In this document: positions 1-64,000 of the stretch, in pieces
Numbering within the stretch: the first letter of the stretch is position 1
Layout of the letters: the number at the start of each line of letters is the position of its first letter
Assembly: GCA_946612115.1 (NCBI GenBank)
Contig: CAMOEI010000003.1
Coordinates: forward strand, 1 to 64,000
Direction: 5' to 3'
DNA length: 64,000 bases
From: an uncultured Caryophanales bacterium
GTDB lineage: Bacteria; Bacillota_I; Bacilli_A; RFN20; CAG-826
Notes under the pieces: generated by a model
What the model saw: only the letters and a program-made list of their open reading frames with translations
Told to the model about the DNA's origin: nothing
The model's database searches: none
Made by a program: the position numbers and the translations under genes

Positions 1-781
1 TTGTAATATTGATTTGTTCTTCTTTACTGATATAGGCCACTCCATCATTTCTTTGGAAACCATAATCTCCAAAGTTGGAATGGTTTCCACCTTCAATAAT
101 GACTTCTTTATAGTTAGTAGGGAAATTAGAAATATTCTCTTTATATTTTTTCTTATCAAGCACTAAGTCTTTAGTGCCATATATTGATAAGCATTTATAT
201 GAATCATTCAATTTTTTATTAGGATAACTGGCTAAAAAGATGATTCCTTTATAGGAAGTATATTTTGTTTTTGATAAATATAATGCCGCGGTGGTGCCTC
301 CTAAGGAGTGGCCCATCATATATAAATTATGATGTTTATTTAAACTTGCGACTTGATCCGCGGCATTCATATTTAATAATGGGAAATATAAAGGCATCTT
401 CATAAGGTAGACATCAATTCCCATATGGGCAATGTTACTACATAAAGGAGAATAGGCGACTGGATCAACTTTCGCGCCACTATAGAAGATGATTGCTGTA
501 TCATCATTATCTTTATTATCAAAACAATACCAATCTTGATTGATATTTAGATTAATCTCATCATCACCTTTTAAATAACTTTTCGCATTTTTACTCGCGG
601 GATAATTAAACGCAAAATAGCTAAGAACAAATAAGAAAGTTAATAGGAGTGATGAAAGTGGAATAAGAACCCCTTTCATCCATCCTTTCATCTTATGTTT
701 CTTATTTATTAATAAGATTATTAATATTGATATTGCTACCGCTAATAGAATCGCGAATAGAGAAATAAGAATATATTTCAT
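1..781 (-). CDS. Alpha/beta hydrolase, membrane-anchored (partial, C-terminus off the window)
   Basis: I translated this from the ATG at 781; it is still open at base 1, giving about 260 residues. Two hydrophobic stretches lie near the N-terminus (about residues 3-25 and 38-56), so the enzyme is probably anchored with its catalytic domain outside. The nucleophile elbow GHSLGG is present, and near the end the sequence EGGNHSNFGDYG matches the catalytic-histidine region of the Abhydrolase_5 family (PF12695). The acid is probably in the YGTKD segment. The substrate cannot be predicted. The gene is divergent from the flavoprotein gene at 888. It has a good promoter (TTGAAT, 16 bp, TATAAT) with the ATG only 8 nt after the -10 box and no ribosome binding site, suggesting a leaderless mRNA. 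Confidence 0.8.
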   Translation of the reverse strand, partial: MKYILISLFAILLAVAISILIILLINKKHKMKGWMKGVLIPLSSLLLTFLFVLSYFAFNYPASKNAKSYLKGDDEINLNINQDWYCFDNKDNDDTAIIFYSGAKVDPVAYSPLCSNIAHMGIDVYLMKMPLYFPLLNMNAADQVASLNKHHNLYMMGHSLGGTTAALYLSKTKYTSYKGIIFLASYPNKKLNDSYKCLSIYGTKDLVLDKKKYKENISNFPTNYKEVIIEGGNHSNFGDYGFQRNDGVAYISKEEQINIT

Positions 782-789
782 ATTTGTAT

Positions 790-817
790 ATTATAGTGAT
801 TGAATAATTATATTCAA
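790..817 (-). promoter_or_regulatory. Promoter of the partial hydrolase gene
   Basis: On the minus strand TTGAAT (817-812) is followed after 16 bp by TATAAT (795-790). The start codon begins 8 nt further on, so the expected transcript starts within a few bases of the ATG. Confidence 0.6.
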
Positions 818-887
818 TTGTTATCTAGAATTATATTTTGCGACAAAAATAACCTTTGTAATATCATAATAGTGGAGGCAGTTACAT

Positions 888-1508
888 ATGAAAGTATTGA
901 TTATTAATGGTAGTCCACGTCTAAATGGTAATTCATCGAGATTAATTAATGAGATGATTAACATCTTCAATAAAGAAGGTGTGGAAGTTGATAATTATCA
1001 AATAGGCCCAAAAGCTATAAGAGGCTGTATGGCGTGTAACTATTGTTATGAACATAAGGAATGCGTCTTTAAAGATGATGTTAATGATTTAGCCAAAAGA
1101 TTTGAAATCGCTGACGGCTTAGTGATTATCTCCCCTGTTTATTATGGCTCTGCGAATGGTTCTATCATTTCTTTACTAGATAGACTATTCTATAGCTCTC
1201 ATTTTGATAAACGCTTTAAAGTAGGTGCTGCCTTTGCGATTGCAAGACGTGCAGGCACCACAGCGACATTTGATGAACTAAATAAATATTTCACTATTAA
1301 CCAAATGCCAATCGCCTCAGGTAGATATTGGAATAATGGTTTTGGTCGAGAACAAGGTCAAATCGAAAAAGATGATGAAGGACTACAAAACGCAAGAGTA
1401 GTAGCCCGTAATATGGTTTTCTTAATGAAAGCCATTAAAGACGCAAAAGAGAAATATGGTCTACCAGAAAAAGAAGAAACGACATATACCCATTTTATTA
1501 GAAATTAG
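888..1508 (+). CDS. NADPH-dependent FMN reductase family / iron-sulfur flavoprotein
   Basis: A 206-residue flavodoxin-fold protein. The N-terminus MKVLIINGSPRLNGNSSRL is the FMN phosphate-binding loop of the FMN_red family, and SPVYYGSANG is the second flavin-contact region. Cysteines 47, 50, 53 and 59 form the CxxCxxC(x5)C cluster motif typical of iron-sulfur flavoproteins of anaerobes, so a 4Fe-4S cluster next to FMN is likely. Such proteins carry out two-electron reductions in the cytoplasm; the acceptor is unknown. A strong GTGGAGG site precedes the ATG, and a terminator follows 22 nt after the stop, so it is probably monocistronic. Confidence 0.88.
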   Translation: MKVLIINGSPRLNGNSSRLINEMINIFNKEGVEVDNYQIGPKAIRGCMACNYCYEHKECVFKDDVNDLAKRFEIADGLVIISPVYYGSANGSIISLLDRLFYSSHFDKRFKVGAAFAIARRAGTTATFDELNKYFTINQMPIASGRYWNNGFGREQGQIEKDDEGLQNARVVARNMVFLMKAIKDAKEKYGLPEKEETTYTHFIRN

Positions 1509-1530
1509 CGGATTGATATTACACTAGTAT

Positions 1531-1556
1531 GAGCTCCTTCATTGGAGCTTTTTTTA
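1531..1556 (+). terminator. Rho-independent terminator
   Basis: AGCTCC (1532-1537) pairs with GGAGCT (1544-1549) around a 6-nt loop and is followed by a run of T. It ends the flavoprotein gene. Confidence 0.85.
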
Positions 1557-1758
1557 TGAACAGCACAACTGGATTACTGTACTTGGATTGTCACGTTTTT
1601 GATAGTTGGTAATACTAGCGTATTAAGTAGACAAACATATTCCCTGATACATGGGGTACCTACGATTGTTAATTTAAAATATAATTTTTAGACAATATCT
1701 GGCGAAACATGTTTTTGAATTATTGAACGTGCTGTTCATGGGATTATTTTTGGTTATT

Positions 1759-1767
1759 TGCTAAAAT
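1759..1767 (+). promoter_or_regulatory. Extended -10 element before the DUF4238 gene
   Basis: TGCTAAAAT is an extended -10 box (TGn plus TAAAAT). The ATG at 1778 starts 11 nt later with no clear Shine-Dalgarno site, so the mRNA leader would be only a few bases. The rest of 1557-1777 shows no gene. Confidence 0.4.
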
Positions 1768-1777
1768 AAGAGCGACT

Positions 1778-3259
1778 ATGAAAAACCATTATATTCCGCA
1801 ACTTATTATTAATAGATTTTCTACCGCATTAAACGTCTTTAATTTAGATACTGCAGAAATAAGAGAGAAAAGACCTTCAAACAAGATTTTCTTTACAAAA
1901 GATATTTATACAGATGAAGTCGAGAATTCTTTAAACGTTCATCTAGAAAGGCCATTTAGCTCACTTTTGAAACGAAAGCTATTGAGCGATGGCGAAATTG
2001 AAATCACAAGAACTGATTTGATGCTCATTAAGAAGTATATGTTTATAGCTTCAGTCAGGTGTCAGGATCTTGAGCACTTTTGTTCTTTGCTTTGCTCACT
2101 AGAGCACAATGCGGATTTATTTATTAAAACCGTTGATTTAGAAGGCTTTAAAAGAAAGCAATTAAAACATTCCAAAGAAATGTTAGAGACAATGAGCAAG
2201 TATGATTTTTTTAACCAACAAATGCTGGCGTTGACTGAGTTCGATTATAAAAATGCTTTAACTCCTTACGAGTTATTTAATGATGAGAGACTGTCTATAG
2301 AAATGGCAGTCTGGGCATGCTCATTCTATTTTTCTTATGTAGCATTTTGGGATGCTTCCGATGATGGTGAGTTTGTTTTAAGCGATGCCGGAATCGTATC
2401 TGAATATGAAGGTTTCCATCTCATAACTGGTGGATTAGATATATCAAAAACAAGCTATCTTTTATATCAAATGGAAAATGATAAGAAGAATGGCTCTGCT
2501 TATATTAGGCCTCTACAAACATGCTCTATAATGTACGAAAATTATGATTTATTTAATATTTCTTCAAATAGGTGCATTGTTGCTATTAATCCATTCTTTA
2601 GACTCTATGATTCAAAAAGCAGAAATGGACATTTTGAAAAAGATGGTTCCTTTGTTGAAAGCATATTGAAACAACCTGAGATTTGGCCGGCAATCATTCA
2701 AAACAAGGATTTATTTGAAACCCCGTTAACCAAGTATATCGTCCATGATTTTTATCTTCCTGAAGATTTGTTTGTTTACAAGCCAAAGAAGCTAAACACT
2801 AAAGAAATGATATATGTAAACTCTCTTCTTATTAACGAATCTAAATATTGGATTGGCTTTAATGAACCCTGTAAGGTTTTCTCTTCATTTGAATATTGCC
2901 TTGAGCATGAATCACAGTATCAATCTGTGACATCAGCAAAACAGCCTTTAGAAAACATAATTACTAATTATGCTAACAATCTTATGAATAGTAAGTTTAC
3001 CGCCATTATTAAGTGGTGTTTAGATAATGGCTGTAAAACAGAAAAAAATGTTTTGGTATTATTCCAAGAATTAACAGACGACATATTTAGAGACTTTAAT
3101 TCAAATATTTATATTTACAATTACTATCTAAAGCATTATGACGAGGCATATAACCTTACCCAGTTAGACTTTCTGGGTGGTGGAGACAAACAAAAGAAAA
3201 TGGAATATTTGGTGGCTGGCTATAATCGATTATTGGCCGAGCGTGGTGGAAAGATATAA
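1778..3259 (+). CDS. DUF4238 domain-containing protein
   Basis: A 493-residue soluble protein. Its N-terminus, KNHYIPQLIINRFS, matches the hHyvPqfyLrnF opening of DUF4238. Members of this family are uncharacterised, often single genes beside restriction or other defence loci. The middle part has a long helical segment (about residues 85-150) and a conserved-looking patch SDDGEFVLSDAGIVSEYEGFH, which in DUF4238 proteins follows a D-x-P-type motif. No membrane segment or signal peptide is seen. It stands alone, 187 bp before the restriction-modification/Wadjet operon on the same strand, which fits a defence-island passenger. Function unknown; an immunity role is inference from position only. 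Confidence 0.7.
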   Translation: MKNHYIPQLIINRFSTALNVFNLDTAEIREKRPSNKIFFTKDIYTDEVENSLNVHLERPFSSLLKRKLLSDGEIEITRTDLMLIKKYMFIASVRCQDLEHFCSLLCSLEHNADLFIKTVDLEGFKRKQLKHSKEMLETMSKYDFFNQQMLALTEFDYKNALTPYELFNDERLSIEMAVWACSFYFSYVAFWDASDDGEFVLSDAGIVSEYEGFHLITGGLDISKTSYLLYQMENDKKNGSAYIRPLQTCSIMYENYDLFNISSNRCIVAINPFFRLYDSKSRNGHFEKDGSFVESILKQPEIWPAIIQNKDLFETPLTKYIVHDFYLPEDLFVYKPKKLNTKEMIYVNSLLINESKYWIGFNEPCKVFSSFEYCLEHESQYQSVTSAKQPLENIITNYANNLMNSKFTAIIKWCLDNGCKTEKNVLVLFQELTDDIFRDFNSNIYIYNYYLKHYDEAYNLTQLDFLGGGDKQKKMEYLVAGYNRLLAERGGKI

Positions 3260-3411
3260 AAGCACTTTACACTGGGATAAAATGCTGTTTGAAACAGATT
3301 CAGTTCTAGAGTTGGTAATGCGGTTCAATTTTAAATGGTGAATGGCCTCGATTAATTACGCAATAATAATGAATCCATTCTTAACTACAAGTAGATAAGA
3401 ACTACTAATTA

Positions 3412-3420
3412 TGGTATGAT
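3412..3420 (+). promoter_or_regulatory. Extended -10 element heading the defence operon
   Basis: TGGTATGAT is an extended -10 box. A transcript starting near 3427 would carry about 20 nt before the ATG at 3447. No convincing -35 box lies at the usual distance. This is the only promoter-like site I see before the seven-gene run to 16949. Confidence 0.4.
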
Positions 3421-3446
3421 ATTACCCAATCAGAGCATTTTACTGT

Positions 3447-4418
3447 ATGAGTAGTCACATTGATTTTAATGAAACGGAAACAAATAGAGAAATAATGTCT
3501 ATTCTTTTAAGCGATCGTACGACAAATAAAAATATAATGTGGTGTACTAGTGACTATTCAAAAAATGGAAAATCTTATCTTCCTGACAGCGAAATACTTA
3601 TAGAGAATATTACCGGAAATAATCAAGATATCATCAAACCTAGAATATCTAAACTCAAGAGTGAAAAAAGGCAAAGAAGCAAAGACATGGCAGAGGTTTT
3701 CACCCCATCATGGATTTGTAACAAACAAAACAATCTTGTTGATAATAATTGGTTTGGGTATATTGGTGCTTTCAACGATGAAACTGAAAATGGGTGGATT
3801 ACGAAAGATAAAGTAATTTTTCCAGAAAACAGAATGTGGAAATCATATGTTGCAGAGCAAAGGATGGAGATTACATGTGGTGAGGCTCCTTATTTGACCT
3901 CTAGATATGACACAACAACTGGTGAATATATTGAACCAAAAAACAGAATAGGTTTATTGGATAGAAAATTGAGAGTTATATCAGAAAACGCTCTTTCAGA
4001 TGAAGAATGGATCGATAGCGCTTTAATAGCGTTAAAAAGTATTTACGGATACGAATTTCAAGGCGATAGTCTTCTCATTGCTAGAGAGAATCTTTATTTA
4101 ACTTTTTGTGATTATTATGCTGACAAATTTGGAACAGAACCGTCATTAGACTTACTTAAAATGGTGGCAACAATTATCAGTTGGAATTTATGGCAAATGG
4201 ATGGGCTTAAAATGGTAGTGCCTAATTCTTGTGGCATTAGAAAAAACATCAAAGTAACTATTTTTGGAGATGAGGAAACTTTTGAAGATTGTGAAGGATG
4301 CTTAAAAAATGATATTCACAGGCACAACGGTCTTTATTGTAAGGTAATGGATTGGGAAAAAGAAAAGCCAATCGAATTTATTAAATTGATGAAAGGCAAT
4401 GTTTATGGCGGATTCTAG
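3447..4418 (+). CDS. Restriction endonuclease subunit M-like protein (methylase-related partner)
   Basis: A 323-residue protein of the family usually labelled restriction endonuclease subunit M. Near residue 78 AEVFTP resembles the GEFFTP motif X of N6-adenine methylases, and further on EITCGEAPYLTSRYD looks like a variant of the SAM-binding motif I (DPACGSGxFL). There is no NPPY catalytic motif. The C-terminal part contains the family signatures YGYEFQGDSLLIAREN and IISWNLWQMDGLKM. It overlaps the next gene, so the two are probably translated together and act as one restriction-modification complex. I infer a SAM-binding or specificity role rather than independent methylation. Confidence 0.72.
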   Translation: MSSHIDFNETETNREIMSILLSDRTTNKNIMWCTSDYSKNGKSYLPDSEILIENITGNNQDIIKPRISKLKSEKRQRSKDMAEVFTPSWICNKQNNLVDNNWFGYIGAFNDETENGWITKDKVIFPENRMWKSYVAEQRMEITCGEAPYLTSRYDTTTGEYIEPKNRIGLLDRKLRVISENALSDEEWIDSALIALKSIYGYEFQGDSLLIARENLYLTFCDYYADKFGTEPSLDLLKMVATIISWNLWQMDGLKMVVPNSCGIRKNIKVTIFGDEETFEDCEGCLKNDIHRHNGLYCKVMDWEKEKPIEFIKLMKGNVYGGF

Positions 4419-7400
4419 TTTGCTGGACAAAATTATTGTTGGGCGTGTCATTCCTCATATCTATGCCTTTTCGACCAACACTATCCCTAACTATCTTAAG
4501 GTTGGAGATACATATCGTTCTGTTGATGAAAGATTGAACGAGTGGAAAAGATATTTTAGTGACCTTACTCCTGTTTTTAGTAGAGAAGCAACTGTTAGCG
4601 ATTCTGTGTATTTTAGAGACTATTCTCTTCATAAATTTTTGACTGATGAAAAAGGAAAAATACGTTTACTTCCTTCTTCTCCTGATTTTCCAACAGGAAT
4701 CTATTATTCAAATGAATTTTTTAAGGATGTTATTTCTCAGGAATTAGACGAAGGCATTGAAGACATCGCTGATGATTATAATAAATCTGGCCATAAATAT
4801 GATTTTTATGACATAAATAAAAGACTGCCAAAGCCATTCGTCTATGCTAGGACTGAAGATTTTAAACCTAGACCAAACCAACAAGAAACAATAGATAAAT
4901 TCTTGTATGCGATAAAACATGGCAGAACTAATTTGTTAATGTATGCCGTCATGAGATTTGGTAAATCTTTCACTTCTATGTGTTGTGCCAAGGAAATGAA
5001 AGCAAAATGCGTTGTGGTGGTTACTGCAAAAGCTGATGTCGAGGATGAATGGAAGCAAACGGTTGAAACTCATAAGTCTTTTGCTGATTATAACTTCATC
5101 ACATCCAAGGAATTAAGAAGAGACAATAAAATAATTAGCAAGTGCCTTGGCCTTGGTCAAAAGGCTGTAGTGTTTCTGACGTTACAAGATTTATGTGGCA
5201 AAGAAATTAAAGAAAAACACAAAGAGTTATTCGGAAAGAAAAAGTTTATAGATCTTTTAATCGTGGATGAAACTCATTTTGGTGCAAGAGCAGATGAATT
5301 TGGATTAGTCCTTAAAGAAGATGAAAGGGATATCAATGTTTCAGACTACTCAAAAGAAGAAATTACTTCAAGTGAAGCGGCTGAGATTTATAAACATTTA
5401 AATCGCAAAATAACTCTCCATCTTTCTGGCACACCATATAAATTGCTAATGGGTAGCGAATTCACTAAAGAAGACATAATATGTTTCTGTCAATTTTCAG
5501 ACATAATCCAAGCACAAGAAAAATGGAATAGTGAATGGCTTCTAAAAGATATTTATGATGATAAAAAGTGCGAAGAGTTTGGAAAGAAAATTGGTGATCC
5601 TGTTAGAGAATGGGATAATCCATACTTCGGTTTTCCAAAAATGATTCGTTTCGCTTTTAATCCTAATTCGAGTACCCAACAAAAATTAGCAGAACTAGAA
5701 AAACAAGGATACACATTTGCTTTTTCAAGATTGTTTAGACCGAAGTCGATTAAAAAAGTTGACAGCAACGAGCACAAACAATTTATTCACGAAAAAGAAA
5801 TATTAGACTTATTTAAAGCCGTTGATGGAAGTAAAGAAGATAGTAATATTTTTCCATTTTTGAACTATGAAAAAATACAAAAGGGGAAAATGTGCAGACA
5901 TATGGTTATTGTTCTTCCATATTGCGCTTCATGCGATGCTCTTGAACAATTACTGATTGACCATGGTAGCGAATTTATACACCTTAAGGATTATGAAATA
6001 ATTAACATTAGTGGTGTTGATAATACCAAAAGATACAAAGTACACGAAGTGATCAACAAAATTAAAGACTGTGAATTGCAAGACAAGAAAACAATTACAT
6101 TAACTGTCCAGAGAATGCTAACTGGTTCTACCGTTAGAGAATGGGACACTATGATTTATCTAAAAGATACTGCATCTCCTCAGGAATATGACCAAGCCAT
6201 TTTCAGATTGCAAAATCAATATGTTACTTCAGCTTTGGATGATAAGACTAATGAGGTGATAAAAATTGATTTAAAACCTCAAACACTATTGGTTGATTTT
6301 GCTCCTAATAGAATGTTCTATATGCAAGAAAAGAAAGCACAAATTTACAATGCAAACGTTGATAAAAGTGGCAACAGTAAATTAGGAGAACGAATAAGAG
6401 AAGAACTTAGAATATCGCCTATTATTGTGCTTAATAAAGACAAAATGGATATTGTCGAAGAAACAAATATTTTAGAAGCGATTTCAAATTACAACATGGA
6501 TAAGGGTATTAGCGAGGAAGTATTGGAAATACCAATTGACTTATCTGTGTTAGAAAACAAATCTCTTTTAGAAGTTTTTTCCTCTGAACAAGAGATGAAT
6601 TCTAAAGCCGGAATTGAGACAAAAGCCGGAAACGGAAACGAAAGAGAACTCGACGTTAATGATGAAACTTCTGAAAGTGGTAGCAACAAAAAAACAAATA
6701 AAAAAGACAGTACAATCAATCCAGATGATGAAAAGATCGTATTGGCGAAAAAGATAAGAAATTATTATAGAAGAATACTTTTGTTTGCATTTTTGACTAA
6801 ACAAAAAGTTATTTCTCTCGAAGATATTATTAAAGTTATCGATAGAGGAGAAAACGCTAGGATTTCAAACAACATCGGCTTAAGCAAAAACATATTGAAA
6901 ACCCTTTTGGGTAGTTACAAAGATTTATTCGCTTTGAGCAGTCTTGATTACAAAATACAAGATATTAATTCTCTTTCTCTTAATGCCGCTTTATCTCCAG
7001 ATGACAAGATCAATATAGCGATTCAAAAATTTGGAAAGTTAGGAGAAGCTACAGTAGTTACTCCTACGAAGATTTGTGATGATATTGTCGGATTATATGA
7101 AAGTAATTATCTAAAGGCATGCTTAAATAACGGTTTGAAAGTACTTGATATTGCTAGTGTATGTGGAGAATTTGCTGTATCTTTTTCAAAACGTTTGAAA
7201 AGTATTGGCTTTTCAAACAACGATATAAGCTCTTTTATCTTTTCTATTCCAAAGAGTAACGTTTGTTATGAATTAACTAGAAAAGTCTATGAAATGTTGG
7301 GTTTGAATATTGATTGCGTCGCTGAAAAGTTTAATTCATATTCATGCATACAACAGGATATTTCTCTGGATGATGTAGCGAAAAGAATAAGAGCAAATGG

Positions 7401-8496
7401 CAAATTTAGACATAATGATTTAAAAAAGGAGAGTGGTAGAATGATTAAATTTGGAGCTATTGTTGGCAATCCGCCATATAACGAAATTGTTGAAAAAGAC
7501 GTAAAAAATTCAACTGCCTCAAAGCAATTATTCCCTGCTTTCATCGAGCTGAGCGTCAAATTACAAGCCACTTTTGTTTCTTTGATTACTCCTTCACGAT
7601 GGTTTGTTGGAGGTGAACAAGCTGGTTATTTCCCAAAACTGAGATCCTTTTTTAAAGAGAATAACCATATTTCAAAATTAATTCACTACCCTAATCATAC
7701 CGAAGTATTCAAGGATGTTAATATTACAGGAGGAATTAGTTACTTCTTATACGACATCAATTATGACGGCAATGCAAAAAACACGGAATTTATTATTATA
7801 AACAACAATGTATCCTCTTCTGAAATTAGGCCTTTATTCGAACCGGGAGTCGATATTGTATTTGCGAATAGTCAGCACTATGCAATTATGAAAAAGATTA
7901 CTGACCATCCTGCTTTCTTGCCATTCAATAAAATAATAGGGGAATGGAATTCCTTTGGGATTGTCGGAAAAAAGACAGTGCTACTTCCTATTTCATCTGA
8001 CACCTATTTCGACAACTCCATTCGTTTGCAGTGTGCTTATGAAGAGAACAGATATGTTTCAGAAGATAAAATTACAAAAAATATGGATATAGTTAAGTCT
8101 TGGAAAGTTTTCACATCCAAAGGAAATGGTGGTGCTGGAACATTATATGATGGTAAGCAAGTAAATATTATTGGGAAATCATATTTGGCCGAACCATTGA
8201 GTGCATGTACTGACTCCTTGATACCGGTTGGTAAATTTTCTACAAAGGCGGAAGCAGAATCGGTCCTAAAATATATGAAAACTAAGTTTTTGAGGTTTAT
8301 GGTCGGAATATTAAAAGTTTCTCAAAATATATATCAAAATGTTTATAAACTAGTTCCAATGCAAGATTTCTCAAGTAAATCTGATATTGATTGGTCGCTT
8401 CCTGTATCAGATATTGATAAGCAGCTTTACAAAAAATACTCTTTGACTGAAGAGGAAGCACAATACATTGAAGATATTATTAAACCAATGGTGTAG
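4405..8496 (+). CDS. Restriction-modification fusion: GIY-YIG-like nuclease, SF2 helicase, Eco57I-type N6-adenine methylase
   Basis: About 1363 residues; residue numbers here count from a start at 4399. ATG 4405 is preferred because AAAGG lies 8 nt upstream, but 4399 is possible. Residues 14-55 (HIYAFSTN, LKVGDTYRSVDERLNEW) resemble a T5orf172/GIY-YIG nuclease. Residues about 150-640 are a superfamily 2 helicase: Walker A variant RFGKS near 188, DETH near 290, LSGTPY, and motif VI QAIFRLQNQ. After a charged linker (about 730-780) comes an N6-adenine methylase with motif X-like GEATVVTP, motif I-like LDIASVCGEF near 917 and catalytic NPPYNE at 1024. The last part is probably target recognition. 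The layout recalls single-chain type ISP/IIG enzymes. Modification by the methylase and translocation plus cleavage by the rest is inference. Confidence 0.82.
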   Translation: MADSSLLDKIIVGRVIPHIYAFSTNTIPNYLKVGDTYRSVDERLNEWKRYFSDLTPVFSREATVSDSVYFRDYSLHKFLTDEKGKIRLLPSSPDFPTGIYYSNEFFKDVISQELDEGIEDIADDYNKSGHKYDFYDINKRLPKPFVYARTEDFKPRPNQQETIDKFLYAIKHGRTNLLMYAVMRFGKSFTSMCCAKEMKAKCVVVVTAKADVEDEWKQTVETHKSFADYNFITSKELRRDNKIISKCLGLGQKAVVFLTLQDLCGKEIKEKHKELFGKKKFIDLLIVDETHFGARADEFGLVLKEDERDINVSDYSKEEITSSEAAEIYKHLNRKITLHLSGTPYKLLMGSEFTKEDIICFCQFSDIIQAQEKWNSEWLLKDIYDDKKCEEFGKKIGDPVREWDNPYFGFPKMIRFAFNPNSSTQQKLAELEKQGYTFAFSRLFRPKSIKKVDSNEHKQFIHEKEILDLFKAVDGSKEDSNIFPFLNYEKIQKGKMCRHMVIVLPYCASCDALEQLLIDHGSEFIHLKDYEIINISGVDNTKRYKVHEVINKIKDCELQDKKTITLTVQRMLTGSTVREWDTMIYLKDTASPQEYDQAIFRLQNQYVTSALDDKTNEVIKIDLKPQTLLVDFAPNRMFYMQEKKAQIYNANVDKSGNSKLGERIREELRISPIIVLNKDKMDIVEETNILEAISNYNMDKGISEEVLEIPIDLSVLENKSLLEVFSSEQEMNSKAGIETKAGNGNERELDVNDETSESGSNKKTNKKDSTINPDDEKIVLAKKIRNYYRRILLFAFLTKQKVISLEDIIKVIDRGENARISNNIGLSKNILKTLLGSYKDLFALSSLDYKIQDINSLSLNAALSPDDKINIAIQKFGKLGEATVVTPTKICDDIVGLYESNYLKACLNNGLKVLDIASVCGEFAVSFSKRLKSIGFSNNDISSFIFSIPKSNVCYELTRKVYEMLGLNIDCVAEKFNSYSCIQQDISLDDVAKRIRANGKFRHNDLKKESGRMIKFGAIVGNPPYNEIVEKDVKNSTASKQLFPAFIELSVKLQATFVSLITPSRWFVGGEQAGYFPKLRSFFKENNHISKLIHYPNHTEVFKDVNITGGISYFLYDINYDGNAKNTEFIIINNNVSSSEIRPLFEPGVDIVFANSQHYAIMKKITDHPAFLPFNKIIGEWNSFGIVGKKTVLLPISSDTYFDNSIRLQCAYEENRYVSEDKITKNMDIVKSWKVFTSKGNGGAGTLYDGKQVNIIGKSYLAEPLSACTDSLIPVGKFSTKAEAESVLKYMKTKFLRFMVGILKVSQNIYQNVYKLVPMQDFSSKSDIDWSLPVSDIDKQLYKKYSLTEEEAQYIEDIIKPMV

Positions 8497-8498
8497 GC

Positions 8499-9920
8499 AT
8501 GGCAAATTTATTTGATATCATCAATCCTAATTTCTTTGGGGTACTAGCTGGAAGAAACAGAGTATCTAACTTTTTGTTGATTACAGAAGTATCTAGTTTT
8601 TTCGGTTCTCAAATTACTGTAGAGCGCAAAAGACTAATTGATTATATTGCTGAACAAATCAAGATAATGCATATTGAAGACGTTGGCGATGATGTGAATG
8701 AAGAATATTCATATGAGTTGTCTGGTCTCACAAATCAATATAATCAAAAGGCTACTATCTTTATCTCTTATCTAGAAAAAAGAGGATGGTTAGACAAAGA
8801 CAGAAATCCTGACTTTGTAGATATTGTTTCAAGAACTGATGCTTTCTTAGAGATTTTTGATTCTTTAATGAAACTTATTCAAGAAGAAACGGATGCTAAA
8901 GAACAATCTACCTCTTTATTATCTTTATATAGAAACATAAGAACTTTTGATTATAAAAATGCAACATCTTCTGTGGAAAGCATTGAGATTGCTTCTAAAG
9001 AACTCGAAAAATCAATTCTTTCAATCAATTCCAAAATAAAGAGGTTTGTTGATAAAACCATGTCAGACTCTTCTTTGGACGAAAAAGAAATTCTTAAGAG
9101 ATTGACTATTGATTATCAAAAGCTTTCTGCCTTTATTTCGTTCCATAATCTTTATACCAAGAATAATCCTAATAAATATCAAGTTGAAATAATCAATAAG
9201 ATTTATAGTTTGCAAGAAGAAGACATAATGAATCAATTGATTGATGACTATTGTAAGACCAAAGGCCTTAATGTTGAGGATGAGTCAGAAAGGTTTAAAG
9301 CTAAACGATACATAGAAACTGTATTTGAAGAAGTGTTGTCTCAAATGGAGACGATTGAAAAATCACTTTCAGCTATTGCTGGTAGAAACTATTCTTATAC
9401 ATCCAGTTCTGTTGACAGAATTAATTTCAGACTTAATAACGAAAGAGATATCAAAGGTGATATCAATAATCTCTTGAAATCTATTAAACAGTCTTCGCTT
9501 GGAGATGAGTTTGAAATTGATTTTGATTTTTATTCGTTTGACCAGACTGATAACAAATCACTCTTTACTGCAAGGGCTTTGTCCAAGATTGCTCCTAAAG
9601 AAACACCGTTTGTCAAACACGAAGTTAATCCAGAGGCCTTAGCGAGAGCTAAAGAATTGATAAGACAAAGAGAAATGTATTCAATCCAGGCTGTTAATAA
9701 ATTTGTTCTTGAACAGCTGGGTGAGAGAAATAAAATGTCTGCTAATGAGCTGTTCATAGACAATATTGAAAACTTTATTAAAATGATGCTCGTCCCTGTA
9801 TATAGCACAAATAGCGGCTCCTCTTACACGGTTAATAAGTTAAAGGACAAAACATTTGATTGCTTAAGATACATTGTTGATGATTACGAAATTATTAAAA
9901 AGGAAGGAGAAACAAGATGA
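8499..9920 (+). CDS. jetA: Wadjet anti-plasmid protein JetA (DUF5716-like)
   Basis: A 473-residue, mostly helical protein starting MANLFDIINPNFFGVLAGRN, matching the JetA/DUF5716 type of Wadjet (kleisin-like, MukF-related) subunit. It lies in the order jetA-jetB-jetC-jetD and overlaps jetB by 4 nt (ATGA). In Wadjet, JetA bridges the SMC-like JetC heads and binds JetB; the complex extrudes circular DNA loops and JetD cuts small circles such as plasmids. The start is 2 nt after the stop of the methylase-helicase gene, so restriction-modification and Wadjet genes share one transcription unit. The DUF5716-like JetA suggests Wadjet type II, but I cannot settle the subtype by eye. Confidence 0.85.
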   Translation: MANLFDIINPNFFGVLAGRNRVSNFLLITEVSSFFGSQITVERKRLIDYIAEQIKIMHIEDVGDDVNEEYSYELSGLTNQYNQKATIFISYLEKRGWLDKDRNPDFVDIVSRTDAFLEIFDSLMKLIQEETDAKEQSTSLLSLYRNIRTFDYKNATSSVESIEIASKELEKSILSINSKIKRFVDKTMSDSSLDEKEILKRLTIDYQKLSAFISFHNLYTKNNPNKYQVEIINKIYSLQEEDIMNQLIDDYCKTKGLNVEDESERFKAKRYIETVFEEVLSQMETIEKSLSAIAGRNYSYTSSSVDRINFRLNNERDIKGDINNLLKSIKQSSLGDEFEIDFDFYSFDQTDNKSLFTARALSKIAPKETPFVKHEVNPEALARAKELIRQREMYSIQAVNKFVLEQLGERNKMSANELFIDNIENFIKMMLVPVYSTNSGSSYTVNKLKDKTFDCLRYIVDDYEIIKKEGETR

Positions 9921-10558
9921 CAAAAAGCGAAGCATTAAAACAGTTTAACGAAGAATATGGAAAATTAAAGGATTCTGAGAGAGAAATTTTTACCAAAATA
10001 TCTTTAAAGCTTTTAGATGAAACATTTATTGTTCGCGAAAAAGAAAATGAACGCAAAGATTATACCAATGCAAAAGATCTTATTCCTTCCTTAAGACCTT
10101 ATTTTGCGATTATGGATTTTGCTCTCAATCATGATGCTGAAAGAGGAATTATATTTATTAAAACTGAACTTGATAGCAATAGAGTCAGATTGAACAAACT
10201 TGAAACCGTTACAACATTAGTGCTTAGATCCATTGCTTACGATGAAAGCAGAAAAGCATCAATTAATTCACAAATTACAACGACAGTAAATCATATCGCT
10301 TCTGAAATCACCAAAACCGATATTTACAATTCCTTTGATGGAAGAAGCGTTGAATTTAGAAATGTGCTTAAAACATTGAGAAGATATAAACTCATTGATT
10401 TCAATGGTGATATTACTGTTGGAACAACGCCAATTATTATTTATAAGACCATTAGCTTGGTCGTTGATTCAACAAGTCTAGATGAACTTAATGAAAGATT
10501 AACTAAATACAAAGGAGTGTCAATAAATGAAGAAGATAAAGAAGCTGAGATTGATTAA
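9917..10558 (+). CDS. jetB: Wadjet protein JetB (DUF4194, MukE-like)
   Basis: A 213-residue DUF4194 protein, the MukE/KITE-type winged-helix partner of JetA. The segment KDLIPSLRPYFAIMDFALNHDAERGIIF and the following LNKLETVTTLVLRSI are typical of the family. The start overlaps the jetA stop, and the end overlaps jetC by 32 nt, both signs of translational coupling needed for a stoichiometric SMC complex. It has no catalytic motifs; it should act as a structural regulator of the JetC ATPase. Confidence 0.85.
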   Translation: MTKSEALKQFNEEYGKLKDSEREIFTKISLKLLDETFIVREKENERKDYTNAKDLIPSLRPYFAIMDFALNHDAERGIIFIKTELDSNRVRLNKLETVTTLVLRSIAYDESRKASINSQITTTVNHIASEITKTDIYNSFDGRSVEFRNVLKTLRRYKLIDFNGDITVGTTPIIIYKTISLVVDSTSLDELNERLTKYKGVSINEEDKEAEID

Positions 10559-13500
10559 TTGGCATTTCTTTGAAGACCAAGAAATCAACTTCTCCGACAT
10601 TAATGTCATTACTGGAGAAAATGGTACAGGCAAGTCAACCATTCTTGATGCCATCCATTATTTACAGAGTGGTGGAACATGTAAATTTAACATGGCCGCC
10701 AATACCCTTTCACACGGAAGAACTGTTGAGAACTATTTAAAGGCCAGAATCGGTGTTGAAAACAAAGAATTCTTAAGAGAACAATCTGACATAATTGGCC
10801 ATATTGCTATGGAGTATTTTGACACTCTTTTAGGCAAAACATATATTCTTGGATGTGTAATCCAATTAGTTAGTAATCAATTATCATCTGTTGATTTTTA
10901 TGAAATAAAAGGCGATAAATGGAACGATGCATTATTCTTTGCTGAGAATGGAAATGTTAGAAGCTTTGATAGCCTTTATCGTGAAGGACAAGCACAAAGA
11001 TTAAACATCTCAAGAGTTGGTCAACCACGTTCAAGCCAAGTCGCTAGAGCCAAAGCTGTTAGAGATGCTCTTGGTGTTCCGGAGAAATATGACACCCTAT
11101 TTGCTAAAGCAATGTCCTTTGAACCTCTTAATGATATCAATAGATTTGCTATCGATTTCTTGCTTCCTGAATTAGCAATTGACTTAACTACTATTAAGGG
11201 TTCTATGGATGACTATAGAGAACTTCAGGTTATTCTTCAAAACGAATTAAGGAGAAAAGAATTACTTGAACCTATATTCAATTACAAAGAACGCTATGAA
11301 ACAGCTCTTAAGGAAAGAGATGCCTATGACTTGCTGTTGATTAAAGCCATAATGCAAATAGAAGATGAATCTATTAAGACGAATAGTCGCGAAATAGAAA
11401 AAGCTGAGTCTTTGATTAGATCAAATGAAACACTTATTAAAAAGCACGACAATGACAAATTGAAATATGAAATCGAAGCCAAACGTTTGGAAGATGATGA
11501 AGCTTATAACGCTTTAAAACACGCTAAGGAGCTTCAAAAAACAAATAAAGAAGAAATTGATAAGCTCCAGAAGGAAAACGACCTCTGGATGTCTTTAATC
11601 GATAAAGAATCCACTCTTGCGAATAAACTTGGTACGTCTCTTGATTTATCTAAGGTAATTGAAAGAAAAAATTATCAAGATTATCTTTCAGTTCTGTTGA
11701 AATATAAAGACAGAATTAATGACATAGATTCGAAGAACGAAGAAGAATGGAAAGCGGCTAGTATCGAATCAAAGAAGCTTGAAGATGATATACGCAAACT
11801 TGATAAAGAGATTAAGAATCTTGAAACTGGATCATATGATTATCCACCATATGTTAATGGCCTCATTGATAGTATTAAGCAGGAGATACTTAATAAAAAG
11901 GGTGTTTCTAATCCTCAGACATTACCTCTTTGCAATTTATTAGAAATTGTTGACGATGAATGGCGCTATGCCGTTGAGGGATACTTAGATAGAAGCAGAT
12001 TCGATTTGTTTATTGGCAAAAGAGAATTCATTAATATTGCCAAAGAATGTTTTGATAAGAATCCTAAATTAAAAGAGTATTTTGGTGTTGGTGTTATAAC
12101 ATCATTCCCAACCAAACAGGAATTGAATCCAAATTCCTTAGCTAGCAAGGTCCAAGCCGTTAGGTTTGATGAAGCAAAGAAAACATATGTTGAACTTGCA
12201 GAACCTACAAATTATTTGCGCTTCTTATTGAATGATATTTTATGTGTTAATTCGACCAACGATTTTGTTGAAGGCAAACGTGCGATAACCAAAGAAGGCA
12301 TATATTTTGATGGTCACACCGTAAGACACGTTAACAAGGAATCTGGCTTAAAATCATACATTGGTCAAGAATCCATCAAACTTCGTTTGGAAGATGCTAA
12401 AAAAGAAAGTAAACGATTGTCTAGTGATAAGTCTTCTTTTGATAAGACTATCTCTGCTTGTAATACTTTAAGGTTAAGAATAAAAGAATCTGCCGTTGAA
12501 AAATTACGTGAGTATGACAATTTATGGGAGCAAGAAGCCAGATTAGCCAAAAACAAGAAAGATATCGAAAAACAAATAAGCGATTTAGTAAGTGGCAACG
12601 ATGATCTTTTGAATAGAAGTGAAACTATTACTAGATATAAGTCTATGGCACTCAAAGAAGGCGGCGAGTCAAGCAAATTGGTTTCTGATAACAAGAAACT
12701 ATCTACCAGCATTGGCGAAAGAAACAATGCGAACAAAACCTCTCTTGAAAAAATTAAAGAGGAGGGAGAAGAGTTTGAAACCAAACTTTCAGGTTGCCTA
12801 GAAAAGAATCCTGATATTAAAGATGTGTTTGAAACGTTATCTGATAATCTCGAAGGAAAAAAACTCTATGATATGGCTTTCCAACGTTATGGGACCGCAT
12901 CAGCTCAGATTAAAAACTATGAGCAAGTTATTTCGAAGGCTATGTCTGATTACTGCCATTTCTATCCTAATGAGTTAAAACCAGAAATCGATAATTATCT
13001 TGCCTTTATTAAGAGATATAACAAAATTGTTAATGACGAATTAGCAAAATTAGAGCCAGATGTTGAAAAGGCACGCGAGAGATCTGTTCAAGAACTTCGT
13101 GAGCACTTTATTTCGAAAATTAGAAACGCTATTACCAACGCGAAGATTGATATTAACGAATTAAACAGAGTTCTTAGAAAGCATCCATTTGGAACAGATA
13201 ATGAAGTATTTGAATTCTATACTCAAAGAAGTAAAGATTTGTTACTTTCTGGCGTTTATCGTATTGCGATGGATACAAATCAGGACACTGTAGAAAACAA
13301 TATATTAACTGAAGATTTGGATGAGACCAGTCAAGAAACAATGAAGAAGGTCTTTGAAGTTTTATCTACAAATGAAGATGATAATGACTTTAAAAAGCTA
13401 AGAAAAGAATTATTGGATTACCGTAATTATTTGAATTATGACATTAAAATCAACATCAATAATTCCGCTGATACGTTGTTTTATAGTAAGAACCAAGATT

Positions 13501-13817
13501 CCAAATCTGGAGGCGAAACACAAACGCCATTTTATGCTCTTATTGCTGGTGCATTCCAAAGTGTCGTTAGTCTACCAGAGAAAAATAAATTATCACCATG
13601 TTCATTGGTTGTTTTTGATGAAGCATTCAACAACATGGACGGTGAAAGAATTAAACAAATGTTGGAGTTTTACAAGGAATTAAATATTCAGCTTATTATT
13701 TCAGTTCCATCGTCTAGATTTGGGTATATTTCCCCATTTGCAGATAATATTATCTCTCTTGCAAAGGCTGACAATAATGTTGCTGTCTTTGAAACAATAG
13801 CGAAAGAGGAAAGATAA
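10527..13817 (+). CDS. jetC: Wadjet SMC-like ATPase JetC (SbcC/MukB type)
   Basis: A 1096-residue ABC-type SMC ATPase. Walker A is GENGTGKST at residues 30-38, the signature motif SGGETQTPFY starts at 994, and Walker B is LVVFDEAF with D1031 and E1032. Long coiled coils (about 240-370 and 610-760, plus a stretch near 830-900) flank a hinge-like region around 440-600. All ATPase motifs are intact, so the motor should be active. The start has a good AAGGAG site about 12 nt upstream inside jetB. In Wadjet, JetC dimers extrude DNA loops to sense small circular DNA. The stop overlaps the jetD start by one base. Confidence 0.9.
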   Translation: MKKIKKLRLINWHFFEDQEINFSDINVITGENGTGKSTILDAIHYLQSGGTCKFNMAANTLSHGRTVENYLKARIGVENKEFLREQSDIIGHIAMEYFDTLLGKTYILGCVIQLVSNQLSSVDFYEIKGDKWNDALFFAENGNVRSFDSLYREGQAQRLNISRVGQPRSSQVARAKAVRDALGVPEKYDTLFAKAMSFEPLNDINRFAIDFLLPELAIDLTTIKGSMDDYRELQVILQNELRRKELLEPIFNYKERYETALKERDAYDLLLIKAIMQIEDESIKTNSREIEKAESLIRSNETLIKKHDNDKLKYEIEAKRLEDDEAYNALKHAKELQKTNKEEIDKLQKENDLWMSLIDKESTLANKLGTSLDLSKVIERKNYQDYLSVLLKYKDRINDIDSKNEEEWKAASIESKKLEDDIRKLDKEIKNLETGSYDYPPYVNGLIDSIKQEILNKKGVSNPQTLPLCNLLEIVDDEWRYAVEGYLDRSRFDLFIGKREFINIAKECFDKNPKLKEYFGVGVITSFPTKQELNPNSLASKVQAVRFDEAKKTYVELAEPTNYLRFLLNDILCVNSTNDFVEGKRAITKEGIYFDGHTVRHVNKESGLKSYIGQESIKLRLEDAKKESKRLSSDKSSFDKTISACNTLRLRIKESAVEKLREYDNLWEQEARLAKNKKDIEKQISDLVSGNDDLLNRSETITRYKSMALKEGGESSKLVSDNKKLSTSIGERNNANKTSLEKIKEEGEEFETKLSGCLEKNPDIKDVFETLSDNLEGKKLYDMAFQRYGTASAQIKNYEQVISKAMSDYCHFYPNELKPEIDNYLAFIKRYNKIVNDELAKLEPDVEKARERSVQELREHFISKIRNAITNAKIDINELNRVLRKHPFGTDNEVFEFYTQRSKDLLLSGVYRIAMDTNQDTVENNILTEDLDETSQETMKKVFEVLSTNEDDNDFKKLRKELLDYRNYLNYDIKININNSADTLFYSKNQDSKSGGETQTPFYALIAGAFQSVVSLPEKNKLSPCSLVVFDEAFNNMDGERIKQMLEFYKELNIQLIISVPSSRFGYISPFADNIISLAKADNNVAVFETIAKEER

Positions 13818-15001
13818 TGAGTCTAGAATTTGAAATTTTAAACGTACTTATTGATTCTTACGAGAGAAGTAAGGTTTCTAAAGGACAAAATAAAGTCCAT
13901 AAGGATATAAAACTCGATATTACTCACAGCGTCTTTGAAAAACACAGGAACAACGATAATGGAGAACTTGACTTAGCAATTCAGCTCATAGAAAAAAATG
14001 GATATGCCAAGGCAATTTACACAAGAAACGGTCAATTTCAGTGTTTTGCTTTAAATTTGGATGAATCATCTATTGATAGACTCTATAAACATATTAAAAG
14101 AATAAACCCAAAAAACGTGATAGAAAGATACAAAGAACTGTTTTTCGAAAAACAAAATGGTTGCCAAATAGTTCACGATTTTTCTAGTAGAATGATTGAA
14201 TTATTGGATGAAAAGAAATTATCATCAGTTCACCAGTATGTTTCTTCTGAAGAAGATATAAATGACATATGCAAAGCCATTGAGTCTATGTCTCTTTTAG
14301 AAGAAGATGTCCAAGAAAGAATTTTTTGTGCAAAACTTTTTGCTGACTCAAAAAGATTCAATGATTTACGTGGCAAGATCACAAGGGTAATAAGAGATTT
14401 TTCCGAAGAGCCGTTTGATGATGAGGATGATGTTATTGCAATGATGGGTGTGTTAAAGAATACCGCTTACGCCTTTATCAAAGGCAATATAGTAATAAGA
14501 TTGAATAATCAAACGATTGATTTGGGTAAATATGGAGAACCGCTTGCTTTGTCTGACTCGGCTATAGAAAAAATCGAAATAGTGGAGATCCCTTGTAATA
14601 AACTATTTACTATTGAAAACCTCACATCATTTGATGTTTTTGATGCTAAAGATTCTGTTGCTGTTTATCTTGCTGGGTACCATAACAGAACAAAAAGAAA
14701 ACTGATTGAGAAAATACATGAAATTGCTCCGCAGTTGGACTACTACCATTATGGAGATATCGATGCTGGTGGCTTTTACATTTTGAATCATCTTAGGGAA
14801 AAGACGAATATTGTTTTTAAACCATATAAAATGGGAATCAATGAACTAATAAAATTTAAATCGTCATGCAAACCCTTAACCAAAAACGACATTAAGCGTC
14901 TGGAAAAAATGTCTTCCCTTAAATCATTTAGTGAATTTGCAAACATGATTGAATACATGTTAGAAAACAACATTAAACTAGAGCAAGAAGCTTTAGAATA
15001 G
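13817..15001 (+). CDS. jetD: Wadjet nuclease subunit JetD (DUF2220/TOPRIM)
   Basis: A 394-residue protein with a C-terminal TOPRIM domain. HYGDIDAGGF carries the DxD pair (D314, D316), and TIENLTSFDVF about 40 residues before YLAGYHN supplies the conserved glutamate, so the metal-binding site is complete. JetD is the topoisomerase VI-like nuclease that cleaves the circular DNA trapped by JetABC. The N-terminal half is probably a winged-helix DNA-binding part. The start codon overlaps the jetC stop (TAATG), so translation is coupled. Confidence 0.88.
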   Translation: MSLEFEILNVLIDSYERSKVSKGQNKVHKDIKLDITHSVFEKHRNNDNGELDLAIQLIEKNGYAKAIYTRNGQFQCFALNLDESSIDRLYKHIKRINPKNVIERYKELFFEKQNGCQIVHDFSSRMIELLDEKKLSSVHQYVSSEEDINDICKAIESMSLLEEDVQERIFCAKLFADSKRFNDLRGKITRVIRDFSEEPFDDEDDVIAMMGVLKNTAYAFIKGNIVIRLNNQTIDLGKYGEPLALSDSAIEKIEIVEIPCNKLFTIENLTSFDVFDAKDSVAVYLAGYHNRTKRKLIEKIHEIAPQLDYYHYGDIDAGGFYILNHLREKTNIVFKPYKMGINELIKFKSSCKPLTKNDIKRLEKMSSLKSFSEFANMIEYMLENNIKLEQEALE

Positions 15002-15020
15002 CATTAAAGGAAAAGCAAAA

Positions 15021-16949
15021 ATGAGTGAGCATCTTGAGCATTTTCCTATAAACGATGGGGCATACGGATTCTATTTCCAAAAAGCATTCGAATTACTTGA
15101 TAATTGTTCTTTTGAGAATCTTTCAATTATAGATTTAATTCAACTATATGTTGTCAAAAAATATGAAGATGATTATGAGCGTTTATCAGAGGTTAGGAAA
15201 CAAATAATTGATAAAAACCGTAAAAAGTTTCAGAGAATTAAAACTGAATTGAATATATATTTCAAAAAACTGAATGATTCTGTTTTCGAACGCGATATAT
15301 CAATTTTAAGAAAAGAAAAGCACATATTAACTCATGATTATTTAGATGCAGTTAACGAGTACTTTAAGTTTGTTTCTATTACATTCGCATCTATAAAAAA
15401 CGCCTTAGACAATCATAATCTTCCACTATATCATTTGCTATATCAGCGTAATATTTGTGTGGCATTTGAACGTGGAATAAAGGAATACATTTTAAGCAAC
15501 AATAATTCAATCGAATTATTTGTTTCTGAATATGATGAAAATTCTTTGCATGGTTCGAGGCATCATTATTCCTTACCCAAATTAACGGAGCAAGAAATTG
15601 ATTTGCTTATTGATAATTATTTGTCCTATCAATTTGCGAATTTTAATATTATTAAATGCTTGATTTATCATAAAAATAGCAAAGACACATATTTCATTAG
15701 TCCTCTTTCAAAAACAAAACTCAAAAAGAGGTTTAAAGAAATGGAAGATGAATTGATGAATAATCATTCGGTTAAAATAAGCGATTACGAAATTAGAATT
15801 GACCCATCTCAAGATGTTCCTACAATCTATAAACAAGAAGCTGCCCATACACTTCTTTCATACAGTGGCAAATGGATTAATGAAAACACTGATTATCCAA
15901 CCTTATTAAATAACCTTATTTATGTTTTTGGACTAGTTGATTTAGATTTTAGATTCGGATGTTTACCACGAAAGAATGGCGATTCCATGCTAACAGACAT
16001 TTTTGAATCTAAAAACAAAGACGAATATGGGAATATGGTTTTTAGCAGTGTTGATGGAACTATTAATACATCGTTTGTTGCTTATTATCAATATCTTGAA
16101 AGAAAAGGAATCCATCTTGAGACCATTTTTGAATGGTTTTCCAAAGATTATTTAGAGAGTGAATTTAATTTGAAAGGCTTTGAGATTTCTCTGCCTGTTT
16201 CAGAAGGTAATTATTATTTGAAATGTAAAAATATTTTTAGTGAAATTGATAAATTCTTGAAGTCTTACATGGTATATCAAAAATATGGAAGAATTGAATC
16301 TGACATTTACGAAGAAGAAACGCTATGCAAATATCAATTCCTTAAATCTTTAAATGGTGACAAGTATTTTTATATCAACATAGACTCTGAAGTATCGACA
16401 ATATTGTTTTATTTATTCAACAATCAATCAATGCTCCAGTACATTAGTACGGATGTAAAGGATAAAACATTTTTTAAGTTGGTTGAGTCACGACACCCAA
16501 AATATGATGATTTTCAAGAATATAACAAACATAAGTTAGATTATCTTCTAGATAAAAAAATGATATTTTTAGATGAAGTTAAGAGAATTTACTTTGTCGA
16601 CAATGAAATGATCTTTTTACTCAAGGAGCTGTATTTTAATAAGTTTATTGATGCTAGACATTTGGAAAAATATACGGAAGCTATTCAAAAATTGATTCAA
16701 AACAAATATATCATTGGAGACGATTCTCTCTTCTCTAAGTATGAGGCGGATTATCTCAATTATTACTTGAACAACAGTCAATTCACTAATGCATTGGCAC
16801 TAAGAAACAATTATGAACATCCTGGAAAACTAGAAAGAACAGAAAACGAAATGTACCATGATTATGTAAAGGGATTAAAAATATTTGCTTTAATAGCAAT
16901 TAAAGTCAACGATGAACTTTGCATTAGATTTCCAGAAATCAAAGGTTAA
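15021..16949 (+). CDS. Uncharacterised Wadjet-associated protein with a HEPN-type RNxxxH motif
   Basis: A 642-residue soluble protein I do not recognise. It follows jetD by 19 bp with its own AAAGGA site and ends the defence operon. The N-terminal third is helical; the middle contains GLVDLDFRFGCLPRKNGDSM. The last 60 residues hold ALALRNNYEH (R595 to H600), which matches the RNxxxH catalytic motif of HEPN ribonucleases and abortive-infection proteins, set between two predicted helices as in HEPN domains. Other abortive-infection-like proteins have the same C-terminal layout. Function as an RNase effector, or as an apo-e4110-like hospitalised structural HEPN, is inference; homologues need to be compared. 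Confidence 0.45.
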   Translation: MSEHLEHFPINDGAYGFYFQKAFELLDNCSFENLSIIDLIQLYVVKKYEDDYERLSEVRKQIIDKNRKKFQRIKTELNIYFKKLNDSVFERDISILRKEKHILTHDYLDAVNEYFKFVSITFASIKNALDNHNLPLYHLLYQRNICVAFERGIKEYILSNNNSIELFVSEYDENSLHGSRHHYSLPKLTEQEIDLLIDNYLSYQFANFNIIKCLIYHKNSKDTYFISPLSKTKLKKRFKEMEDELMNNHSVKISDYEIRIDPSQDVPTIYKQEAAHTLLSYSGKWINENTDYPTLLNNLIYVFGLVDLDFRFGCLPRKNGDSMLTDIFESKNKDEYGNMVFSSVDGTINTSFVAYYQYLERKGIHLETIFEWFSKDYLESEFNLKGFEISLPVSEGNYYLKCKNIFSEIDKFLKSYMVYQKYGRIESDIYEEETLCKYQFLKSLNGDKYFYINIDSEVSTILFYLFNNQSMLQYISTDVKDKTFFKLVESRHPKYDDFQEYNKHKLDYLLDKKMIFLDEVKRIYFVDNEMIFLLKELYFNKFIDARHLEKYTEAIQKLIQNKYIIGDDSLFSKYEADYLNYYLNNSQFTNALALRNNYEHPGKLERTENEMYHDYVKGLKIFALIAIKVNDELCIRFPEIKG

Positions 16950-17352
16950 TCAAGAAAAAGGGTTTATTAAGAAAAATAATTAGAACCGCCACAAGACCAA
17001 TTAGAGTTGGCTGCTAAATTTTTACAACAGTTAATAGGGAAAATTGAAATAATAGAAGAAAATAAATGATATAAAACTCTTAATCAAAAACTCTATATCA
17101 GGTTATTATTCATAACAATTGGTTGGATATTTTTAAATTAAAAAGTAGCATTTGCTTGAAAATATGTTTCTTCAATAGTCACACCACCTAAAAAGTTCAC
17201 TCATAGCGGGAAAAACACGTGAATATCAATAGTCTCCACCCTCAATTTATAGAGCAATTCAACAATGTGTAGGCACCCTGCGCCAAGGAATATGACATAT
17301 TTAAAAAACAGGAGTGGCTTAAGCCACTTTTTCTTTCCTCTTCTCCACCCAC
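16950..17352. other. Intergenic stretch without a gene
   Basis: No credible gene is seen. A 29-codon open fragment at 16980-17069 has no start codon. A perfect 16-bp palindrome at 17313-17328 serves as a terminator near the right end. Confidence 0.5.
17313..17334. terminator. Bidirectional terminator
   Basis: AGTGGCTTAAGCCACT is fully self-complementary. On the plus strand it is followed by TTTTCTTT; on the minus strand CCTGTTTTTT follows, ending the small minus-strand gene at 17353. Confidence 0.7.
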
Positions 17353-17487
17353 CTATAAATAGATGTTTTCTAATAGATAAGTTAGGAAGGCTAAAAGAAT
17401 GATAACCGCTAACACAGTTAAATGAAACAAAGAACCAAACTTTGGTTCATTTATTTCGCTTTGAAGAAAATGAATGAATTCTTCCAT
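17353..17487 (-). CDS. Small single-span membrane protein (44 residues)
   Basis: A short reading frame from the ATG at 17487 encodes 44 residues: an acidic N-terminus MEEFIHFLQSEINEPKFG, one hydrophobic helix (about residues 19-40, LFHLTVLAVIILLAFLTYLL) and a short tail. It is divergent from the membrane protein at 17538, with AT-rich promoter sequence between them and a terminator hairpin 25 nt after the stop. These flanking signals support a real gene. It could be a truncated remnant of a larger membrane protein. No family recognised. Confidence 0.45.
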   Translation of the reverse strand: MEEFIHFLQSEINEPKFGSLFHLTVLAVIILLAFLTYLLENIYL

Positions 17488-17537
17488 CTACGATAAATTT
17501 TATTATATTTATAATCGTGATAGAATAATTAACGCTT
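17488..17537. promoter_or_regulatory. Divergent promoter region
   Basis: The 50 bp between two divergent genes contain TAGAAT (17521-17526) 11 nt before the plus-strand ATG and TAAAAT/TATAAT-like boxes facing the other way. Neither start has a Shine-Dalgarno site. Confidence 0.4.
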
Positions 17538-18470
17538 ATGGAAAAAGTTGATAAGCCAATAGTGAACGCTAGAAAGATTAACAAGATGAGATTCATCTCA
17601 GGAATCATCATTTGTTCATTAGTCATCTTAGTGACTTTTGTTTCTTTAACTCTTAATCTAGCCAATTACTATAGTGAAGATGGTTCAGGTAATGGAGTAA
17701 GTACATTAAAAATGTTTACAACCATCTCTAATATCATCGCTGCTTTTGCTGCTTCTATGTGTTTACCTTTCCAAATCGATGGATTAAGAAAAGATCGATA
17801 TAGGCTTCCTAGCTGGATTGTTATTGTCATGTATGTCGGAGCGGTAGGAGTGTTCCTTACTTTCTTTGTGGCGATGACTCTTATTTCTATGTACCAAGGG
17901 TTTGTTAAAACAATGTTTTTAAAATCAAACCTTTATATGCATACGATTAGTCCAATACTAATTACATCACTATTTGTCTTAGTGGTTTCTGACACAAAGA
18001 TTAAATTCTCTTATTCTTTTATCTCAGTTATACCAGTTGTCTTATATATGATTTTATATTTCATCATGGTCTTTGTTTTAAAGGTCTGGAAAGATCATTA
18101 CTACACAGATGCATTTATCCCTTGGCCGGTATCTTTATTACTGATAGTCTCTATTAGTTTTGGAATATGTCAACTCTTAAGAGTGTTACATAACTTAACT
18201 AATAAATACGTTACTAGAAATATCGTTAGATATTATAAATTATCAGATGATTTTAATTTCCCTAAAGTGAGCGATGCGATCGCTTACTTAGCTAAAATTG
18301 AATCAAAATATTATCACGAAGGTGATGATGTTTATATTCCTGTTGATATCATCGCTTTACTCTCTTCTAGATATGGAGCGGATAATGTTGTTCCATTAGA
18401 TATTCTTTATGATATCTATTTAGAAAATTATCTATTAAATATAGGACTTAGTTCAAGACATGAAGCGTAA
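17538..18470 (+). CDS. Pr6Pr-like multi-pass membrane protein
   Basis: A 310-residue protein with about seven hydrophobic segments between residues 12 and 215, followed by a soluble C-terminal tail of about 90 residues. The arrangement (FTTISNIIAAF, then THMISP-like MHTISPILIT, then PVVLYMILYF and a final YTDAFIPWP) resembles the Pr6Pr/FAR-17a/AIG1-like family, some of which are serine or threonine hydrolases of lipid esters in eukaryotes. Bacterial members are unstudied. The 3' end overlaps the nucleotidase lipoprotein gene by 11 nt, so the two are probably an operon. Confidence 0.5.
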   Translation: MEKVDKPIVNARKINKMRFISGIIICSLVILVTFVSLTLNLANYYSEDGSGNGVSTLKMFTTISNIIAAFAASMCLPFQIDGLRKDRYRLPSWIVIVMYVGAVGVFLTFFVAMTLISMYQGFVKTMFLKSNLYMHTISPILITSLFVLVVSDTKIKFSYSFISVIPVVLYMILYFIMVFVLKVWKDHYYTDAFIPWPVSLLLIVSISFGICQLLRVLHNLTNKYVTRNIVRYYKLSDDFNFPKVSDAIAYLAKIESKYYHEGDDVYIPVDIIALLSSRYGADNVVPLDILYDIYLENYLLNIGLSSRHEA

Positions 18471-20124
18471 ATTATTTTTATTACCTCTATTATCTATTTT
18501 ACTTTCTTCCTCCTTAGTGGGTTGTAGTAATAAACAAACCCCTAAAGGGATTTGTATTATGTATACCACTGATGTACATGCTGGAATAAAAGTAAAAGAC
18601 AAAGTCGGTTATTCTTCTTTATATGGCTACAAAGAAAAGAAAAGTAAAACTAACTATGTCACTCTAGTGGATTCTGGAGACTATTTACAAGGAGAATTCA
18701 TCGGAGCGATTTCTAAAGGTGAATATGTCATGGAAGTGATGAATAAAGTCAAATACGACATTATCACCTTAGGAAATCATGAATTCGACTATGGAATAGA
18801 AGAACTTAGTGAAAGATTAAATGAATTTAATGGAGATATCACTTCCTGTAATTTCTCTTATATTGGACATAAAGAAAATAAATTTGAAATGGTCAAACCA
18901 TACGTCATTAAAGATTATGGATTTAAGAAGGTTGGTTTTATTGGAGTGACCACTCCAACAACCTTAACTACTTCAGATCCAAAAACCTTTATTGAAGATG
19001 ATGAAGTTGCCTATGATTTTGGTGCTTCTTCTCCTAGTGATTTCTATTCTTTAGTGCAGTCTAATATCGATAGCTGTAAAGCCGCTGGAGCGGATTATAT
19101 CATTTTACTTTCTCATTTAGGTTATTTAGATAATTATCGACCATATAGTTCTAAAGATGTTTTAGCGAACACATCTGGAGTAACTGCCTTTTTAGATGGA
19201 CATTCTCATGCAGATGTAGCTTGGATTACATTAAAAAATAAAAATAATGAAGATACCTACATAGTAGGAGCAGGATATAAACTAAATGAATTTGCTTCTT
19301 TAACTATTTCTAGAAAAGGAGAATTATCTTTTGAATTTGTCAATAAATATGAAGGCAAAAATCAAAAGATTGATACCTTTATTGATGAAATAGTGGCAAA
19401 GGGAGATAAGGAAGGTAGTAAGATAGTCGCCACTACGGATGTTGATTTATCTATTTTCACTAAAGTTAATGATAAAGATATTAGAACAATTAGAGATCGA
19501 GAAATGCCAATAGGTAATCTAGTCGCTGATGGATATCGTAATATTTCTAATTCTCAAATCGCCTTCGTTAATGGAGGAGGAATTAGAACTAATCTAGATA
19601 AAGGAGAAGTGACCTATAAAGAAATCATGGATGTTCATCCTTTTGGAAATATGCTGATGAAAAAGAAAACAACAGGTCAAAAGATTCTTGATTACCTAGA
19701 GTTTGCTTCTAGAAAAACTCAAAAAGAGTTTGTTAAAGATGGTTTAGCCTTTGGAGAAAATGGAGCGTTTGCTCAAGTCAGTGGACTTAAATATACGATT
19801 GATACATCAATCCCTAGCAGTGTCAAAACCACTGAAAGTGGAGAATATATTTCTATTGATGGACCTAGAAGAGTGAAAAACGTTCAAGTCTTAGAAGGTT
19901 CTACTTATGTAGATATTGTTCCTACTAGTGAATATATCATCTCTTCTCATAACTTCCTTCTCGATAGCGGGGGAGATGGAGCGAATATGTTTATATCTGA
20001 TCCAGTCATCCCTGACACTCAGATATTAGATTTTGAAATATTAATCTCTTATATCGTTAATGTCTTAAACGGACATCTAATAGACAAATATTCAAATATA
20101 GAAGGTAGAATCAATATAATTTAA
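18460..20124 (+). CDS. UshA-like 5'-nucleotidase / metallophosphatase lipoprotein
   Basis: A 554-residue secreted lipoprotein; the signal peptide ends in the lipobox LVGC at Cys22. The N-terminal calcineurin-type metallophosphatase carries YTTDVHAGI, DSGDYLQGE, LGNHEFDYG, SHLGY and DGHSHADV, so all metal ligands are present. The C-terminal 5_nucleotid_C domain contains VNGGGIRTNL and VHPFGN. Such enzymes strip phosphate from extracellular nucleotides or sugar nucleotides so nucleosides can be taken up. The ATG lies inside the preceding membrane-protein gene (11-nt overlap), implying coupled expression. Two hairpins follow the stop, the second a strong terminator. Confidence 0.9.
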   Translation: MKRKLFLLPLLSILLSSSLVGCSNKQTPKGICIMYTTDVHAGIKVKDKVGYSSLYGYKEKKSKTNYVTLVDSGDYLQGEFIGAISKGEYVMEVMNKVKYDIITLGNHEFDYGIEELSERLNEFNGDITSCNFSYIGHKENKFEMVKPYVIKDYGFKKVGFIGVTTPTTLTTSDPKTFIEDDEVAYDFGASSPSDFYSLVQSNIDSCKAAGADYIILLSHLGYLDNYRPYSSKDVLANTSGVTAFLDGHSHADVAWITLKNKNNEDTYIVGAGYKLNEFASLTISRKGELSFEFVNKYEGKNQKIDTFIDEIVAKGDKEGSKIVATTDVDLSIFTKVNDKDIRTIRDREMPIGNLVADGYRNISNSQIAFVNGGGIRTNLDKGEVTYKEIMDVHPFGNMLMKKKTTGQKILDYLEFASRKTQKEFVKDGLAFGENGAFAQVSGLKYTIDTSIPSSVKTTESGEYISIDGPRRVKNVQVLEGSTYVDIVPTSEYIISSHNFLLDSGGDGANMFISDPVIPDTQILDFEILISYIVNVLNGHLIDKYSNIEGRINII

Positions 20125-20196
20125 GGCTCTATAAATTAACTAGAGCCTATAAATATGTAAAAAAGAGGCTTTCGTTTCTTAAAAGCCTCTTTTTAT
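20125..20196 (+). terminator. Tandem hairpins, second is a strong terminator
   Basis: GGCTCTA and TAGAGCC (20125-20147) form a first hairpin without a T-run. AAGAGGCTTT (20163-20172) and AAAGCCTCTT (20182-20191) form a second one followed by TTTTATT. Confidence 0.8.
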
Positions 20197-20218
20197 TACA
20201 ATAAAACATCAGTTGTTA

Positions 20219-20224
20219 TATATT
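20219..20224 (+). promoter_or_regulatory. -10 box of the EamA transporter gene
   Basis: TATATT lies 6 nt before the ATG at 20231, with no ribosome binding site between. This decides the start and implies a leaderless mRNA. Confidence 0.45.
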
Positions 20225-20230
20225 CTTCTT

Positions 20231-21112
20231 ATGGAATATTTCTTGATCGTTTTATCTACAGTCTTATTCGGTGGACAATTCATCGCTTTAAACGCTTATC
20301 AAGATAGCAATGGCAAATCCATTAGAAGTGTTTTGTTATTCTGTAGTGTTTACGCATTTACTGGAGCGTTTATCTTTTTAGCCTTGAACAAATTTTATAT
20401 TGGGTTTTCAATATACACTTTGCTATTGAGTTTACTCGCTTCAAGTATTCAAATGATTCTTCAATTCGCGGGATTAAAGGCTCTTTCCTTAGGAAGAGTA
20501 GAAATCTATTCTTTATTTAATGTTGCTGGTGGGATGAGTGTGGCCTATATCTTTGGAATTACTTATTTCCACGAAGAAATTAAGTTTTATCACATTATTG
20601 GTTTAGTCTTAATTCTCATTTGTTTACTTATTCCAGTAATCTTTGAAAAGAAAGACAACAAGAAAGTCAGTTGGTTATTCTTTTTACTATGTGTTTTAGT
20701 CTTTTTATCTAATGGATTTTTTGGCACGGTGAATAAGATTCATATCGTTTCAAATAATGGATTGTCCATTAGAGAATACATGTTTTACATGTACGCATGG
20801 ATGTTTATCTTATCTAGTGTATCGTCTATTTTCTTATATTTGTTTTCCAAGAAAAAAAAGGAAGTCTCTTTATATCGAATTAAACCTATGTTATTCGCTT
20901 TATCGTATGGTTTATTAAACGGATTTGGAATGTTTATGCAGTATATGTATGCGGATAAAGTTCCAGCATCTATATTATTCCCGTTATCAAATGCGGGTTG
21001 TATTATTTTCTCTCTTATTATCGGCTGTCTAGCTTATCGCAAAAAACCTAAGTTACAAGATATTATTCAACTAGTAATTGCCTTAGGCGGAATGAGTTTA
21101 TTCTTCTTTTAA
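20231..21112 (+). CDS. EamA/DMT-family transporter
   Basis: A 293-residue inner-membrane protein with ten hydrophobic segments in two repeats of five, the layout of drug/metabolite transporters. A TTG in the same frame at 20213 is less likely than the ATG at 20231, because the promoter -10 box lies between them. The conserved-looking SLGRVEIYSLFNVAGGMSVAY and the second-repeat equivalent ASILFPLSNAGCIIFSLIIG support the EamA duplication. Substrate unknown. It is followed by another leaderless single gene. Confidence 0.75.
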   Translation: MEYFLIVLSTVLFGGQFIALNAYQDSNGKSIRSVLLFCSVYAFTGAFIFLALNKFYIGFSIYTLLLSLLASSIQMILQFAGLKALSLGRVEIYSLFNVAGGMSVAYIFGITYFHEEIKFYHIIGLVLILICLLIPVIFEKKDNKKVSWLFFLLCVLVFLSNGFFGTVNKIHIVSNNGLSIREYMFYMYAWMFILSSVSSIFLYLFSKKKKEVSLYRIKPMLFALSYGLLNGFGMFMQYMYADKVPASILFPLSNAGCIIFSLIIGCLAYRKKPKLQDIIQLVIALGGMSLFFF

Positions 21113-21161
21113 GTTGTAGTGAGTTATTTATATATTCTAGGTTTTGATATATAATAAACTT

Positions 21162-21689
21162 ATGAATGAATCTTCAAAAATTGGTAAGTCGGCGAAAGTT
21201 ATTTCGATTATTGCTTTCTCTTTAGTTATGGCAGCGTTACTCACTGCAATTATTTCTGATATTGCAATTTTCTCTAATCAAATTGGAGGATTTATCTTAG
21301 CAATAATCGCTTCTGCGGCGGTCTTTGTTCTTGGAATCATCTTTATGTTTATTTCCATTATAATGATCTTTGGAGTCATCCTAATAAAAAACGAAGGCTT
21401 TTGGCCGATGACCTGGTGTAAAAATACTTTTCACGAAATCTTAGCGGATTATACGGTCACTCCTTCTCAAATCGAGACGTTTAAAACTATTAGAATTGTT
21501 TTACTAATTATTTGTATAATCGTTTTTATCTTAGCGATTATCTCTTCTTCTCTAGCGAGAAAAGAAAGAAAACAAAATAGTGAAGTTAAACAAAAACTCA
21601 CTAAGTCATTTTCTTCTATCTCTTTAGTGTTTTCTATTCTCGGATTAGTGATCGCTATTGGTGCGATCGCCTTAATGAACGCTTTATAA
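21162..21689 (+). CDS. Hypothetical four-helix membrane protein
   Basis: A 175-residue protein with four hydrophobic segments (about residues 13-33, 42-70, 108-130 and 150-172). A conserved-looking extracytoplasmic or cytoplasmic loop, NEGFWPMTWCKNTFHEILADY, lies between helices 2 and 3. The ATG at 21162 is preferred over an in-frame TTG at 21144 because TATAAT (21150-21155) sits between them, 6 nt before the ATG. No family recognised. A terminator follows about 80 nt after the stop. Confidence 0.6.
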   Translation: MNESSKIGKSAKVISIIAFSLVMAALLTAIISDIAIFSNQIGGFILAIIASAAVFVLGIIFMFISIIMIFGVILIKNEGFWPMTWCKNTFHEILADYTVTPSQIETFKTIRIVLLIICIIVFILAIISSSLARKERKQNSEVKQKLTKSFSSISLVFSILGLVIAIGAIALMNAL

Positions 21690-21771
21690 ATTGACTAATT
21701 ATCGTTAATCTTTCAAAGGCGATAAATCCTTTGATAGTGAACTCCTTATCAAATTATTAATTAGATATTAG

Positions 21772-21797
21772 GTTAGACATTTTGTCTAACTTTTTTC
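21772..21797 (+). terminator. Rho-independent terminator
   Basis: GTTAGACA (21772-21779) pairs with TGTCTAAC (21783-21790), followed by TTTTTTC. Confidence 0.85.
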
Positions 21798-21853
21798 TTT
21801 ATATGCGTAAATAAAAATAACTAATGGATAAATAACTTAAAGTTATTAGACTC

Positions 21854-22525
21854 ATGAGTTATTATAAATTTAATATGACACTTCAAATTCATCTATTAGA
21901 TTTTAAGGAAATTCCTTTAGATGTTCTTTTGTCTAACAAATTTCTCTCTAATATCGATAAGAGGTCTTTTGAGAAGTTCACTAATATTGATGTCAAAAAA
22001 GAAAAAATAGTCTCAACGATTTTTAAAAACAAATATGTTGGAGATTATTACCTTAATGACAGAGGTAAACCATTAAGTGAATCTAAATATTTCAACATCT
22101 CTCATTCTTATGGAGTGATCGTTTATGTTGAAGCGAATAACCATGTCGGTATTGATATTGAAAAAATTAGAGAGGTCGATGAAGATTTAATCAATTACAT
22201 CTCTAGTGATGTAGAAAAGTCTTACATCAAAAACGAAAAGAATTTCTATGAAGTCTGGACTAATAAAGAAGCGTTAAGTAAATCTATTGGAAGCGGAATA
22301 AATAAGAAGATTAAAGATATTCCAGGACTCCCACTGAATTCTGTAATCAAGTATGAAGGTAAGAAGTTTGTTAACAAAACAATTTCCTATCTTGATTACA
22401 TCATTACAGTCTCATTAATGGGAGAAGCACAATTCGATTTAGAAATCATCAAAGATTTAGCGAAGTCATATTCATATGAATATAAAGATCATCACTCAAT
22501 TACAAAAGTAATTATTGGAAAATAA
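21854..22525 (+). CDS. Sfp-type 4'-phosphopantetheinyl transferase
   Basis: A 223-residue PPTase. FNISHSYG, HVGIDIEKI and VWTNKEALSKSIGSGI are the three signatures of the Sfp family; the acidic residues D and E of GIDIE and the E of NKEA bind magnesium. The enzyme moves the phosphopantetheine arm of CoA onto a serine of carrier proteins. Two carriers occur further along on the same strand, the fused ACP at about 30.2 kb and the free ACP at 33190, and are plausible clients. It stands alone between two terminators. Confidence 0.88.
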   Translation: MSYYKFNMTLQIHLLDFKEIPLDVLLSNKFLSNIDKRSFEKFTNIDVKKEKIVSTIFKNKYVGDYYLNDRGKPLSESKYFNISHSYGVIVYVEANNHVGIDIEKIREVDEDLINYISSDVEKSYIKNEKNFYEVWTNKEALSKSIGSGINKKIKDIPGLPLNSVIKYEGKKFVNKTISYLDYIITVSLMGEAQFDLEIIKDLAKSYSYEYKDHHSITKVIIGK

Positions 22526-22551
22526 AAAAGAGGTAAGGATTATTCCTTACC
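22524..22551. terminator. Convergent bidirectional terminator
   Basis: GGTAAGGA (22532-22539) and TCCTTACC (22544-22551) form a stem that overlaps the stop of the diguanylate cyclase gene. The minus-strand transcript continues into TCTTTTTT. Confidence 0.75.
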
Positions 22552-23967
22552 TTTCATTTTCTTTTTCACTTCATACATTCTTCTATCAGCGCGTTTGAAG
22601 ACATCTTCAACATTGTTATCCTTGCTTTTATCATAGATTGCAACTCCTATAGCAGCGCTACGATTTTCGGTAGAAGACATTAAATCCATGAAGGATTTTT
22701 CTAAATTCTTTACATTGCCGTAATCACTATTTTCACTTACGACAACGAATTCATCTCCTCCAATACGGAAGATATCAGAATTTAAGAATGTCGCTTTAAT
22801 TTGGTTAGCAACATAGATGATGAGTTCATCACCTTTTTCATGCCCTAATGTATCATTAGTGAGTTTTAAATCATTAACATCAATCATCGTAATGGCAAAT
22901 CTTGCTTTGCCTAATTTGATTTCTTCGTTAATTCTTTCTTCTAATTCAAAATACGCGCGTTTATTACTGAGTTTAGTCATCGCATCAATATCAGCGAGGG
23001 TCTTCATTTCACTGGCTCTTTTTTCCGCGCCTAACATGTTATTAATATAGTGTTTGATATCTCCTTCCATCTTCTTCATGGAATTAGAGAGATCTTCTAA
23101 CTCATCTTTAGTATTAATTTTCACTTGAGCGAACTTGCTAAGTTCGGTATTGCCACCTTCCACATATTCATTAGCGACGTTAGTCAATTTTCTAAGCGGA
23201 CTAGCAATTAAGAAATAAACGAGTAAGAATCCTCCAACAACTGTCACCACACTTAAAGAAATAAGGATGATAAAAAGCAATTGAGTATTTTGATTCTCTT
23301 TAGCAATAATTGCGTCCATCGATAAGTCACAAATAGCAAAAGCGACTAGTTCATCTCCATCATATATTGGTCTGCCAGTGGAGACTAAATAACCATATTC
23401 AGGCATATTGGTGATTTCTGGAGTAAAACCTTCTTCTAAGTGGTTATAAACAGTCATATCACTCTTAGTGAATTTATCAAAACTTCCTGGGCGACAACAT
23501 TCATCTTCTGGAGCATCATCCACTAAATAGACTAATCTAGCGTTTTCTAAATCCGCATAGCCTAAATAGGTATATCTAACTTCGGTTTTCGCGTGGAACT
23601 TTTTAATTTGATCCATTAAAGATTCAAATTCAGGCATCTCCACAACTTCATTATATTTATCCAAATATTCATTCCACTCAGGTTCATCCCAATGAGTGTT
23701 ATCGTATTTTTCTTCTTCAGGAATCGATTTATAGATTTCCTCTACCTTATTTTTGACTGCTTTAACATTGTTCAAATCTAAATAGATACCTAAGGTATCC
23801 GCAGTTTTAACTGCTTCTTCAATATAAAAGTTTCTAGTGGTTTGTCTAATGGAATTAGAAAAGAATCCAATAGCAACACCTGAAACAATTGCTACCGAAG
23901 AAAATAACACTAGTAAGGCTTTAGCCCATAATGGAAATCTGAGTTTCCTTTTCTTTTGTTTACTCAT
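22540..23967 (-). CDS. Membrane diguanylate cyclase with extracytoplasmic sensor, HAMP and GGDEF domains
   Basis: A 475-residue sensor enzyme. A transmembrane helix (about residues 13-33) is followed by an extracytoplasmic dCache-like sensor (about 40-225), a second helix (about 228-252), a HAMP linker starting at SPLRKLTNVANEY, and a GGDEF domain. The active-site motif GGDEF is intact at residues 403-407 within FRIGGDEFVVV, so it should make c-di-GMP from two GTP. The RxxD inhibitory site is not obvious. Its leader carries a c-di-GMP-I riboswitch followed by a terminator stem, so the product probably feeds back on this gene. No clear Shine-Dalgarno site precedes the ATG. Confidence 0.9.
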   Translation of the reverse strand: MSKQKKRKLRFPLWAKALLVLFSSVAIVSGVAIGFFSNSIRQTTRNFYIEEAVKTADTLGIYLDLNNVKAVKNKVEEIYKSIPEEEKYDNTHWDEPEWNEYLDKYNEVVEMPEFESLMDQIKKFHAKTEVRYTYLGYADLENARLVYLVDDAPEDECCRPGSFDKFTKSDMTVYNHLEEGFTPEITNMPEYGYLVSTGRPIYDGDELVAFAICDLSMDAIIAKENQNTQLLFIILISLSVVTVVGGFLLVYFLIASPLRKLTNVANEYVEGGNTELSKFAQVKINTKDELEDLSNSMKKMEGDIKHYINNMLGAEKRASEMKTLADIDAMTKLSNKRAYFELEERINEEIKLGKARFAITMIDVNDLKLTNDTLGHEKGDELIIYVANQIKATFLNSDIFRIGGDEFVVVSENSDYGNVKNLEKSFMDLMSSTENRSAAIGVAIYDKSKDNNVEDVFKRADRRMYEVKKKMKGKE

Positions 23968-23974
23968 AATCTAT

Positions 23975-24000
23975 TAAAAAAATCGGTATAGAAATACCGA
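23975..24000 (-). terminator. Riboswitch-controlled terminator before the diguanylate cyclase gene
   Basis: On the minus strand TCGGTAT and ATACCGA pair (24000-23983) and are followed by TTTTTTT, ending 9 nt before the ATG. An additional hairpin ACACTA/TAGTGT (24028-24011) lies between the aptamer and this stem and could switch partners with it. Confidence 0.75.
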
Positions 24001-24027
24001 CAAACACAAGTACACTAAAAACCTAGT

Positions 24028-24112
24028 GTAGGTGCAACTGGCTGTCCCTAATAATAGTAGGACCCTCTAGCTTTGCGTCGCCGGATTACTCCGGGTTTGC
24101 CGATATATCTTA
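24028..24112 (-). ncRNA. GEMM-I (c-di-GMP-I) riboswitch
   Basis: Read on the minus strand, the leader contains the conserved GEMM-I core: GGCAAACC, a GC-rich P2 hairpin closed by a GTAA tetraloop (CCGGAGTAATCCGG), then GACGCAAAGCTA, GGGTCC, a second arm, and GACAGCCAGTTGC, which closes P1. This is the class I cyclic dinucleotide aptamer; the GTAA loop can dock as in the known structure. It precedes a transcription terminator and a diguanylate cyclase gene, which favours c-di-GMP over cGAMP as ligand. Confidence 0.92.
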
Positions 24113-24118
24113 TGTTTT

Positions 24119-24146
24119 ATTTTAAACCTAAAAATATTTATATCAA
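24119..24146 (-). promoter_or_regulatory. Promoter of the riboswitch-diguanylate cyclase unit
   Basis: TTGATA (24146-24141), a 16-bp spacer and TAAAAT (24124-24119) on the minus strand place the start near 24112, just before the aptamer. Confidence 0.6.
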
Positions 24147-24180
24147 CCCTATGAGGGAATTATTGAATTATTTAATCAAA

Positions 24181-24894
24181 TTAAAGATTAGGAAAATTGA
24201 TAACTTTAAAATCGTTTTTCTTTAGGTCTACCACCATCATTTTATCTAATAATAGCGAATCAATTCCTAAGAGGTATTTAATCACTTCGCTAGTGGCGAT
24301 ATTAGCGATCACTCCAGCGGAAAGAGGGTAAACTCCTTCAACTAGAGTTTTATCACTGCTAGGTAAAGTGGAAAATAAAGATTTAAAGTCTTTAGACTTA
24401 TTTGGAATACAAGTAGTGATTTGTCCTTGATAATCACTCACTCCAGCGATCACAAAAGGAATATTTAATTTCTTACAAATATCATTAACGAGAAACTTTG
24501 TCTCAAAATTATCAGTGACTTCTAAAACAATGTCATGACCTTTGATGATTTCTAAAGCATTATTTTCAGTTAATCTATCTTGAATGAAGTTAATCTTCAC
24601 ATCAGGATTTAAACTTTCTAGTTTTCTTTTAGAAACTTCACCTTTTGGTTTATTGATATCTTCACTTGAATAAAGGATTTGTCGAGGTAAATTTGATAAA
24701 GACACTTTATCATCATCAATAATAGTGATGTGGCCCACTCCAATGGATGTGAGATAGATCAAACTAGGAGTGCCTAATCCTCCAGAACCAATAACTAAAA
24801 CATGAGAAGAAAGAAGCTTTTCTTGTCCTTCTATACCAAAATCATCTAATAAGATGTTCCTATAGTAGTGGTCCTTTTGTTTATTGTTTAACAT
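24181..24894 (-). CDS. ThiF/MoeB/HesA-family adenylyltransferase
   Basis: A 237-residue E1-like enzyme. GSGGLGTPSLIYLTSIGVGH is the nucleotide-binding loop, and DDDKVSLSNLPRQILY and LEVTDNFETKFLVNDIC are the magnesium- and adenylate-binding motifs of ThiF/MoeB. There is no CxxC zinc pair near the end and no rhodanese domain, so it is a short form. It adenylates the C-terminal glycine of a ubiquitin-like sulfur carrier. The partner is the adjacent upstream gene, which overlaps it by one base. No thiamine or molybdopterin genes are visible nearby, so the final product is open. Confidence 0.87.
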   Translation of the reverse strand: MLNNKQKDHYYRNILLDDFGIEGQEKLLSSHVLVIGSGGLGTPSLIYLTSIGVGHITIIDDDKVSLSNLPRQILYSSEDINKPKGEVSKRKLESLNPDVKINFIQDRLTENNALEIIKGHDIVLEVTDNFETKFLVNDICKKLNIPFVIAGVSDYQGQITTCIPNKSKDFKSLFSTLPSSDKTLVEGVYPLSAGVIANIATSEVIKYLLGIDSLLLDKMMVVDLKKNDFKVINFPNL

Positions 24895-25100
24895 TATCCC
24901 CCACCTCTAACATAGATTAGGTCCACTCTATCTCCGTCATGTAACAAAGTGGAATCAAAAACATCTCTTCTAAAGAAGAGTTCATTAACAGAAATAATTA
25001 ACCAAGGGACTGGTTCAACATCCATATAACGAAGTAGATCACCAATTGTGAACTTTTCTGGATATTCATTTGAACTGACACAGTCAACAGTGAGTCTCAT
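24894..25100 (-). CDS. ThiS/MoaD-like sulfur carrier protein
   Basis: A 68-residue beta-grasp protein ending in RGGG; the C-terminal GG is what the ThiF-like partner adenylates and what becomes a thiocarboxylate. The segment LIISVNELFFRRDVFDSTLLHDGDRVDLIYV follows the ThiS pattern of a central VN and a DGDxVxxI strand. Its stop overlaps the ATG of the partner gene (TAATG). A TATAGT box (25117-25112) lies 11 nt before the ATG with no ribosome binding site. Confidence 0.85.
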   Translation of the reverse strand: MRLTVDCVSSNEYPEKFTIGDLLRYMDVEPVPWLIISVNELFFRRDVFDSTLLHDGDRVDLIYVRGGG

Positions 25101-25202
25101 ACTAATAATTTACTATACAAAGAGAAAAAGGCTGAAAAAATTTATGAAATTCTAGGTCTTTTTTGAAATAACACCTAGGATTTCCTTAAACTCTTTTTTG
25201 TA

Positions 25203-25229
25203 AAAGAAAATGGGTTTAAACCCATTTCT
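25203..25229 (-). terminator. Terminator of the DUF1295 gene
   Basis: The palindrome AAATGGGTTTAAACCCATTT (25208-25227) directly follows the stop on the minus strand and continues into TCTTTT. Confidence 0.75.
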
Positions 25230-26207
25230 TTATGCTTTTAATTTAGCCTTCGCTTTTTCGTAATTATATTTCCTCAATGGAAGATATTTACTAACAGTGG
25301 CTAAGTAATATTTATATTCTGGATATTTAGAATTAGAAACACTCTCTCCAAAGGCTGAGCTTCCTAAAAATAGGAAGACTAAGAATAACGGACCAAACAT
25401 TGTCCAGTTAAAGACGTAATAGGTATTCACTCCCGCCATAACGGTGAAGAAGAATAATGAGACCCAGAAGCCTTGTTCTCCTAAATAATTAGGATGTCTA
25501 GCTCTACCCCAAAATCCAGTCGTGTTAAATCCCTTATTATATGGGGCTTCTAATTCATCTAATTTCTTTCCTTCTTTTAGAAGAGCCTTTTTAGTTTGAT
25601 GGAATTTCCATTGTTGTTCATCAGCGATAGTTTCCAAAAGTAAGAATAAAATTGCAAAACCCATCGCTACAAAATCCATCCATCCAATAGCAGCGGTGGA
25701 ATCGATAATAGTGAGCATTGGTAAAGTCATCGCTAAAACTAAAGCGTTTTGATAAATAGAGATGAAAAATAAATCAAATAACGCCCAACCCGGTCGAGTG
25801 TTTAAGAATTTCTTTTGTCTTAAAACTTGCCAGCGGTAATCTTCTTCTCCAGCCCAGAATTTAATGCTATAGGCACCCTTACGAGCGAAGTTAAATGTTA
25901 ATCTTATTCCCCAAAGGGTCACTAAGATAGCGATAATCACTAATCTAACTTTGAATTCACCTTTTACGGCCATAATCCAAGCGTAAGCGATTGGTAAAAT
26001 GGACCATAACTTATCCATTTGGGAGTTATTTCGGGCAATTTCTCCTACAACAAAGCAATATAGAGCGGACGCTCCACAGACAATTGCTAAAATAATCAAA
26101 GTGTCGATTTGATTTTGAGATAAATGCACTCCGTTAAAGACAAAACCTAAAATAGACAAGGTAATGACCACGATAGAAGTGAGGACAATTCCAATAATGT
26201 TTTTCAT
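25230..26207 (-). CDS. DUF1295 / steroid 5-alpha-reductase-like membrane enzyme
   Basis: A 325-residue membrane protein with about eight hydrophobic helices. The C-terminal third contains GFWGRARHPNYLGEQGFW, the cofactor-binding signature shared by DUF1295, steroid 5-alpha-reductases and isoprenylcysteine carboxyl methyltransferases; the region after it, PEYKYYLATVSKYLP, is also typical. The reaction in bacteria is unknown but likely acts on a membrane lipid. A weak AGGAAA site precedes the ATG. It is divergent from the YhhN gene across 176 bp. Confidence 0.82.
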   Translation of the reverse strand: MKNIIGIVLTSIVVITLSILGFVFNGVHLSQNQIDTLIILAIVCGASALYCFVVGEIARNNSQMDKLWSILPIAYAWIMAVKGEFKVRLVIIAILVTLWGIRLTFNFARKGAYSIKFWAGEEDYRWQVLRQKKFLNTRPGWALFDLFFISIYQNALVLAMTLPMLTIIDSTAAIGWMDFVAMGFAILFLLLETIADEQQWKFHQTKKALLKEGKKLDELEAPYNKGFNTTGFWGRARHPNYLGEQGFWVSLFFFTVMAGVNTYYVFNWTMFGPLFLVFLFLGSSAFGESVSNSKYPEYKYYLATVSKYLPLRKYNYEKAKAKLKA

Positions 26208-26362
26208 AAAATTCTATTTCCTAACCAGTGGTGATATTAGAACATAGATATAAAAATAATTCAATACACGATTAACATAATAAAGGCTGGCTAGGTCAAT
26301 AAAATCCTTATTTACTATTAATTTAATGTTTCCAATAATATTGAACTCACTAATATAACTAA

Positions 26363-26371
26363 TGTTATAAT
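26363..26371 (+). promoter_or_regulatory. Extended -10 element of the YhhN gene
   Basis: TGTTATAAT is a perfect extended -10 box. The ATG at 26384 follows 12 nt later without a Shine-Dalgarno site. Confidence 0.55.
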
Positions 26372-26383
26372 AGATATACAAAT

Positions 26384-27097
26384 ATGCTTTATTGGTTAAT
26401 ACCTCTAATAGTTGGATTACTTTTATTGGTCTTTTTCCTATACTTTAGAGTTAAAGAGAATAGAAAAGTTGCAGTTATCCTAAAAGGATTAACTTCTTTA
26501 ATGTTTATCCTTACAGGAATAGTGGCCCTATTATGTAGTAAAAGTAATGCTTACACCTATGGTGTTCTTATTATCATTGGATTATTTTTCGGTCTATTAG
26601 GAGATGTCTTCTTAGATCTCAAATTCATGAGCAGCAAATATGAATATTTATTTACCGCATTAGGGTTTGTCACATTTGGAATAGGGCATATTTTCTACTC
26701 AACTGGTCTATTAGTGTACTTCTTTGATTTTTCAAGAAACATCTTCTATTTCATCATCCCAATAATTATTGCGATAGTGTTAACTATCTTCTCATTATTA
26801 ATGGAGAAATTCACTCCGATTAGATATGGAAAAATGGTTCCATTTGTTATTGGATATGGATTAATTTTATTCTTCACAGTGATGATTCATTTAAGTAGTT
26901 GTTTCCAATATAGTTGGAATCTCACTCATCTAATCATTATGTTTATCTCTTTAGTGATGTTCGCTCTTAGTGATTTGATTTTGAACAATACTTATTTTTC
27001 AAAAGGATGTAACACTCCTATATACATCATTTCCAATCACATCATTTATTATTTAGGACAATTTGGTCTCGCTGTATCTTTATTTTTCTTGATTTAA
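26384..27097 (+). CDS. YhhN family membrane protein (lysoplasmalogenase-like)
   Basis: A 237-residue protein with about eight hydrophobic segments. GLLGDVFLDL and GFVTFGIGHIFYS are the two conserved YhhN patches; the aspartates and the GH are proposed active-site residues in the animal homologue TMEM86, which hydrolyses the vinyl-ether bond of lysoplasmalogens. Bacterial members have been shown or proposed to act likewise in some species. Close to a DUF1295 enzyme and the lipid operon, so a role in ether-lipid turnover is plausible inference. Confidence 0.8.
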   Translation: MLYWLIPLIVGLLLLVFFLYFRVKENRKVAVILKGLTSLMFILTGIVALLCSKSNAYTYGVLIIIGLFFGLLGDVFLDLKFMSSKYEYLFTALGFVTFGIGHIFYSTGLLVYFFDFSRNIFYFIIPIIIAIVLTIFSLLMEKFTPIRYGKMVPFVIGYGLILFFTVMIHLSSCFQYSWNLTHLIIMFISLVMFALSDLILNNTYFSKGCNTPIYIISNHIIYYLGQFGLAVSLFFLI

Positions 27098-27115
27098 CAT
27101 TTATTTAAAAATGTT

Positions 27116-27135
27116 TATAATAATTTAGTTGGAGG
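27116..27135 (+). promoter_or_regulatory. Promoter -10 box and strong ribosome binding site of the triple paralog operon
   Basis: TATAAT (27116-27121) is followed by GGAGG (27131-27135), which lies 8 nt before ATG 27144 and sets that start rather than an in-frame GTG-type codon upstream. Confidence 0.6.
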
Positions 27136-27143
27136 TAGAACAA

Positions 27144-27584
27144 ATGAAAAAAGCAACTAAAATTCTCTATATCGCCGGCGGAGCTGTTGGAATCGTTTGG
27201 GCAGTATGTTTCTTAATCAGCGCCATCATGATGTTTGTTGTAGGTGGAGTTGGAGTAGGACACGAAGCCGAAATTATTCAATACATCAATGAAAATTATC
27301 CAGAAATCGCTGGTAAATTCACCCCAGAAATGATTGAAGCGTTCTTCGCTGTAGCCTTTACTATTGGAGCAGTACTTATTGTCTTTACAGTTTGTGCAGT
27401 TGCAAGTGGTGTTTTATCATTCATTGGAAACAAAAAACAAAATAGAGTCTTAGCAATTCTTAATATTGTCTTTGGCGTTCTAGGTGTTACCATTGTTCCA
27501 ATCGTTGCAGGAGTATTTAATCTTATTGTCTTAGGACAAGAAGATGAAAATAAACAAATAGAAGAAAAGAAGGAGGAAAAATAA
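27144..27584 (+). CDS. Tandem paralogous membrane protein 1
   Basis: A 146-residue membrane protein with three or four hydrophobic segments, the first of three tandem relatives. It shares the opening MKKATKILYIAGG and the closing block ILNIVFGVLGVTIVPIVAG with the next two genes, and has a short charged tail rich in E and K. The ORF could start at a non-ATG codon upstream, but GGAGG points to 27144. The DUF4064-type layout is similar, though I cannot confirm the family. Function unknown. Confidence 0.65.
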   Translation: MKKATKILYIAGGAVGIVWAVCFLISAIMMFVVGGVGVGHEAEIIQYINENYPEIAGKFTPEMIEAFFAVAFTIGAVLIVFTVCAVASGVLSFIGNKKQNRVLAILNIVFGVLGVTIVPIVAGVFNLIVLGQEDENKQIEEKKEEK

Positions 27585-27586
27585 AC

Positions 27587-27988
27587 ATGAGAAAAGCTTC
27601 ACAAATTCTTTATTTAGTTGGTGGTATCATCGCCATCGTTTGTGCTGTCGCATTCGTCATCGTTGGTGGAGTTTACGTTGGCATCGGTGCAGCTGGTGCA
27701 GCTAACAAAGACTTAGTCATTGAGTACATCAAACAAACTCAACCAGGTATTGAAATCACCGAAGAACTCGTCATTGCTACTTGTGCAACCTTAATCGCCA
27801 CTGGTGTTTGGTTCTTAATTGAAGTTCCATTTGCAGCTCTCAGTGCAGTTTTTGCATTCAAAGCTCGTAAAGAAGGAACCAAAAAGCTCGCTATTCTCAA
27901 CATCGTCTTTGGTGTTCTAGGCATTACTATTGTTCCAGTCGTTGGTGCGATCTTCAACCTTATTGCTAACAGTCAAGAAGGTCAATAA
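27587..27988 (+). CDS. Tandem paralogous membrane protein 2
   Basis: A 133-residue membrane protein that starts 2 nt after its upstream relative, with AGGAGG just inside the preceding gene. It shares the pattern MRKASQILYLVGGIIAIV and ILNIVFGVLGITIVPVVG. Codon choice here is richer in C-ending codons than in the neighbours, as in strongly expressed genes. The stop overlaps the next start (TAATG). Confidence 0.65.
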   Translation: MRKASQILYLVGGIIAIVCAVAFVIVGGVYVGIGAAGAANKDLVIEYIKQTQPGIEITEELVIATCATLIATGVWFLIEVPFAALSAVFAFKARKEGTKKLAILNIVFGVLGITIVPVVGAIFNLIANSQEGQ

Positions 27989-28404
27989 TGAGAAAAGCAA
28001 CGAAGATCTTATATTTGGTTGGCGGTATCATCGCCATCGTTTTAGCGGCAGTTAATTTATTTTCTGGTGTTACTTCAGTGGTTCTTGGTTCCGTTGGACT
28101 ATCAAATAGATGGTTAGTAGCAAAGCTACTGGGTAAACCAGAAGCCGAACTAACCAACATTATAATTGTCAGTTATTGTTCAAGAATGATCGCAAAAGGA
28201 TCATGGCAGATCATTGAAATTCCACTTTGTGTTTTATCTTCTATCTTTGCGTTTAAAGCTAGAGAAGACGGAAATAAAAATAACGCAGTGCTTAACATCG
28301 TCTTTGGTGTTTTATCAGGATCGATCGCTAACGCTGTTGGAGGAATCTTCAACCTCATAATAAACAATATCGAAAATAACGATAAAGTCGTCTCAGATCA
28401 ATAA
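27988..28404 (+). CDS. Tandem paralogous membrane protein 3
   Basis: A 138-residue membrane protein, last of the three. It keeps MRKATKILYLVGGIIAIV and VLNIVFGVLSGSIANAVGG, but is more diverged in the middle loop. Translational coupling to copy 2 is expected from the one-base overlap. A terminator follows the stop. Confidence 0.63.
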   Translation: MRKATKILYLVGGIIAIVLAAVNLFSGVTSVVLGSVGLSNRWLVAKLLGKPEAELTNIIIVSYCSRMIAKGSWQIIEIPLCVLSSIFAFKAREDGNKNNAVLNIVFGVLSGSIANAVGGIFNLIINNIENNDKVVSDQ

Positions 28405-28425
28405 TAAGATTCTTAGTTAATAAAT

Positions 28426-28453
28426 ACTCATCCATTAAGGGTGAGTTTTTATT
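28426..28453 (+). terminator. Rho-independent terminator
   Basis: ACTCATCC (28426-28433) pairs with GGGTGAGT (28439-28446, one G-T pair), followed by TTTTATT. Confidence 0.75.
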
Positions 28454-28477
28454 ATCTTTAAAAAGTATTTAAATAAG

Positions 28478-28486
28478 TGCTATACT
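28478..28486 (+). promoter_or_regulatory. Extended -10 element of the lipid operon
   Basis: TGCTATACT is an extended -10 box, 10 nt before the ATG at 28497 and with no Shine-Dalgarno site. It is the only promoter-like site seen before the 11-gene run. Confidence 0.5.
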
Positions 28487-28496
28487 CTTACTTATC

Positions 28497-30404
28497 ATGA
28501 AATACACAAACATTCATGGATTTAATTCATTAAACAAATACGTTAACTTTAGATTAGATAACTTCTCAAAAAAAGAGGTCAGTTTTAAGACCTTATTTGA
28601 TGAGATGTTTTTTGAAGATAACAATATCTTCTATGAATCTAGTAATGGCTATAAGATTGACAAAGTCACTTATTTAGAAAGTAAAAAACATGTTGAGGCT
28701 TTATCTAGCTCTATTAGTTATCTATTAAAAGAATTCCCATATAACTCAATTATTGGAATCTATTTAGATAATGACCTTGAATGGTTAGAAACTTTCTGGG
28801 CAATTTTAAGAAGTGGGTTTAGGCCATTACTTCTTAACAAAAGACTAAGCCTAGAAGCCTTAAATAAAACTCTTAGAGATGTTAAAGCATCCGCGGTTAT
28901 TTCCATTAATGAAAAGTTTGATGTTCCTACTTTTTATATCGATGCGATTAAAGTGAACACAAAGACTAAAGAGGTTGGTGAATTCGGAAGTGAAATCCTT
29001 TTCATGAGTAGTGGAACAACTTCTAACATCAAAATCTGCGCTTATGATGCGGAGAGTCTCACTAATATTATTAAGCAGTCTCATCAAATCATCTTGTCTA
29101 ATCCGTTAGTGAAAAAGCATTATGATGGAGAACTAAAATTATTAACGATCTTACCTTTTTATCACATCTTTGGATTTGTGGCGATTTATACATGGTTCTG
29201 CTTTTTTGGTCGAACACTTGTGGAGATTAAATCTTTATCTCCTGATGTGATTAAATACACGATTTCTAGACATAAAGTGACACATATTTTCTCCGTTCCT
29301 TTACTTTGGCAAAAAGCCTATGACACAGCGATTAAGACCATTAAAGGAGAAGGAGAAAAAACCTATAAAAAGTTCTTAAAAGGCTTAAAAATTAAAAAAT
29401 TCCTCGGCAATTCTCCATTAGGAAACTTATTTTCCAAAGTTGCCTTCAAAGAAGTTAGAGAAAAAATGTTTGGAGATTCAATTAACTTTCTTATCTCTGG
29501 AGGAGCGTTTATCTCCTCAGATGTCTTAGAGTTTTTTAATGCGATTGGTTATCACATGTCTAATGGATATGGGACTACTGAAATCGGTATTACCTCTGTG
29601 GAATTATCAAACAAATACAATCTACTAATTGGAGGGTCTATTGGCAAGCCTCTTACTGGAGTTAACTACTCTATTAATGAGAAAAGTGAATTATGTGTAT
29701 CCGCAAACTCGATGAGTAAATATCTCATCGTCGATAATAAGATAATTGATGATGTGAAGGGATATAACACTCACGATTTGTTAAAGGAAGTTAATGGTCA
29801 TTATTATTTCACTAGTAGAGAAGATGATTTAATCGTTTCTATCACTGGAGAAAATCTCAATCCATATCTCATCGAACAAGCTTTAAAAGTTGACAAGGTT
29901 GACAATGTCTGTTTAATAAATGGAAGAAATGGTGAATTACCAGTTGTCTTACTAGAGGTAAATAAGTACTTAACTAATGAGCAAGTCGAAGAAGTCTTGT
30001 TACAAGTAAAAGAGAAATTAGTGAAAGCAAAGTTACAATCTCAAATTGGTAAATTAGAAGTCATTAAAGGTAATTTACTTACTGGAGATGAATTTAAATT
30101 AAATAGAAAAAGAATCGAAAGCGATTATTATGGAAATCGTTTAAATATTTATCAAAAGGGACAAGAAGAAGTGTCTATTTCTGATGAAATCACTAAAGTG
30201 GTTAAAGACGCTTTTGAAAAAGCACTAAGAAAAGAGATCAAAGACCTTGAAGGAGATTTCTTCCTAGACTTAGGAGGAACTTCTTTAGAGTTCTTCTCTA
30301 TTGTTTCTATTTTATTTAATGAATTTAATATCGATGTTTCTAAAGAAGGGTTAACTGTTAATTCAGTTAATATCGTCAGTGAGGTTATCAAAAAGAAATT
30401 ATGA
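28497..30404 (+). CDS. Acyl-adenylating ligase with C-terminal acyl carrier domain
   Basis: A 635-residue AMP-dependent synthetase. The ATP loop MSSGTTSNIKI lies near residue 170, and MSNGYGTTEIG is the A5 motif. The last 75 residues form an ACP/PCP domain with GDFFLDLGGTSLEFF, whose Ser596 would carry phosphopantetheine. Family members activate a fatty or aryl acid as acyl-AMP and load it onto their own carrier. It opens a long operon and overlaps the first PlsC gene by 4 nt. It needs a PPTase; the Sfp-type gene at 21854 is the visible candidate. Acid specificity cannot be read by eye. Confidence 0.85.
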   Translation: MKYTNIHGFNSLNKYVNFRLDNFSKKEVSFKTLFDEMFFEDNNIFYESSNGYKIDKVTYLESKKHVEALSSSISYLLKEFPYNSIIGIYLDNDLEWLETFWAILRSGFRPLLLNKRLSLEALNKTLRDVKASAVISINEKFDVPTFYIDAIKVNTKTKEVGEFGSEILFMSSGTTSNIKICAYDAESLTNIIKQSHQIILSNPLVKKHYDGELKLLTILPFYHIFGFVAIYTWFCFFGRTLVEIKSLSPDVIKYTISRHKVTHIFSVPLLWQKAYDTAIKTIKGEGEKTYKKFLKGLKIKKFLGNSPLGNLFSKVAFKEVREKMFGDSINFLISGGAFISSDVLEFFNAIGYHMSNGYGTTEIGITSVELSNKYNLLIGGSIGKPLTGVNYSINEKSELCVSANSMSKYLIVDNKIIDDVKGYNTHDLLKEVNGHYYFTSREDDLIVSITGENLNPYLIEQALKVDKVDNVCLINGRNGELPVVLLEVNKYLTNEQVEEVLLQVKEKLVKAKLQSQIGKLEVIKGNLLTGDEFKLNRKRIESDYYGNRLNIYQKGQEEVSISDEITKVVKDAFEKALRKEIKDLEGDFFLDLGGTSLEFFSIVSILFNEFNIDVSKEGLTVNSVNIVSEVIKKKL

Positions 30405-31033
30405 TTAAATTCATGAACGCTTTTGTTAAGATCACTGGATGGCTTCCTTACGCCTTAGTTTTTAGAACTAGATATATCTATGAAGATAAAAAAGTACAGT
30501 CTAGAAAACTTAAAGGTAGCGCAATAATTATTTCTAATCACACTTCAGTGTGGGATTACGCGCAATACATTATGGCGTTCTTTTTTAGAACCTTAAGAGT
30601 TTTAGCAGCGGAAATCCTCTATACAAAACCTGTTTTACCTTTATTTTTAAAATCAATGGGAGCGGTTTATGTCAATAGAGACACAAGAGACTTCTCCTTT
30701 ATTGATAAAAGCAATAAAATCTTATCTAAAGGTGGAATAATCCTTTCTTTCCCTGAAAGTCGAATTCCATTAAAAGATGAAGCAACTCCATTAGAGTTTA
30801 AACCAAGTATCGCTTATCTAGCGTTACTATCAAAAGCAAAAGTCATTCCTACTTACACAAACGGGGAATACTTTTCTTGGTCTCGCTCAGTAGTGGTTAT
30901 TGGTAAACCAATCGATGTAAATGACATCATCGATGTTAATCTAAGCGAAGAAGAAAACATCAATCGCATCAATGAAGTCTTTAGAAATAGAGTGATTGAA
31001 CTAAGAGGTCTATATGAAAAAGAAAAGAAGTAG
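30401..31033 (+). CDS. PlsC-like lysophospholipid acyltransferase 1
   Basis: A 210-residue LPLAT-family protein. The catalytic H(x4)D motif is NHTSVWD, with H47 and D52, and FPESR replaces the usual FPEG of motif III. An N-terminal hydrophobic patch associates it with the membrane. It sits directly after the ligase-ACP fusion, so the acyl-ACP made there is a likely donor, as in Aas-type acylation of lysolipids. Overlaps the neighbours by 4 and 20 nt. Confidence 0.82.
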   Translation: MIKFMNAFVKITGWLPYALVFRTRYIYEDKKVQSRKLKGSAIIISNHTSVWDYAQYIMAFFFRTLRVLAAEILYTKPVLPLFLKSMGAVYVNRDTRDFSFIDKSNKILSKGGIILSFPESRIPLKDEATPLEFKPSIAYLALLSKAKVIPTYTNGEYFSWSRSVVVIGKPIDVNDIIDVNLSEEENINRINEVFRNRVIELRGLYEKEKK

Positions 31034-31667
31034 AACTTTATCTTTCAAGTATCTCCTATTTGATTTAATTAGGATCTCAGCGATTCCTGGATATCTATTT
31101 TTTAGGCCAAAAAGAAGATATGTTTCTGAATCCGCTAAAAAGAAGATTAAGGGTGGAGCGTTAATCATCTCAAATCACATCACATTATTCGATCCGATGT
31201 ATCTGATGTTATTAATCCCTTCTAGAAGAATTCACTTTGTTGCGATGAGTGATTTATTCGGAAGCAAATTCAGAAGATGGATGTTTAAAAACGCATTCCA
31301 ATGTATTGAAATAAATCGAGAAAACTTCTCTCTTAACTCATTTAAAGAAATCGTTAGAAATTTAGATGAAGGAAAATGCGTTGGAATGTTCCCTGAAGGA
31401 AAAGTTAACGAACAAAAAGAAGGTTTCCAAGCCTTTAAATCAGGGATGGTTATGATGGCGTTAAAAAGTAAATCTCCAATCATTCCAGTCTACTTAAAAA
31501 GAAGGAAGCATTGGTATTCTAGATTAGAGGCGGTATTTGGAGAACCGGTCGATATCACTAACTACATTAAAGATGACAAAATCACTATGGCGGACATTAA
31601 TTCCGCTAGTAAGTTTTTAGAAGAACAAGAAGAAAAATTGAAACTCATTGTTGAAGGAGAAAAATAA
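31014..31667 (+). CDS. PlsC-like lysophospholipid acyltransferase 2
   Basis: A 217-residue 1-acylglycerol-3-phosphate acyltransferase-type protein. NHITLFD supplies H55 and D60, and MFPEGKVNEQK is a standard motif III. It is more canonical than its neighbour. It starts inside the preceding gene and ends 2 nt before the second ligase, forming a second PlsC-ligase-ACP set. Which acyl position or headgroup it uses is unknown. Confidence 0.84.
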   Translation: MKKKRSRTLSFKYLLFDLIRISAIPGYLFFRPKRRYVSESAKKKIKGGALIISNHITLFDPMYLMLLIPSRRIHFVAMSDLFGSKFRRWMFKNAFQCIEINRENFSLNSFKEIVRNLDEGKCVGMFPEGKVNEQKEGFQAFKSGMVMMALKSKSPIIPVYLKRRKHWYSRLEAVFGEPVDITNYIKDDKITMADINSASKFLEEQEEKLKLIVEGEK

Positions 31668-31669
31668 AT

Positions 31670-33196
31670 ATGAAATTTGAAAATTCACGTCAATTCTTCG
31701 CTAAATATTGCGATCCTAAAGAATTTAAACGAATTATTGAAAAGGACACAGTGGTCCAAATGTGGGAGAGCTGCCGAAGAGAATTTAAAGATCTTCCAGC
31801 AATTATTGATAATGGAGTTACCCACACTTATTCAGAATTAGATGAAGATATTTCTTATTATCGAAGTATCTATAAAAATGCCGGATTAGTTAAAGGGGCT
31901 AGAGTAGGAGTTTTTGCAAGAAATTCCTATGACCTCATTAAGGCTTATCTAGCGGGTGTGACATATGGCTTATGTGTTGCGATTCTTCCTGCTCACTTAG
32001 ATGAGAAAACTCTTTTTGGTGTTTCTAAAATGTTTAATTTAAGAGGTATTTGTTACTCTAACGAATTTGAAGAAAAAGTCGCTTTCTCTAAAAAGGCTAA
32101 TCCAACCTTAAAGTTCTTCAAAATCGAAGATAAAGGAACCTCTAAAGTGGAGATGGCCACTGATCTTACTAAAAACGATTCCTGTGTCATTATGTTTACG
32201 GGAGGCACAACCGGAAGAAGTAAGGGAGCCTTACTCTCTAATGGAGCGATCATGCAAGGAACAGTGAATGGTTGCTATGGCTGCTACAACATCTTTAATC
32301 AAAGATATTTGTTGATTCTACCTTTAAGCCACGTCTTTGGTTTAGTGAGAAATTTAATGACTGCTTTATATACTGGCAGTACTTTATATATCTGTAGAAA
32401 TAACAAAGACATGTTTAAAGATATCGCGATATTTAAACCAACTATTTTAGTTTTAGTTCCTGCAGTTGCGGAGATGGCCTTAAACCTTTCAAGACAATTT
32501 AATAGAAACATGTTAGGTGAAGACCTTAAATATGTTATTTGTGGAGCGGCTAAAGTTGCCCCTTACTTAATTAGTGAATATAAAAAGCTAGGCATTAATT
32601 TACTTGCTGGGTACGGCTTAACCGAATCCGCGAACTTAGTAAGTGGTAATCCAGAAAGTTTAAAGAAACCTGATTCAGTTGGTTATCCTTATCCAAATCA
32701 AGAGTTCCAAATCGTTGATAATGAGCTCTGGATTAAAGGTGCGAATATGATGGATGGATATGTTGGTCTACCAGAAGAAAATGAAATCGCTTATGAAGAT
32801 GGCTGGTTTAAAACTGGTGATTTAGTGAGATTTGATGAAGATGGCTTCCTATATATCACTGGTAGATGTAAAGAAATCATTGTCCTCAGTAGCGGAGAAA
32901 ACGTCTCTCCTGCAGAAGTTGAAGTATTCTTCAACGCTTTACCATATGTCCAAGATAGTCAATTATTTGAAGATGTTGACGATAATGGACAACATTTCCT
33001 CGCTTTAGAAGTTGTTCCTAGAATGAGTGAACTTTCTAAAGTAGAGGCTAAAGATAAAAAGGCCTTCTTAATGGAAGAACTTAACAAAGTTAATGAATCT
33101 TTACCTCCTTTTGAAAAGGCTAGTAGAATCGTCATCCGTGAAACCGATTTTGAAAGAACTCCAGCGATGAAGATAAAGAGGTATCAAAAATGCTAA
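31670..33196 (+). CDS. Acyl-CoA/acyl-ACP synthetase (AMP-dependent ligase)
   Basis: A 508-residue stand-alone ligase. FTGGTTGRSKGALLSNG (from about residue 176) is the ATP loop, GYGLTESANLV the A5 motif, and GWFKTGDLVRFDEDGFLYITGRCKEII the A7/A8 hinge. The catalytic C-terminal lysine is in AMKIKR (K501 or K503). No carrier domain is fused; instead a separate ACP gene overlaps its end by 7 nt, so the product is probably acyl-ACP. Part of the second ligase-acyltransferase-ACP set. Confidence 0.85.
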   Translation: MKFENSRQFFAKYCDPKEFKRIIEKDTVVQMWESCRREFKDLPAIIDNGVTHTYSELDEDISYYRSIYKNAGLVKGARVGVFARNSYDLIKAYLAGVTYGLCVAILPAHLDEKTLFGVSKMFNLRGICYSNEFEEKVAFSKKANPTLKFFKIEDKGTSKVEMATDLTKNDSCVIMFTGGTTGRSKGALLSNGAIMQGTVNGCYGCYNIFNQRYLLILPLSHVFGLVRNLMTALYTGSTLYICRNNKDMFKDIAIFKPTILVLVPAVAEMALNLSRQFNRNMLGEDLKYVICGAAKVAPYLISEYKKLGINLLAGYGLTESANLVSGNPESLKKPDSVGYPYPNQEFQIVDNELWIKGANMMDGYVGLPEENEIAYEDGWFKTGDLVRFDEDGFLYITGRCKEIIVLSSGENVSPAEVEVFFNALPYVQDSQLFEDVDDNGQHFLALEVVPRMSELSKVEAKDKKAFLMEELNKVNESLPPFEKASRIVIRETDFERTPAMKIKRYQKC

Positions 33197-33444
33197 GTAG
33201 AGTAGAAGTCTTAAACGGATTAAAAGAAATCCTTATTTCCATGGATCCTTCTAAAGAAAGTGAAATGGATAAGGTTAGTGAATCCACTAGACTCGTGGAA
33301 GATTTAGGTTTAATGTCTATTTCTTTACTTTATATGGTTATTTCCATCGAAGAGAAATTCAATATCGAATTAGGTGATGTTGGAGTCAATGATTTCATCA
33401 CTGTGAAAGATACGATTGATTACATTTTAAAAGTCAGTAAATAA
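33190..33444 (+). CDS. Acyl carrier protein with atypical MSI site
   Basis: An 84-residue four-helix carrier of the ACP family. The usual DSL phosphopantetheine site appears as LGLMSISL, so Asp is replaced by Met42, while Ser43 is kept. The following MVISIEEKFNIEL matches helix II of ACPs. The Asp-to-Met change may alter recognition by AcpS-type or Sfp-type PPTases. It overlaps the ligase gene and is probably loaded by it; it is likely a dedicated carrier rather than the main fatty acid synthase ACP. Confidence 0.83.
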   Translation: MLSRVEVLNGLKEILISMDPSKESEMDKVSESTRLVEDLGLMSISLLYMVISIEEKFNIELGDVGVNDFITVKDTIDYILKVSK

Positions 33445-33448
33445 ATCT

Positions 33449-34378
33449 ATGTATATCGCTTTAATTGTTATTGGTGCTTTCTTAGTTGGTTTTCTAATTT
33501 CTCATTTCGTAGTGATTTACGTTATTTTCACTAGGTTTTATAAAAGAATGAGTTTAAAGAAAATTGAAAAACAGTTAAGAAAAGAACAACCAAAAGAAGT
33601 GATCGACCTAGTGGAGAGTAGTAAAAAAGAACTCCTAGATAAACCTCATGAAGAAATAAATGTGACTTCATTTGATAAATTAAAACTCGTTGGTGATTAT
33701 TTTAATAATCATAGTGATAAAGTAGTCATTATGTTTCACGGGTTTCATGCATCTAGCTATTATAGTTTTGCTTATCAGGCACTTAGTTTCCTTGAAAAAG
33801 GTTATAACGTTCTAATCGTAGACAATAGAGCGAGTAATCGAAGTGAAGGTAAATATTCAACGTACGGCAAATTTGAAAAAGAAGATGTCTTATCTTGGGT
33901 GAACTATTTTAAAGACGATAAAAGTATTAAAGAAATAACTTTATACGGCATCTCTATGGGCGCAAGTGCGATAATGCTCGCTAGTGAAAGATTAAGTCAG
34001 ACAAAAGTTAATCTTTTGATATTAGAAAATGGATATATTTCTCACACCAAAATGGCGGAACATTTCGTTACTAGCTTACATCTTCCTGGATTCTTATTTA
34101 TGGGTCCGGTAAATTTTCTTGCCACTCATTTAGCGAAAGTTAAGAAAAATGAAATTCAAACAGATGTTGTCATGAAATCTAACAAAATCCCCTCGATCTT
34201 TATCATGAATGAGAAAGATAAGGTTGTCACAAAAGAAAATTTCGTTAATAATTATGATACGTGTTCCGTAAGGAAAACCCTCATAAATATTATAGATGCA
34301 CCCCACGCTTGGAGTGCCCCTTATGAAAAGGAACAATTTATAAACAAATTATTTACAGCAATAAAGGAGACAAAATAA
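33449..34378 (+). CDS. Membrane-anchored alpha/beta hydrolase
   Basis: A 309-residue protein with an N-terminal membrane helix (about residues 4-28) and an alpha/beta hydrolase fold. The nucleophile elbow is GISMGA, with the acid in MNEKDKVV and the histidine in DAPHAWS, so the triad looks complete. It resembles lipase-like YqkD/FrsA-type hydrolases. A second copy in the same operon (38359) has Cys in place of Ser. The ATG is 4 nt after the ACP stop, and the end overlaps the DegV gene by one base. Lipid ester hydrolysis is inference from its context. Confidence 0.82.
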   Translation: MYIALIVIGAFLVGFLISHFVVIYVIFTRFYKRMSLKKIEKQLRKEQPKEVIDLVESSKKELLDKPHEEINVTSFDKLKLVGDYFNNHSDKVVIMFHGFHASSYYSFAYQALSFLEKGYNVLIVDNRASNRSEGKYSTYGKFEKEDVLSWVNYFKDDKSIKEITLYGISMGASAIMLASERLSQTKVNLLILENGYISHTKMAEHFVTSLHLPGFLFMGPVNFLATHLAKVKKNEIQTDVVMKSNKIPSIFIMNEKDKVVTKENFVNNYDTCSVRKTLINIIDAPHAWSAPYEKEQFINKLFTAIKETK

Positions 34379-35322
34379 TGCAAAAATTTGTAATTCTCAC
34401 AGATAACAATTCTGACTTATCTGAAAAATTCGCCAAAGAATACGACATTGAAGTCGTTTATGGCCATTACACCACACCTGATGGAAAAGAGCACAAAGCT
34501 TTACTTAGTTGGGAAAGTGATGAACAAAGAGATACTTTCTATAAAGAACTTAAGAAAAATCCAAATGGATACACCACATGTCCTCCAAATGTTGAAGAAT
34601 TCTATGAAGCATTTGAAAAGCATGTCACAAAAGGAGAAGCAATTATTGCTTTAGCAATCTCCACCGCGATAAGCGGATGCTATAACTTCATGACCGGAGC
34701 AAAAGCAAAAATCTTAGAAAAATATCCAGACGCTAAAATTGAACTCGTTGATACTTTAAGATTTGGTCCATCTATCGGACTTATGTGTACTTATGCTTCT
34801 AACTTAAGAAAAGAAGGTAAATCCTTCGAAGAAGTTTATAAGTGGCTTGAAGAACATAAATACAATTTCCATCAAACTGGTTGGATGGATGATTTATCTT
34901 TTGTCGCTAAAAAAGGAAGAATCAATCACGCAGCCGCATTTTTTGGAACATTAATCGGTATTAAACCTTTAGGAGAATTTGACGCAAACGGTTTAACCAC
35001 CGTTATCGGTAAATGTAAAGGTGAAAAAGAAGCTTATGAAGTTCAACTTAGATACTTAGAAGCCTGCATTGAAAACCCACATGATCAAGTAATCTTTATC
35101 GCTACCACAAATAGACACGCTCAAGCTGAAGTCTATAAGAAATTAATCGAAGAAAGAATTGCCCCTAAGGCTGTTTATATTTGTGATGTCTACACTAACT
35201 GTGGTATCAACATTGGTCCAGGCTTAATGGCAGCGTATTATTACGGAAAACCAATCTCAAAAGATTTAGAAAGCGAAAAGAAAACTCTTAACTCAATTAT
35301 TGAAGAAGTTAGAAAGGGCTAA
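34378..35322 (+). CDS. DegV family fatty-acid-binding protein (FakB-like)
   Basis: A 314-residue DegV protein. ILTDNNSDLSEKFAKEYDI is the N-terminal fold entry, and the TCPPNVEEF segment with ALAISTAISGCYN encloses the fatty acid carboxylate, using Thr and Ser residues as in FakB. FakB presents a fatty acid to the kinase FakA, which makes acyl-phosphate for phospholipid synthesis. The kinase gene lies two genes downstream in the same operon, supporting this assignment. One-base overlap with the upstream hydrolase. Confidence 0.87.
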   Translation: MQKFVILTDNNSDLSEKFAKEYDIEVVYGHYTTPDGKEHKALLSWESDEQRDTFYKELKKNPNGYTTCPPNVEEFYEAFEKHVTKGEAIIALAISTAISGCYNFMTGAKAKILEKYPDAKIELVDTLRFGPSIGLMCTYASNLRKEGKSFEEVYKWLEEHKYNFHQTGWMDDLSFVAKKGRINHAAAFFGTLIGIKPLGEFDANGLTTVIGKCKGEKEAYEVQLRYLEACIENPHDQVIFIATTNRHAQAEVYKKLIEERIAPKAVYICDVYTNCGINIGPGLMAAYYYGKPISKDLESEKKTLNSIIEEVRKG

Positions 35323-35328
35323 GATTAT

Positions 35329-36741
35329 ATGACTGTTATCTCAAAGAAGTGGAAATTATTCCTCTATGCTTTTGGAGCGTTTGGAGTAAACTTACTCAAC
35401 CTTATGGTTGGCTCCTATTTATGTAGCGCTCTTATCGCTAGTGGATTTGGTAGTGCTGCTATTGCTAATCAAACATTTGAAGGAATCGATTTAGTCATTC
35501 CTGCTGTTTGGTCAGTTTTTGGTATAGTCGCAAAAATCTTAGATGGAGTAATCGATATCCCAATGGCTCAATTAACTGATAAGTTAAGAAGTAGATGGGG
35601 CAGAAGAAGACCAGCGATTATTATGGGCTTAATTCCGATGATAATGGCATATTGCTGTTTCTTAATCGTTCCTAATTCAGGAGTGGCTCATTCAGTAGGA
35701 AATACAATTTATTTCTTTGTGATGTTAGTCATTTTCTATTCTTCATATACCTTAACAATGGTCACTTATTACGCAACATTCACAGAGATTGTTGATAATG
35801 AAAGAGATAGAAGATTCTTAACAAACACTAAGAGTATCGCTGATATCTTCTATTTCATCCTTGGCTTTGCTTTAGTGCCAATGATGTTAAAAGGAATCAA
35901 TATTAGATGGGTAGCATTAATCGTTCTTCCTTTAGTGCTTTTAATGTTAATCCCAATCTTCTTTATTAAAGAAAAATCAACTTTAGAGCAACCAGGAGAA
36001 CCTAAAGAAGAAAAAGTTAATCTTTTCCAATCTCTTGGTTACACTCTTAAAAACAAAGACTTTGTCATTTGGATGATCGTCTATTCCTTTATGACCATTG
36101 GATTACAGTTATTCCTTTCAGGAATTAATGAATATTTCTCAGTGTCAGGAATGAGTATGATTTATGTGATGATGGCAAGTTTTGGGCCAGTGCCTTTAAC
36201 ATTTATGTTATATAACTGGTTAATCGACAAAAAAGGCTTTAAATTTGCTTATCAATTTACCTTGCTGGTTTTTGCTTTAGCAATGCTAGCAATGTTTGGA
36301 ATATCCTATTTTGAAGGAACTACAAAACTAATTCTCTCAATTGTTGGAGGAGTTATTTCTTCTTTCTCAATTGGCGCGATGTTTGCGGTTGCTTATTCTA
36401 TCCCATCTCAACTCGCTTCAGATGATGAAAAGAAAACAGGAATCTCTCATGGAGCGATGTATTTCGCTGTTCAAGGATTATTCTCTGGAGTTGCAGCAGG
36501 TATTGCAGGATATGGCATTTTAACAGCCTTAAAGGTTAGTGGTTTATTCGGCAAACCAGGAACTTACTATATGACGGTTATTTCCGCGGTTGCGGTTTTA
36601 ATCGCATTTGTTTTAGCCTTCTTCTTACCAAAATCAATTGCTTTACTTGGTAAAAAAGGCGCAAAGGAAAGCGGCAATCCTGAAGATGTCATCGTAGATG
36701 ATACTTTAGAAGCCGAAGCAATTAATGAGAAAAACAATTAA
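35329..36741 (+). CDS. MFS_2 / GPH-type cation symporter
   Basis: A 470-residue transporter with about twelve hydrophobic helices. The cytoplasmic loop DKLRSRWGRRRP is the GPH/MFS_2 family motif and YATFTEIVDNERDRRFL is a second conserved loop. Relatives move sugars with cations, but the family also includes the lysolipid transporter MFSD2A. Position between fakB and fakA and near two PlsC genes makes lipid or fatty acid uptake a reasonable hypothesis; a sugar substrate cannot be excluded. Its end overlaps fakA by 17 nt. Confidence 0.82.
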   Translation: MTVISKKWKLFLYAFGAFGVNLLNLMVGSYLCSALIASGFGSAAIANQTFEGIDLVIPAVWSVFGIVAKILDGVIDIPMAQLTDKLRSRWGRRRPAIIMGLIPMIMAYCCFLIVPNSGVAHSVGNTIYFFVMLVIFYSSYTLTMVTYYATFTEIVDNERDRRFLTNTKSIADIFYFILGFALVPMMLKGINIRWVALIVLPLVLLMLIPIFFIKEKSTLEQPGEPKEEKVNLFQSLGYTLKNKDFVIWMIVYSFMTIGLQLFLSGINEYFSVSGMSMIYVMMASFGPVPLTFMLYNWLIDKKGFKFAYQFTLLVFALAMLAMFGISYFEGTTKLILSIVGGVISSFSIGAMFAVAYSIPSQLASDDEKKTGISHGAMYFAVQGLFSGVAAGIAGYGILTALKVSGLFGKPGTYYMTVISAVAVLIAFVLAFFLPKSIALLGKKGAKESGNPEDVIVDDTLEAEAINEKNN

Positions 36742-38359
36742 CGGTACTATCTTTCAAGGGATGATGACTAACGCCCTTCATAATCTTTATAATGCTGAAA
36801 AAGAAATCAACAGCATGAATGTTTTCCCTGTCGCTGATGGAGATACTGGCTCAAATATGAGACTGACACTAGAAAATGGTATTAAACACGCGAAGAAAAC
36901 AGAACATTTAGGAGATTATTTAAAAGGTTTATCTAGTGGAATGCTATTAGGGGCTAGAGGAAATTCTGGAGTCATCCTTTCTCAATTATTCAAAGGGATG
37001 TATAAAGAATTACATCGCTGCTCAATTGTTAATCCTCGTGAATTTAAAGATTCCTTTATTAGAGCGTATAAAGAAGCTTATCAAGCGGTTATTAATCCTG
37101 TAGAAGGAACAATTTTAACTGTTAGTAGAGTGGCAGCAGAAAAAGTAAGAGAAAAACTTAATACCTCTAACGGAGTGGAAGGTGTTTTTAATCTCTATTT
37201 ATTAGAGATGGAGAAAGCTTTATTAGACACTCCTAAACAACTAAAAGTACTTAAAGAGGCCAATGTCCTCGATAGTGGGGCTAAAGGCTATATTGTCATC
37301 GTTGAAGGAATGTATAAGTATCTCCTCGGTGAAATTATTGAAGCTGGAGAAGAATATGTTGATCAAATTCAAGAGACTACTCCAATTCTCTTTGATGAAA
37401 ATTCATCATTTATCGATGGGTATTGCACTGAATTCTTACTTCAACTATTAAATGATAAAAATTATCAAGAGTCATTTAATCTCGATAACTTTATCGAATA
37501 TCTTAAAACTCTAGGAAACTCTCTAGTGGTTCTTCAAGAAGAAAGTATCGTTAAAGTTCATATTCACACCTTGACTCCTGAAAAGGTCATTAATGAAGCT
37601 AGAAAATATGGAGAATTCATTTCCTTTAAGATGGAGAATATGCAAATCCAACATAATGAATATTCTTTGCTCCACGAACAAGAAGATATGGAACATAAAG
37701 ATGTTATTTTCATCTCCGTATTAGAAGGAGAAGGAATTAAAAACTTCTTTAAAGAATTAGGGGTTCATCATTTTGTCAGTGGTGGTCAATCAAATAATCC
37801 TTCCGCGCAAGATTTCATCAATGCGATTAATAACGCAAATGCGGATCACATAGTGATTTTCCCTAATAACCCAAATATTATTGAAACCGCGAATCAAGCT
37901 AAACAAATCTCTCCTAAAAAAGATATTGTTGAAATCATTCCAACTAAATCGATCATCGAAGGATATACCTCAATTGCGATGGATGTCCCTGATGAAGAAT
38001 TCTCTAATCGAATTATCTCGATGAAAGATGGAATTAATGATGTTTATTCAATTACCATCTCTAGAGCGGTTAAAGCTTATAAGAGTGAAAGTGTCTCTTG
38101 TGAAGTTGGAGATGAAGTTATCTGCGTTAACGATAAAGTCGATAGCGCCTCTAATAATGCGATTAAGGGGTTAGAAGAAGCATTAAATAAGCTTGGTGAT
38201 GTCGATAATAGAAACGCGGCGATTATCTTCTTAAACGAAGAGTTTGATAATTTAGAAGCCAATTTAGAAAGTTTCTTTAGTAAAGCTTATCCAAATCTAG
38301 AAGTTAACTTCATTCATAGCACAGGCATGCTATATGAAGCGATTATAGGAATCATTTAA
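36725..38359 (+). CDS. fakA: Fatty acid kinase FakA-like (DAK2 domain, YloV family)
   Basis: A 544-residue protein. The N-terminal DhaL/DAK2 kinase domain shows FPVADGDTGSNM with the metal-binding aspartates and GARGNSGVILSQLFKG. A middle domain (about 215-330) and a C-terminal DegV-like domain complete the YloV/FakA layout, and the length is as usual for the family. With FakB it phosphorylates exogenous fatty acids. In many Firmicutes yloV lies near rpmB or recG; here it is inside a lipid operon. It overlaps the transporter by 17 nt and the next hydrolase by one base. Confidence 0.88.
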   Translation: MRKTINGTIFQGMMTNALHNLYNAEKEINSMNVFPVADGDTGSNMRLTLENGIKHAKKTEHLGDYLKGLSSGMLLGARGNSGVILSQLFKGMYKELHRCSIVNPREFKDSFIRAYKEAYQAVINPVEGTILTVSRVAAEKVREKLNTSNGVEGVFNLYLLEMEKALLDTPKQLKVLKEANVLDSGAKGYIVIVEGMYKYLLGEIIEAGEEYVDQIQETTPILFDENSSFIDGYCTEFLLQLLNDKNYQESFNLDNFIEYLKTLGNSLVVLQEESIVKVHIHTLTPEKVINEARKYGEFISFKMENMQIQHNEYSLLHEQEDMEHKDVIFISVLEGEGIKNFFKELGVHHFVSGGQSNNPSAQDFINAINNANADHIVIFPNNPNIIETANQAKQISPKKDIVEIIPTKSIIEGYTSIAMDVPDEEFSNRIISMKDGINDVYSITISRAVKAYKSESVSCEVGDEVICVNDKVDSASNNAIKGLEEALNKLGDVDNRNAAIIFLNEEFDNLEANLESFFSKAYPNLEVNFIHSTGMLYEAIIGII

Positions 38360-39309
38360 TGGAATTACTTTGGCTTTGGATTGTTTTAGGTGTCATTGGA
38401 GCAATATTGCTCTTTTTCATCTTCCCAACAATGCTGATCTCTAATGTTATATTCACAGTCTTATTTATTAGAAATAAAAAAGATAAATGGACAAGAACTG
38501 TCTCTTGGGACAATGAAGAACAAAGACAGATGTTTAAAATCGGAGAAGAGTGGGGAGAAAAATATAAAGAATATCTCACCCAAGTAAGTATTACTTCTTG
38601 TAAATTTAAACTCGTTGGAGATTATTTTGATTTTGGAAATAAAAAAGCAGTGATTGTCATTCCTGGAAGAATGGAAGCAGGTACTTATTCATATTATTTT
38701 TCTGAACCCTACCGAATAGCGGGATATAACGTTTTAGCAATCGATAACCGATCGCATGGATTAAGTGAAGGTAGATATAACACGATTGGTTTAAAAGAAT
38801 ATGTAGATATTCTTAATTGGGCTAAATTCCTTCACGAAGAAAAAGGAATTGAAGAAATTGTCCTCCACGGGATTTGTATTGGTTCTGCGACCGCCTTATA
38901 CGCCTTAACTAGTAAAGATTGCCCAAGTTATTTAAAAGCGATGACCGCGGACGGGATGTATGTCAATTTCCATGAATCACTTAAAAATCATTTAATCGAA
39001 AAGAAAAAGCCCGTCTTTCCATTTACTCAAGAAATCATGATGATGATGTTTTTAGTTGCGGGTAGAAGTGCGAAAGTCCATGGGCCAATTAATGAAATTA
39101 AAAAGCTTAATAAGCCAATTTTATTTATTTATAGTAAGGAAGATATCTATTCAGTTCCTGAATTAGGACAAAAGCTTTATGATACTTGTCCTTCACCTAA
39201 ACGTATCGCTTGGTTTCCACATGGAGAACACTCTCACGTTAGAATCAATCAAACTGAAGGATATGATGAAGCCGTCATTAACTTCCTTAAGGATTACGTA
39301 AATGAATAA
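38359..39309 (+). CDS. Alpha/beta hydrolase with Cys in the nucleophile elbow
   Basis: A 316-residue relative of the hydrolase at 33449: N-terminal membrane helix (about residues 4-32), VIPGRMEAGTYSYYF oxyanion region, then LHGICIGSATALY. The GxSxG position holds Cys173 (GICIG), unlike GISMG in the relative. IYSKEDIYSVPE carries a possible acid and HGEHSHVRI the histidine. A Cys-His-Asp triad exists in dienelactone hydrolases, so it may still be active. The adjacent Ser176 is an unlikely nucleophile by position. It overlaps the deacetylase gene by 8 nt. Confidence 0.8.
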   Translation: MELLWLWIVLGVIGAILLFFIFPTMLISNVIFTVLFIRNKKDKWTRTVSWDNEEQRQMFKIGEEWGEKYKEYLTQVSITSCKFKLVGDYFDFGNKKAVIVIPGRMEAGTYSYYFSEPYRIAGYNVLAIDNRSHGLSEGRYNTIGLKEYVDILNWAKFLHEEKGIEEIVLHGICIGSATALYALTSKDCPSYLKAMTADGMYVNFHESLKNHLIEKKKPVFPFTQEIMMMMFLVAGRSAKVHGPINEIKKLNKPILFIYSKEDIYSVPELGQKLYDTCPSPKRIAWFPHGEHSHVRINQTEGYDEAVINFLKDYVNE

Positions 39310-40102
39310 AGTTGCCTTTTTAACAATGGATGTCGAATCATATTACGATGCGACTTGTCTAATAAGTAAAAACGTTACCCCTAATAGAAAATATTCTTGT
39401 GCCTCACAAGTTAAAAGATATCTCGATTATTTAGACAACAAAAATATCAAAGCGACTTTCTTTGTGGTTGTCTCTTTTCTTCCTGAAGTAAAAGAATATC
39501 TCTTAGAAGCAGTTAAAAGAGGTCACGAGATTGGCCTACACGCTTTAACGCATAAAGTAATCAAAAACCAAAACATTAAAGAATTTGATTTTGATATTAA
39601 GAAATCGATTCAAATTATTAAAGACGAATTAGGTGTCACTCCAATTAGTTACCGCGCACCTTGTTTTGAAATTGATGAACAACATCTAAAAGTCATTCAC
39701 GAAAACGGATTAGTGTTTGATTCAAGTTTAAGAAGTTCTCCAGAAGGTTACGAAAAACTAAATGACATCGTTTATAAAAAAGATAGTTATTACGAGTTCA
39801 TCGTTAAAACTAAAAAAGTCTTAGGAAAGACCATTAACTTTCATGGTGGGGGCTATGCGAGAACTCTTCCAATCTTGCCATTAATCAAAAAACAAATCAG
39901 AAATAGTGATGCCTATATTTTCTATTTCCACCCTTTTGAAATTTATGAAGGAAAATTAATCGATCAAGAAGGTTTATCTCAGTTAGAAAAAAGCTATCTT
40001 AATCGCGGAAGAAAAAATTATTTCAATAAGATTAAAAAGATTATCGAATTATTAGTCTTAGAAGGATACGAATTCAAAACATTTAAAGAATTCGCAAAAT
40101 AA
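39302..40102 (+). CDS. Polysaccharide deacetylase (NodB/CE4 domain)
   Basis: A 266-residue cytoplasmic-looking CE4 protein with no signal peptide. Motif 1 is TMDVESYYD, the TxDxE form seen in XrtA-type deacetylases rather than TFDDG. Motif 2 is GHEIGLHALTH with both metal-binding histidines, and motif 3 is YRAPCFEI. The C-terminal part has NFHGGGYART and FYFHPFEIYEG, as in DUF3473-type members. It removes acetyl groups from a sugar, perhaps a glycolipid or lipid-linked glycan given its place as last gene of the lipid operon (inference). A terminator follows 55 nt after the stop. Confidence 0.85.
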   Translation: MNKVAFLTMDVESYYDATCLISKNVTPNRKYSCASQVKRYLDYLDNKNIKATFFVVVSFLPEVKEYLLEAVKRGHEIGLHALTHKVIKNQNIKEFDFDIKKSIQIIKDELGVTPISYRAPCFEIDEQHLKVIHENGLVFDSSLRSSPEGYEKLNDIVYKKDSYYEFIVKTKKVLGKTINFHGGGYARTLPILPLIKKQIRNSDAYIFYFHPFEIYEGKLIDQEGLSQLEKSYLNRGRKNYFNKIKKIIELLVLEGYEFKTFKEFAK

Positions 40103-40153
40103 AAAAATCGCAGTTTTGATGTAAAAACTTGCTCAAAATAGTTATATTTAATA

Positions 40154-40196
40154 AAAAAATAAGGAACTGGTTATTCTTCGAGTTCCTTATTTTCTT
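40154..40196. terminator. Convergent bidirectional terminator
   Basis: AATAAGGAACT (40158-40168) pairs with AGTTCCTTATT (40181-40191), 11 bp. Plus-strand flank TTCTTCTTT and minus-strand flank TTTTTATT give T-runs in both directions. The stem overlaps the end of the K+ channel gene. Confidence 0.85.
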
Positions 40197-41115
40197 CTTT
40201 ATTTTGTTCTTCAAGTTTCTTATCTAATTCTTCAATTTTCTTTAATTTTTCAGCGTCCGCTTTATGGCTGACTTCATTATAGAAATTAACAATGATTGAG
40301 GTAATTAAAGCGACAACGATAATGCCGTATATTCCAAGCAAGACAGTTAACATTCTTCCAACAAACGAGATTGATGTATAATCACCAAATCCAATCGTAG
40401 TGACTACGGAGAAGCAGTACCATAAAGCATCACCAAAGCTAGATAATGATGGCTCAATAACTGTTAAAACAATCGCGATCGCAAACATCAAGACCACTAA
40501 ACCAACAAGAATCTCAGTGGCGAATGTCTTTTTAATGATTGAAGCGAAAACTTTAAATCTAAATCTAGAGAAGATAAAAGCGATAACGTCTTTAAAGGCC
40601 ACAACGATTAATAATAATGAGAAGAATAAAATGATAATGCTATCTAGAGGAGCCGTATCTGACGCTGCTAAAAACACTCGAGGGTCAATAAATAATAACG
40701 CGTACACGAATGCGAAAAAAATAATTAATGTATTAAGAACAATAGATTGAGCTTTATGGTTTTTAATCAATTTAACAATTCGGTTAATAATGACACTTAC
40801 ACAGAAGAGAAGCAAAGGAACTGTGAGGAAATAAATACTGTTTCTTCCAAAAGGGACTAAAATCGCTAATACGAGATATATACTACCGATTGCGATATTT
40901 TTCACTCTTTCTAGTTTTGTTTCTTCTTTAAATAATAAAACTACTCTATTTCCAGAAGCCATAACTAGAGCCCCTGCTAAAGTTAAAATAGAAAGAGTGG
41001 TGTTTTTTACAGAAAAAGAAGCTGCTAACGCTGCGAGAAATAATCCAATCGTATTGACGATACTTCCAATAACAATGATTAATCCTTCTTTAGGCTTTTT
41101 GTTTTCTTGTTTCAT
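40171..41115 (-). CDS. Potassium channel family protein
   Basis: A 314-residue membrane protein with about six hydrophobic helices before a pore. TTIGFGDYTS is the K+ selectivity filter, preceded by the pore helix DALWYCFSVV and followed by the last membrane helix. The C-terminal 40 residues are a charged coiled coil rich in E and K, with no RCK/TrkA domain. I place the start at ATG 41115; an in-frame TTG at 41157 has no supporting site. It passes K+ down its gradient; regulation is unknown. Confidence 0.85.
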   Translation of the reverse strand: MKQENKKPKEGLIIVIGSIVNTIGLFLAALAASFSVKNTTLSILTLAGALVMASGNRVVLLFKEETKLERVKNIAIGSIYLVLAILVPFGRNSIYFLTVPLLLFCVSVIINRIVKLIKNHKAQSIVLNTLIIFFAFVYALLFIDPRVFLAASDTAPLDSIIILFFSLLLIVVAFKDVIAFIFSRFRFKVFASIIKKTFATEILVGLVVLMFAIAIVLTVIEPSLSSFGDALWYCFSVVTTIGFGDYTSISFVGRMLTVLLGIYGIIVVALITSIIVNFYNEVSHKADAEKLKKIEELDKKLEEQNKEENKELEE

Positions 41116-41342
41116 CCTTAATATCTTAATAAAAAATTTGTTTTTAGAATATAACAAAGATTAAATAATTTCGAAAATAATAAGTTTTGCTTGATACAAT
41201 CTAATTTTTTCGTATTATAAGTGTAAGATTATTTCGTTAGATATAATCTCCTTCCTGACTAACCTTTGGTACATCTCTCACCAAAGGTTAGTTATTTTTT
41301 TTACTATTTACATTTCAAATATTCTTACTAAAATAAAAAACT

Positions 41343-41816
41343 ATGAAGAAGTTATTTGTTTTATCAGTTTTAGGAATCTTAGCGTTGACTAGCTGTGAGA
41401 AAACCGCGAGTAATTTTGAAGGTCTACAGAGTAGTAGCAACAACAATAAGATTGCTCAACTAAAAAGAAATGAATATCTCACATATGATGTGCCTGTGTT
41501 AACTTACGCTTTTTATAAAAGCGATCAAGAGATTACTTACACTGGTGAATTTAAAGATAGTGAAGAATTAAATCTTAGCTATTTCACATTCTCAGGTTCA
41601 TTAAAAGGATTATCTTCTTCTAAAGTTACTTATATTGATGAACATTCCTTAACTTTATCAGTGGAAGGTACTATCACTGATAAGAACGCAATAGAGGGAT
41701 ATATTATTGTTTCCATAAAAGCATTTAAGAAAGTTCCAGATAAATATAAAAACATCACTTCTTATCTTTGCAAAGTAAAAATAGGAGATACAAGTGAAGA
41801 AGTTGACCGTTATTAA
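41343..41816 (+). CDS. Small hypothetical lipoprotein
   Basis: A 157-residue secreted lipoprotein. The signal peptide ends in LTSC, with Cys18 as the lipidated residue. The mature part (TFSGSLKGLSSSKVTYID, HSLTLSVEGTITD) reads as a small beta-sandwich. No family recognised. TAAAAT (41329-41334) lies 8 nt before the ATG without a ribosome binding site. The stop codon sits inside its terminator stem. Confidence 0.65.
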   Translation: MKKLFVLSVLGILALTSCEKTASNFEGLQSSSNNNKIAQLKRNEYLTYDVPVLTYAFYKSDQEITYTGEFKDSEELNLSYFTFSGSLKGLSSSKVTYIDEHSLTLSVEGTITDKNAIEGYIIVSIKAFKKVPDKYKNITSYLCKVKIGDTSEEVDRY

Positions 41817-41831
41817 CGGTCTTTCTTTTTG
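41805..41831 (+). terminator. Terminator overlapping the lipoprotein stop codon
   Basis: GACCGT (41805-41810) and ACGGTC (41816-41821) form a stem around the TAA stop, followed by TTTCTTTTT. Confidence 0.75.
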
Positions 41832-41864
41832 TTATAATTGAAATATCTGTTTAACAAATAATGT

Positions 41865-41898
41865 AATCTAGCCATGTACTTGGTTAGATTTTCTTTTT
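41865..41898 (+). terminator. Second terminator-like hairpin
   Basis: AATCTAGCC (41865-41873) pairs with GGTTAGATT (41882-41890) with one G-T pair, then TTCTTTTT. It may lie at or just outside the left end of the insertion sequence. Confidence 0.6.
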
Positions 41899-41914
41899 AT
41901 CTAACAAGTATAAT

Positions 41915-42085
41915 CAATATATGCCGTTATCCTGCTTAATTGTAATACAGCTTTGACTGTCAAACTCCATACTCAGGCATACGGCTTTTCTTTTAATCGC
42001 TAATAGGTTGATTAACGCTTTGACGTTCCATTAACAGATGATTCGAAAAGATAAGCTGATATGGTTAATACGGCAAGAAAGGAAG
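41915..42085 (+). ncRNA. Candidate IS110 bridge RNA region
   Basis: IS110 elements of the main group encode a bridge RNA in the non-coding left end before the transposase. Here TATAAT (41909-41914) is followed by TATGCC (41920-41925) pairing with GGCATA (41976-41981), enclosing a TTTGACTGTCAAA hairpin (41952-41964). GCTTTGAC occurs twice (41950-41957 and 42017-42024). No -35 box lies upstream in the inserted form. Target and donor loops were not assigned. Confidence 0.4.
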
Positions 42086-42090
42086 GTCTT

Positions 42091-43302
42091 ATGGACTTTT
42101 ATGTTGGGATCGATGTTAGTAAGTTTAAACACACAGTTGCTATCATTGATCAAAATGGAGAAATTAGAAAGAAAAGCTTCGATATTTCTAATTCTCGAGA
42201 AGGGTTTGACTCACTATTAAATGAATTAGGTTTGCTTGGAGAAAAAGAGCAAATAAAAATAGGGATGGAAGCCACTGGACATTATATGAATTGTCTAGTG
42301 AGATGCTTAATCTCTAATGGATACCAATTCCAGATTTATAATCCAAGTCTGATTTCTAAGTTTCGCGACGCTGAATCAGTTAACTTGGCCAAAACGGATA
42401 ATCTAGATGCGATGTTAATTGCTAAATATGTCGCAACTCATCCATTTACTTCATCCCCACAATTATCTTACCTTATTGGAGAGATTCGTAAAATCTCAAG
42501 AGCAAAATATTTTCTTTTTGGAGATAAGACTGCTTGTTATAACCATCTCTTAAGATATTCAGATGAAGTGTTTCCAGAATTTGCCTCTTTCTTTAAGAAA
42601 AACGAAGATGGAACGAGAAAAAACATGGGTAGAAATCTATTCGAATCACCCACAATAAGATGGTTATTAAGCGAATATACATCTCCTCAAAAGATGGCAA
42701 GGATGAGAAGTGAAACTGGTGAAACATTAAGAAGAATGTCAAAAGGTTCGATTAGTTTTAATAGATTTAATCAGCTAAGAGAACTCGCTAAAAATTCGAT
42801 TGGCTATTCTACAGAAGTTGATGAACAAATTATTAGAAATCTTGTTACTCAAGTTAGAATTATCGATGAAGAAATAGAGATGCTTAATGAATTACTAGAA
42901 CCACTCATGGAAGAACTTAATTCACCAATTTTAACAATTCCTGGAATAGGTATTAATCTCGCCGCGATGATTATAGGTGAAATAAGTGATATTCATCGTT
43001 TTTCTAATCCAGAAAAACTAATAAAGTTTGCTGGTCTAGACGTTAAGGTTTATCAATCAGGCACTATTAATCATAAGGGTCATATAAGAAAAAGAGGATC
43101 TCCTATTTTGAGATACGCTCTTGCATTAAGTGTTCAAAAATTAAGAATTCATTCGCCTGTTTTTTCAGAATATTATTATTCAAAATTAAGACAAGGTAAG
43201 GCAACAAACGTCGCGATAATTGCCACAACTAGAAAACTGATTCGAGTCATTTGGAAGATGATGACAACAAATCAAGCTTTCAATAATTTAAAAAGAGATT
43301 AA
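42091..43302 (+). CDS. IS110 family transposase
   Basis: A 403-residue DEDD-type serine transposase. The RuvC-like domain opens with FYVGIDVSK and contains MEATGHY and AKTDNLDAMLIAKY, giving the D, E and D residues. After a coiled coil (about 250-285) the Transposase_20 domain has LTIPGIGINLAAMIIGEI, FAGLDVKVYQSG and HIRKRGSPILRYAL, which carries the catalytic serine. GGAAGG precedes ATG 42091, so the upstream in-frame ATG at 42061 is not used. Intact, with no frameshift, so the element may be active. Confidence 0.93.
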   Translation: MDFYVGIDVSKFKHTVAIIDQNGEIRKKSFDISNSREGFDSLLNELGLLGEKEQIKIGMEATGHYMNCLVRCLISNGYQFQIYNPSLISKFRDAESVNLAKTDNLDAMLIAKYVATHPFTSSPQLSYLIGEIRKISRAKYFLFGDKTACYNHLLRYSDEVFPEFASFFKKNEDGTRKNMGRNLFESPTIRWLLSEYTSPQKMARMRSETGETLRRMSKGSISFNRFNQLRELAKNSIGYSTEVDEQIIRNLVTQVRIIDEEIEMLNELLEPLMEELNSPILTIPGIGINLAAMIIGEISDIHRFSNPEKLIKFAGLDVKVYQSGTINHKGHIRKRGSPILRYALALSVQKLRIHSPVFSEYYYSKLRQGKATNVAIIATTRKLIRVIWKMMTTNQAFNNLKRD

Positions 43303-43329
43303 TTGAAGCCAAAATCTCTAATTCAAAAA

Positions 43330-43353
43330 AAGCAAAGCTTTTGCTTCTTTTTG
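43330..43353 (+). terminator. Terminator after the transposase gene
   Basis: AAGCAAA (43330-43336) pairs with TTTGCTT (43340-43346), followed by CTTTTTG. Confidence 0.7.
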
Positions 43354-43391
43354 TCGTATCTTTTTATAAAAATTTATAAGATAATAGTTGT

Positions 43392-43526
43392 ATGATTATT
43401 GGAATTTGCCCAATTTGTAAATTAGCGGTAGCGACTTCTAAAAGCGCTTTTATCGTAAAAGAAAGTAATAAAACTGTTGTTTATCATAAGAAATGTTATA
43501 AGCAAAAACACAAAGATAATGTGTAA
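43392..43526 (+). CDS. Small zinc-ribbon-like protein (44 residues)
   Basis: A short frame from ATG 43392 encodes 44 residues with CPICK near the N-terminus and HKKC near residue 32-35, a CxxC plus HxxC arrangement that could bind one zinc. The tail is basic. GATAAT lies about 7 nt before the ATG without a Shine-Dalgarno site, as at other leaderless genes here. It lies between the IS element and the toxin-antitoxin locus. No family recognised. Confidence 0.45.
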   Translation: MIIGICPICKLAVATSKSAFIVKESNKTVVYHKKCYKQKHKDNV

Positions 43527-43531
43527 TATAT

Positions 43532-43559
43532 TTGACATTAACTTGTTTTAATTTATAAT
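43532..43559 (+). promoter_or_regulatory. Consensus promoter of the DUF3791/DUF3990 operon
   Basis: TTGACA (43532-43537), 16 bp, TATAAT (43554-43559). The ATG begins 6 nt after the -10 box, so the transcript should be leaderless. No operator palindrome was obvious to me around it. Confidence 0.7.
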
Positions 43560-43565
43560 TAAGAT

Positions 43566-44012
43566 ATGACAAACATATCTAATTTTGGCAAAGCGATTAA
43601 ATCAAAAAGATTATCCTTGAATATGAGGATGGATGATTTAGCAAATAAGGCTAATATCACTAGATCCACTTTATATTCGATTGAGCATGGTTCGACAAAA
43701 TGCTCTTTTAAATCGATAATCAATGTAATTAATGCATTAAGTTTATCTTTAGATATCACTGATTATAATAAAATCCGTAATAGAAGAAGTAGGGCAACAA
43801 GAACCAACAAATCCATAGATAAAAAAGTGAATAGATTCATCATATTTTGTGTTGAACAATATGCTTCAAGTATCAATAAAAATGGCAAGGAGACATACGA
43901 CTTGTTAAACAAAAATGGAATTATCAGCGAGCTTAGAAATGACTATGAGGATTTACATGGAATGTCGCCAATCTATTTAAATGACTATATAACTGGATTG
44001 TTAAAGGAATAA
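43566..44012 (+). CDS. XRE-type HTH protein with C-terminal DUF3791 (antitoxin-like)
   Basis: A 148-residue two-domain protein. Residues 5-62 are an XRE helix-turn-helix (FGKAIKSKRLSLNMRMDDLA, then ITRSTLYSIEHGS). Residues about 88-147 match DUF3791: FIIFCVEQYASSI, then DYEDLHGMSP and LNDYITGLL. DUF3791 proteins are regularly paired with DUF3990 toxins. The HTH suggests that the protein also controls its own promoter. 3 nt separate it from the next gene. Confidence 0.82.
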   Translation: MTNISNFGKAIKSKRLSLNMRMDDLANKANITRSTLYSIEHGSTKCSFKSIINVINALSLSLDITDYNKIRNRRSRATRTNKSIDKKVNRFIIFCVEQYASSINKNGKETYDLLNKNGIISELRNDYEDLHGMSPIYLNDYITGLLKE

Positions 44013-44015
44013 AAT

Positions 44016-44498
44016 ATGATTTTATATCACGGATCAAACGTCGAGGTTAGTAAGCCAATAATTATAACCACTTTGCGAGGCAGAGATTTTGGTAATGCTT
44101 TTTATTTAACTCCAATAAAAGAACAAGCTGAAAGAATGGCGATTAGAAAATTTAAGCAAGAAAAACAAGGAACACCAACTGTCAGTGTCTTTGAATGGGA
44201 CGAAAACAAAATAGATTATAAATACAAAGTTTTTAATAATCCTGATTTAGAATGGTTGGAGTTAATTATTAAATGTCGAAGTTTACCAAATTACAAGCAC
44301 GAGTACGAAATCGTAGAAGGAAAAATTGCCGACGATTCAGTTGGTGAAACTGTCCAATTTGTTTTAGAAGGAATTATAAGCAAAGAAGACGCGATAGAAA
44401 GACTAAAATTTCAAAAAATTAATTCCCAAATTGCGTTCTGTAATGACAATTCATTAAATTCTTTAACTTTTATTAAAAGCTATGAGGTCAAGCAATGA
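44016..44498 (+). CDS. DUF3990 protein (predicted ADP-ribosyltransferase toxin)
   Basis: A 160-residue DUF3990 protein, a family assigned to the ART fold. LYHGSN gives the first active-site motif (H5), RDFGNAFYLTPIKEQAERMA the second with Tyr, and the C-terminal SQIAFCNDNSLNSLTF matches the family's dQyaFhTekaL block with a Gln. These suggest an H-Y-Q or H-Y-E type NAD-using enzyme. No known target. It is sandwiched between two small DUF3791-like or helical proteins, as expected for a toxin-antitoxin module; a housekeeping role cannot be excluded. Confidence 0.82.
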   Translation: MILYHGSNVEVSKPIIITTLRGRDFGNAFYLTPIKEQAERMAIRKFKQEKQGTPTVSVFEWDENKIDYKYKVFNNPDLEWLELIIKCRSLPNYKHEYEIVEGKIADDSVGETVQFVLEGIISKEDAIERLKFQKINSQIAFCNDNSLNSLTFIKSYEVKQ

Positions 44499-44713
44499 AC
44501 CACTTAAGCGCTAAAACTATTTTAATTACAAAGGTAACTGAATTAATCGCTAATGAATATAAATTAACTATTGATGAGGCAAGAGATACTTTATATAGTT
44601 CTGGTTTTGTTGATGTGATAGAAGATGATGAGTCCGGATTATATGGCCAATCTCCTTTGTATGCTTTTTCAATTTTTAAAAATAGTTACTATAAAGATCC
44701 AGGGAAGAGATGA
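44495..44713 (+). CDS. Small DUF3791-like helical protein (toxin-antitoxin partner)
   Basis: A 72-residue helical protein whose ATG overlaps the DUF3990 stop (ATGA). The pattern KVTELIANEYKLTIDEARDTLYSSG followed by GLYGQSPLYAFSIF is common among small genes next to DUF3990 and resembles DUF3791. It probably binds the toxin or its target. It ends the three-gene operon. Confidence 0.68.
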   Translation: MNHLSAKTILITKVTELIANEYKLTIDEARDTLYSSGFVDVIEDDESGLYGQSPLYAFSIFKNSYYKDPGKR

Positions 44714-44741
44714 TTTTATTTCATTTCTTCATGCAAATACA

Positions 44742-44765
44742 TATAATGTATGTCGTTAGGAGGAA
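44742..44765 (+). promoter_or_regulatory. -10 box and ribosome binding site of the 44772 gene
   Basis: TATAAT (44742-44747) and TTAGGAGGAAA (44757-44767) precede ATG 44772, a conventional leadered start in contrast to neighbouring genes. Confidence 0.55.
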
Positions 44766-44771
44766 ATTAAC

Positions 44772-45410
44772 ATGACATTCCCAAAAGCATATTCAGGTGT
44801 AAGAAAAATCTTTGTCTCTGAATTATTACAAATCCTCGGTGGATTTTTAGCAGCTCTTACTGCAATCTTTGCTGTAACTGGATTCACTCCATTAGTGGCT
44901 GCTGGAGGTGCAATTGGTATTGCTGCGTTAGTTCTTGAAGTTGTCGCCTTCATTTTACAAATGGTTGGTTTAGCTCAAGGCGGAAAAGACGCTGATCAAT
45001 TCATGATCGCTTTCTGGATTATTGTTATTTCAATCGTTTTAAATATCTTAATCCCAATTTTAAATCAGTACGTTCCAAATTTAGGCGTTGTTATTTCTGT
45101 ATTAGAGGCTGTTGCTGGCGCCGCTAGTGTATTTGCAATTCTTTACACCATCTTTGGTGTTGTAAACTTAGCCAATAAATTAGGTGATAATGATATGGCT
45201 TATAACGGAAGAAGATTAGCCTGGTTAGTCGTTATTCTTTACGCGACAGGTGTTGTTATCAAACTCATTCCATCATTTATTCCAGATCCAACAAAAGTTG
45301 TGACCACTGTTATTGGAGTAATTGCTATTGTTGCAGCAGTTATCGAAGTTATTTGTTATGTTTTAACTCTCATCTATCTCGGTAGAGCGGTTAAAATGCT
45401 TAAAAAATAA
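44772..45410 (+). CDS. Hypothetical membrane protein, six helices
   Basis: A 212-residue membrane protein with about six hydrophobic segments and a small loop KLGDNDMAYNGRRLAW between the fourth and fifth. The first half contains glycine and alanine-rich helices. It ends in a basic LGRAVKMLKK tail. A perfect Shine-Dalgarno site and C-rich codons suggest strong expression. No family recognised with confidence. Confidence 0.65.
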   Translation: MTFPKAYSGVRKIFVSELLQILGGFLAALTAIFAVTGFTPLVAAGGAIGIAALVLEVVAFILQMVGLAQGGKDADQFMIAFWIIVISIVLNILIPILNQYVPNLGVVISVLEAVAGAASVFAILYTIFGVVNLANKLGDNDMAYNGRRLAWLVVILYATGVVIKLIPSFIPDPTKVVTTVIGVIAIVAAVIEVICYVLTLIYLGRAVKMLKK

Positions 45411-45430
45411 GTTTAATTATTGATGTCAAT

Positions 45431-45463
45431 AAAACGCCCTTGTTATGCTTGGGCGTTTTTATT
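45431..45463 (+). terminator. Rho-independent terminator
   Basis: AAAACGCCC (45431-45439) pairs with GGGCGTTTT (45451-45459), followed by TATTT. Confidence 0.85.
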
Positions 45464-45481
45464 TATACTATAAAAAAGATT

Positions 45482-46261
45482 ATGGATTTTTTCTTATCAT
45501 CAGATTGGTTAAATAGACAGGGGCCATACGGTTTTAAACTTGATCATTTATTATCAGTTTTTATTTTGATGGGTTTAGGTATTTTACTCGCTATTTTCTT
45601 GAGAAAAAAGAACCAAAAAGTTGTTCATATTACTTTAATTGTTTTATGGGCTATTGCGACACTTCTAGAGATGGGATATTTAATCACGAGATGGGTGATA
45701 TGCATTATCGATCCAGTTAATAATCCTTTCTTAATCGATTACATGCTTCCGCTTCATAGCTGTTTCATGTTTATGTTTGTTTGTCCTTTTGCCTTATTTA
45801 GCAAAAATAAATATCTCAAAACTGCCTCTAGTAACTTTCTAGTGGTAGTCAATATGATTATGGGCTTTATCACCTTATTTGTTGGTTGCCCCGCGAAAGG
45901 CTATAGCGCTTTATCATTTGCAGGATCAATTTCCATTATCTATCACACTTTAATTGTTATCGTTCCTTTAATCATGTTAGTAACTAAGTATTACGATATT
46001 CAAAAAGGTGATATTAAATTTGGTTTAATCTTGTTTGGTGTTTTAGCTTTCTTTATTTGGATATTTGATGCGATCACTAAATGTGATTATTTCTATATCT
46101 ATGATGGACACGCTTTTGGAATCTTATATGAGATAAGTGAAAATGTTCCACATATTGTCTGGACTTTACTGATAGTAACTTGCTATGTCTTAACTGCCTT
46201 AATCATTCACTATTCAATCATTTACATCAAATATTTAATAAATAAGAAAAAGGAACAATAA
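45482..46261 (+). CDS. YwaF/TIGR02206 family membrane protein
   Basis: A 259-residue protein with seven hydrophobic helices. MLPLHSCFMFMFVCPFALF and SFAGSISIIYHTLIVIVPLI (the L-P-x-H and H motifs) are the YwaF signatures. I prefer ATG 45482; TATACT/TATAAA at 45464-45474 lies only 7-12 nt before it and excludes upstream in-frame starts. The family has no proven function. Its stop overlaps the mntP-like start (TAATG). A longer relative of this fold is fused to an ABC ATPase at 53500. Confidence 0.78.
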   Translation: MDFFLSSDWLNRQGPYGFKLDHLLSVFILMGLGILLAIFLRKKNQKVVHITLIVLWAIATLLEMGYLITRWVICIIDPVNNPFLIDYMLPLHSCFMFMFVCPFALFSKNKYLKTASSNFLVVVNMIMGFITLFVGCPAKGYSALSFAGSISIIYHTLIVIVPLIMLVTKYYDIQKGDIKFGLILFGVLAFFIWIFDAITKCDYFYIYDGHAFGILYEISENVPHIVWTLLIVTCYVLTALIIHYSIIYIKYLINKKKEQ

Positions 46262-46896
46262 TGACTTTTCAAATACTAATACAAATCTTCTTTTTAGGAA
46301 TTGGTTTATCAATGGACGCTTTTAGTGTTGCTCTTGTAGATGGTCTCACCATCAAAGGAATCACTAAAGGAAAGATGTTTTTCATCGCTATTTTATTTGG
46401 TTTTATGCAAGCTCTCATGCCTTTAATTGGTTTCTGGCTAGTAGAACTAATTGAAGTAGTTGCAGGAGTTGAAGCCGGAGCAAAAGCTGGACATATCGCT
46501 ACTTTAGTCGTTGTCTGGTTAGCGTTCGCCCTTTTATTATTCGTTGGAGGAAAAATGTTATTTGAATCCATTAAAGGATTAACTAATCCTCCAGAAGAAA
46601 AGATTGAAAAAGAGTTTTCATATAAAAATATATTTCTATATTCAGTGTTAACTGCGATTGACGCCTTAGCGGCAGGAGTGGCGTTACACACTGGATTATC
46701 AAATAACTACACAGTCTTTCTACATGTCTCAATAATTCTAGTAATTACCTTCATCCTTTCTCTTATTGGTCTATTACTAGCGAAACAAATCATCAAGTTC
46801 CTAAAAGGAAAATATGAAATCGCTGGAATTATCGGAGGAAGCATCTTAATCTTGCTCGCTATTTGGGTAGTCTTAAGTCACTACTTAGGAATATAA
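46261..46896 (+). CDS. mntP: MntP-like manganese efflux pump
   Basis: A 211-residue protein with six helices. LGIGLSMDAFSVALVDGLTI and SVLTAIDALAAGVALH are the two repeat signatures of MntP (formerly DUF204), each with the conserved Asp that lies in the manganese path. Length is slightly above the usual 185-195 residues because of a charged central loop. Translationally coupled to the YwaF-like gene. No yybP-ykoY manganese riboswitch is seen upstream. Confidence 0.85.
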   Translation: MTFQILIQIFFLGIGLSMDAFSVALVDGLTIKGITKGKMFFIAILFGFMQALMPLIGFWLVELIEVVAGVEAGAKAGHIATLVVVWLAFALLLFVGGKMLFESIKGLTNPPEEKIEKEFSYKNIFLYSVLTAIDALAAGVALHTGLSNNYTVFLHVSIILVITFILSLIGLLLAKQIIKFLKGKYEIAGIIGGSILILLAIWVVLSHYLGI

Positions 46897-47069
46897 CACT
46901 TTTGTAGGTTATAGATTAGCAGTTCCTGATCTTTTTTAGTCGATTCAAAGTTGGAGATTTCAAAAAAATTAAAAAGAAAAATGATAAATTTTTTTGAAAA
47001 ATTAATAAACTTTGTTTATTAGAAAAAAAGTTGAAAAAAATTTTTAAAAATTTCTGAAAATCGCCCTAA

Positions 47070-47091
47070 GGAAATCTTTTTAAAGATTTCC
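47070..47091 (+). promoter_or_regulatory. Leader hairpin next to a ribosome binding site
   Basis: GGAAATCTTT (47070-47079) pairs with AAAGATTTCC (47082-47091), a 10-bp stem with no following T-run, 11 nt before AGGAGG. It could protect the mRNA or modulate translation. The region 46950-47060 before it is almost pure A and T. Confidence 0.4.
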
Positions 47092-47117
47092 AATAATATA
47101 TAGGAGGACTTGAAGAA

Positions 47118-47474
47118 ATGAAGTCAAAAAATGTTAATGATCGTAACCTCAAAGAAAACATCGAATTGCAGGTTAACATTGAAAAAGCGATCTATTCAAA
47201 ACAAATTAAAGAAAGTGAACTAGATGAATTATCTACTTCACCAAAGAGTAATTATTTAAGGGGGCTTTATTATTACATTGTTAAAGAAGATAAGGTTCTT
47301 GGAGAGAAATACTTCGCACGCGTTAAAGAAGAAGGTAATGATGATTTATTACTAAAGCTTTATCGTACCTATTTAGATTTTGGTGATGATTACATTCCTC
47401 TTGCAGATTCATGTTTATCTATCTTAGTAAATAGAGGAAACGAACTTGCGATTGAATTAGCAAAAGCTGAGTAG
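47118..47474 (+). CDS. Hypothetical helical protein (118 residues)
   Basis: A small soluble, charged, all-helical protein with AGGAGG 9 nt before the ATG. The spacing of SNYLRGLYYYIVKEDKVLGEKYF and LADSCLSILVNRGNELAIELA recalls TPR or Sel1-like helical pairs. No family recognised. The structured, AT-rich leader suggests regulated or strong expression. A terminator follows. Confidence 0.55.
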   Translation: MKSKNVNDRNLKENIELQVNIEKAIYSKQIKESELDELSTSPKSNYLRGLYYYIVKEDKVLGEKYFARVKEEGNDDLLLKLYRTYLDFGDDYIPLADSCLSILVNRGNELAIELAKAE

Positions 47475-47548
47475 TGGTTTTTGAGATAAAAACTATGTTT
47501 ATAGACCAATTTACCTCAATAATGAGGAATTGAGTGTTTTAATATGAA

Positions 47549-47574
47549 AATCGCCTAAAAAGGCGGTTTTTGTT
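47549..47574 (+). terminator. Rho-independent terminator
   Basis: ATCGCCT (47550-47556) pairs with AGGCGGT (47561-47567) around a 4-nt A loop, then TTTTGTTTG. Confidence 0.8.
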
Positions 47575-47726
47575 TGTTTATCAATTATTCAAATAATGTA
47601 ACACTGTCTAAGAAAAACTATATTCTTTAAGAATATAAAAATTTTCTTTCTCTTTTCATTAAAACGAAGGCCATTTTTCTCCCTATTAATAAATGAGGGC
47701 AGTGATATTTATTGCCTACTTATTCC

Positions 47727-47749
47727 TGGCTAATCCTTGTGATTCGCCA
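47727..47749 (+). other. Hairpin in the toxin mRNA leader
   Basis: TGGCTAATC pairs with GATTCGCCA (one mismatch, 9-bp arms). A second small hairpin CGGTCACTACCG follows at 47779-47790. Such leader structure is usual in type I toxin mRNAs. The remaining parts of 47475-47820 contain no other gene that I can support. Confidence 0.35.
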
Positions 47750-47820
47750 TTAGTTCTTTCCATGGTTTCTTATCTTGGCGGTCACTACCGTGATAGCCAG
47801 GGGTGGAAAGGAGATTGCCT

Positions 47821-47892
47821 ATGGACATATCTTTGATTGTTCTCGTCATAATCCTAGCGATTATCCTCGAAATAAAAAAAGACCACCACTAA
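47821..47892 (+). CDS. Candidate type I toxin: 23-residue hydrophobic peptide
   Basis: ATG 47821 opens a 23-codon frame: a short polar start (MDIS), an unbroken hydrophobic helix LIVLVIILAIIL, and a charged end EIKKDHH. AAAGGAGA lies 6 nt before the ATG. This is the size and make-up of Fst/Ldr/holin-like membrane toxins. The stop lies within an inverted repeat GACCACCA...TGGTGGTC (47881-47888 and 47922-47929), as in those loci. An antisense promoter faces the 3' end. Family assignment is by analogy only. Confidence 0.55.
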   Translation: MDISLIVLVIILAIILEIKKDHH

Positions 47893-47905
47893 GGTGATCA
47901 AACCA
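47874..47905 (-). ncRNA. Candidate antisense RNA (antitoxin) to the peptide mRNA 3' end
   Basis: A minus-strand transcript from the TTGACA/TACTAT promoter would start near 47905 and reach the stem ATCACC/GGTGGT (47900-47883) followed by TTTTTTT at 47880-47874. It would overlap the end of the toxin reading frame. Being only about 30 nt, it may be extended by read-through. Confidence 0.4.
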
Positions 47906-47910
47906 CACTT

Positions 47911-47941
47911 ATAGTAAACCATGGTGGTCCATATTTGTCAA
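47911..47941 (-). promoter_or_regulatory. Antisense promoter at the toxin locus
   Basis: TTGACA (47941-47936) and TACTAT (47916-47911) on the minus strand are separated by 19 bp, slightly long but with a consensus -35. Confidence 0.5.
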
Positions 47942-47960
47942 CTGCCCTCAAAACCTTTCA

Positions 47961-47991
47961 CGCAAAAGAAAAGACCTACCGAAGTAGATCT
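47961..47991 (-). terminator. Terminator of the Ig-like lipoprotein operon
   Basis: On the minus strand AGATCTAC (47991-47984), a TTCG loop, and GTAGGTCT (47979-47972) form a stem with one wobble, followed by TTTCTTTT. Confidence 0.8.
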
Positions 47992-48018
47992 AATCTTATT
48001 AACTTTGATAGATGGGTA

Positions 48019-50820
48019 TTATTCTAATCCCATGACCATTCCGATATAGTTAACGGATTTTCCTGGTTTTAAATACATTCCCATATAATCGCCACTAGCG
48101 ATAGATTTTCTAACATTAATGGCTCTTTCAGCAATCTTGGATTGTAATGTTGCAACACCTTGTTCTGCAGCACCCCATGCTTGAGCGTATTGATTGTCAA
48201 CAATGGTTTGACCATCCGGAGTTTGAACATAAGCTTCAGCTTGTTCTTTGGTCATTCCTTGATTTTCCATTAAATTTTCAACAACACCTTCAACAACTTT
48301 TTGTCTAATAATGCTTTGAACAAGTGGAGTAAAGACTGTTGAAATATATTTTGGACTATTTGGATCTAAGTTAACTGCATTGCTTGTTGAATATGATTCA
48401 AGCATGGTCATTTGACCTAATTGTTCCGCCATAATGTTTTTAAATCCATCTAGCACTTGGTCTAATGCATCGCATGTTGCGCTGAATTCTTGATCTTCCA
48501 TTAAAGCCGCCATATTAGCAACAATTGCGCCATCGCTTAAATCTTCCTTTGTGACTAATCCAGCACCATATTGTGTTTCAACAATAACACCCATATTTTG
48601 ATCGACTAATCCTTGTTTAAATTGAGCAAGGATATTTGTAGGATCATCTAATTTGCTCATGCCTAATGAATAAGCAGTAGGACCATTATTAATTGTGAAA
48701 CGTCCACCTAAAGCTCTCTTATCATTGTCTTTGAATGCATCAGCACAAATATCTAAGGCAATAAGATTGACATAAGACATTTCTTTGCTGTCTTTGCTTA
48801 CATATGTCTTTCCTTCAGACTCTTTAGCGTTTCTTCCAATCCAACCTAAGTAGCCTGGATCTTGTTCAGATGTTTTATAGGCATCTTTAGAACCAAGTTT
48901 GATGAATGTTTGGACATAAGAGCTTGCGTTATGATCACTAAACCATGGTTCAGTACCTGTAACTTTATTCTCGAAGTAGACGTTTTGACAATCAACTTCT
49001 GGTTTATAGTGAACACTTGTTTCATTATCACTATTGGCACCAGGTTCGTCCATTAAGAAGATTCCACCACCAGCGCCAGTCATGAATGAATTTTTAATTA
49101 AGTTGTGTTTTGAACCATAAATATAAACTAAGGAGTTATATGAATCGAAGTTCTTGCATCTGTCAACAGTCATACGTGTTTCAACGCGTTCTTGACCTTC
49201 ATCGTGTTCATTTTCGCCACGAACATTTGACATAAATGTAATAAATGTCTTGCTGGATAAAACATTAGTAAAGCTAAAGTCAGTACCTTCACCTTTGAAA
49301 TTGATTAATCCACCAATGTATTTGTTGTCATCGCTTCTTTCACCATTTCCAATGAAGGTTGTATTTTTGAAATTAATTTCTCCTCCAGAACATTTGCTCC
49401 ATGTAATTAGATCGGCAGGTGTGGAGTTGTCAGAAGACCAGTTAATTCCGAATAATTCAGCGTGAGAACCTTCTGTTCCACCTTCTTTACTAACTTGAGC
49501 ACCTGGCATATCACCTTGTTCTAACGGACGACCAATTTGGCTCCAGAAAGCACGGACTTGACTAATTGCAGAAGCATCAACTTTGAAATAGTTTCCTTCG
49601 AAATTGAAATGCGTGTCTTCAGTTGTGTTTCTAGTGAAAACGCTTACGCGATCGTAAAGTGAACCAGTTAATTGAGCTTTAGCTTTTGCTTCATCAAAAG
49701 ATGGATCATATGTCTTGTAGAAATTAACGTAAGCTTCTAAATCAGAAGATGCGTTAGTCGCATATTGATTGACGGCGGCTTCAGTAACAAAGAACTCACT
49801 TGGTAAATCACTATTTGTAATTGTGAGATCTGCTTGTAAAACAATTCCTTTAGCGTCGACATCAGTTAAACCTTCACTTGCTTTGATATCATCCCAGTAG
49901 GATTTGGTTGAATCGTTGAATTTAACTGAGTTATCGAAAGCTGATAATTGTTTTGCAGTATAGACGTTAAATCCATCAACGACTTCAAATTTAAATGAGA
50001 CAGGTTCAACATGTTCATCAACTTTGTAGTAAGTTTTATCAGCGTCGACTTTGGCTTCAAATAAACCTTTAACATTATTTTTAAATGTGAATGATTTTAA
50101 ATCATTAGCAACAGTAACAAGTTCCGCAGCTGCTGCATCAGTTAATTCTTCATATTCATGAGTTGTCTCATTATATTTTGAGAATTTGATGACTAATTTT
50201 GGTCCATCATAAGTTACTGGATCAGCGTCTGGTCTAGCTGGATCAACAAATGTTGCTTTAACATTGAAGTTAAAGGCGTTTTGATTACCAACTTTATAAC
50301 TATCCGCTTCTCCTTCTTCGTTTTCATAATAAGTGGTGCGGTTTGGATTCTTGTTAGTTTGGATGTTTTCAATCTTATCTAATTTAGCGGTTCTAGCACC
50401 ATAAGAATCCATTAAAGCTGGCTCGACTAACGATACAAGAGTCATGTCTTGGGAAATGTCTTCCTTAACAGTCATTGTAACTTCTGCCTTAATTGATTCG
50501 TTTTCAACACTTGTACAAATAATTTTGGCTTGTCCGGTAGTTTTAAAAGTTACTAACCCGGTTTCAGATACTTCTGCAACATCAACATTGCCACTTGACC
50601 ATCTAACATTTTTGTTAGTAGCTTCAGTAGGTGTGACAACTGCTTGAAGTTGAAGAGTTGGTGTGTCGTGCAGATAGACGGTGTTTTTATACCCTCTAAT
50701 TGCAACGTTTGTCACCTTTGTTTCCTTTTTTGCTGGTGTATTGTTTTGAACACAACCGACCATCGCAGTTGATCCAAGTAACAAAGCAAGAGCAGGAATG
50801 ATTAACTTAGCGCTTTTCAT
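48019..50820 (-). CDS. Large surface lipoprotein with Ig-like (BIG2) domain
   Basis: A 933-residue lipoprotein; the signal peptide ends in MVGC (Cys23). Residues about 36-118 form a bacterial Ig-like group 2 domain (LQLQAVVTPTEATNKNVRWS, then VAEVSETGLVTFKTTGQAKI). Residues about 300-650 include repeated short strands such as INFKNTTFIGNG and NSLVYIYGSKHNLIKNSF that suggest a beta-helix. The rest is helical. AAAGGAGAA precedes the ATG. It is last in a minus-strand cluster with an ABC transporter and is a candidate substrate or surface partner of it. Similar to other cell-surface proteins only in the Ig domain. Confidence 0.78.
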   Translation of the reverse strand: MKSAKLIIPALALLLGSTAMVGCVQNNTPAKKETKVTNVAIRGYKNTVYLHDTPTLQLQAVVTPTEATNKNVRWSSGNVDVAEVSETGLVTFKTTGQAKIICTSVENESIKAEVTMTVKEDISQDMTLVSLVEPALMDSYGARTAKLDKIENIQTNKNPNRTTYYENEEGEADSYKVGNQNAFNFNVKATFVDPARPDADPVTYDGPKLVIKFSKYNETTHEYEELTDAAAAELVTVANDLKSFTFKNNVKGLFEAKVDADKTYYKVDEHVEPVSFKFEVVDGFNVYTAKQLSAFDNSVKFNDSTKSYWDDIKASEGLTDVDAKGIVLQADLTITNSDLPSEFFVTEAAVNQYATNASSDLEAYVNFYKTYDPSFDEAKAKAQLTGSLYDRVSVFTRNTTEDTHFNFEGNYFKVDASAISQVRAFWSQIGRPLEQGDMPGAQVSKEGGTEGSHAELFGINWSSDNSTPADLITWSKCSGGEINFKNTTFIGNGERSDDNKYIGGLINFKGEGTDFSFTNVLSSKTFITFMSNVRGENEHDEGQERVETRMTVDRCKNFDSYNSLVYIYGSKHNLIKNSFMTGAGGGIFLMDEPGANSDNETSVHYKPEVDCQNVYFENKVTGTEPWFSDHNASSYVQTFIKLGSKDAYKTSEQDPGYLGWIGRNAKESEGKTYVSKDSKEMSYVNLIALDICADAFKDNDKRALGGRFTINNGPTAYSLGMSKLDDPTNILAQFKQGLVDQNMGVIVETQYGAGLVTKEDLSDGAIVANMAALMEDQEFSATCDALDQVLDGFKNIMAEQLGQMTMLESYSTSNAVNLDPNSPKYISTVFTPLVQSIIRQKVVEGVVENLMENQGMTKEQAEAYVQTPDGQTIVDNQYAQAWGAAEQGVATLQSKIAERAINVRKSIASGDYMGMYLKPGKSVNYIGMVMGLE

Positions 50821-50856
50821 AATATTCTCCTTTATATATGGCTTGTTAATTATAAA

Positions 50857-51393
50857 TTAATTTAATATAAATGCAACATGCATCTCGACCCCTGACATAT
50901 CAGTCGAACTAATGTTTAGATAACCAGTTACTATACCAGCAGGTATTGCAGTAAATTTCATTAAACCTGTCTCATCAATAGAAACATAATTGCTTCTATT
51001 AGTGTAATAAGTCAAATCTTTCTTTGTTGCATCGTCTGGTTTAATTTGAACATCTAGCTGATATTCAGAGTTCATATTAACGCTGATATAAGTTAAATCA
51101 GCAAATCTAATGCGGTAATCAATCTTTCTAACTATGACTCCTCCTTCTATTTCATTCCATACGACGTCATCGGCGTCTTTTCCGTCATCCCAAATCTCTT
51201 CTTCAGGAGGTCTTTTTTTAACAGACACAACAACGGAAGAAGTGTTTGGTTTATACATAGTTTCATTTCGTAAATCCAAAGCAGTAACATAAACTGTTTT
51301 GTTATATATTTCTGGTCTAGTTCCAAGGAAAGAAACCAAGATAATTGCAATAACATATATTACAGAAATAATAGCGATAAGAGCTTTTTTCAT
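50857..51393 (-). CDS. Small membrane-anchored protein with an Ig-like segment
   Basis: A 178-residue protein with an N-terminal hydrophobic helix (about residues 4-24) that is either a signal anchor or an uncleaved signal. The C-terminal 80 residues (YISVNMNSEYQLDVQIKPDD, then YVSIDETGLMKFTAIPAGIV) follow the BIG2 pattern also seen in the large lipoprotein. It lies 2 nt after the permease gene and 36 bp before the lipoprotein gene, so it is part of the same unit. Function unknown. Confidence 0.65.
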   Translation of the reverse strand: MKKALIAIISVIYVIAIILVSFLGTRPEIYNKTVYVTALDLRNETMYKPNTSSVVVSVKKRPPEEEIWDDGKDADDVVWNEIEGGVIVRKIDYRIRFADLTYISVNMNSEYQLDVQIKPDDATKKDLTYYTNRSNYVSIDETGLMKFTAIPAGIVTGYLNISSTDMSGVEMHVAFILN

Positions 51394-51395
51394 CT

Positions 51396-53507
51396 TTAGT
51401 TTTCCCTCCCTTCTTGTCTAGAAGTTCCGTAGGCAATAATTTTAATAATAAATAAGATAACTCTGGCCACAAAAAACATAACACCGATCGCCATAATAAT
51501 AGCAGTGGATTTAGAAGGCTCTTTGACCATAAAGAAATATGTTAAAGCAGTAACAACTCCCGCAATGACAAAAGCCAATATACTAGCTAAAGTTTCATTA
51601 GGATTATTAACAGATGAACCAACTTCAGCATAGAGTTTGTCTTGTGGCTTCATATAGTCAAGTTCAGCACACCAGAGCAAATGTCCTAAGTAAATGAACC
51701 ACATCGCAAAGAAGAGCAAGTGCCATTTAACAAATAAGACATCACTATAATGAGAATAAAGAATAATAGTTACCACTAAAGAGGCGGTCATAAGAACTGC
51801 TCTTAAAAGAAGTTTGATGGTTAATGTTTTCATATAGTTGGCAGGAGAAGCTTTTAGCAAATAGCTCGCTTTTCCTTCTCTAGAATAAATGCTTGCCATA
51901 GAAACATTACTCGCTAGAGCAATAAGCATGATAATTAAAACATTAATCGCTACTGTATATCTTTGGCCTTGGAAGGAAGTATTAATTGCGGAGAATGTTG
52001 TATTGAGCACCGCAATAGCGAGAGGAGTAATAATAAATAATAAGAATAAGGAAATGACTGTTCCAGGTGTTCTAAAGTCAACAAGAATATCTTTTATGAA
52101 GCTAGAAGTCATTGGATCGTTCTTATGATTTTTCGCCTTTAAGTAATAAGGATCGTAGCAATGTAAATGGATTCTAGGTTGTTCTTTTACCAAGACAAGG
52201 AAAGGAATATCTAATCTAGTTTGAATAATGAATCCACAGTCTGTTATTTCAGCAGTTGGGACCATTTCAAATTTAATATCCTTTGAATATTTTCTAAGGA
52301 ACTTATTGATACGTTTAACATCAATCTTTTCTCTTAAGAATAATTTTTCCTCATGGTTAAGTTTTCTTAATAAACGGCCAAGTTTGTTAACAATAATTTT
52401 TTTGTCTTTTTTTGAAATATTCTCATCAATAATCGGTTTAAATCCAAAATTATAGATACTTTCATCGTTCTTTGAAAGCTTGTAATCATGGTTAATATAT
52501 TTCTTTGAATACTCAAATGGTTTACTCGCCATTTTGAAGAATAAAGGTCGAGAAACGAAATAGGAAATAACAATGCATCCAACAATAATTGCGATGAACA
52601 CAGCGATAATCGCTCCGGTTTCCTCAGTAACAATTCTTAGATACTTTGGATTGGTACTATTTGTTTGATAGCCTCTATAACCAAGAACAAGTGCAGGGAC
52701 ATAAAATAGCGGTCCAGAATATTTTTCAATGAGCTTAGTGGCTTCCCTAAATTGTGGAAGATAAACAGTTGCCCACTTAGACGAAATTTGTAAATTTGCT
52801 GGGATCAAAGTTAATAAATAGAAGATTCCAGCGGTAGCAGCAATAGCAACAAGGATTACAAAGATGGTTTGAATGCCCTGGTATTTTTTGAAGAATGAAA
52901 GAACATACTTGTATGGCAAAGAAAGAACTGCAGAAATAGTGGTGATAGTTAACGATATAATTAAGAATGTTAACAATAACCATGGATAAAAATACAGTGG
53001 TAAATCATTAACGATTGCATATGCGATAAATAAAGGCGCTAAAGTGACAAAGCTTTTTACTAAATCCATAATGTAAAAGACTGCAAGTTTAGAGAAAAAG
53101 ATAACTCCGTTATTACATGGATAGGTAAGCAAGACTTGATTATCTTGCGAGAAGTATAATGAGTTAGTTAATTTATGAATAACAGATATGATATCTAAGG
53201 CAATAATGAGATAAATAATCACATTGAAGAATGCGACTGGAACAATGCCTAATGCAAAGACACTCAATTTGCTCAAAATGGTAAAAACCACAACAATAAT
53301 AGCGATCATCGCCACAAAAGCAGCTGCAAAGAGAATAATCTTAGTCAAAGATTTCTTTTTGTCTGCTTTAAAAGAGATGTCTAATCTTTCTCTAAGCTGC
53401 ATCATAACAAGTGTTCTAAAACAACGCCAGTTATAAGCGAGATACTTAAAGAAGCGATTTGCTGTCGCTTTAAATTTATTCGGTTTGTTAGTTTGAGTAT
53501 TACTCAT
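51396..53507 (-). CDS. Large ABC-type permease
   Basis: A 703-residue integral membrane protein with about six hydrophobic helices in each half, separated by a soluble region (about residues 330-470) rich in Lys. The opening FKYLAYNWRCFRTLVMMQLR resembles the cytoplasmic coupling start of ABC-2-type permeases. It overlaps the ATPase fusion gene by 8 nt, so they should form one transporter. Substrate unknown. It resembles putative ABC exporter permeases of Firmicutes, but I could not name a family. Confidence 0.68.
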   Translation of the reverse strand: MSNTQTNKPNKFKATANRFFKYLAYNWRCFRTLVMMQLRERLDISFKADKKKSLTKIILFAAAFVAMIAIIVVVFTILSKLSVFALGIVPVAFFNVIIYLIIALDIISVIHKLTNSLYFSQDNQVLLTYPCNNGVIFFSKLAVFYIMDLVKSFVTLAPLFIAYAIVNDLPLYFYPWLLLTFLIISLTITTISAVLSLPYKYVLSFFKKYQGIQTIFVILVAIAATAGIFYLLTLIPANLQISSKWATVYLPQFREATKLIEKYSGPLFYVPALVLGYRGYQTNSTNPKYLRIVTEETGAIIAVFIAIIVGCIVISYFVSRPLFFKMASKPFEYSKKYINHDYKLSKNDESIYNFGFKPIIDENISKKDKKIIVNKLGRLLRKLNHEEKLFLREKIDVKRINKFLRKYSKDIKFEMVPTAEITDCGFIIQTRLDIPFLVLVKEQPRIHLHCYDPYYLKAKNHKNDPMTSSFIKDILVDFRTPGTVISLFLLFIITPLAIAVLNTTFSAINTSFQGQRYTVAINVLIIMLIALASNVSMASIYSREGKASYLLKASPANYMKTLTIKLLLRAVLMTASLVVTIILYSHYSDVLFVKWHLLFFAMWFIYLGHLLWCAELDYMKPQDKLYAEVGSSVNNPNETLASILAFVIAGVVTALTYFFMVKEPSKSTAIIMAIGVMFFVARVILFIIKIIAYGTSRQEGREN

Positions 53508-55872
53508 CTAAATCTCCGTTATCTCTAATTGTGGACATATAGAACTCTTCAAGTCCTTCTGGATGATCTTTTTCAACACCTTCCATAGTATTTTGATAAA
53601 CAATCTGTCCTTTCTTGATGATGGCAATTCTTGTACACATCTTCTCAACGACATCGATGATATGAGAGGAGAAGAAAACAATGTTGCCTTTGGCAGCGTG
53701 CTCTTTCATACACTCTTTAACTTGATAAATTGATTGAGGGTCTAGACCAGTTAAAGGTTCATCAAGAATCCATAATTTTGGTTCATGAACTAAAGCGGCC
53801 ATAATGGTCATCTTTTGTTTCATACCGTGTGAATAGGTTTGCATTCTATTATCAAATGCTTGTGTAAGTTCAAATAAATCAACGTATTTAGCGATTCTAA
53901 CATCTCTATCTTCTTTAGAAACACCATAAAGGTCAGCAATATAGTTGATATATTCTCTACCGGTTAATTTTTCATATAAAGCATAGTGATCTGGAACGTA
54001 TCCAGTAACTTTTTTGGAGTAAACAGATTGGGTTGTAACATCGTATCCACAGATTTCAATTCTTCCATCAGTGACAGGTTGAATGCCAATCGCAGATTTA
54101 ATACATGTAGATTTACCTGCTCCATTAGGACCAAGGAATCCAAAGATTTCTCCACCTTTAACTTCTAAATTGACATGGTCCGCACTTAAGCGTTTTGAAT
54201 TACCATATCGTTTTGAGAAATCAATAAATTTGAGCGATGCTTCGTTGTGGTCAATAACAATATTGTCGACTTTTTCCATATGAAGTTTCTCCTTTAATGA
54301 AATGTGTTGGAGTCTAGCAACGACTAACTTATCGTGCAGCTCTCTATGAGAGTCACTTATTCTAAAGAATAAGGAATAAATAAACAATTCGGCGAACATA
54401 ATTCCAAAATATCCAACCAAGAAAAGTGATTGATATAGAGGATAATAAACAAATTTGAATGAGCCCCATGTCCAACTAACTTTGAAGTCCATCAAATGAT
54501 AAGCGTTATCGCTAATGATATCCAGGACATAAGTGCCGTTGATAAAGAAGTAGTCTGTACCACTTCCGACTTTTTCAGGATCATAACCATCAACATAGTT
54601 ACTGAGCCATCCATTTAAAGCGAGAATAATCACGAAATACATGGTGAAAAACATCATTGAATAAAGCATTTGCTTCATCTTTGGTTTTTCAAATAAGCCC
54701 AACGCCACACACAATAGCGGCATAGTAGCCGCAGCAATATGATTGCTCCAGAAGTGGGCAACACTTACAGAGGTGAAAATAACTTCTGTGCCTGAATCAG
54801 GCCATAGCATAGCAGCGATAGCGCCGAATACATTTATAAAATAAGTAAAATAGAATAATCTCTTAAGATTAAATGCAATACAAATTGGAATAACAAATAG
54901 CGCAGTATGACATAGGTGAATTGGAAGTGATTTAACATTGAGTTTTAATACTCCATCAACTCTAGAGAACCAAGAATATGCTCCTTCGCATTGAACAAAG
55001 TTGGCTAATACTGCAAGAGAAATGCCTAAAAGTAGTAGTTTTCTAAGATTATAATCTTTATTCCTATGTATAAAATATATGCTTATTGGCAATATCACAG
55101 CAAGATAGATGAAAATACGATGCATGAATTGGAAATCATCAATTCTATAGCTTGCACCATAATTTCCAAACATTGGTTGATGAGTATTAATTAAAACTGC
55201 AAAAGTATGAGCAGGTAAACTAGCAACGTAAATCGTTAAGAAAAAGACTATGAAGTATACAATTGATTTCCATTTTAACTTAAAAGAAACTTTGTTCTTA
55301 ATATCGGAAAGTAAATCATCAATAAAGACAATCGCTGTAAGAGCAATATTAAGACCAAAGGAAATTGCAATTAAAACGTTTCGATAATCTAATGTAGTGA
55401 TGTTTGTCCAACAAGCGATATAGACAAACATGAAAATAGCTTCGATTAATAAAAGAGGAGCTGTTATATACCTAATAATGTTTTTGACAACAGTAGAACG
55501 ATAAAAAACATATAAAACAGCAATAATAGAGCAAGGGAGGAAACCAACGCAAATAAATAAGGCGAGGAAATTCAAAAACTTGTTTGTTCCATAAGGTATC
55601 CCAACTAATTCCCAGTTGCCAACACCAGGTTGAAATCCACCAGCTTCTGCGCCTTTAGCAATTTGATCAGCATTATTGTTTGATGGAAACATTGCACAGT
55701 CAATGTGGAATGTCATCATCGCAACTGCAAACATAGTAAGTGTTGAAAGCACGATTAAAAAAATCTTATAAAACTTGTCAGATAATTTTGTGAATTTCTT
55801 CAATAGAAAATAACAACCAGGAATTAGGATACCTGGCAGCAATGCTATTAAGTACAAATTGAACAAATCCAT
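53500..55872 (-). CDS. YwaF-like membrane domain fused to an ABC ATPase
   Basis: A 790-residue two-part protein. The first 530 or so residues are a polytopic membrane domain with at least ten helices, including LPIHLCHTALFVIPICIAF and AHFWSNHIAAATMPLLCVAL, which match the YwaF/TIGR02206 histidine motifs. From about residue 560 comes a complete ABC ATPase: Walker A FLGPNGAGKST, signature YSHGMKQKMTIMAAL, Walker B LWILDEPLTGLDP and H-loop SSHIID. The fusion is unusual, because ABC-2 ATPases are normally separate. It heads the four-gene cluster and probably energises the adjacent permease. Confidence 0.82.
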   Translation of the reverse strand: MDLFNLYLIALLPGILIPGCYFLLKKFTKLSDKFYKIFLIVLSTLTMFAVAMMTFHIDCAMFPSNNNADQIAKGAEAGGFQPGVGNWELVGIPYGTNKFLNFLALFICVGFLPCSIIAVLYVFYRSTVVKNIIRYITAPLLLIEAIFMFVYIACWTNITTLDYRNVLIAISFGLNIALTAIVFIDDLLSDIKNKVSFKLKWKSIVYFIVFFLTIYVASLPAHTFAVLINTHQPMFGNYGASYRIDDFQFMHRIFIYLAVILPISIYFIHRNKDYNLRKLLLLGISLAVLANFVQCEGAYSWFSRVDGVLKLNVKSLPIHLCHTALFVIPICIAFNLKRLFYFTYFINVFGAIAAMLWPDSGTEVIFTSVSVAHFWSNHIAAATMPLLCVALGLFEKPKMKQMLYSMMFFTMYFVIILALNGWLSNYVDGYDPEKVGSGTDYFFINGTYVLDIISDNAYHLMDFKVSWTWGSFKFVYYPLYQSLFLVGYFGIMFAELFIYSLFFRISDSHRELHDKLVVARLQHISLKEKLHMEKVDNIVIDHNEASLKFIDFSKRYGNSKRLSADHVNLEVKGGEIFGFLGPNGAGKSTCIKSAIGIQPVTDGRIEICGYDVTTQSVYSKKVTGYVPDHYALYEKLTGREYINYIADLYGVSKEDRDVRIAKYVDLFELTQAFDNRMQTYSHGMKQKMTIMAALVHEPKLWILDEPLTGLDPQSIYQVKECMKEHAAKGNIVFFSSHIIDVVEKMCTRIAIIKKGQIVYQNTMEGVEKDHPEGLEEFYMSTIRDNGDLDE

Positions 55873-55891
55873 ACTGGTCTAAATCACACGT

Positions 55892-55918
55892 ATTTTAACA
55901 AATATAAATATTTGGTCA
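55892..55918 (-). promoter_or_regulatory. Promoter of the YwaF-ABC cluster
   Basis: On the minus strand TTGACC (55918-55913), 15 bp, and TGTTAAAAT with TAAAAT at 55897-55892. A transcript would start about 12 nt before the ATG at 55872. Confidence 0.5.
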
Positions 55919-56129
55919 AGCACTATTTTTTGCATAATTTTTTTACAAGAAAATTACACGATTTTTGACGAGAAAAACGCAAAAATTTCCGAAAAATAAA
56001 GTTATTTTTGCAAAAACGGCCATTTTACAAAAACGCCATTTTTTTAAAAAATTAATTTTGAATCGACTAACCTACTAAATGTAATAATTATTAGATTTTG
56101 ATATACAAAATGAACATTCAAAAAAGCAC
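55919..56129. other. AT-rich intergenic stretch with a tandem near-repeat
   Basis: About 210 bp of A- and T-tracts. CAAAAACGGCCATTTTA (56011-56027) is followed at once by CAAAAACGCCATTTTT (56028-56043), a near-perfect tandem pair. No gene seen. It lies upstream of the YwaF-ABC cluster. Confidence 0.5.
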
Positions 56130-56162
56130 AAAAAAAAACGACCTATTTTCAGGCCGTTATTT
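56130..56162 (-). terminator. Terminator of secG
   Basis: AACGGCCT and AGGTCGTT pair (56157-56138, one wobble), followed on the minus strand by TTTTTTTTGTG. Confidence 0.8.
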
Positions 56163-56179
56163 TTGATAATTTGTCCCAA

Positions 56180-56413
56180 TTAGGAATTGAGGATTTTAAT
56201 TAAGATCGCTAGGATAAAGAAGATGATTGCAACAACTAAAGTAAGGATAGAAATGACCTTTTCTGCTCCTCTTTCTTTTGTCTTAACGAAAACGTTTAAG
56301 CCACCTCCAGTAATAGCGCCAGAAGCACCTTCTGATTTACCACCTTGAAGTAAGCATAAGACGATAATGATAATGCTAACAGCTAATAAGACCCAGTCAT
56401 ACCAAGCTAACAT
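56180..56413 (-). CDS. secG: SecG preprotein translocase subunit
   Basis: A 77-residue protein with two hydrophobic helices flanking the conserved LLQGGKSEGASGAITGGG loop, the SecG signature. It strengthens SecA-driven protein export through SecYEG. AAAGGAG precedes the ATG, and it has its own promoter and terminator. It lies next to uvrB and in the same strand order as secA upstream. Confidence 0.92.
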   Translation of the reverse strand: MLAWYDWVLLAVSIIIIVLCLLQGGKSEGASGAITGGGLNVFVKTKERGAEKVISILTLVVAIIFFILAILIKILNS

Positions 56414-56449
56414 ATTAATTCTCCTTTCCTAGTGAGATAATGCTTATTT

Positions 56450-56477
56450 ATATTACCAAACTAAATGATTTAATCAA
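56450..56477 (-). promoter_or_regulatory. Promoter of secG
   Basis: TTGATT (56477-56472), 16 bp, TAATAT (56455-56450, preceded by TGG) on the minus strand. Confidence 0.5.
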
Positions 56478-56497
56478 TGATTTTTATGCGCGTATAT

Positions 56498-58486
56498 TTA
56501 TAAATCCGCTTTCATTTCTAAGATAATGTCTCTTAATTCAATAGCCCTTTCGAAATCAAAGTTCTTCGCAGCTTCTTTCATTTCTTTTTCTAGCTCTTTT
56601 ATTTTTCTAGTGAGTTCGCTTCTACTACCTGATTTAGAAATACGAATTGCTTCACTAATTTCATCATCGGAATTATGGATAGGGGCTCTAATTTCTTTAA
56701 CGATAGTGCGAGGAACAATACCGTTTTCATCGTTATAAGCTTCTTGAACCGCCCTACGACGATTAGTTTCTTCAATCGCTTCTCTCATAGAATCAGTCAT
56801 ATGATCTCCGTACATAACCACTAAACCATTTTGGTTACGACTTGCTCTACCAATAACTTGAATCAAGCTTCTAGTGCTTCTTAAGAAGCCTTCTTTATCT
56901 GCGTCCAAAATAGAAACTAATGATACTTCAGGAATGTCTAAACCCTCTCTTAATAAGTTAATACCCACTAAAACATCATATTTACCTTTACGAAGTTGAT
57001 AGATAATCTCAGTTCTTTCTAATGTTTTGGTTTCATGATGCAAATAAACAACTTTAATTCCTCTTTCTTTGAGATATTGAGTAAGGTCTTCTGCCATTTT
57101 GACAGTTAAGGTAACAACCATGACTCTTTCATTTTTCTTAGTTCTTTTCTTTATCTCAAATAATAAGTCATCTATTTGACCTTTGGTTGGTCTAACTTCA
57201 ACTCGAGGATCAAGTAATCCAGTAGGACGAATAATTTGTTCTGCTATAGGAGCGTCTGTATTATTAAGCTCGTAATCTCCAGGAGTTGCGGATGTACAAA
57301 TCGTTTGAGGAATAAGGTTTATAAATTCTTCAAAATTAAGTGGTCTATTATCTAACGCGCTTGGAAGTCTAAAACCATATTCCACGAGAGTTTCTTTTCT
57401 GCTTCGATCTCCATTATACATTCCTCTTACTTGAGGAAGAGATACGTGAGATTCATCAACAAAAAGGATAAAATCCTTTGGGAAATAATCTAATAAGCAG
57501 AATGGTCTTTCTCCTGGTTTTCTTTTATCAATATGTCTTGAATAGTTTTCTATTCCAGGACATATACCAAATTCTTCCATATTTTCAATATCTTGATTTG
57601 TTCTCATTTCTAGACGTTCTTTTTCAAGATATTTTTCGTTTTCCTCAAAGTACTTTAGTCTTTCTTTTAATTCTTCTCTAATAGTTTCACAAGCTTCTTT
57701 AATCCTTAATCTAGTAGACGCGTGATCATACGCAGGAAAGATTGGATAAGTATGATATGAATGGAGAATTTCTCCTGTCAAATTATTAACTTCATAAATT
57801 TTTTCAATCTCATCACCAAAAGTATCAAGTCTAATAAGAGTGTTATCACCCATATTGGCAGGAACAATTTCAATAATGTCTCCTCTCACTCTAAAAGAGC
57901 CTGGTGGAGTATCTAAATTATTTCTTTTATATTGAGCATCAACAAGTTTAGCGTAGAACTCTTTACGGTTAATCTCTTCACCAACTCGAATATTAAAAAC
58001 AAGGTTACGATATTCATCTGGATCGGTTAAACCATATATCGACGCAACAGAAGCCACAATAATTGTGTCTCTTCTTTCTAAAATTGAATTGATCGCGCTT
58101 GTTCTAAGCATTTCGATTTCATCATTCATCACTGCGTTTTTATCAATGTAGGTGTCGCTTTTTGGAATATAGGCTTCTGGTTGATAAAAATCGAAATTAG
58201 AAACAAAATATTCCACTCGGTTATGTGGGAACAATTCTTTAAATTCTGAATATAGTTGACCAGCTAATGTTTTGTTATGAACTAAGACGAGAGTAGGGCG
58301 TTGAACTTGTTCGATAATATTCGCCATTGTAAAAGTCTTTCCGGTACCAGTAGCACCGAGAAGAACTTGTAGTTTCTTTCCTTCATTTAAACCCTTAACT
58401 AATTGAGCGATTGCGGTAGGCTGATCACCTGTTGGTTTAAAGTTAGAAACTATCTCAAATTTGTGTGTTTTATCGTAATTTTCCAC
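56498..58486 (-). CDS. uvrB: Excinuclease ABC subunit B
   Basis: A 662-residue Uvr[13 protein letters not shown] is Walker [14 protein letters not shown] and the [11 protein letters not shown] region belong to the damage-probing beta-hairpin domain, DESHVSLPQ is the DEAD-like motif, and [12 protein letters not shown] is motif VI. The C-terminal UVR domain ([20 protein letters not shown]) binds UvrC. The start is GTG, 9 nt after the yitT-like gene. With UvrA and UvrC it carries out nucleotide excision repair. Full length, nothing odd. Confidence 0.97.
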
Positions 58487-58495
58487 GTAAAATCC

Positions 58496-59440
58496 CTATT
58501 TTTTCTTAATTTTTGGCTTTTTCTTGTTTTTCGTAAAGCCTTCTCCATAAACCGCGTTAGTTTGAGTAAAAGTCACAAAAGCACTTGGATCAATAGAAGC
58601 GATATATTCTCTAATTTTTTCATATTGACTACGAGGGAAAACAATACGGAGAATAACTCTTTCTTGTCCTTTAAAACCACCTTCAGAACGAATGATAGTG
58701 GTCCCTCTTTGTAATTCATTTTGAGCAAAATAGCTAATGTCTTCCCACTTGTCAGAAATGATATCAACTTGATAGGAAGTAAGACTCTTGTTATAGACTG
58801 TTTCGATTAAGACTGCGGTAATGAAACTTGATAAAATTCCACATAGCCCCGGAATAAGCATATCCGGGTTAGTAGTGGCCATAGAAAGTAAACCAACTAT
58901 AATGACAAATGCATCAACCATAAAGCTAGTGATAGATTCTCTAATTCTGAAATATTTGCTAGCGATTAATTGAATAACATCAACTCCACCAGTAGAACCT
59001 CCGCCCAAGAAAGTAACAGCGACTCCGGCACCAACAAAAACTCCACCAAATAAACCACACAAGATGTAGTTTCCTACTTGAGGTGTTCCTCCATTAGACA
59101 TTCCAGCAAACTGTAATGCTAAATTTTGGAAGAAATCAACTCTTTGGAATAAGAATGTCAATCCAATATAAACAATAGTGGAGAATAATGTTCTAATGGC
59201 AAAACTTTTCCCTAAGAAAATTAATCCCAATATCCAGAATAAAAGCATTAATCCTGCAACTGCGTAATCATATATTTCAAAAGAGACAAAGTGTTGAATA
59301 ATAATGGCAATACCACTAATTCCACCAGAAACAATTTCTAGCTTGGCTAGAAAGACAACAGCGCCAAAAGCAAGAATAAGCGTTCCTAAAAACACTAAGA
59401 AGTAATTCTTTAAATAGTTAAAACATTTTGATCTAGTCAT
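58496..59440 (-). CDS. YitT family membrane protein (DUF161/DUF2179)
   Basis: A 314-residue protein with about five hydrophobic helices (DUF161 repeats, e.g. [17 protein letters not shown] and [15 protein letters not shown]) and a C-terminal cytosolic DUF2179 domain ([20 protein letters not shown]). I chose ATG 59440 because AGGAGG lies 9 nt upstream; it overlaps the prfB stop by 8 nt. In-frame codons further upstream lie inside prfB. The function of YitT proteins is unknown. Confidence 0.88.
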
Positions 59441-60537
59441 TGTTTTTGGCCTCCTGCTGTAAATATGCATATATGAAATTATCAATTGCTCCGTTCATTA
59501 CACCTAGAACATCGGTTTCTTCATAATTAGTTCTATTATCTTTTACTAATGTATATGGGCAGAAAACATATGAACGAATTTGACTACCCCATTCAATATT
59601 TTTCTTTTCTCCAACAACGGCGTTAAGAGCGTTATTTCTTTTTTCTACTTCTAGTAAATATAATTTACTTTTTAACATCGCCATTGCCGTTTCTTTATTT
59701 GAAAGCTGACTTCTTTCAATTTGGCAAGAAACAACAATACCAGTTGGTAGGTGAGTGATTCTAACAGCGGTTTCAACTTTATTAACGTTTTGTCCGCCTG
59801 CTCCACCAGATCGATAAGTATCAATTTTTAAATCTGAATCCTTAATATCGATATCAATAGAGTCACTTTGGAATTCAGGAATGACGTTAACGCTAGCAAA
59901 CGATGTATGTCTTCTTTTGTTCGCATCAAAAGGAGAAATTCTTACTAAACGATGAACACCTTTTTCACTTTTAAGTAGGCCATATGCGTGAGCGCCACTG
60001 ATTTTAATTGTAACTGATTTAATACCAGCTTCTTCTCCAGGTTCATAAGAGATTAATTGCATCTTATATTTATGGGCTTCAGCGTACAAAACATACATCC
60101 TATATAGCATGTCTGCCCAGTCTTGAGCCTCAGTGCCTCCAGCTCCTGGATGAATCTCCAAAATAGCGTTTAAATTATCAAATTCGCCATTAAAAAGACG
60201 TTCAATTTCAAAAATTCCAACATTTTTCTTTAATTCTTCTAAATTATCACCAACAAAATCAATGAACGATTCATCATTGAATTCAAGCATTTCTAAAAGC
60301 TCTTTATAGGTTGAAGTTAAAGAGTTATATTTTTCAAAAATTGATTTCTTGGAATTGAGTTTATTGATGACTTCTAAAGAATGACGTTTATCATTCCAAA
60401 AGCCGTTTTTTTCGCTTTCAGCTTGTAACTCGTTAATTTCGCTTTGAAGTTTATCGAGGTCAAAGAGAAGACCCGAGTTGACGGATTTTCTCGCCAACAG
60501 CACCAAGTTCTTGCTTTAAGAGCACAAGGTCTTTCAT
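59433..60537 (-). CDS. prfB: Peptide chain release factor 2 with programmed +1 frameshift
   Basis: RF2, about 367 residues once joined. ATG 60537 overlaps the secA stop (TAATG). Twenty-five codons run to CTT (60465-60463), then an in-frame TGA (60462-60460). Slipping +1 reads GAC and continues to the TAG at 59433. The main part contains the stop-reading SPF tripeptide in [12 protein letters not shown] and the [12 protein letters not shown] catalytic loop (GGQ). It recognises UGA and UAA. The frameshift lets RF2 sense its own level. A frame starting at 60506 alone would lack the proper N-terminus. Confidence 0.93.
60459..60480 (-). promoter_or_regulatory. prfB +1 frameshift site
   Basis: TCTCTTTGACC, minus strand: the classic CTT-TGA-C slip. 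The upstream Shine-Dalgarno-like stimulator is weak here, only CGGG about 6 nt before the CTT rather than AGGGGG 3 nt before it. Confidence 0.85.
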
Positions 60538-62999
60538 TATTTGTTTTCTTCTTTCTTTTCACTAACTTCAGCGTCGATTACTTCACCTTCTGGTTTAGCT
60601 TCTTCATCAACAGGCTTTTTCTCAACTTTAACATTGAGTAAATTAAGCGCTGCATCAACGCTTGCGAGATCTAAACATTCACGGAACATTTTATAACCTT
60701 CATTGACGTAATCTTGTAATGGGTTAACATTCGCATAACTACGTAAATAAACAGCTTCTCTAAATCTGGCCATCGCATCAATATGTTTGGTCCAGTTTTG
60801 GTCAATACATCTGAGAATGAAGTTTCTCTCGATTTGGTTTTGAAGTTCTTCTGGCCATTCTTTTTTCTTTTCTAAATATTCATCATAGATGAGATCACCT
60901 AAATCTGGCGCGACATCTTCAACGTCACTTTCATCATATAAAAGTGGATTGATTGATCCTTCTGGCAAGAATCTTGGTTCGACTTCTTTTTTGATGAGCT
61001 CACCAGAAACAATGCGGTCTGTATTTCCTTCTGGAACGGCTTTATTCGCTAAGAAACTACCAGTAGTTTTAAAGACATCACTAACGATATCAGTAATATC
61101 TTTTCCTTCGATGATTCTATCACGTTTGTCATAGACAATTTGTCTTTGTTTCGCTAAAACATCATCGTAATCAAGTAACGATTTACGAGTATCAAAGTTT
61201 TGTCCTTCGATTCTCTTTTGTGCGCCTGTAATGACGTTAGTGATCATTTTGGCTTCGATTGCTTCTTCACCAAAATTCTTTTCAATCATATTTCGCATAT
61301 TATCAGCGGCGAATCTCACTAAGAGTTCATCATCAAAAGAGACGTAGAATCTTGAAAATCCTGGATCACCTTGACGTCCAGAACGTCCTCTTAATTGGTT
61401 ATCAATACGTCTAGATTCATGTCTTTCTGTACCTAAAACACATAAACCACTCAGATGAGTGATACCTTTTTCAGCGAGTTCTTTTCTTTTTTCTTCGCTG
61501 ACAGTTTCATCTAAGTGTCTAACTGTGTCATCAATTTTAATGTCAGTACCACGACCTGCCATGTTAGTGGCAAGGGTGATGGAATTAAGTTTACCAGCGT
61601 CTTTGATGATCTCAGCTTCACGTTCATGATTTTTCGCGTTTAACATTTGATGTGGTAAACCTGCTTCATTTAATAAAGCAGAGATTTCTTCTGATGATTC
61701 AACTGAAACAGTACCAATTAATATTGGTTGACCGATTTCATGACGGGCTTTAACTTCTTCCACTAAAGCTTTAAGTTTTGGTCCTTTATGAGCATAGACA
61801 TAGTCTAAAGCATCAAATCTAGCAATTGGTCTATTTGGTGGAACACAGACAACTCTCATGTTGTAGATCTTTCTGAATTCCTCTTCTTCAGTTTTAGCGG
61901 TACCAGTCATACCTGCCATCTTTTTGAAAAGTCTAAAGAAGTTTTGATAAGTAATAGTGGCCATGGTGATGGTTTCTTGCTTAATCTCAACATTTTCTTT
62001 AGCTTGAACAGCCTGATGTAAACCATCAGACCATTCTCTTCCTGGAAGAACACGACCAGTAAATTGGTCAATGATTTGGATTTGGCCTTCTCCATCCACT
62101 AAATAGTCTACGTCTCTAGCCATGATGTAGTTTGCTTTCAAAGCATTATGAATTCTATGAACTAAATCAGCGTATTCTGGGTCGTAAAGATTTTTAATAC
62201 CAAAGCTCTTATCCGCTTTGAGGTTACCAGAATCTGTTAGGTTAACAGTCTTTTCTTTGACATCAATAGCGAAGTCAACATCTCTTTTAAGAGATTTAAC
62301 AAATCTATCAGCAACTGTATATTGATACGCACTCGCTCTAGCGCCACCAGAAATAATAAGCGGCGTTCTAGATTCATCAATTAAGATTGAGTCAGCTTCA
62401 TCAACGATACAGAAGTTAAGACCTCTTAAAACTCTATGGGCCATATCGGTTGCCATATTATCTCTTAAGTAGTCGAAGCCTAATTCAGAGTTAGTGGTGT
62501 ATGTGATATCACATAAATAAGCTTCTTTCTTTTCACTTGTCGTTTTTGTTCTAAGGTTAACTCCTACAGAGAGACCTAAGAAACGATAAATTTGTCCCAT
62601 CCATTCCGCGTCACGTTGAGATAAGTATTCGTTAACAGTGACAACGTGGACACCTTTACCTGAAAGGGCGTTTAAATATACCGCCATAGTGGCAGTTAAG
62701 GTTTTACCTTCACCAGTTTTCATTTCAGCGACATCGCCATCATGTAAAACTAATGAACCAATGATTTGTACTTTATAAGGGAATTCAGCAATTGTTCTTC
62801 TTGCAGCTTCTCTAGCAACAGCAAAAGCTTCAACTTTGATGTCTTCAAGAGTTTCTCCGTTAGCAAGACGAGATTTAAATTCTTCTGTTTTCGCTCTTAA
62901 ATCATCATCACTAAGAGCTTTCATTTGATCTTCTAAAGCGAGAACTTTGTTGGCGACTTTTTCATATTTTTTAAGCGCCATTTTGTCAAAAAATCCCAT
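60537..62999 (-). CDS. secA: Preprotein translocase ATPase SecA
   Basis: An 820-residue SecA. MKTGEGKTLTATM is Walker A, VDEADSILIDESRTPLIISG the DEAD motif with the SecA signature, and LRGRSGRQGDPG the second RecA fold motif VI. It lacks the C-terminal CxCx8CH zinc motif, ending instead in an acidic and lysine-rich tail, as in several Bacilli and Mollicutes. GGAGG precedes the ATG. It drives secretion through SecYEG and is followed directly by prfB, a common gene order in Firmicutes. Confidence 0.97.
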   Translation of the reverse strand: MGFFDKMALKKYEKVANKVLALEDQMKALSDDDLRAKTEEFKSRLANGETLEDIKVEAFAVAREAARRTIAEFPYKVQIIGSLVLHDGDVAEMKTGEGKTLTATMAVYLNALSGKGVHVVTVNEYLSQRDAEWMGQIYRFLGLSVGVNLRTKTTSEKKEAYLCDITYTTNSELGFDYLRDNMATDMAHRVLRGLNFCIVDEADSILIDESRTPLIISGGARASAYQYTVADRFVKSLKRDVDFAIDVKEKTVNLTDSGNLKADKSFGIKNLYDPEYADLVHRIHNALKANYIMARDVDYLVDGEGQIQIIDQFTGRVLPGREWSDGLHQAVQAKENVEIKQETITMATITYQNFFRLFKKMAGMTGTAKTEEEEFRKIYNMRVVCVPPNRPIARFDALDYVYAHKGPKLKALVEEVKARHEIGQPILIGTVSVESSEEISALLNEAGLPHQMLNAKNHEREAEIIKDAGKLNSITLATNMAGRGTDIKIDDTVRHLDETVSEEKRKELAEKGITHLSGLCVLGTERHESRRIDNQLRGRSGRQGDPGFSRFYVSFDDELLVRFAADNMRNMIEKNFGEEAIEAKMITNVITGAQKRIEGQNFDTRKSLLDYDDVLAKQRQIVYDKRDRIIEGKDITDIVSDVFKTTGSFLANKAVPEGNTDRIVSGELIKKEVEPRFLPEGSINPLLYDESDVEDVAPDLGDLIYDEYLEKKKEWPEELQNQIERNFILRCIDQNWTKHIDAMARFREAVYLRSYANVNPLQDYVNEGYKMFRECLDLASVDAALNLLNVKVEKKPVDEEAKPEGEVIDAEVSEKKEENK

Positions 63000-63058
63000 T
63001 TTGATACCTCCAATCTTCTTTTTCTTTAATATAAAGAAGTGTAATTCAGTCGTTGTTT

Positions 63059-63067
63059 AATATACCA
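63059..63067 (-). promoter_or_regulatory. Extended -10 element of secA
   Basis: TGGTATATT on the minus strand. The upstream stem TGTATTAG/CTAATACA overlaps the comFC stop but lacks a T-run, so read-through from comFC is also possible. Confidence 0.45.
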
Positions 63068-63085
63068 TTTTCTGTATTAGTTAGT

Positions 63086-63793
63086 CTAATACAATTTGTC
63101 TAATATTGTTTTTTGCGTATTTCTTTTATCTAAATCAATCGTTTTGGCAATCACTAATACTTCAATCTTTTTTGGATTACCTTCATTAAGCAAACTAATT
63201 GATTTTCGTAATGTAGATCCGGTAGTGAATATATCGTCTACGAGTAATATTTTCTTATTTTTCACTATGTGAATATCTTTACTTTCAAGGACATCATCAA
63301 TCTTTAATCTATCCTTTGATTTATGACTTGCTTGATGATGGTCTTGGTTTTTAAATAAGACATCTAGCACAGGAAGATTAAGCGAAGAAAAGATTGCTTC
63401 TACCTGATTAAACCCTCTTTTTAAATCTGCGAGTTTATGAGAGGGAACATAAACGATATGGTAACCCTTATACCTTAATTTTAAATAAGGTAAGAATCTA
63501 GAAATGAAGACATCCTTTAATTCGTAGTCTCCACACGCTTTAAGCGTATGGATCAAACTTTTTATGTGTTCAGTGTAATAATAGATGCTTAAAGCTTTAT
63601 TTCCTAAGATTGAAAAGTTAATAAATTTAGGTTCTAATTCTTGAAAACATTTTTCACATAAAACATTATTCTTATTCATTAATGAATATAGTGAATTAGT
63701 CTTTATTTCTTGAAGGCATATTTTGCAGTGCTTTGTTAGAGGAAGTAATGTCGTTAATACATTCCTCCATGGCGTTTGTTTTTCTTTTTCCAA
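63086..63793 (-). CDS. comFC: ComFC-like phosphoribosyltransferase-domain protein
   Basis: A 235-residue ComF-family protein. A four-cysteine zinc knuckle (CKIC near residues 22-25, CEKC) leads into a PRTase fold with VPSHKLADLKRGFNQ and the PRPP loop KILLVDDIFTTGST. It helps bring single-stranded DNA into the cell in competent bacteria. The start is TTG at 63793, supported by AAGGAGAGGTGA just upstream; no ATG in this frame precedes the zinc motif. It overlaps comFA by 98 nt, more than usual, so translation is closely linked. Confidence 0.85.
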   Translation of the reverse strand: MEKEKQTPWRNVLTTLLPLTKHCKICLQEIKTNSLYSLMNKNNVLCEKCFQELEPKFINFSILGNKALSIYYYTEHIKSLIHTLKACGDYELKDVFISRFLPYLKLRYKGYHIVYVPSHKLADLKRGFNQVEAIFSSLNLPVLDVLFKNQDHHQASHKSKDRLKIDDVLESKDIHIVKNKKILLVDDIFTTGSTLRKSISLLNEGNPKKIEVLVIAKTIDLDKRNTQKTILDKLY

Positions 63794-64000
63794 TAAATAT
63801 CACCTCTCCTTCTGGAGCATCTATTTTTCTTCCCACTCTACCTGCTATTTGAATTAAAGTTCCTTTGTCATAGACAAGATTATCCGCATTAAAGACAATA
63901 ACTTGGAGATTTTTCACAGTTACTCCTCTTTCTAAAACAGAAGTAGTTACTAGATAACGAAATATTTTATTTCTAAATCCATCAATAACTTCTTTTCTTG
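63696..64000 (-). CDS. comFA: ComFA-like DNA uptake helicase (C-terminal part)
   Basis: The frame is open past the right edge; about 100 C-terminal residues are visible. They begin VIDGFRNKIFRYLVTTSVLERGVTV and continue with the DEAD-box helicase motif VI IAGRVGRKIDAPEGEV, as in ComFA. This ATPase pulls transforming DNA through the membrane in competence. Only the end is seen, so other PriA-like helicases are possible, but the adjacent comFC supports ComFA. Confidence 0.85.
   Translation of the reverse strand, partial: RKEVIDGFRNKIFRYLVTTSVLERGVTVKNLQVIVFNADNLVYDKGTLIQIAGRVGRKIDAPEGEVIFIGKRKTNAMEECINDITSSNKALQNMPSRNKD

Follow-up and report, generated by a model that had tools for sequence, protein, structure and literature searches.

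Human TMEM164 is a cysteine-dependent acyltransferase (transacylase) (PMC13276253), and LhaT (YpjA, DUF1405) of Bacillus, a lipoprotein N-acetyltransferase that acts on the outer face, has been placed in the ATGY superfamily, which it shares with TMEM164/YwaF (PMC12345273). The original prediction on the locus described here held that YwaF has no known function; this view has to be abandoned, as YwaF belongs to the TMEM164 family, whose human member is an acyltransferase and whose superfamily includes LhaT, and as the NCBIfam family TIGR02206 is named 'TMEM164-related integral membrane acyltransferase'. Among ABC systems, those to be compared are EcsAB/RasP, NosDFY(L) and the ABCA lipid transporters. 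To our knowledge, EcsAB has neither an acyltransferase nor Ig or lipoprotein partners.

The window (the whole stretch of 64,000 nucleotides that was analysed) carries on its minus strand four intact, operon-like ORFs (Table 1), exactly at the coordinates originally given, transcribed in the order FUS, PERM, SMALL and LP, with an 8-bp overlap between FUS and PERM, and spacings of 2 bp between PERM and SMALL and 36 bp between SMALL and LP. A literature search found no published description of this module, which agrees with the initial impression that the combination matches no known system. The simplest account using all of its parts is a single ABC machine of the envelope, encoded by the four genes together, that carries its own outer-leaflet acyltransferase and works on lipids or lipoproteins; we give this reading an even chance of being correct.

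Table 1. Features of the locus, by nucleotide position in the window or by residue of the encoded protein
Feature	Position	Strand	Description
Four-gene cluster	48019..55872	-	
FUS	53500..55872	-	790 aa
FUS, N-terminal 6-TM region	residues 1-217		
FUS, TMEM164/YwaF acyltransferase-like 6-TM domain	residues about 249-426		H251, R252, H319, C321, H378
FUS, TM13 and long helix	residues 478-536		
FUS, ABC ATPase	residues 545-790		
PERM	51396..53507	-	703 aa, polytopic ABC permease related to PF16949
SMALL	50857..51393	-	178 aa, N-terminal TM and Ig-like domain
LP	48019..50820	-	933 aa, lipoprotein
LP, Big_2 domain	residues 34-122		
LP, second Ig-like region	to about residue 282		
LP, predicted right-handed beta-helix region	residues about 290-720		
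LP, C-terminus			helical, low confidence
Promoter-like site	55892..55919	-	TTGACC-16-TAAAAT, extended -10; consensus match; 20 bp before FUS ATG
Terminator-like hairpin	47972..47991	-	about 28 bp past LP stop
Second terminator-like hairpin after LP	47881..47899	-	
Stand-alone YwaF/TMEM164 gene	45440..46261	+	
Manganese efflux (MntP-like) gene	46261..46896		

Promoter-like matches are no commoner than in shuffled sequence, so that the site before FUS is weak evidence. A purine-rich stretch precedes the start codons of PERM, SMALL and LP, and no clear one precedes that of FUS. Past LP, positions 47870-47950 of the minus strand contain a stretch resembling TTGACA...TATAAG; behind it come GACCACCA and a hairpin, GATCACC...GGTGGTC, that has a T run. 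The element could yield a short terminated transcript, allow alternative pairing, or be a plain terminator.

Conservation of the module was assessed in two sets of loci: a host-family set of 41 (40 relatives' loci plus the window), and a second set from a scan of named genomes that gave 246 relatives, of which the best 80, from Bacilli and Clostridia (including Candidatus Borkfalkia, Onthoplasma and Fiminaster, and also Christensenella), provided 78 usable loci, in partial overlap with the first set (same assemblies under other names). FUS is fused, with PERM next to it, in 41/41 host-family loci, and among the usable loci of the best 80 of 246 the fusion is found in 78/78 and PERM in 77/78. 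The third ORF is of SMALL size in 40 of the 41 host-family loci, and a lipobox protein lies directly beside the unit in 37 (30 downstream, 7 upstream); in the second set, again drawn from the best 80 of 246, SMALL and LP, scored by profile or lipobox, are present in 63/78 and 60/78 loci, respectively. On average, the fraction of other diverged loci that have a homologue is 1.0 for FUS, 0.99 for PERM, 0.65 for LP and 0.29 for SMALL (the latter by blastp, SMALL being short and fast evolving), against 0.044 or less (4.4% at most) for flanking positions, and pairwise distances correlate between the FUS N-terminal part and PERM (r 0.84) and between PERM and LP (0.81). The four genes are thus confirmed as a recurrent, sharply bounded and co-conserved module. 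Chance co-location is ruled out by the flank control, and an assembly artefact as the origin of FUS by the intact fusion in all 78 other loci (best 80 of 246).

Within the host family, 51/196 genomes, spread over 15/35 genera, have a match to the N-terminal part of FUS. Among the host-genus genomes sampled, the fusion is present in the window's own genome and in G175, and absent from 17 others. The FUS of the window is closer to that of G142, a genome of another genus (51%), than to that of the same-genus G175 (44%), while UvrB shows the opposite order (80% to G142 versus 84% to G175); together with the patchy presence in the host genus, this discordance points to transfer or to old paralogy. 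In the same-genus genomes checked, the flanks UvrB and MntP are not adjacent.

In FUS, profile matches identify residues 254-469 as TMEM164/YwaF (PF14808, E 1.7e-19, 70.7 bits for a cut-off of 25) and residues 565-707 as ABC_tran (PF00005, 1.1e-24), so that the fusion first proposed from the reading frame is borne out. FUS shares with TMEM164/YwaF proteins (PF14808, TIGR02206) a 6-TM domain above the Pfam cut-off with conserved Cys and His, and differs from them by an added 6-TM region, the fused ABC ATPase, and its permease and surface partners. H251, R252, H319, C321 and H378 are invariant across 71 aligned members. The Walker A motif, the signature, the Walker B Glu and the H-loop of the ATPase are invariant as well. 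An AlphaFold2 model of FUS (mean pLDDT 88.8) has 13 transmembrane helices, with five membrane crossings separating C321 from the cytosolic ATPase, and Lys/Arg residues number 9 in the 29 loop residues assigned inside and 8 in the about 175 assigned outside. Since the model and the positive-inside rule put H251/R252, H319/C321 and H378 on the outer side or close by, we infer that the Cys/His site lies on the extracytoplasmic side, where it would face the outer leaflet. No solved-structure relative of the TMEM164 region was found by sequence, and the coverage of the Foldseek and VIA structure searches with FUS was limited to the ATPase. An internal duplication, in which the N-terminal 6-TM region would correspond to the TMEM164 region, receives no support from hhalign.

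The H-x-C motif and H378 are retained in 39/41 FUS proteins of the host-family set, the exceptions (L068 and L069) both coming from genome G027, where H319, C321 and H378 are all lost and the whole module is nevertheless kept. The chemistry may therefore not be essential everywhere. This genome has two copies of the module, with tandem large lipoproteins downstream. The same two loci bear on the suggestion, made at the start, that the fused domain senses the cargo of the transporter: a pure sensor leaves the conserved H-x-C...H, outward-facing in the model, unexplained, while its loss in G027 leaves room for a non-catalytic role. A domain that senses cargo or lipid state and gates the transporter would be consistent with the covalent joining of a polytopic domain to the ATPase via a long helix; however, the family is enzymatic wherever tested, the catalytic-type residues are invariant, and no resemblance to known sensors is seen, which makes this explanation improbable.

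Relatives that are not fused help to delimit the site. The stand-alone YwaF encoded in the window, which TIGR02206 matches under its cut-off, has its own H-x-C and H aligned to the FUS columns; its gene abuts that of a manganese efflux (MntP-like) protein, and a third PF14808 gene of the host genome lies on a different contig. In unfused relatives, the motif is Q-x-C, with Q replacing H319 and H378 retained, so that the general pair is reduced to C321 and H378. At L163 (genome G269), a partly unfused relative, two separate but overlapping genes encode the TMEM164-like protein (634 aa, DUF805 at its C-terminus) and the ATPase (252 aa). Downstream come PERM, a Big_2 protein and one more ORF, truncated at the end of the contig. 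This arrangement speaks for the acyltransferase-like protein being a component dedicated to the ABC machine. Free-standing proteins consisting of the N-terminal region and the TMEM164 domain, with a QLC...H motif, are encoded at L161 (6029-7423) and L162 (2176-3582), where ABC genes are absent nearby; at L161, a lipoprotein-like gene lies immediately upstream.

The ATPase of FUS has the phospholipid transporters ABCA3 and ABCA4 as its nearest solved sequences (4e-58), and its best structural match is EcsA (Z 32.7), followed by ABCA4 (Z 31.6) and NosF (Z 29.2). The likeness to ABCA transporters is limited to the ATPase, as the transmembrane parts differ, and such a similarity does not fix the cargo. 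PERM of the window matches PF16949 (ABC_tran_2) under the cut-off (0.0021), and this profile matches 25/35 members of the PERM family (best 8e-15); it is the only relevant one matched, the EcsB-family profile giving no match among the 35 PERM proteins, which sets the module apart from EcsAB/RasP. No solved-structure relative of PERM was found by sequence. PERM of the window's subclade, at about 700 aa, exceeds most of its relatives (560 aa) by about 140 residues and has a mid-protein insert.

SMALL consists of a single N-terminal TM and an extracytoplasmic Ig-like domain, with a weak Big_2 match (1.6e-4, just under the cut-off; Big_2 matches 7/31 of its relatives). LP begins with a signal peptide closing in a lipobox (VG-C23), whose Cys is conserved throughout the LP alignment (60/60), and bears a Big_2 profile match at residues 46-112 (1.5e-11); in its model (pLDDT 84.2), residues 33-122 match Big_2 domains structurally (Z 14.5). 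The initial description of LP as an Ig-like lipoprotein is thus right as to the Big_2 domain and the lipobox, but incomplete, as a beta-helix is also predicted, in a region whose structural matches include right-handed beta-helix enzymes (1bhe, Z 12.3; 5olq, Z 10.4). Is LP then the cargo of the transporter, as first envisaged? A dedicated LP exporter would agree with the genetic linkage of LP, but LP has its own type II signal peptide, in which the lipobox Cys is invariant, and Lgt and LspA were found in the host genome, so that it can be made and anchored without any ABC transporter; the fused acyltransferase-like domain would moreover be left without explanation. There is thus no need to assume that the ABC unit exports LP, and we consider such a role very unlikely. 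Two Lgt (PF01790) genes are present in the 1.2 Mb genome G000, on contigs C16 and C19.

The predicted beta-helix invites a comparison with NosDFY(L), with which the module has in common a NosF-like ATPase and a multi-TM permease and, if the prediction for LP holds, would share an extracytoplasmic beta-helix partner; in contrast, NosDFY(L) lacks an acyltransferase domain, LP is an Ig-domain lipoprotein, and no link to copper or to N2O reductase is seen for the module. NosD is not among the LP structural matches listed, which says nothing for or against a kinship between LP and NosD. An ABC exporter or mechanotransmitter resembling NosDFY or EcsAB could accordingly be imagined, in which the YwaF-like domain would be structural or lipid-binding (a pseudo-enzyme) and the beta-helix LP would be the extracytoplasmic working subunit. 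The proximity of the ATPase to NosF and EcsA and the retention of the module in G027 despite its lost residues both speak for it, as do sister systems devoid of a TMEM164 domain: at L167 and L169-L172, distant PF16949-like permeases have as neighbours an ATPase, a TM-anchored protein of 800 aa and a lipoprotein, so that the plan combining an ABC transporter with surface proteins is wider than the acyltransferase. Yet the catalytic-type Cys and His are kept in 39/41 and 71/71 proteins, and a structural role needs no such invariance; this account is plausible but rather doubtful. The loci L167, L169, L170 and L171 (and L172 in part) form a second recurrent module. Its parts are a membrane protein of about 610 aa that contains an AAA-like domain, a Zn-ribbon-like protein of about 455 aa, an ABC ATPase, the PF16949-like permease, the TM-anchored protein of about 800 aa, for which Pfam gives no match, and a lipoprotein (about 370 aa).

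How could the envelope machine with a built-in acyltransferase work? It would be an ABCA/NosF/EcsA-like ABC transporter whose ATPase subunit bears a TMEM164/YwaF-type membrane acyltransferase, and ATP hydrolysis, judging from the families concerned, may move or present an acyl-bearing lipid to the outer-leaflet site. We tentatively propose that the module is an ATP-driven cell-surface acylation machine, of a type not described before, whose outward cysteine acyltransferase would receive lipid acyl donors from the transporter to which it is joined. It is likewise no more than conceivable, and less probable than not, that the targets of this ATP-driven acylation are lipids or lipoproteins of the surface, delivered by the Ig-like partners. 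The donor is probably a phospholipid, because the proteins of the acetyl-heptaprenylglycerol route were not found: LhaT (DUF1405) was detected in 0/120 genomes of the class and PcrB in 0/96 genomes of the family, positive controls being detected in both searches, and the LhaT/PcrB acetyl-lipoprotein route was consequently set aside for the host group. C321 would then hand the acyl group to an extracytoplasmic acceptor, which may be a lipoprotein amino terminus, possibly that of LP itself, or a lyso- or glycolipid, with SMALL and LP serving as docking or acceptor subunits at the cell surface. Lipoproteins are our best guess for the acceptor, a guess that draws on two things, the analogy with LhaT and the linked LP gene. 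With LhaT, whose substrates are lipoproteins, the FUS domain would share superfamily and outer-face action; LhaT differs by belonging to another Pfam family and by having no ABC partner.

The acyltransferase family concerned is known from human ferroptosis and from lipoprotein acetylation in Bacillus, and the module links it, across hundreds of uncultured gut bacteria, with an ABC transporter. No acyl-CoA is available outside the bacterial membrane, and the proposed machine, if the reading is right, shows a way for a bacterium to power or steer acyl transfer there. C321, H378 and the Walker B residues are concrete mutation targets that make the question testable. Lipoprotein acylation sets TLR2 signalling to the host, and in gut Bacilli and Clostridia the module, if the proposal is true, would be a counterpart of LhaT and apolipoprotein N-acyltransferase that is coupled to ATP.
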